From assembly GCA_021788565.1 (NCBI GenBank), contig JAJYKO010000054.1, positions 1-13,286 on the forward strand: a stretch of DNA of 13,286 bases, given 5' to 3'. The stretch is from Chloroflexota bacterium. Its GTDB lineage: Bacteria; Chloroflexota; UBA6077. This document shows positions 1 through 13,286 of this stretch, piece by piece. The position numbers and the translations under genes are program-made. The notes beneath the pieces were generated by a model. The model did no database searches, was not told the DNA's origin, and was given only the letters and a program-made list of their open reading frames with translations. The first letter of the stretch is position 1. Every line of letters starts with the position of its first letter.

Positions 1-4
1 AGTG

Positions 5-1171
5 CTATCGCGAGATCGGGGCGAGCGCTGGGTCGTAGTTCGCCTTCTGTCCAAGCACCTCGTCGACGTAAGGCATCCAATCTCCGATGGGGATGCCCTG
101 CGGGCATTTCTCCTCACACTCCCGACACTGGATGCACGCGCTGGCGGGCTTGTTTAGGAAGGCCGCGTACCGGAAACGCGCGACCTCCAGCTGGTCCATC
201 GCTATTCCTCGGTTAAACGTGAGCGTGTTGGTCGGAATGTCGACGCCGTTTGGGCAGGGCATGCAGTACCGGCACTGGGTGCACGGGATCGGATACAGCT
301 CGTCGAACTTGTCGTGAGCCATTGCGACGAGGCGCAGTTCGTCCGCGGTGAGTGAACCGATAGCGGAGCGACCGGCGCTCGAGAGGTTCTCGACTAGCTG
401 GTCCATGGTGCTCATACCACTCAGGACTACCGAGACCTCCGGGTGGTTCCACACCCACTGCAGACCCCACTCCGCGGCGGACCGTTTCCTCTGTGCCCTG
501 CCGAAGATCTGCTGGATCGCCGGCGGTGGGCTCGCGAGCTGTCCGCCGAGCAGTGGCTCCATGACGACCACGCCCAGCCCTTTTGCGGCGGCGTACTGGA
601 CCCCTTTGGTGCCGGCCTGAAGGTCCTCGTCCATGTAGTTGTACTGGACCTGACAGAATTCCCAGCCGTCGTAGCCATCGACGATGGACCTGAACGCCTC
701 ATGGTTGTCGTGAAAGGAGAATCCGAGGTGGCGAATCCGCCCGTCACGCAGGGCCCCCTCCGCCCAACGGGTCACGCCCAGGTCCCGGACGAACTCCCAG
801 CTCTTCTGGTTCAGACCGTGGAGTAGATAGAAGTCGATGTGATCGGTTTGGAGCTTGGCGAGCTGCTCGTTGAGCAAGCGGTCGAAGTCTGCGTGCGCCT
901 CGACGAGCCTGACCGGCAGCTTTGTCGCCAGGTTCGTCTTCTGCCTGTAGCCATCCTGCAGTGCCTTGCCGACGACTCGCTCGCTGTTGCCGCCATGATA
1001 GGGGTAGGCGGTGTCCACGTAGTTCACGCCGCTGTCGATGGCGTGGCGTATCATCCGGATGGCTTCGGGCTCGTCGATCTGACTCGGGTCGCCCAACGTG
1101 GGTAGACGCATAGCGCCGAATCCGAGGGCGGAAACCTGAACGCCCAGCTTGCCAAAGGGTCTGTACTGCAC
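5..1171 (-). CDS. Aldo/keto reductase with C-terminal 2x[4Fe-4S] ferredoxin domain
   Basis: A cytoplasmic 388-residue oxidoreductase. The N-terminal ~280 residues form an aldo/keto reductase barrel that should use NAD(P)H. The usual catalytic tetrad is visible: D53 and Y58 (in VDTAYPY), K84 (in ATKLP) and H118 (in YLLHG). A ferredoxin-like tail follows with two four-Cys sets, C297/C300/C303/C306 and C346/C349/C352/C356, each ending in Cys-Pro as in [4Fe-4S] binding sites. This AKR-plus-ferredoxin architecture is a known but functionally poorly defined family, and the substrate cannot be told from sequence. The start is GTG at 1171, which begins the typical MQYRxFGK.G opening; a GAGAGG lies about 11 bases upstream. 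The gene is divergent from the Fe-S assembly operon, so its two clusters may make it a client of that operon (inference). It looks intact. Confidence 0.93.
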   Translation of the reverse strand: MQYRPFGKLGVQVSALGFGAMRLPTLGDPSQIDEPEAIRMIRHAIDSGVNYVDTAYPYHGGNSERVVGKALQDGYRQKTNLATKLPVRLVEAHADFDRLLNEQLAKLQTDHIDFYLLHGLNQKSWEFVRDLGVTRWAEGALRDGRIRHLGFSFHDNHEAFRSIVDGYDGWEFCQVQYNYMDEDLQAGTKGVQYAAAKGLGVVVMEPLLGGQLASPPPAIQQIFGRAQRKRSAAEWGLQWVWNHPEVSVVLSGMSTMDQLVENLSSAGRSAIGSLTADELRLVAMAHDKFDELYPIPCTQCRYCMPCPNGVDIPTNTLTFNRGIAMDQLEVARFRYAAFLNKPASACIQCRECEEKCPQGIPIGDWMPYVDEVLGQKANYDPALAPISR

Positions 1172-1318
1172 CTGTATCGTTACCTCTCTTTATGCCATCT
1201 TTTGAGGCTCGAACGTTCGCCGGCGCCATGCCGTGGAGGCGGCCTGGGTCGCCGGAGTTGCGGCGTGGCGGCCCGTAGTGTAGCACTTCGAGGCATCGTA
1301 GGAATGCGAACGAGATTG

Positions 1319-1347
1319 TTGACAGGGTGCCTCGACCTCACTATACT
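1319..1347 (+). promoter_or_regulatory. Sigma-70 promoter of the rrf2-nifS-nifU operon
   Basis: TTGACA (1319-1324) and TATACT (1342-1347) are separated by exactly 17 bases. The -35 is perfect and the -10 matches five of six. It points at the Rrf2 gene, with the expected transcription start in the 1353-1358 area and a leader of about 40 bases. This is the strongest promoter-like sequence in the window. Confidence 0.85.
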
Positions 1348-1375
1348 GAATTCCGACGGAATCAGTAGGAATTCC
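1345..1375 (+). promoter_or_regulatory. Probable IscR/Rrf2-type operator overlapping the -10 box
   Basis: Overlapping symmetric elements begin inside the -10 box. The core 1355-1367 reads GACGGAATCAGTA, matching 11 of 13 positions of the E. coli type 1 IscR pattern GACTRWWWYAGTC as I recall it. A wider dyad runs GAATTCCGAC (1348-1357), 7 bases, then GTAGGAATTC (1365-1374), with 9 of 10 positions symmetric. The position across the start of transcription would block RNA polymerase, so autorepression by the adjacent Rrf2 protein is the natural reading. Binding by that protein is inference. Confidence 0.65.
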
Positions 1376-1398
1376 TCTACGATTACACCAGGACTGAT

Positions 1399-1818
1399 AT
1401 GAAGCTGTCGACACGCGGTCACTACGGGCTTCTGGCGATGGTCGAGCTAGCCAGGCGCTACGGACAACCTCCGATCTCACTCTCCGAAATTGCCCAGTCG
1501 GGGGAACTTCCGCTGGCTTATCTGGAGCAACTGTTTGGCGCGCTCAGGCAAGCGGGTCTCGTGGAAGGCACCAGGGGTGTTCGTGGGGGATACAGGCTGA
1601 CCCGTCCGCCCGTAGAGATAACCGTCGGCGAGGTCGTGCGGGTCCTGGAGGGGCCAATCGGCCCGGTGGAATGCGCCATCGAGGGCGAGAACGCCGAGTG
1701 CTGCTCTCGCAGCGCAGCCTGCGCTACCAAGGAGATGTGGCAACGGGTACGCGAGAGCATACTCGAGGTCCTGGATAACACTTCCCTTGCGGACTTTCAG
1801 ATCTCTCCCATAGCCTGA
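1399..1818 (+). CDS. Rrf2/IscR-family Fe-S-sensing transcriptional regulator
   Basis: A 139-residue Rrf2-family DNA-binding protein. The N-terminus MKLSTRGHYGLLAMVELA is the family's first helix. Residues 25-70 form the winged helix, including the SLSEIA...PLAYLEQLF recognition region and the wing GTRGVRGGYRL. The sensor loop carries C92, C101, C102 and C108, compared with C92, C98 and C104 of E. coli IscR. A [2Fe-2S] or similar cluster is therefore plausible, with a wider gap and an extra adjacent Cys. It is the first gene of an operon with a cysteine desulfurase and a scaffold, the usual place for an IscR-like repressor of Fe-S assembly. The ATG has AGGA six bases upstream. A strong promoter and a matching palindrome precede it. 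CymR-like cysteine-metabolism regulators are the main alternative. Confidence 0.93.
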   Translation: MKLSTRGHYGLLAMVELARRYGQPPISLSEIAQSGELPLAYLEQLFGALRQAGLVEGTRGVRGGYRLTRPPVEITVGEVVRVLEGPIGPVECAIEGENAECCSRSAACATKEMWQRVRESILEVLDNTSLADFQISPIA

Positions 1819-1854
1819 CTCAGTCTCGGATCACGACGCGGAAGGAGGCACGCG

Positions 1855-3045
1855 GTGTCGCGTTTCATCTACCTGGACCATGCGGCAACAACGCCGGTCC
1901 ACCCGGCTGTGCTGGAGGCCATGCTTCCCTACTTCACGGAAAAGTACGGCAACCCATCCAGCGTCTACTCTGTTGCGCGGGAAGCCCGGAAAGCCCTGGA
2001 TTGGGCGCGGGACACGGTTGCAGGAATACTTGGTGCTAGTCCGTCAGAGATCATCTTCACGAGCGGCGGTAGCGAGAGCGACAACCTGGCTCTGAAGGGG
2101 ATCGCGTTCGCCAACCAGCAGAAGGGCAACCACATCATTACAACCCAGGTGGAGCACCATGCCATACTGCACACCTGCGAGTATCTCGAGAAGCGGTTCG
2201 GTTTTCGCATCACTTACCTGCCGGTGGACGAGAACTGCGTGGTCGACCTTGATGCCCTGGAAAAGGCGATAACTCCGGAGACCATCCTGGTCAGCGTGAT
2301 GTACGCCAACAACGAAGTGGGTACCGTGCAGCCGATCGAGGAGATCTCGCACATCCTGAGACACCGCGGCGGGATCGCCTTCCACACGGATGCGGTCCAG
2401 GCAGGGGGAAGTCTCGATCTGAACGTGGACAAGCTCGGCGTCGACATGCTGAGCCTCTCCGCTCACAAGTTCTACGGCCCCAAGGGCGTCGGGGTGTGCT
2501 ACGTTCGGAAGGGAACCACCTACTGGCCACAGCAGCAGGGCGGCGGCCAGGAGCGAGGCAGGCGAGCCGGCACCGAGAACACGGCCGGCATTGTGGGGCT
2601 GGCAACGGCTCTGAAGCTGGCCTACGAGCAGTTGGAGTCTAACAACACCCACGCTGCAATGATGAGAGATCGGCTGATCGAGGGCATCAGGCCGATCCCG
2701 GGCGCCTATCTGACAGGCCATCCGACCAACCGACTCCCCAATAATGCAAGCTTCGTCTTCGACTACGTGGAGGGGGAGTCGATCTTGCTCAGCCTGGACA
2801 TGCTGGGCATTGGGGCCTCCAGCGGGTCGGCCTGCACCTCCGCCACTCTGGAGCCGTCTCACGTGCTTAAGGCTATGGGAGTGCCGATCGAGAGAGCGCA
2901 CGGCAGCCTTCGCCTTACCACCGGACGGGACAACGTCGAAGAGGATATGGACCGCGTCGTTCAGGTCCTGCCCGGGATCATAGATCGGTTGCGAGCAATG
3001 TCTCCCCTGGCCGGCTCCGCTGCCGGGTCAGGGGCAACCCAGTAG
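1855..3045 (+). CDS. Cysteine desulfurase, NifS/IscS type (class I)
   Basis: A 396-residue PLP enzyme that removes sulfur from cysteine to give alanine and a persulfide used for Fe-S cluster building. It starts with the family signature [12 protein letters not shown]. Visible residues are the H101-H102 pair, D179 and Q182 around PLP, Schiff-base lysine K205 in [10 protein letters not shown], and the persulfide cysteine C327 in [17 protein letters not shown]. The long IscS/NifS-type active-site loop places it in class I rather than the SufS class. The GTG start is chosen because AGGAGG lies six bases upstream and the N-terminus fits the family exactly. It lies 36 bases after the Rrf2 gene and 22 bases before the scaffold gene, so all three are probably one transcript. 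The last ~15 residues are a low-complexity Ala/Gly/Ser tail. IscS and NifS cannot be separated by sequence alone. Confidence 0.96.
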
Positions 3046-3067
3046 AATCAGCGAGGAGCAGGAGCGG

Positions 3068-3445
3068 ATGTACAGCGAACTGGTGATGGAGCATTTCAGC
3101 AACCCGCGGAATGTGGGTGAGATCGCGGATGCGGATGGTATTGGCGAAGAGGGTAATCCCACCTGCGGCGACATTATGAGGATCTACATCAAGGTGAAGG
3201 ACGGGCGCCTCGCGGACGTGAAGTTCAAGACGTTCGGTTGCGGCGCGGCCATCGCCACCAGCTCCATGGTCACCGAGATGGTCATGGGCAAGACCCTCGA
3301 TGAGGCAATGGAGATATCCAACAGGGCCGTGGCCGAGGCTCTCGGGGGCTTGCCGGCTGTGAAGATGCACTGCTCCAACCTCGCCGCCGACGCCCTCCAC
3401 AAGGCGATCGAGGACTTCCGCTCGAGGTCGGGGGACAGGGGATAG
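3068..3445 (+). CDS. Fe-S cluster scaffold protein, IscU/NifU N-terminal type
   Basis: A 125-residue scaffold on which [2Fe-2S]/[4Fe-4S] clusters are assembled from sulfur delivered by the upstream desulfurase. The cluster ligands are all present: C33 and D35 in NPTCGD, C58 in FGCGAAIA, and H101-C102 in KMHCSNLA. The LPAVK motif just before the last Cys corresponds to the LPPVK chaperone-recognition motif of IscU. The length is that of a stand-alone IscU, without the ferredoxin and C-terminal domains of full NifU. No HscA/HscB, IscA or ferredoxin gene follows, so the operon is a minimal regulator-desulfurase-scaffold set. The final residues run into a G-rich tract that continues past the stop codon, so the tail may have been extended by the adjoining repeat. 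GGAGCAGGAGCGG lies just ahead of the ATG. Confidence 0.95.
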   Translation: MYSELVMEHFSNPRNVGEIADADGIGEEGNPTCGDIMRIYIKVKDGRLADVKFKTFGCGAAIATSSMVTEMVMGKTLDEAMEISNRAVAEALGGLPAVKMHCSNLAADALHKAIEDFRSRSGDRG

Positions 3446-3474
3446 GGGATAGGGGACGGGGGTCAGGACCACCG

Positions 3475-3555
3475 AACAGGATGGGCAGGATGAGAAGAAG
3501 TTGCTGGTAGACCTACTGACCGTAGGTATACCCTGTTCATCCTGCCCATCCTGTT
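3475..3555. repeat. Nested inverted repeat (REP/BIME-like) between convergent genes
   Basis: Perfect 19-base arms lie at 3475-3493 and 3537-3555 (left arm AACAGGATGGGCAGGATGA). The 43-base interior holds a second hairpin with 9 of 10 paired positions: 3507-3516 against 3522-3531, loop TGACC. G-rich text upstream (from about 3430, with GGGGATA twice and GGGGTCAGG) and C-rich text downstream (to about 3589, with CCCCTGACCCC) add loose outer complementarity. It fills the gap between convergent genes, where extragenic palindromes are common, and could act as a two-way terminator or mRNA stabiliser. There is no poly-T tract, so it is not a classic intrinsic terminator. Confidence 0.85.
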
Positions 3556-3591
3556 TCTGTTCCCGGTTCCCCGTCCCCTGACCCCTGCGGC

Positions 3592-4641
3592 CTAGCCTTC
3601 GTAGCCGTCCAGAGGCTGGCCGTCAACCCAGATACGGGGATTGGTCATCAGCATGTCGTAGTGGGTGATGGCCGGCAGGTCGTGGTCGTAGTTCGAGCCG
3701 ATGGCGATGTGGCAAGTGCCGCCCACCTTCTCAGCTTCCAGCATGTCCGGTACCATGGTGGCCGCGGGGTTGAGCCCCAGCCCCACCTCGCCCACGCCCC
3801 AGCTGTTGCGTGCGTAGTCCGGTTTCCCCATGGCCAGTGACTGCTCCTCTCCCTCCTTGAAGGCGGCCACCACCTCCGCCGAGTGGGCGCTGGGCAGGAC
3901 GCGCATGATGTAGCCGGCCTCCACCTCCATCGCAATCGGCTCGCTGGGGATCGAACACTCCGCTCCCGCGGCGATCACGCCGTCGAAGACGATCTTCCCT
4001 CGTGCTGTTCCCAGCTCTGGCGAGAAGAAGATCTCCCCGCACGGCAGGTTGCCGTGTTCACCCGGCGCCCGCAGGTCACCGTCGTCCAGGAAGATCCGTC
4101 GCCCCCGCAACCCCACGGTGATGTCGGTACCAGCCGCGGTCGTGATCCGCATCTCGGATCTGCCCTCGATCAGATCCCTCAAGGCTCTTGCCCTTCCGCG
4201 GATGGCGTCGTAGTCCACGTCCATCGCGCGGAGGAAGGTGTCCATCTTGATGCCTGGTGAACTGCCGACTCTGATTCGCTTGTCCGCTTCCAGTTTGTCG
4301 ATGATGTGGTCGTAACGCCTGCAGTCTCGGCCTACGTAGCCGATGTGCAGTCCGTACGGGTCCTTCCCGATCTTCTCCGTCGAGATGCTGAGGACCACCT
4401 CCGGCTCAGTGGCGAGCGCGGCCAGCACCACGGGGTCTGAGAACTCCGTGATGGCCCTGGTGGTCTGTCTGATAAGCAGGGGCTTTCCCCCCATGTCGAC
4501 GCTGGCCTGGAAGTACGCGTCGGAGATCAAACTGGACGTCTCCTCGGGGTTCCCCACGATGAGCACGCGCTCACCCGGTTGAAGCCCGATGGCTTTCTCC
4601 AGGACGGTCCTGGCAATGGCCAGCAATCTCTCGTTCGGCAT
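3592..4641 (-). CDS. M29-family (thermophilic type) metallo-aminopeptidase
   Basis: A 349-residue cytoplasmic metallopeptidase that should remove N-terminal amino acids using two metal ions. Residues matching the M29 metal and catalytic set (AmpS/AmpT type) are E203 in NLPCGE, E285 in GVGEVGLG, H311 and Y318 in HIAIGSNY, and H327/D329 in THYD. The H-to-Y spacing of seven and the HxD pair match the family. It is somewhat shorter than the ~400 residues common for M29 members. The ATG at 4641 has GAGG seven bases upstream. It lies 65 bases downstream of the OYE-family gene on the same strand and is probably cotranscribed with it; a shared role in amino-acid or peptide use is only a guess. It converges with the Fe-S operon across the 3475-3555 repeat. 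Confidence 0.88.
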   Translation of the reverse strand: MPNERLLAIARTVLEKAIGLQPGERVLIVGNPEETSSLISDAYFQASVDMGGKPLLIRQTTRAITEFSDPVVLAALATEPEVVLSISTEKIGKDPYGLHIGYVGRDCRRYDHIIDKLEADKRIRVGSSPGIKMDTFLRAMDVDYDAIRGRARALRDLIEGRSEMRITTAAGTDITVGLRGRRIFLDDGDLRAPGEHGNLPCGEIFFSPELGTARGKIVFDGVIAAGAECSIPSEPIAMEVEAGYIMRVLPSAHSAEVVAAFKEGEEQSLAMGKPDYARNSWGVGEVGLGLNPAATMVPDMLEAEKVGGTCHIAIGSNYDHDLPAITHYDMLMTNPRIWVDGQPLDGYEG

Positions 4642-4706
4642 AGTCCTACCTCGTTACGCAGCGCTGCTAAACGGATTGTCCCACAGAGGGGGCTCGAGCC
4701 TCAAGT

Positions 4707-5894
4707 TCAGCGCTTTCGGCCGAAGCAGTGAACGCCATCGCCATCGGCTACGCTTACGAGGCATCGGTTGCAGGAAAGGCAGCTGGACGGGCGCAGGTCG
4801 CCGTCCTGAAACCGCCTGACCAGGTTTGGCTCGCGCAGGAAAGGCCGTGCCATGCTCACCAGGTCCACCCGGTTTTCCATGAGGAGCCGGTCCATCATCA
4901 AGGGAGAACGAAGCCCGCCCACGAGCATCACCGGTATCTCAGTGGTGCGCTTGATCTGCTCCGCGTAGGGAGCAAAGTAAGCTTCCTCGAATCCTACTCG
5001 GCCTCGCATGGTAGCAGCAACCGCCTTGATCAACATCCTGATCACCGTCCCTCGCGATTTCAGCAGCCGGCTCCGAAGTATCTGGTCGATGGGGATCTCT
5101 CCTCGGCTCATCTGGAAGAACGATTCCAACGTTCCACCCGTAACCTCGATCGCATCGACGCCCGAGGCCGCGACGGACTGGGCTATGATGAGCGATTCCT
5201 CCGGTCCTAGACCTCCCCGAACGAAGTCCCCGACAGTTAGCTTGACCAGAAGGGGAAAGTCAGGACCCACCTCACGTCGGACGGAACGCACGACCTGTAG
5301 AAGGAACCTCATGCGGTTGACCAGGTTGCCTCCCCATTCATCGTTACGATGATTGCTTCGGGGCGACAGAAACTGGTTGATGAGATACCCGTTGGCTGCC
5401 AGGATCTGCACTCCGTCGAAACCTGCTGCCCTGGCTCGCGCGGCGGCGGTTCCGAAAGCCTCCAGCATGGAAGCTATGTCGGCGGACGTCATGGCTCTTG
5501 GGCGGTGCCGGACGAGTCGGTCGCTGATCGCCGAAGGGGCCAGCAGAGCTCCACCCGCGGCTTCCGCCTCGCCCTGCCGGCCGCAGTGGTAAAGTTGGAG
5601 GACTATCTTAGAACCCCGCTCGTGCACTGCGTCGGTGAGAAGCATGAGTTCCCGAACCGATTCGTCAGTGTCGACTCCGACCACCCCGATGTAGGAGCGC
5701 CCGGACGGGTGGACGTATGCCCCGCCTGTTATCAGCAGGCCGATGTTACCCGCCGCCAGACGAGAGTAGAGGGCGATGAGGCGGCGCGTCGGCTCTCCGT
5801 CGGGGCCCGCCATGCATTCCGCAGTGGCTGACCTGACGATCCGATTCTTGAGCTGCAGTGTCCCGATCGAGAAGGGGGCAAAAAGACCGGGCAT
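4707..5894 (-). CDS. Old Yellow Enzyme-family NADH:flavin oxidoreductase, His-lacking active site
   Basis: A 395-residue FMN-binding barrel protein of the OYE family. Family landmarks are the start MPGLFAPFSIGTLQLKNRIV, SATAE near residue 23, LYHCGRQGE near 101, the phosphate/substrate segment NGYLINQFLSPRSNHRNDEWGG at 168-189, and VGGLRS near 325. OYE enzymes reduce activated C=C bonds using NAD(P)H. In the usual active-site pair (His...Asn or His...His), the first position is Leu165 and only Asn168 is kept. The C-terminus carries C372, C375, C378 and C390, close to the 2,4-dienoyl-CoA reductase Fe-S motif, but the second flavin/NADH half of that enzyme is absent. The ATG has GGAG seven bases upstream. 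Its own promoter lies about 100 bases upstream and it leads the M29 aminopeptidase gene. The substrate is unknown. Confidence 0.88.
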   Translation of the reverse strand: MPGLFAPFSIGTLQLKNRIVRSATAECMAGPDGEPTRRLIALYSRLAAGNIGLLITGGAYVHPSGRSYIGVVGVDTDESVRELMLLTDAVHERGSKIVLQLYHCGRQGEAEAAGGALLAPSAISDRLVRHRPRAMTSADIASMLEAFGTAAARARAAGFDGVQILAANGYLINQFLSPRSNHRNDEWGGNLVNRMRFLLQVVRSVRREVGPDFPLLVKLTVGDFVRGGLGPEESLIIAQSVAASGVDAIEVTGGTLESFFQMSRGEIPIDQILRSRLLKSRGTVIRMLIKAVAATMRGRVGFEEAYFAPYAEQIKRTTEIPVMLVGGLRSPLMMDRLLMENRVDLVSMARPFLREPNLVRRFQDGDLRPSSCLSCNRCLVSVADGDGVHCFGRKR

Positions 5895-5992
5895 ACTGGC
5901 GCTCCGTTCCTTTGTCCGCCGGCGACCCGTAGAAGCCTGTCCGGCGGGGACCCATAGACGTCGACGATCTTCATGCCACCGTTGTCCTGCTT

Positions 5993-6021
5993 ATTATTAG
6001 ATGTACCTACTCGAGAGTCAA
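5993..6021 (-). promoter_or_regulatory. Sigma-70 promoter for the OYE-aminopeptidase pair
   Basis: Reading the minus strand, TTGACT (complement of 6016-6021) and AATAAT (complement of 5993-5998) are separated by 17 bases. Each matches five of six consensus positions. It sits just after the stop of the last cytochrome gene (6037) and gives a leader of about 90 bases before the OYE-family ATG at 5894. This separates that pair from the cytochrome operon upstream. Confidence 0.72.
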
Positions 6022-6036
6022 GATGCCCGGGCCATC

Positions 6037-6480
6037 TCAGTTCCGGGGCGCGCCAGAGTCGATCCATCGGGCCAGGATGTCGATTTCGGCGGGAAGCAGT
6101 TTGGTGCTGTCGTGGGGCATGGTCCCATTTCTGATCACCGAGACCATTGCACTCAATGAGGAGTCTCCCGGTATCAGTATCGCGCCGTAGGAGTCGCCGG
6201 CCATTATCCGCTGGTAGCTATCCAGCCTGAGACCCTTATCAGCCCGATACGGACCGTGGCACCTGAAACAGCTCCGAGTCAAGATGGGTACCACGTCGGA
6301 GGTGTAGCTGGGCACGCCATTTCCCGACCTGGCCATCGCGCTCCCCGTGCCAGCCGCTGCCGGGGCCTCCAGCAGCGGCTGGGCGAGGACCAGAGTTGCC
6401 GCTATCACGACGATGGCTACGGCCAGGGCAAGCCCCCAATGACGGGCTCGCCCGCCGGGTGAAGTACCAAGGTTCTCCAT
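6037..6480 (-). CDS. Membrane-anchored monohaem cytochrome c (Planctomycete-type Cyt c domain)
   Basis: A 147-residue protein with an uncleaved-looking N-terminal membrane helix (about 15-36) and a periplasmic domain. It has one haem c site, C71-x2-C74-H75 in PILTRSCFRCHGP, and a likely Met ligand M121 in NGTMPH. The sequence around the haem (VVPILTRSCFRCHG...KGLRLDSY, later GDSSLSAMVSVI) resembles the PSCyt1/'Planctomycete cytochrome C' domain. It is the last gene of the cluster, 10 bases after the heptahaem gene, so it is very probably cotranscribed. As a single-haem anchored subunit it could pass electrons between the complex and a soluble acceptor or terminal oxidase (inference). The ATG lies behind a weak GGGAA. 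Confidence 0.86.
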   Translation of the reverse strand: MENLGTSPGGRARHWGLALAVAIVVIAATLVLAQPLLEAPAAAGTGSAMARSGNGVPSYTSDVVPILTRSCFRCHGPYRADKGLRLDSYQRIMAGDSYGAILIPGDSSLSAMVSVIRNGTMPHDSTKLLPAEIDILARWIDSGAPRN

Positions 6481-6490
6481 GGCATTCCCG

Positions 6491-7588
6491 CTAGTTGGCT
6501 GCCGAGAATAGATATTCCACTATCGCCTTGATCTGCTGGTCGCTGAGGGGGCCGCCCTTGGCTGCGCCGAAAGCCGGCATTCCTCCCTTGCCACCGGCGG
6601 TGGTGCTGGCCAGCGCCGCGGCTCCGTAACCCTGGAGGAAACTCTTGCTGTTGAGCTTGGCGACCGGGATCATGTCTCCACCCGGGCCGTGGCACGGGGA
6701 GCACGTCTTGGCAAAGAGGGTCTTGCCTTCACTTAGAGCCTGGGTATCCACCGCGGGAGCCTGTGTAGCTGGAGGCTTTGTCGCCGTGGCTGTCGGGGCC
6801 GTCGCAGCCGCCTGCGGGGCGGACTTCGTAGCTATCGCTGCCGGCGCAGGTGTCTGACCTGCGGCCGGGGGCAACGTAGGGCTCTCGGTCGCGGTGCTGG
6901 TAGGTAGCGAGGTTGGCGCCTGCGTGGCTTGTGCCGTGGGCGGGGAGACCGGCTTCCTCCCCACCAACTCCCTGTTCGGCGCCGGTGCGGGAATGTTGTT
7001 GCCGTGGCATTTCGAGCATGGGTCTGAGCTTGAATGACAGGTGAGACACGTTTCCATCCTGGGCCGGTTCGTCCTGGGCTCGCGAAGGTCGTGGGCAACG
7101 TCGGCGTGACAGGTTACGCACGTGGCTCCCCGAGACAGGTGCGCGCTGTGATTGATTATGATCCCACGAACGTTAAATTTGAAGCCACTATTGTCGGTCT
7201 TCTGAAGCATGGCCTGATGGCAGCGAATGCAGTTGGCGCTAACCCACTCGGGTTCGGCCTGGAATCCCTTTACATATCCCTCGAATACGATCTGGCCGGG
7301 TTTGGCGTGGCAGTCAACGCAGCTCACCTGATCGAAGCTGGGATGCACAACTGACGGGACGCTGCGATCGGGCGTATCGCCCGTGCCGTGGCATCTGAGA
7401 CAAAAGGCCGAGTTCGAGGTTGTGTAGTGCGCCAGCACGACACCGGGCACACCTACCAACGGAATGGCAGCGACGAACGCTATCACAAGCCAGAACCAGA
7501 CCGGCCAGTGAGGGAACCGGCGTCGCCGGGGATAGAGCCCTGGTATCTCAAGGTTGTCAGGAAGGCGGGACGGTTCTGGAAGCTTCAT
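6491..7588 (-). CDS. Membrane-anchored heptahaem cytochrome c: NapC/NirT-like head, six-haem region, Pro/Ala/Thr linker, C-terminal class I cytochrome c
   Basis: A 365-residue protein with one membrane helix (about 29-53) preceded by RRRR, so the rest is periplasmic. Six CxxCH haem sites lie at C63, C90, C120, C157, C181 and C191. A ~75-residue Pro/Ala/Thr-rich linker (about 205-280) follows. A class I cytochrome c domain then carries the seventh site, CSPCH (C296-H300), with likely axial Met M337 in GGMPAF. The first part resembles NapC/NirT and other multihaem quinol-cytochrome electron carriers. AGGAG seven bases before the ATG supports the start. It is 13 bases after the molybdopterin-subunit gene. 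Its role is probably a wire from the membrane complex to the mobile-domain haem and onward. The flexible linker suggests a swinging electron-delivery domain (inference). Confidence 0.92.
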   Translation of the reverse strand: MKLPEPSRLPDNLEIPGLYPRRRRFPHWPVWFWLVIAFVAAIPLVGVPGVVLAHYTTSNSAFCLRCHGTGDTPDRSVPSVVHPSFDQVSCVDCHAKPGQIVFEGYVKGFQAEPEWVSANCIRCHQAMLQKTDNSGFKFNVRGIIINHSAHLSRGATCVTCHADVAHDLREPRTNRPRMETCLTCHSSSDPCSKCHGNNIPAPAPNRELVGRKPVSPPTAQATQAPTSLPTSTATESPTLPPAAGQTPAPAAIATKSAPQAAATAPTATATKPPATQAPAVDTQALSEGKTLFAKTCSPCHGPGGDMIPVAKLNSKSFLQGYGAAALASTTAGGKGGMPAFGAAKGGPLSDQQIKAIVEYLFSAAN

Positions 7589-7601
7589 CTTGCCACTCCT
7601 A

Positions 7602-9878
7602 TCACAGAGCCTCGACCTTTACCCTCGTGTCCATCCATACCAGCCCGCCCCCTCCGTCTGCTCTCTTGGGAGATAACAGGGAACTGGCGTTAACGCCGTT
7701 CCCCTGGTCGTTCCACCAGATGTACTCGGTCATCACGTCGCCGCTCTTGAACTGCTCACCCATGGCGACTCGTCCCAAAGCGCTGTGGCCGAAGCCCAGT
7801 GCGATGGCAACCACGTCCGGATGTATCCCCTGGGTGATGCTGACCGCGACTTCCAGGGAGCCTGCCTGGGACGTAAGCCTTACGCGCTGCCCCTCCTTGA
7901 TGCCGCGCTGCTGTGCCGCCGTGGAGTGCATGAGCAGACTGTTCTCGTGGGAGATCTCCGCCAGCCACCAGCAGTTGGCCGAGTAATCTCCCGAGTGGAC
8001 GTTTGGCCGGTAGGTCACCAGGGTCAGCTCTCCGTTGTCGCCTCGTCCGACCGAGACTGGCGCGGCCTGTTCGGTGCCGAACAGGTCTCTCGCGTCCGCG
8101 ATGGAGCTCAGACGTAACTTGCCGGAGGGCGTCGCAAGGGTGCCACCGGGCGGCAGATATTGAGGGCTCTTTCCGGTGTCGTACCAGGCTCCCTGCTCTT
8201 TCAGCAGAGCAAGTCCTGGCTCACCAAGTCCTGGGACTTTGGAAATCGTCTTGCTGACGAAGCTCTCGACGGTTGGGAAAGGGAAGAACTGAGCTGCCTG
8301 TCCGGACAGCCTGGTGCCCATGGTCAGGATCACGTCGTCTACGCTAAGGGAGTCGCCGCGCGCCCGCACGATCGGTTGCCGAAGCGCAGCGTAAGGCACC
8401 AGCTCCTGCGCCGGGGGAGATTCTAGTCCCCAACTCTCCAGGTAGGTCGCGGCTGGTAGGAATAGGTCCGCCAGCGATGAGGTCTCCGTGAGGTTGGTAT
8501 CCAGCGCAACAAGATAAGGCACGCGACTTTCGTCCAGCAACGCCTGCCGGTACGTTTCCGCACCTGGCCACGAGTAAGCGGGATTGGCCATGGCCGTCAT
8601 ATACATGCTCACCCTTCTGTTCCCATTGAGAAACTCCTGCACGAACTGAAGGGCTTCCGAAGTACTGAAGGTCTCAGCAGGAACCGGATCCGGCTCAGCG
8701 AACGAGACGCTGGATGCGGGCGCGTACCCCCCAGGTGTCCCGATGGCGCCGACCAGGGCGTTCAACAGCAGCACGGCTCGCTGAGAGTCCACTCCTCCGG
8801 TCTGGCGGCTGACGCCACCGCCCGACACGGCTACCGCAGGTCTGACACTGGCGAACTCGGTTGCGATACGGCGCACTGTTTCAGGGGCGATCCCCGAGGC
8901 AGCTGCGGCTGATTCTGGGGTGTGCCGTGCGAGCTGTGCCGTGAGCTCCTTCTCCCCGATGTCCGCCCATTTGGCAAGAAACTGCCTATCGTGGAGGTTC
9001 TGTTGCAGGATAACGTTAGCCATGGCCAGGGCGATGATCCCGTCGGTGCCTGGTACCAGAGGCAACCACTCGTCGCTGCGACCGGCGGTAAATGACAGCC
9101 GAGGGTCGAGAGTGACAAGCCGTGCCCCCCCCATCCTCGCGTCCACCAGCCTCTGGACAAAAGGCAAGTAAGCCGGATGGTTCTCGTAGGGGTTGCCGCC
9201 AAAATTGAGGATGTACCGTGCTCGTCCTATGTCCGTGACTTCAGAAGGGGCCCCGAGCACGGCACGGTTGGCTGCCTCACGGCTGGCGTCCTGGATGCTG
9301 GCCTCGTCGATGAAGGCCCGCGACCCGACGGCGGCCACGAGTCTCCTGCCCAGCATGGCTGTGGCCTCGGTCCCGGTGTGCAGAACCAGGGAATCGGGCT
9401 GCCGCGCCTGTACATCCTGGAATCGTTCATCGAGGAGTTTGTAGGCGTCTTCCCAGGAAATCTGCGTCCACTTACCCTCACCGCGTTTGCCGGCCCGCTT
9501 CATAGGAGCGAGCACGCGGTCGGGATCGTAAAGACGATTGATGCCGGCATGACCAAGTGCGCACAACCTTCCGCGGCTGTTCGGATCGCGGGGATTGCCT
9601 TCGATCTTTACCAGCCGCTCCTCTTCCAGGAAGCCGAGGATGCCGCACCTGGCAGTGCACAACGCGCAGTTGCTTACCACGGACCGCTGGGTCTGCCCAG
9701 TCGTCCGAGATACCGAGCGGCCGCCGCGGATGAGATCCTCTGCCAGGGCGGCCTTTCCAGCTACTATGCCGGAGGCCGCCATGGCCGTTCCAGCGGCGAC
9801 CAGCTTGAAAAGTTGCCGCCTCGTGAGCCTGAAGCTTGCGTCGTCAGCAACGCAATCGGGGTCAACTGAGCGGAACAT
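7602..9878 (-). CDS. Tat-exported molybdopterin oxidoreductase catalytic-type subunit (CISM family) with Gln at the Mo-ligand position
   Basis: A 758-residue DMSO-reductase-superfamily large subunit. The N-terminus has a twin-arginine signal (LTRRQLFKL then a hydrophobic stretch, R20-R21), so it should be exported folded. A [4Fe-4S] site follows: C71, C74, C78 and C106 (CxxCxxxCx27C). The four molybdopterin-fold domains continue to a C-terminal dinucleotide-binding barrel (from about residue 635; NVHSGDYS, RVRLTSQAG). In the segment where polysulfide/thiosulfate reductase-type enzymes have the Mo-binding Cys (SxxCxAS), this protein reads ASIQDAS with Gln196. I chose the ATG at 9878 because GGGGGA lies five bases upstream; a TTG four codons earlier (9890) is the alternative. 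The gene overlaps the end of the NrfD gene. The substrate cannot be named. Confidence 0.92.
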   Translation of the reverse strand: MFRSVDPDCVADDASFRLTRRQLFKLVAAGTAMAASGIVAGKAALAEDLIRGGRSVSRTTGQTQRSVVSNCALCTARCGILGFLEEERLVKIEGNPRDPNSRGRLCALGHAGINRLYDPDRVLAPMKRAGKRGEGKWTQISWEDAYKLLDERFQDVQARQPDSLVLHTGTEATAMLGRRLVAAVGSRAFIDEASIQDASREAANRAVLGAPSEVTDIGRARYILNFGGNPYENHPAYLPFVQRLVDARMGGARLVTLDPRLSFTAGRSDEWLPLVPGTDGIIALAMANVILQQNLHDRQFLAKWADIGEKELTAQLARHTPESAAAASGIAPETVRRIATEFASVRPAVAVSGGGVSRQTGGVDSQRAVLLLNALVGAIGTPGGYAPASSVSFAEPDPVPAETFSTSEALQFVQEFLNGNRRVSMYMTAMANPAYSWPGAETYRQALLDESRVPYLVALDTNLTETSSLADLFLPAATYLESWGLESPPAQELVPYAALRQPIVRARGDSLSVDDVILTMGTRLSGQAAQFFPFPTVESFVSKTISKVPGLGEPGLALLKEQGAWYDTGKSPQYLPPGGTLATPSGKLRLSSIADARDLFGTEQAAPVSVGRGDNGELTLVTYRPNVHSGDYSANCWWLAEISHENSLLMHSTAAQQRGIKEGQRVRLTSQAGSLEVAVSITQGIHPDVVAIALGFGHSALGRVAMGEQFKSGDVMTEYIWWNDQGNGVNASSLLSPKRADGGGGLVWMDTRVKVEAL

Positions 9879-10911
9879 CTTGTCCCCCAATGACCACGAC
9901 GTAGCGCATGGCCAGGATCCCCAGCATCACCAGGAGCGAGGCGAGGACGGTTGCCGGTAATGGCCTGTGGTGGCGAGGGATACCCTGGACAAGGAGTGGC
10001 ACGAAGGCGGCCAGCATTATCGGGATGCCGATCGGCGTGACCGGAACGGAGCCCATGTAAACCAGGGAGGCCCCGAGTGTGGGCGGAGCGAGGAGTGAAG
10101 CGGCGCGTGCCAGCAAAGGTGAGGGCGCCGTGAGTAGCGCCAGTGGAACGAGGGACCCGGAAAGGATCTCCACCCCCAGGAAGTACCTGCTGAACCCTCC
10201 TCGCAGGATCATCGTCGCGGCCTCGCGCGCTTCGGTATCGGACGTCAGCAACACCAGGACGTCGGAGAACACGAGGAAGAGGTCCAGCGCGATGGACGCC
10301 GCCAATATCTTCCCCAGATCCTGGATGAGCGGCATGTTCGGCCGGCGTTCCTTGGAGACGAAGCCGGCTATGGTCACTACCAATATCATCAGGGCTATGC
10401 CCGAGACCATGGCCGAGACCAGGAACAGGATCGGCATCAGAGCCGTATTCCAGAGAGCTCTGGCTTTAGCCAGCGCCATTATGAAGCCCGTGTAGCCGTG
10501 CACCGACACCGCCAGGGGGATGCCGATGAGGCCGAACAGCTTTGTCATCTTTTCGTTGCCCCTGAACATGAAGAAGGCATAGATCAGGCAGTTCAGGGGA
10601 TAGAGGGTCAGCAGGAAGCTGCCGTATGTTATGGGCGAAGTCGGGTTAAGGTACGGGAAGAGGTGCCAGAATCTCCAGGGCTGACCGAGATCGGCGATCA
10701 GATTGATTGGAGCCAGCACCAGCAACACCACCGCCAGGACGATTCCGATCTTCCCCAGAGGCCTGAACTTCTTGATGCCGAAGCCGTACGCAAGGGTGGA
10801 CAGGATAAAGGATCCCGCGCTGAGGCCGGTCATGTAGAAGTAAACCGCTATCAGGGGACCGAGGGGCGCCGCGTGGGGAACGTTGTAAAGGATGGTCAAC
10901 CCGTCGTTCAT
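9862..10911 (-). CDS. NrfD/PsrC-family integral membrane quinone-binding subunit
   Basis: A 349-residue polytopic membrane protein with about eight to ten hydrophobic helices. It is of the NrfD/PsrC family that anchors CISM complexes and handles quinone/quinol exchange. Landmarks are GLSAGSF in the first helix region, DLGQPWRFWHL near residue 75, HGYTGF near 138, and the C-terminal MRYVVVIGGQ typical of PsrC-type proteins. It is a single NrfD copy, whereas alternative complex III has two (ActC and ActF). The ATG overlaps the stop of the ferredoxin-subunit gene (ATGA type, 10908-10911). Its own end overlaps the start of the large subunit by 17 bases, so the three are translationally coupled and probably stoichiometric. 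Direction of electron flow is not decided by sequence. Confidence 0.93.
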   Translation of the reverse strand: MNDGLTILYNVPHAAPLGPLIAVYFYMTGLSAGSFILSTLAYGFGIKKFRPLGKIGIVLAVVLLVLAPINLIADLGQPWRFWHLFPYLNPTSPITYGSFLLTLYPLNCLIYAFFMFRGNEKMTKLFGLIGIPLAVSVHGYTGFIMALAKARALWNTALMPILFLVSAMVSGIALMILVVTIAGFVSKERRPNMPLIQDLGKILAASIALDLFLVFSDVLVLLTSDTEAREAATMILRGGFSRYFLGVEILSGSLVPLALLTAPSPLLARAASLLAPPTLGASLVYMGSVPVTPIGIPIMLAAFVPLLVQGIPRHHRPLPATVLASLLVMLGILAMRYVVVIGGQDVPLS

Positions 10912-11504
10912 GCCCGATCCTCCTCACTCGGGCCTGTGGCCCGCATGAGCGCTTCATCCGCGCCGATGTAGAACACCCGGGGCCGCGTGTCCTTGTCGGG
11001 CTTCAGGACCGCGACCGCGTTGCGGGCCAGAAGCGTCGATACTTCGCTGTTGGGGTCGTTTAGGTCGCCGAAGATCATCGCGCGGGTCGGACAGCTGTTC
11101 ACACAGGCCGGCTCCAACCCGGCGTCGACCCTGTGGTAGCACCAATAGCACTTCTGGACGATCCTCTTGATTGGGTTCAGATAGCGGACGTCGTACGGGC
11201 AGGACGCTATGCAGTACTTGCATCCTATGCAGCGGTGCGGGTCCACCATCACGATACCGTCCTCCCGCTGGTACGTAGCCTGGGTGGGGCAGTTCCGGAT
11301 GCAAATAGGACTTTCGCAGTTGTTGCAGAGAAGGGGCAGGAAGGAGACACCCACGTTGGGGTAGCGACCCTTCTCTCCTATCTTGACCCAGGTGCGCCAC
11401 ACGCCGGGTGGAACCGCGTTCTCAGCCTTGCATGCAACCGAGCAGGCGTGACAGCCTATGCAGCGCCGGACATCTATCACCATGCCGTACCTTACCTTGG
11501 GCAA
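10908..11504 (-). CDS. Four-cluster ferredoxin-type electron-transfer subunit (PsrB/DmsB/NrfC-like)
   Basis: A 198-residue iron-sulfur subunit with sixteen Cys in four sets: C15/18/21/25, C60/63/68/72, C92/95/98/102 and C119/122/134/138. This is the full complement for four [4Fe-4S] clusters in the DmsB/PsrB/NrfC family. It should link the NrfD quinone site to the cluster in the molybdopterin-fold subunit. There is no signal peptide of its own; such subunits are usually carried out with the Tat-exported large subunit. The start is TTG at 11504, supported by GGAGG six bases upstream and by the family N-terminus KVRYGMVIDVRRCIGC; an ATG at residue 7 is the alternative. The gene overlaps the NrfD gene and lies 81 bases downstream of the slipin gene. 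Confidence 0.94.
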   Translation of the reverse strand: MPKVRYGMVIDVRRCIGCHACSVACKAENAVPPGVWRTWVKIGEKGRYPNVGVSFLPLLCNNCESPICIRNCPTQATYQREDGIVMVDPHRCIGCKYCIASCPYDVRYLNPIKRIVQKCYWCYHRVDAGLEPACVNSCPTRAMIFGDLNDPNSEVSTLLARNAVAVLKPDKDTRPRVFYIGADEALMRATGPSEEDRA

Positions 11505-11585
11505 CGGACTCCTCCAGCATGCTGACGGCTCTCAGCCATCAGGAGTTTGGCCATCGAGAAGGAGACTCGATTTTCTCTGAACCGG

Positions 11586-12371
11586 TCACCCGATTGCCGC
11601 CTGCAGGCCCGCTACCGCGGCACCGATGGCTCCTTTGACTCCGTCGGCCCGGACGATGTCCAGCGGCAGCGGTATGATCGTACTGTTGTGCTCGCCGGCG
11701 ATCTCGGTGAGAGTCTGCAAATAGCGGAGCTGGAGGGCGCCAGGTTCCGTACCGATGATCCGTGCCGCGTCGGCGAGAGTGGCGGCCGCCTGAAACTCGC
11801 CCTGGGCATGGATGATTTTTGCCCTCTTTTCCCGCTCGGCCTCAGCTTGCTTCGCCATCGCCCGCTGCATGGGCTCTGGAAGCTGAACGTCCTTGACTTC
11901 CACGACGCTGACCTTGACGCCCCACGGCTCCGTCTGCTCGTCGATGATGTGCTGGAGCCGACGGTTGATCTCCTCCCGATGTGAGAGGAGTTCATCCAGC
12001 TCCGACTGGCCGAGTACGCTCCGCAGAGTGGTCTGAGCGATCTGTGAAGTCGCACGGATGTAATCCAGTACACGGACGACGGCGGTCTCCGGGTTGACCA
12101 CCTTGAAGTACACGACGGCGTCAACTTTGATGGTGACGTTGTCTCGAGTGATGACCTCCTGAGGTTCCACCACCATGGTGACCACGCGCATGTCCACACG
12201 AACCATTCGGTCCACCACCGGAATTATCAGGTTGAAGCCGGGATTTCGAATCCCCATGAACTTCCCGAAGCGGAATATCACACCGTGCTCGTACTGCTGC
12301 ACTACGCGGATCGCCAAATAGATGAGGACGAGAACCACAACGGCAGCTATGGTCCAAGTGAAGATCTCCAA
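11586..12371 (-). CDS. SPFH-domain membrane protein, slipin/stomatin type
   Basis: A 261-residue membrane scaffold protein. An N-terminal hydrophobic helix (about residues 3-24, [19 protein letters not shown]) leads into the SPFH/band 7 domain ([11 protein letters not shown]...[19 protein letters not shown], then [19 protein letters not shown]). An Ala/Glu/Lys-rich coiled-coil segment follows ([28 protein letters not shown]). Slipins form oligomeric membrane rings linked to membrane-domain organisation and protease control. I chose the TTG at 12371, directly before the membrane helix, because a full AGGAGGTG Shine-Dalgarno lies just upstream. A GTG at 12419 would add 16 residues but has no such site. 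No NfeD partner gene is adjacent, although slipins are often paired with one. It precedes the redox operon on the same strand and may help assemble or hold that complex (inference). Confidence 0.9.
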
Positions 12372-12482
12372 CCTTGCCACCTCCTCCAGCAAACGTTCCA
12401 GTTGAAGCGAGCGAGCCACGCGCGGGCCGGAGGGCTATGGACCGCCGGCGGGTGAGTGGGTCCTCTGCACATAGAGGAAGCA

Positions 12483-12545
12483 TAGACAGGGGGATGTTAC
12501 AGCCGCGTAAATTCGAGGTGGGGCGTTGTTACAGTGGTGTGACAG
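12483..12545 (-). promoter_or_regulatory. Cluster of four CTGT-type heptamers, Pho-box-like, upstream of the slipin gene
   Basis: On the minus strand, CTGTCAC (12539-12545) and CTGTAAC (12528-12534) start exactly 11 bases apart, the spacing of a Pho box (CTGTCAT N4 CTGTCAT). CTGTAAC recurs at 12496-12502, and CTGTCTA lies at 12483-12489, 13 bases on. The block begins right after the response-regulator stop codon and is followed by the slipin gene. OmpR/PhoB-type regulators bind such direct heptamer repeats, so control by the adjacent regulator is plausible but unproven. Confidence 0.5.
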
Positions 12546-13241
12546 TCAGTGCGGAGAGGGCATGGTGTAGCCTACGCCCGGCTTGGTGATAACGTACCGG
12601 GGGATGGCGGGCTCGGGCTCGATCTTCTGTCGGAGCCGCCGCACGTACACCCGGAGAACCTCGGGCTCGTCCCTGTACTCGGCACCCCAAACTAGCTTGA
12701 GCAGCTCCTCCTGCACAAGCACCCTGCCGGCGTTCGTGGCTAGCTGGTAGAGCAGTTTGTACTCGGTGGGACTCAGCCCAACCTCTCGACCCTGCGCAGT
12801 CACGATTTGCCGGGCAAAGTCGATCAGTAGCTCTCCGAGGGCGAACGGCGGGGCCAGCCGCCTGGGCTGCCCGAGGTTGCTCCGTCGGAGTTGCGCCCTG
12901 ACCCTGGCGAGCAACTCCTCGGCGTCGAACGGCTTGGTAATGTAATCGTCGGCTCCCAGATCGAGTCCCCGCACTTTGTCGATCTGCTCCCGCCTCGCGG
13001 TAACCATTATGATCGGCACTGTGGAAAACTCGCGTATTCGCCGGCAAACCTCGTAGCCGTCCAGGTCCGGGAGCATGAGATCAAGGACTACCAGGGCAGG
13101 GTCCTCTGACTCGGCCTTCTCCAGAGCGGCGGTTCCGTCTGGAGCTGAAACCACTCGATAGTCCAGGGACTCCAGATTGGCCCTCAGGAGCCGTACGTAG
13201 CGCGGCTCATCGTCCACCACCAGCACGGTTTGACGGTTCAT
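12546..13241 (-). CDS. OmpR/PhoB-family two-component response regulator
   Basis: A 231-residue transcription factor. The receiver domain (about 5-118) has the acidic pocket D10-D11, phospho-acceptor D54 (VVLDLMLPDLDGYEV), switch T81 (MVTARRE) and K103 (ITKPFDAEELLARV), so it should be phosphorylated normally. The winged-helix domain (about 133-230) has LSPTEYKLLYQLATN, the recognition helix EPEVLRVYVRRLRQKIEP, and the wing YVITKPGVGYTM. The overall look is PhoB/KdpE/MtrA-like. The ATG at 13241 is preferred: it starts the typical TVLVVDDE opening and has GGAGG and AAAGG upstream. An in-frame ATG at 13271 would add ten basic residues. No histidine kinase gene is in the window; it may lie upstream beyond 13286. 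Pho-box-like repeats follow directly in the spacer to the slipin gene. Confidence 0.95.
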   Translation of the reverse strand: MNRQTVLVVDDEPRYVRLLRANLESLDYRVVSAPDGTAALEKAESEDPALVVLDLMLPDLDGYEVCRRIREFSTVPIIMVTARREQIDKVRGLDLGADDYITKPFDAEELLARVRAQLRRSNLGQPRRLAPPFALGELLIDFARQIVTAQGREVGLSPTEYKLLYQLATNAGRVLVQEELLKLVWGAEYRDEPEVLRVYVRRLRQKIEPEPAIPRYVITKPGVGYTMPSPH

Positions 13242-13286
13242 CCTTTCTGCCCTCCTGCTTGGTCGCTTCATTAGCTCCGGCGGAGC

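Follow-up and report, generated by a model that had tools for sequence, protein, structure and literature searches.

What do five closely spaced genes in a 13,286-nucleotide stretch of Chloroflexota DNA (the window) encode: a molybdenum reductase, an alternative complex III (ACIII), or a quinol:cytochrome c oxidoreductase of a separate kind? A previous sequence-only reading of the window had described an ACIII-like operon whose molybdopterin-fold subunit retained an iron-sulfur cluster site and had lost its Mo ligand.

Gene order and subunit classes

The ORF list of the window confirms five ORFs on the minus strand in the order first described, and each subunit class is matched by Pfam above cut-off:

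10908..11504, minus strand: four-cluster Fe-S subunit of the PsrB/TtrB/NrfC type (198 aa; 16 Cys in four groups of four; Pfam Fer4_11)
9862..10911, minus strand: NrfD/PsrC-type membrane subunit (349 aa; Pfam NrfD, 150 bits)
7602..9878, minus strand: molybdopterin-fold large subunit (the ORF is open to a TTG at 9890; homologs share the ATG at 9878)
6491..7588, minus strand: membrane-anchored multihaem cytochrome (365 aa; 7 CXXCH motifs; one strong N-terminal TM; Pfam NNT, C7 and CBB3)
6037..6480, minus strand: monohaem cytochrome of the PSCyt1 type (147 aa; CXXCH at 71; hydrophobic N-terminal helix at 15-33; Pfam)

The junctions, in gene order, are a 4-base overlap, a 17-base overlap, a 13-base gap and a 10-base gap; the coordinates and Pfam matches thus bear out the description of five genes in this order with overlaps or gaps of 17 bases or less. 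The genes fill positions 6037-11504, separated from the flanking genes by 142 and 81 bases, and a promoter and terminator scan gave chance-level results. The Fe-S subunit starts at a TTG with GGAGGAG upstream, and its best NCBIfam model is TtrB (226 bits, below the cut-off of 416). All three CISM modules (large subunit, four-cluster protein and membrane anchor) are encoded together. Both genes of the proposed multihaem and monohaem cytochrome pair are present, but the multihaem gene encodes a six-haem module with a fused monohaem domain, and the fifth protein is of the PSCyt1 type.

Large subunit and its cofactor pocket

Three sites in the large subunit bear on its function:

9816..9821, minus strand: twin-Arg pair in LTRRQLFKL, likely Tat signal (from sequence)
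9561..9668, minus strand: FS0 [4Fe-4S] site, Cys75, Cys78, Cys82 and Cys110
9291..9293, minus strand: codon of Gln200, at the place of the PsrA-type Mo-ligand Cys (by alignment; hypervariable in the family)

We take the twin-Arg pair to be a Tat motif; such a signal would likely place the large subunit on the periplasmic side. Family values below refer to the window protein and its 120 best large-subunit matches listed (121 rows). The four FS0 Cys occur in 119, 119, 119 and 120 of the 121 rows, respectively, with gaps in the remainder, and FS0 is retained as first described. The loss of the Mo ligand also holds: Gln200 occupies the place of the Cys in SLCTAP of Thermus PsrA, presumably the Mo ligand, and this column has Cys in a single one of its 120 filled rows and ranks fifth in variability among 688 well-filled columns. 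With the column hypervariable and so rarely Cys, the members of the family are unlikely to share a Mo substrate chemistry. An ordinary Psr/Phs-type reductase is ruled out by the loss of the ligand across the family and by scores under the cut-off (321 bits on the PhsA model, against 694).

The cofactor pocket looks kept at the sequence level though the metal-holding residue is gone. D262, G281 and D283, positions of cofactor type, are invariant (121/121 rows) and absent from all five ACIII ActB rows; D475 is likewise invariant in the 121 rows, and position 112 is Lys or Arg in 115 (Leu in the window). G387, P479 and E485 are invariant in the family as well, but since 4/5, 5/5 and 5/5 ActB rows keep them they are not diagnostic of a cofactor. 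The window family keeps 79% of the Mo-enzyme consensus columns and the five ActB rows 33%, measured over 112 columns with an alignment that drew on 32 of the 120 listed matches. These columns were defined by twelve reference rows, four of which sit in the window family's own clade; the references' own 80-92% are thereby inflated, and the comparison of 79% with 33% is independent of them.

The invariant Asp and Gly residues, the Lys/Arg at 112 and the retained columns would also suit a still active Mo or W enzyme that has no protein ligand, oxidizes a sulfur or arsenic compound and delivers electrons to cytochromes. Arsenite oxidase has a Mo site without a protein ligand, and the clade contains Cys-ligand relatives, among them L003, which lies near ars genes. 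We judge such an enzyme quite improbable: an active site without a protein ligand should show conservation at this position, yet the residue found there varies almost at random. The window proteins scanned include no TorD-type chaperone, whereas in L003 one adjoins the operon. A bis-pterin guanine dinucleotide could possibly still be bound, with or without a metal and with neither protein ligand nor substrate, and could together with FS0 link the Fe-S chain to the six-haem cytochrome as an electron wire or a structural element. If true, a molybdopterin cofactor would here have passed from catalysis to electron relay within a complex III analogue, and this state would be an intermediate left behind by ACIII and Qrc.

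Relationship to ACIII and other complexes

The operon shares with ACIII a multihaem membrane cytochrome, a Mo-ligand-less molybdopterin-fold subunit, a four-cluster Fe-S part, an NrfD-type quinol subunit and a monohaem cytochrome, and passages of PMC9386147 record separate ActB1 and ActB2 and a five- or six-haem ActA in ACIII. Unlike ACIII, it has one NrfD and no ActD or ActF within the operon (distant genes lie outside the view). The large subunit resembles ActB1 in the Mo-ligand loss but keeps the FS0 Cys, and the Fe-S subunit has 16 Cys for four four-Cys clusters, whereas an excerpt of PMC8076601 lists ActB with one [3Fe-4S] cluster. From PsrABC and PhsABC the operon differs in the lost Mo ligand, the added cytochromes and a tree position outside the PhsA rows. 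The OHR complex OmeA-OmeB-HupX of Dehalococcoides, as described in part of PMC10772276, resembles it in placing a CISM large subunit with a putative bis-MGD site in a larger complex, but has hydrogenase and dehalogenase partners, no cytochromes and no quinones; this likeness is one of description, OmeA sequences being outside our comparison. The same excerpted source reports that OmeB groups with HybB/QrcD.

Closest in composition is QrcABCD, with a six-haem cytochrome, a separate large subunit without Mo, an Fe-S subunit and one NrfD (Table 1 of PMC8076601). Since Qrc runs the opposite way, this similarity counts against a quinol-oxidizing direction and raises the alternative of a cytochrome c:quinone reductase, in which periplasmic cytochromes would feed the six-haem module and quinone would be reduced at NrfD; on the large subunit the QrcB model reaches 225.7 bits and ranks third of the families listed. 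We regard this reversed direction as unlikely. Every Qrc NCBIfam score is below cut-off (QrcB, 226/440; QrcC, 127/400; QrcD, 32/570 bits), the QrcB score is unspecific (L049, which passes the PhsA cut-off, obtains 186), and cytochrome c parts with a conserved Met, both fused and separate, speak for a high-potential end. Unlike QrcB, reported without any cofactor in passages of PMC13059093 and PMC10772276, the window large subunit keeps the FS0 site, and the operon adds extra cytochrome c domains.

In a free large-subunit tree the window groups with Cys-ligand relatives that we could match to no named enzyme, outside the PhsA, DmsA and ActB rows, with the ActB rows excluded from the window clade at 99 SH-aLRT (quick search). 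This tree and the large-subunit tests with p = 0.0001, 0.00003 and 0.109 below used 19 of the 120 listed matches, leaving out L060, L063, L065, L069, L072 (near-duplicates) and L077; the tree with the PhsA comparison and its test (p = 0.0002) used 15 of the 120, leaving out all ActB and split-ActB rows and L063, L064, L065, L069, L071, L075 and L077. Trees holding the window and ACIII rows together stay unrejected (large subunit, p = 0.109; Fe-S subunit, p = 0.311; NrfD, p = 0.314). In the proposed check by NrfD and large-subunit phylogenies, the free large-subunit tree sets that subunit apart from PhsA, DmsA and ActB, but a clade with ACIII is not rejected for either subunit (p = 0.109 and 0.314).

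A single origin of all Mo-ligand-less, cytochrome-coupled large subunits in the clade is rejected (AU p = 0.0001 and 0.0002; 0.00003 with ACIII rows): under the model used, a second lineage in the same clade, with different multihaem cytochromes, lost the Mo ligand separately (AU p = 0.0001). If true, molybdenum reductases gave rise to cytochrome-coupled quinol complexes more than once in one clade. One branch of this second lineage, a pentahaem lineage (L032-L040) in the window's large-subunit clade, has lost the Mo ligand and has a membrane multihaem cytochrome gene downstream; unlike the window it has lost the third FS0 Cys, separately lost the Mo ligand, and has a different five-haem module and a cytochrome cd1 gene nearby. 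A cd1 gene lies in the retrieved stretch of 8 of the 9 pentahaem loci and of 0 of the 32 other loci compared. Of the matching places listed, the 20 best and 15 lower ones were retrieved, with G078:C153 and G228:C226 (partial strong matches) among those left out. Seven of the cd1 proteins are at least 76% identical to that of L033 (itself included; Pfam Cytochrom_D1), and that of L034 is 48% identical. We count this linkage in favour of quinol oxidation, since it suggests that quinol supplies electrons to a periplasmic reductase; it belongs, however, to a sister lineage of like layout with a different cytochrome and not to the window's own family. The suggested neighbourhood search for a linked oxidase found cd1 in the sister loci, but none of the 13 window proteins scanned is an oxidase, a cytochrome cd1 or another acceptor, which counts against a quinol:cytochrome c oxidoreductase.

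For the Fe-S subunit, grouping of the window with the penta and hepta rows is rejected (p = 0.005), and neither window plus ACIII rows (p = 0.31) nor window plus L043-L045 (p = 0.35) is. The first NrfD tree, unlike the large-subunit and Fe-S trees, places the window, penta and hepta rows together (85/82), and with more references the ActC and split-ACIII NrfD rows join this group (83/90). Both NrfD trees used 17 of the 120 listed matches (the first omits the 1494-aa L059 frame, the second the ActF rows and L059). The NrfD grouping is hard to reconcile with two origins alone; an exchange of modules may lie behind it, or the deep branches of the NrfD trees may be unreliable (both trees warn of meeting long branches).

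Proposed electron path, cytochromes and relatives

We consider it reasonably probable that the five gene products together form a quinol:cytochrome c oxidoreductase, ACIII-like in its working and of a separate CISM-derived kind. Most likely the complex is parallel to ACIII and not a member of it, so that the oxidoreductase function first proposed is favoured as a parallel, but ACIII membership or ancestry is left unproven. The following sites would lie on its electron path:

10636..10692, minus strand: NrfD Asp74 (ADLGQP) and Ser92 (SPITYG), places of proposed quinone-site residues (alignment with ActC-type rows; equivalence by motif, R. marinus ActC lying outside the alignment)
9904..9906, minus strand: NrfD Arg336 in the last helix, place of a proposed gate residue (alignment)
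6989..7411, minus strand: six-haem module, CXXCH at 63, 90, 120, 157, 181 and 191 (spacing nearly constant in relatives)
6494..6742, minus strand: fused monohaem cytochrome c domain (Pfam Cytochrome_CBB3; Met337)

Quinol would give up its electrons at a P-side site in NrfD (Asp74, Ser92). They would pass through the four Fe-S protein clusters, perhaps through or around FS0, to the six-haem module, from which the fused cytochrome c domain of the Met type and its monohaem partner would hand them on to a periplasmic acceptor. The large subunit, having given up substrate reduction, would be a scaffold and possibly an FS0-carrying relay. We infer the direction of flow, the acceptor and energy coupling through NrfD. 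Excerpts of PMC8076601 propose quinone-site roles for Asp/Ser-type residues and a gate role for the last-helix residue in NrfD-like subunits, the latter questioned for QrcD in a passage of PMC13059093; residues kept at these places count for a quinol oxidoreductase. In alignment with 301-aa relatives, NrfD carries an insertion of about 49 residues ahead of its last helix.

M337 and P338 of the multihaem cytochrome are invariant across 39 aligned rows (38 of the 104 cytochrome matches were aligned), and Met337 is likely an axial haem ligand. A passage of PMC5928083 gives His/Met ligation and +165 mV for the ActE haem; with this value, an invariant Met in the terminal domain fits a high-potential exit. 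Among 86 matches of at least 270 aa, 34 have 7 CXXCH motifs, 22 have 9, 8 have 11, 5 have 8, 3 have 16 and 14 have other numbers. A nearly constant six-haem module with variable tails is what one would expect if the outlet has been fitted to different acceptors.

Relatives with 11, 14 and 16 motifs invite the alternative of a quinol dehydrogenase whose long haem tails would carry electrons to the outer surface or out of the cell, for the reduction of metals or minerals, and part of PMC9386147 proposes that ACIII-like clusters serve iron reduction in MBNT15. In the window, however, a single cytochrome c domain is fused to the module and the monohaem partner is small, and no outer-membrane conduit gene occurs among the 13 window proteins scanned (13 kb in view); for this operon we find such a role very unlikely. 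The cytochrome matches ActA chain 6lod_A weakly and locally (E = 6.9e-9; best stretch 143-215), its haem spacing differs from that of ActA rows, and its predicted structure (pLDDT 68) is too poor for a fold search or fold comparison with ActA, haem order and docking being unreadable from it.

If the quinol:cytochrome c oxidoreductase reading is true, the operon represents a new family of cytochrome-coupled quinol complexes without a Mo ligand and another stand-in for respiratory complex III, and a stage with the pocket apparently intact by sequence and the ligand gone would open the origin of ACIII-like complexes to testing. The literature search, covering open-licence full texts, returned no paper recognized as describing the five-gene family. 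A genome contig scan gave a single distant locus (27%), a viral contig scan two distant loci only, and a plasmid scan a best large-subunit match of 34% (Azoarcus), about 30% over 58% for NrfD and no match for the cytochrome. So far the family is represented by metagenome sequences, and its named matches come from Chloroflexota, Dehalococcoidia and Thermodesulfobacteriota. Some are labelled thiosulfate/polysulfide reductase chain A at source, and sulfur metabolism may be wrongly assigned in genomes with such matches. Close relatives were compared as proteins, and linkage was read from identical longest-contig sizes among the matches listed (120 large subunit, 120 NrfD and 104 cytochrome). Large-subunit and NrfD matches share 20 sizes, large-subunit and cytochrome matches 16 (one being the window's own contig, 16,073), NrfD and cytochrome matches 14, and all three 5, against 0-2 per pair in controls with shifted sizes, which suggests that relatives carry the operon genes together.

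Gene order and cofactor sites

ORFs and Pfam classes bear out the five-gene order proposed in the sequence-only reading: a four-cluster Fe-S protein, NrfD, a molybdopterin-fold protein (the large subunit), a membrane-anchored multihaem cytochrome and a monohaem cytochrome, all on the minus strand. The overlaps or gaps of 17 bases or less were likewise recovered; in order, neighbouring genes overlap by 4 and then by 17 bases (with the large subunit starting at the ATG at 9878, the start matching homologs), after which come gaps of 13 and 10 bases. The last gene encodes a protein with a hydrophobic N-terminal helix and one CXXCH. None of the genes flanking the operon (old-yellow-enzyme type, SPFH, response regulator) accounts for it.

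5-1171, minus strand: aldo/keto reductase with a C-terminal dicluster ferredoxin domain
1399-3445, plus strand: Rrf2 regulator, NifS-like aminotransferase class V and NifU-like scaffold, consecutive
Downstream flank of the operon: old-yellow-enzyme type oxidoreductase
6037-11504, minus strand: five-gene operon
Upstream flank of the operon: SPFH protein and response regulator

Together the Rrf2, NifS-like and NifU-like genes make up an Fe-S assembly set, encoded opposite to the operon and a few kb away. Close matches with a named source are Chloroflexota MAGs (P0015, 61%; P0131 and P0140, both 79%), which makes a Chloroflexota host probable.

The 16 cysteines of the Fe-S protein form four sets of four, and the large subunit carries a twin-arginine pair and the four cysteines of its [4Fe-4S] site (FS0). 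Aligned to Thermus PsrA, it presents SIQDAS opposite SLCTAP, with Gln200 in place of the Cys that serves as Mo ligand. Across the window protein and its best 120 matches (a list containing P0001, which at 100% identity and on the 16,073-base contig is presumed to be that protein), the FS0 cysteines are kept in every filled row; the ligand column holds Cys in one row (P0080) and a gap in one. Retention of the cluster site and loss of the Mo ligand, both claimed earlier, thus hold.

Linkage of the genes in relatives was assessed indirectly, by comparing the exact size of the longest contig per protein cluster between searches, a measure that says nothing on gene order. Among the matches listed, 20 sizes were common to the large subunit and NrfD, 16 to the large subunit and cytochrome (the window's own included), 14 to NrfD and cytochrome, and 5 to all three; shifting sizes by 1 to 13 bases left 0-2 coincidences.

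Related loci and losses of the Mo ligand

Some match at 1e-60 was found in 82 of 299 genomes searched in the phylum of G001, a genome reached via L001 (a record titled Pelagibius). The loci fetched were the 20 best places, 15 lower ones and five alternative complex III (ACIII) loci, drawn from the 6 of 200 genomes matching TIGR04519; no row from these loci grouped within the window family (the window large subunit and its best 120 matches). Cys occupies the ligand column in L003 and L042-L046. The nine penta loci (L032-L040) have lost the ligand and the third FS0 Cys, and a five-haem membrane cytochrome follows; the five hepta loci (L041, L047, L048, L051, L076) have lost FS0 and continue with a five-haem module that carries two more haem domains as a fusion.

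7893-10532, Azoarcus sp. KH32C plasmid pAZKH: L003, Cys-ligand large-subunit relative

The L003 large subunit lacks the third FS0 Cys. Its locus includes Fe-S, NrfD and TorD-family genes and adjoins ars genes and a PhnD-like/kinase/sigma-54 regulator set.

The fetched stretch includes a cytochrome cd1 protein at eight of the nine penta loci (L035 being truncated where its contig begins), as against 0 of the 32 remaining loci in the comparison. The L033 protein matches Cytochrom_D1 at 408 bits; against it, seven penta cd1 proteins stand at 76-100% and that of L034 at 48%. The penta operon, with its pentahaem cytochrome and no Mo ligand, may give denitrifiers a dedicated route from quinol to NirS.

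In the large-subunit tree (a quick search, with long branches flagged), a branch with 99 SH-aLRT sets apart 40 rows, among them the window family, Cys rows, penta and hepta; the window family forms one group (97), and penta, hepta and L003/L042 another (100). Forcing all Mo-ligand-less rows in this clade into a single group costs 96 log-likelihood units (p 0.0001), or 91 units (p 0.0002) once E. coli DmsA and PhsA and a row from Azospirillum are included. The sequences therefore support two or more losses of the Mo ligand among cytochrome-coupled sets. The Fe-S tree again unites penta, hepta and L003/L042 (97/98) and joins ActB with split-ActB (100/100), but does not place the window; deep branches of the NrfD tree are unreliable.

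The sequence-only reading had looked to subunit trees to place the operon relative to ActC/ActB and characterised reductases. Trees that force window and ACIII into one clade are not rejected for any of the three subunits (large, NrfD, Fe-S). With references added to the large-subunit tree, PhsA, DmsA and other Mo rows lie across a branch from the clade (support 90).

Cytochromes and direction of electron flow

Seven CXXCH motifs occur in the window multihaem cytochrome, whose one strong hydrophobic segment is N-terminal. Six haem motifs with almost unchanging spacing (27, 30, 37, 24, 10) recur in its close relatives, and the tails that follow vary. Counting C, 2 to 4 residues, CH in the 86 matches of at least 270 aa (of 104 in total) gave 7 motifs in 34, 9 in 22, 11 in 8, 8 in 5, and 10, 6 or 16 in three apiece; the remaining 8 range from 2 to 23. 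Long-tailed relatives (P0271, P0301, P0307, P0329-P0331) have 10, 14 or 16 motifs. The predicted structure was too weak for use. In the terminal domain, Met337 and Pro338 do not vary across 39 aligned rows, and an invariant Met of this sort typically marks a His/Met haem.

In NrfD (9862-10911), Asp74, Ser92 and Arg336 occupy positions matching residues that passages of PMC8076601 propose for quinone binding and gating. About 49 residues, absent from aligned 301-aa relatives, are inserted before its last helix, possibly forming one or two extra helices.

ACIII and menaquinone reductase (Qrc) are described in parts of PMC8076601, PMC13059093 and PMC6303296 as alike in composition and opposite in direction. 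We favour quinol oxidation for the operon complex, since the cytochrome c domains at its exit end are of Met type and so resemble ActE (His/Met haem, +165 mV, in a section of PMC5928083), and since the sister penta lineage lies near a cytochrome cd1 gene. Electrons from quinol would leave through these domains.

Standing against ACIII

In our preferred reading the complex does the work of ACIII, but it lacks features of ACIII that were tested and is therefore not classed as one. The architecture by itself is not new, as ACIII with separate ActB1/ActB2 and a six-haem ActA (reported in passages of PMC9386147) and a six-gene ACIII-like cluster with ActD from tunnel MAGs (in passages of PMC10732223) are already on record. 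What is new is a probably separate lineage that keeps FS0 and has an intact-looking cofactor pocket with a randomised ligand position. ActB1 and ActB2 are also separate at four ACIII-like loci (L067, L072, L073, L074), where the ActB1 part keeps four FS0 cysteines and has no Cys at the Mo-ligand column; these loci fall with ActB/ActC in trees.
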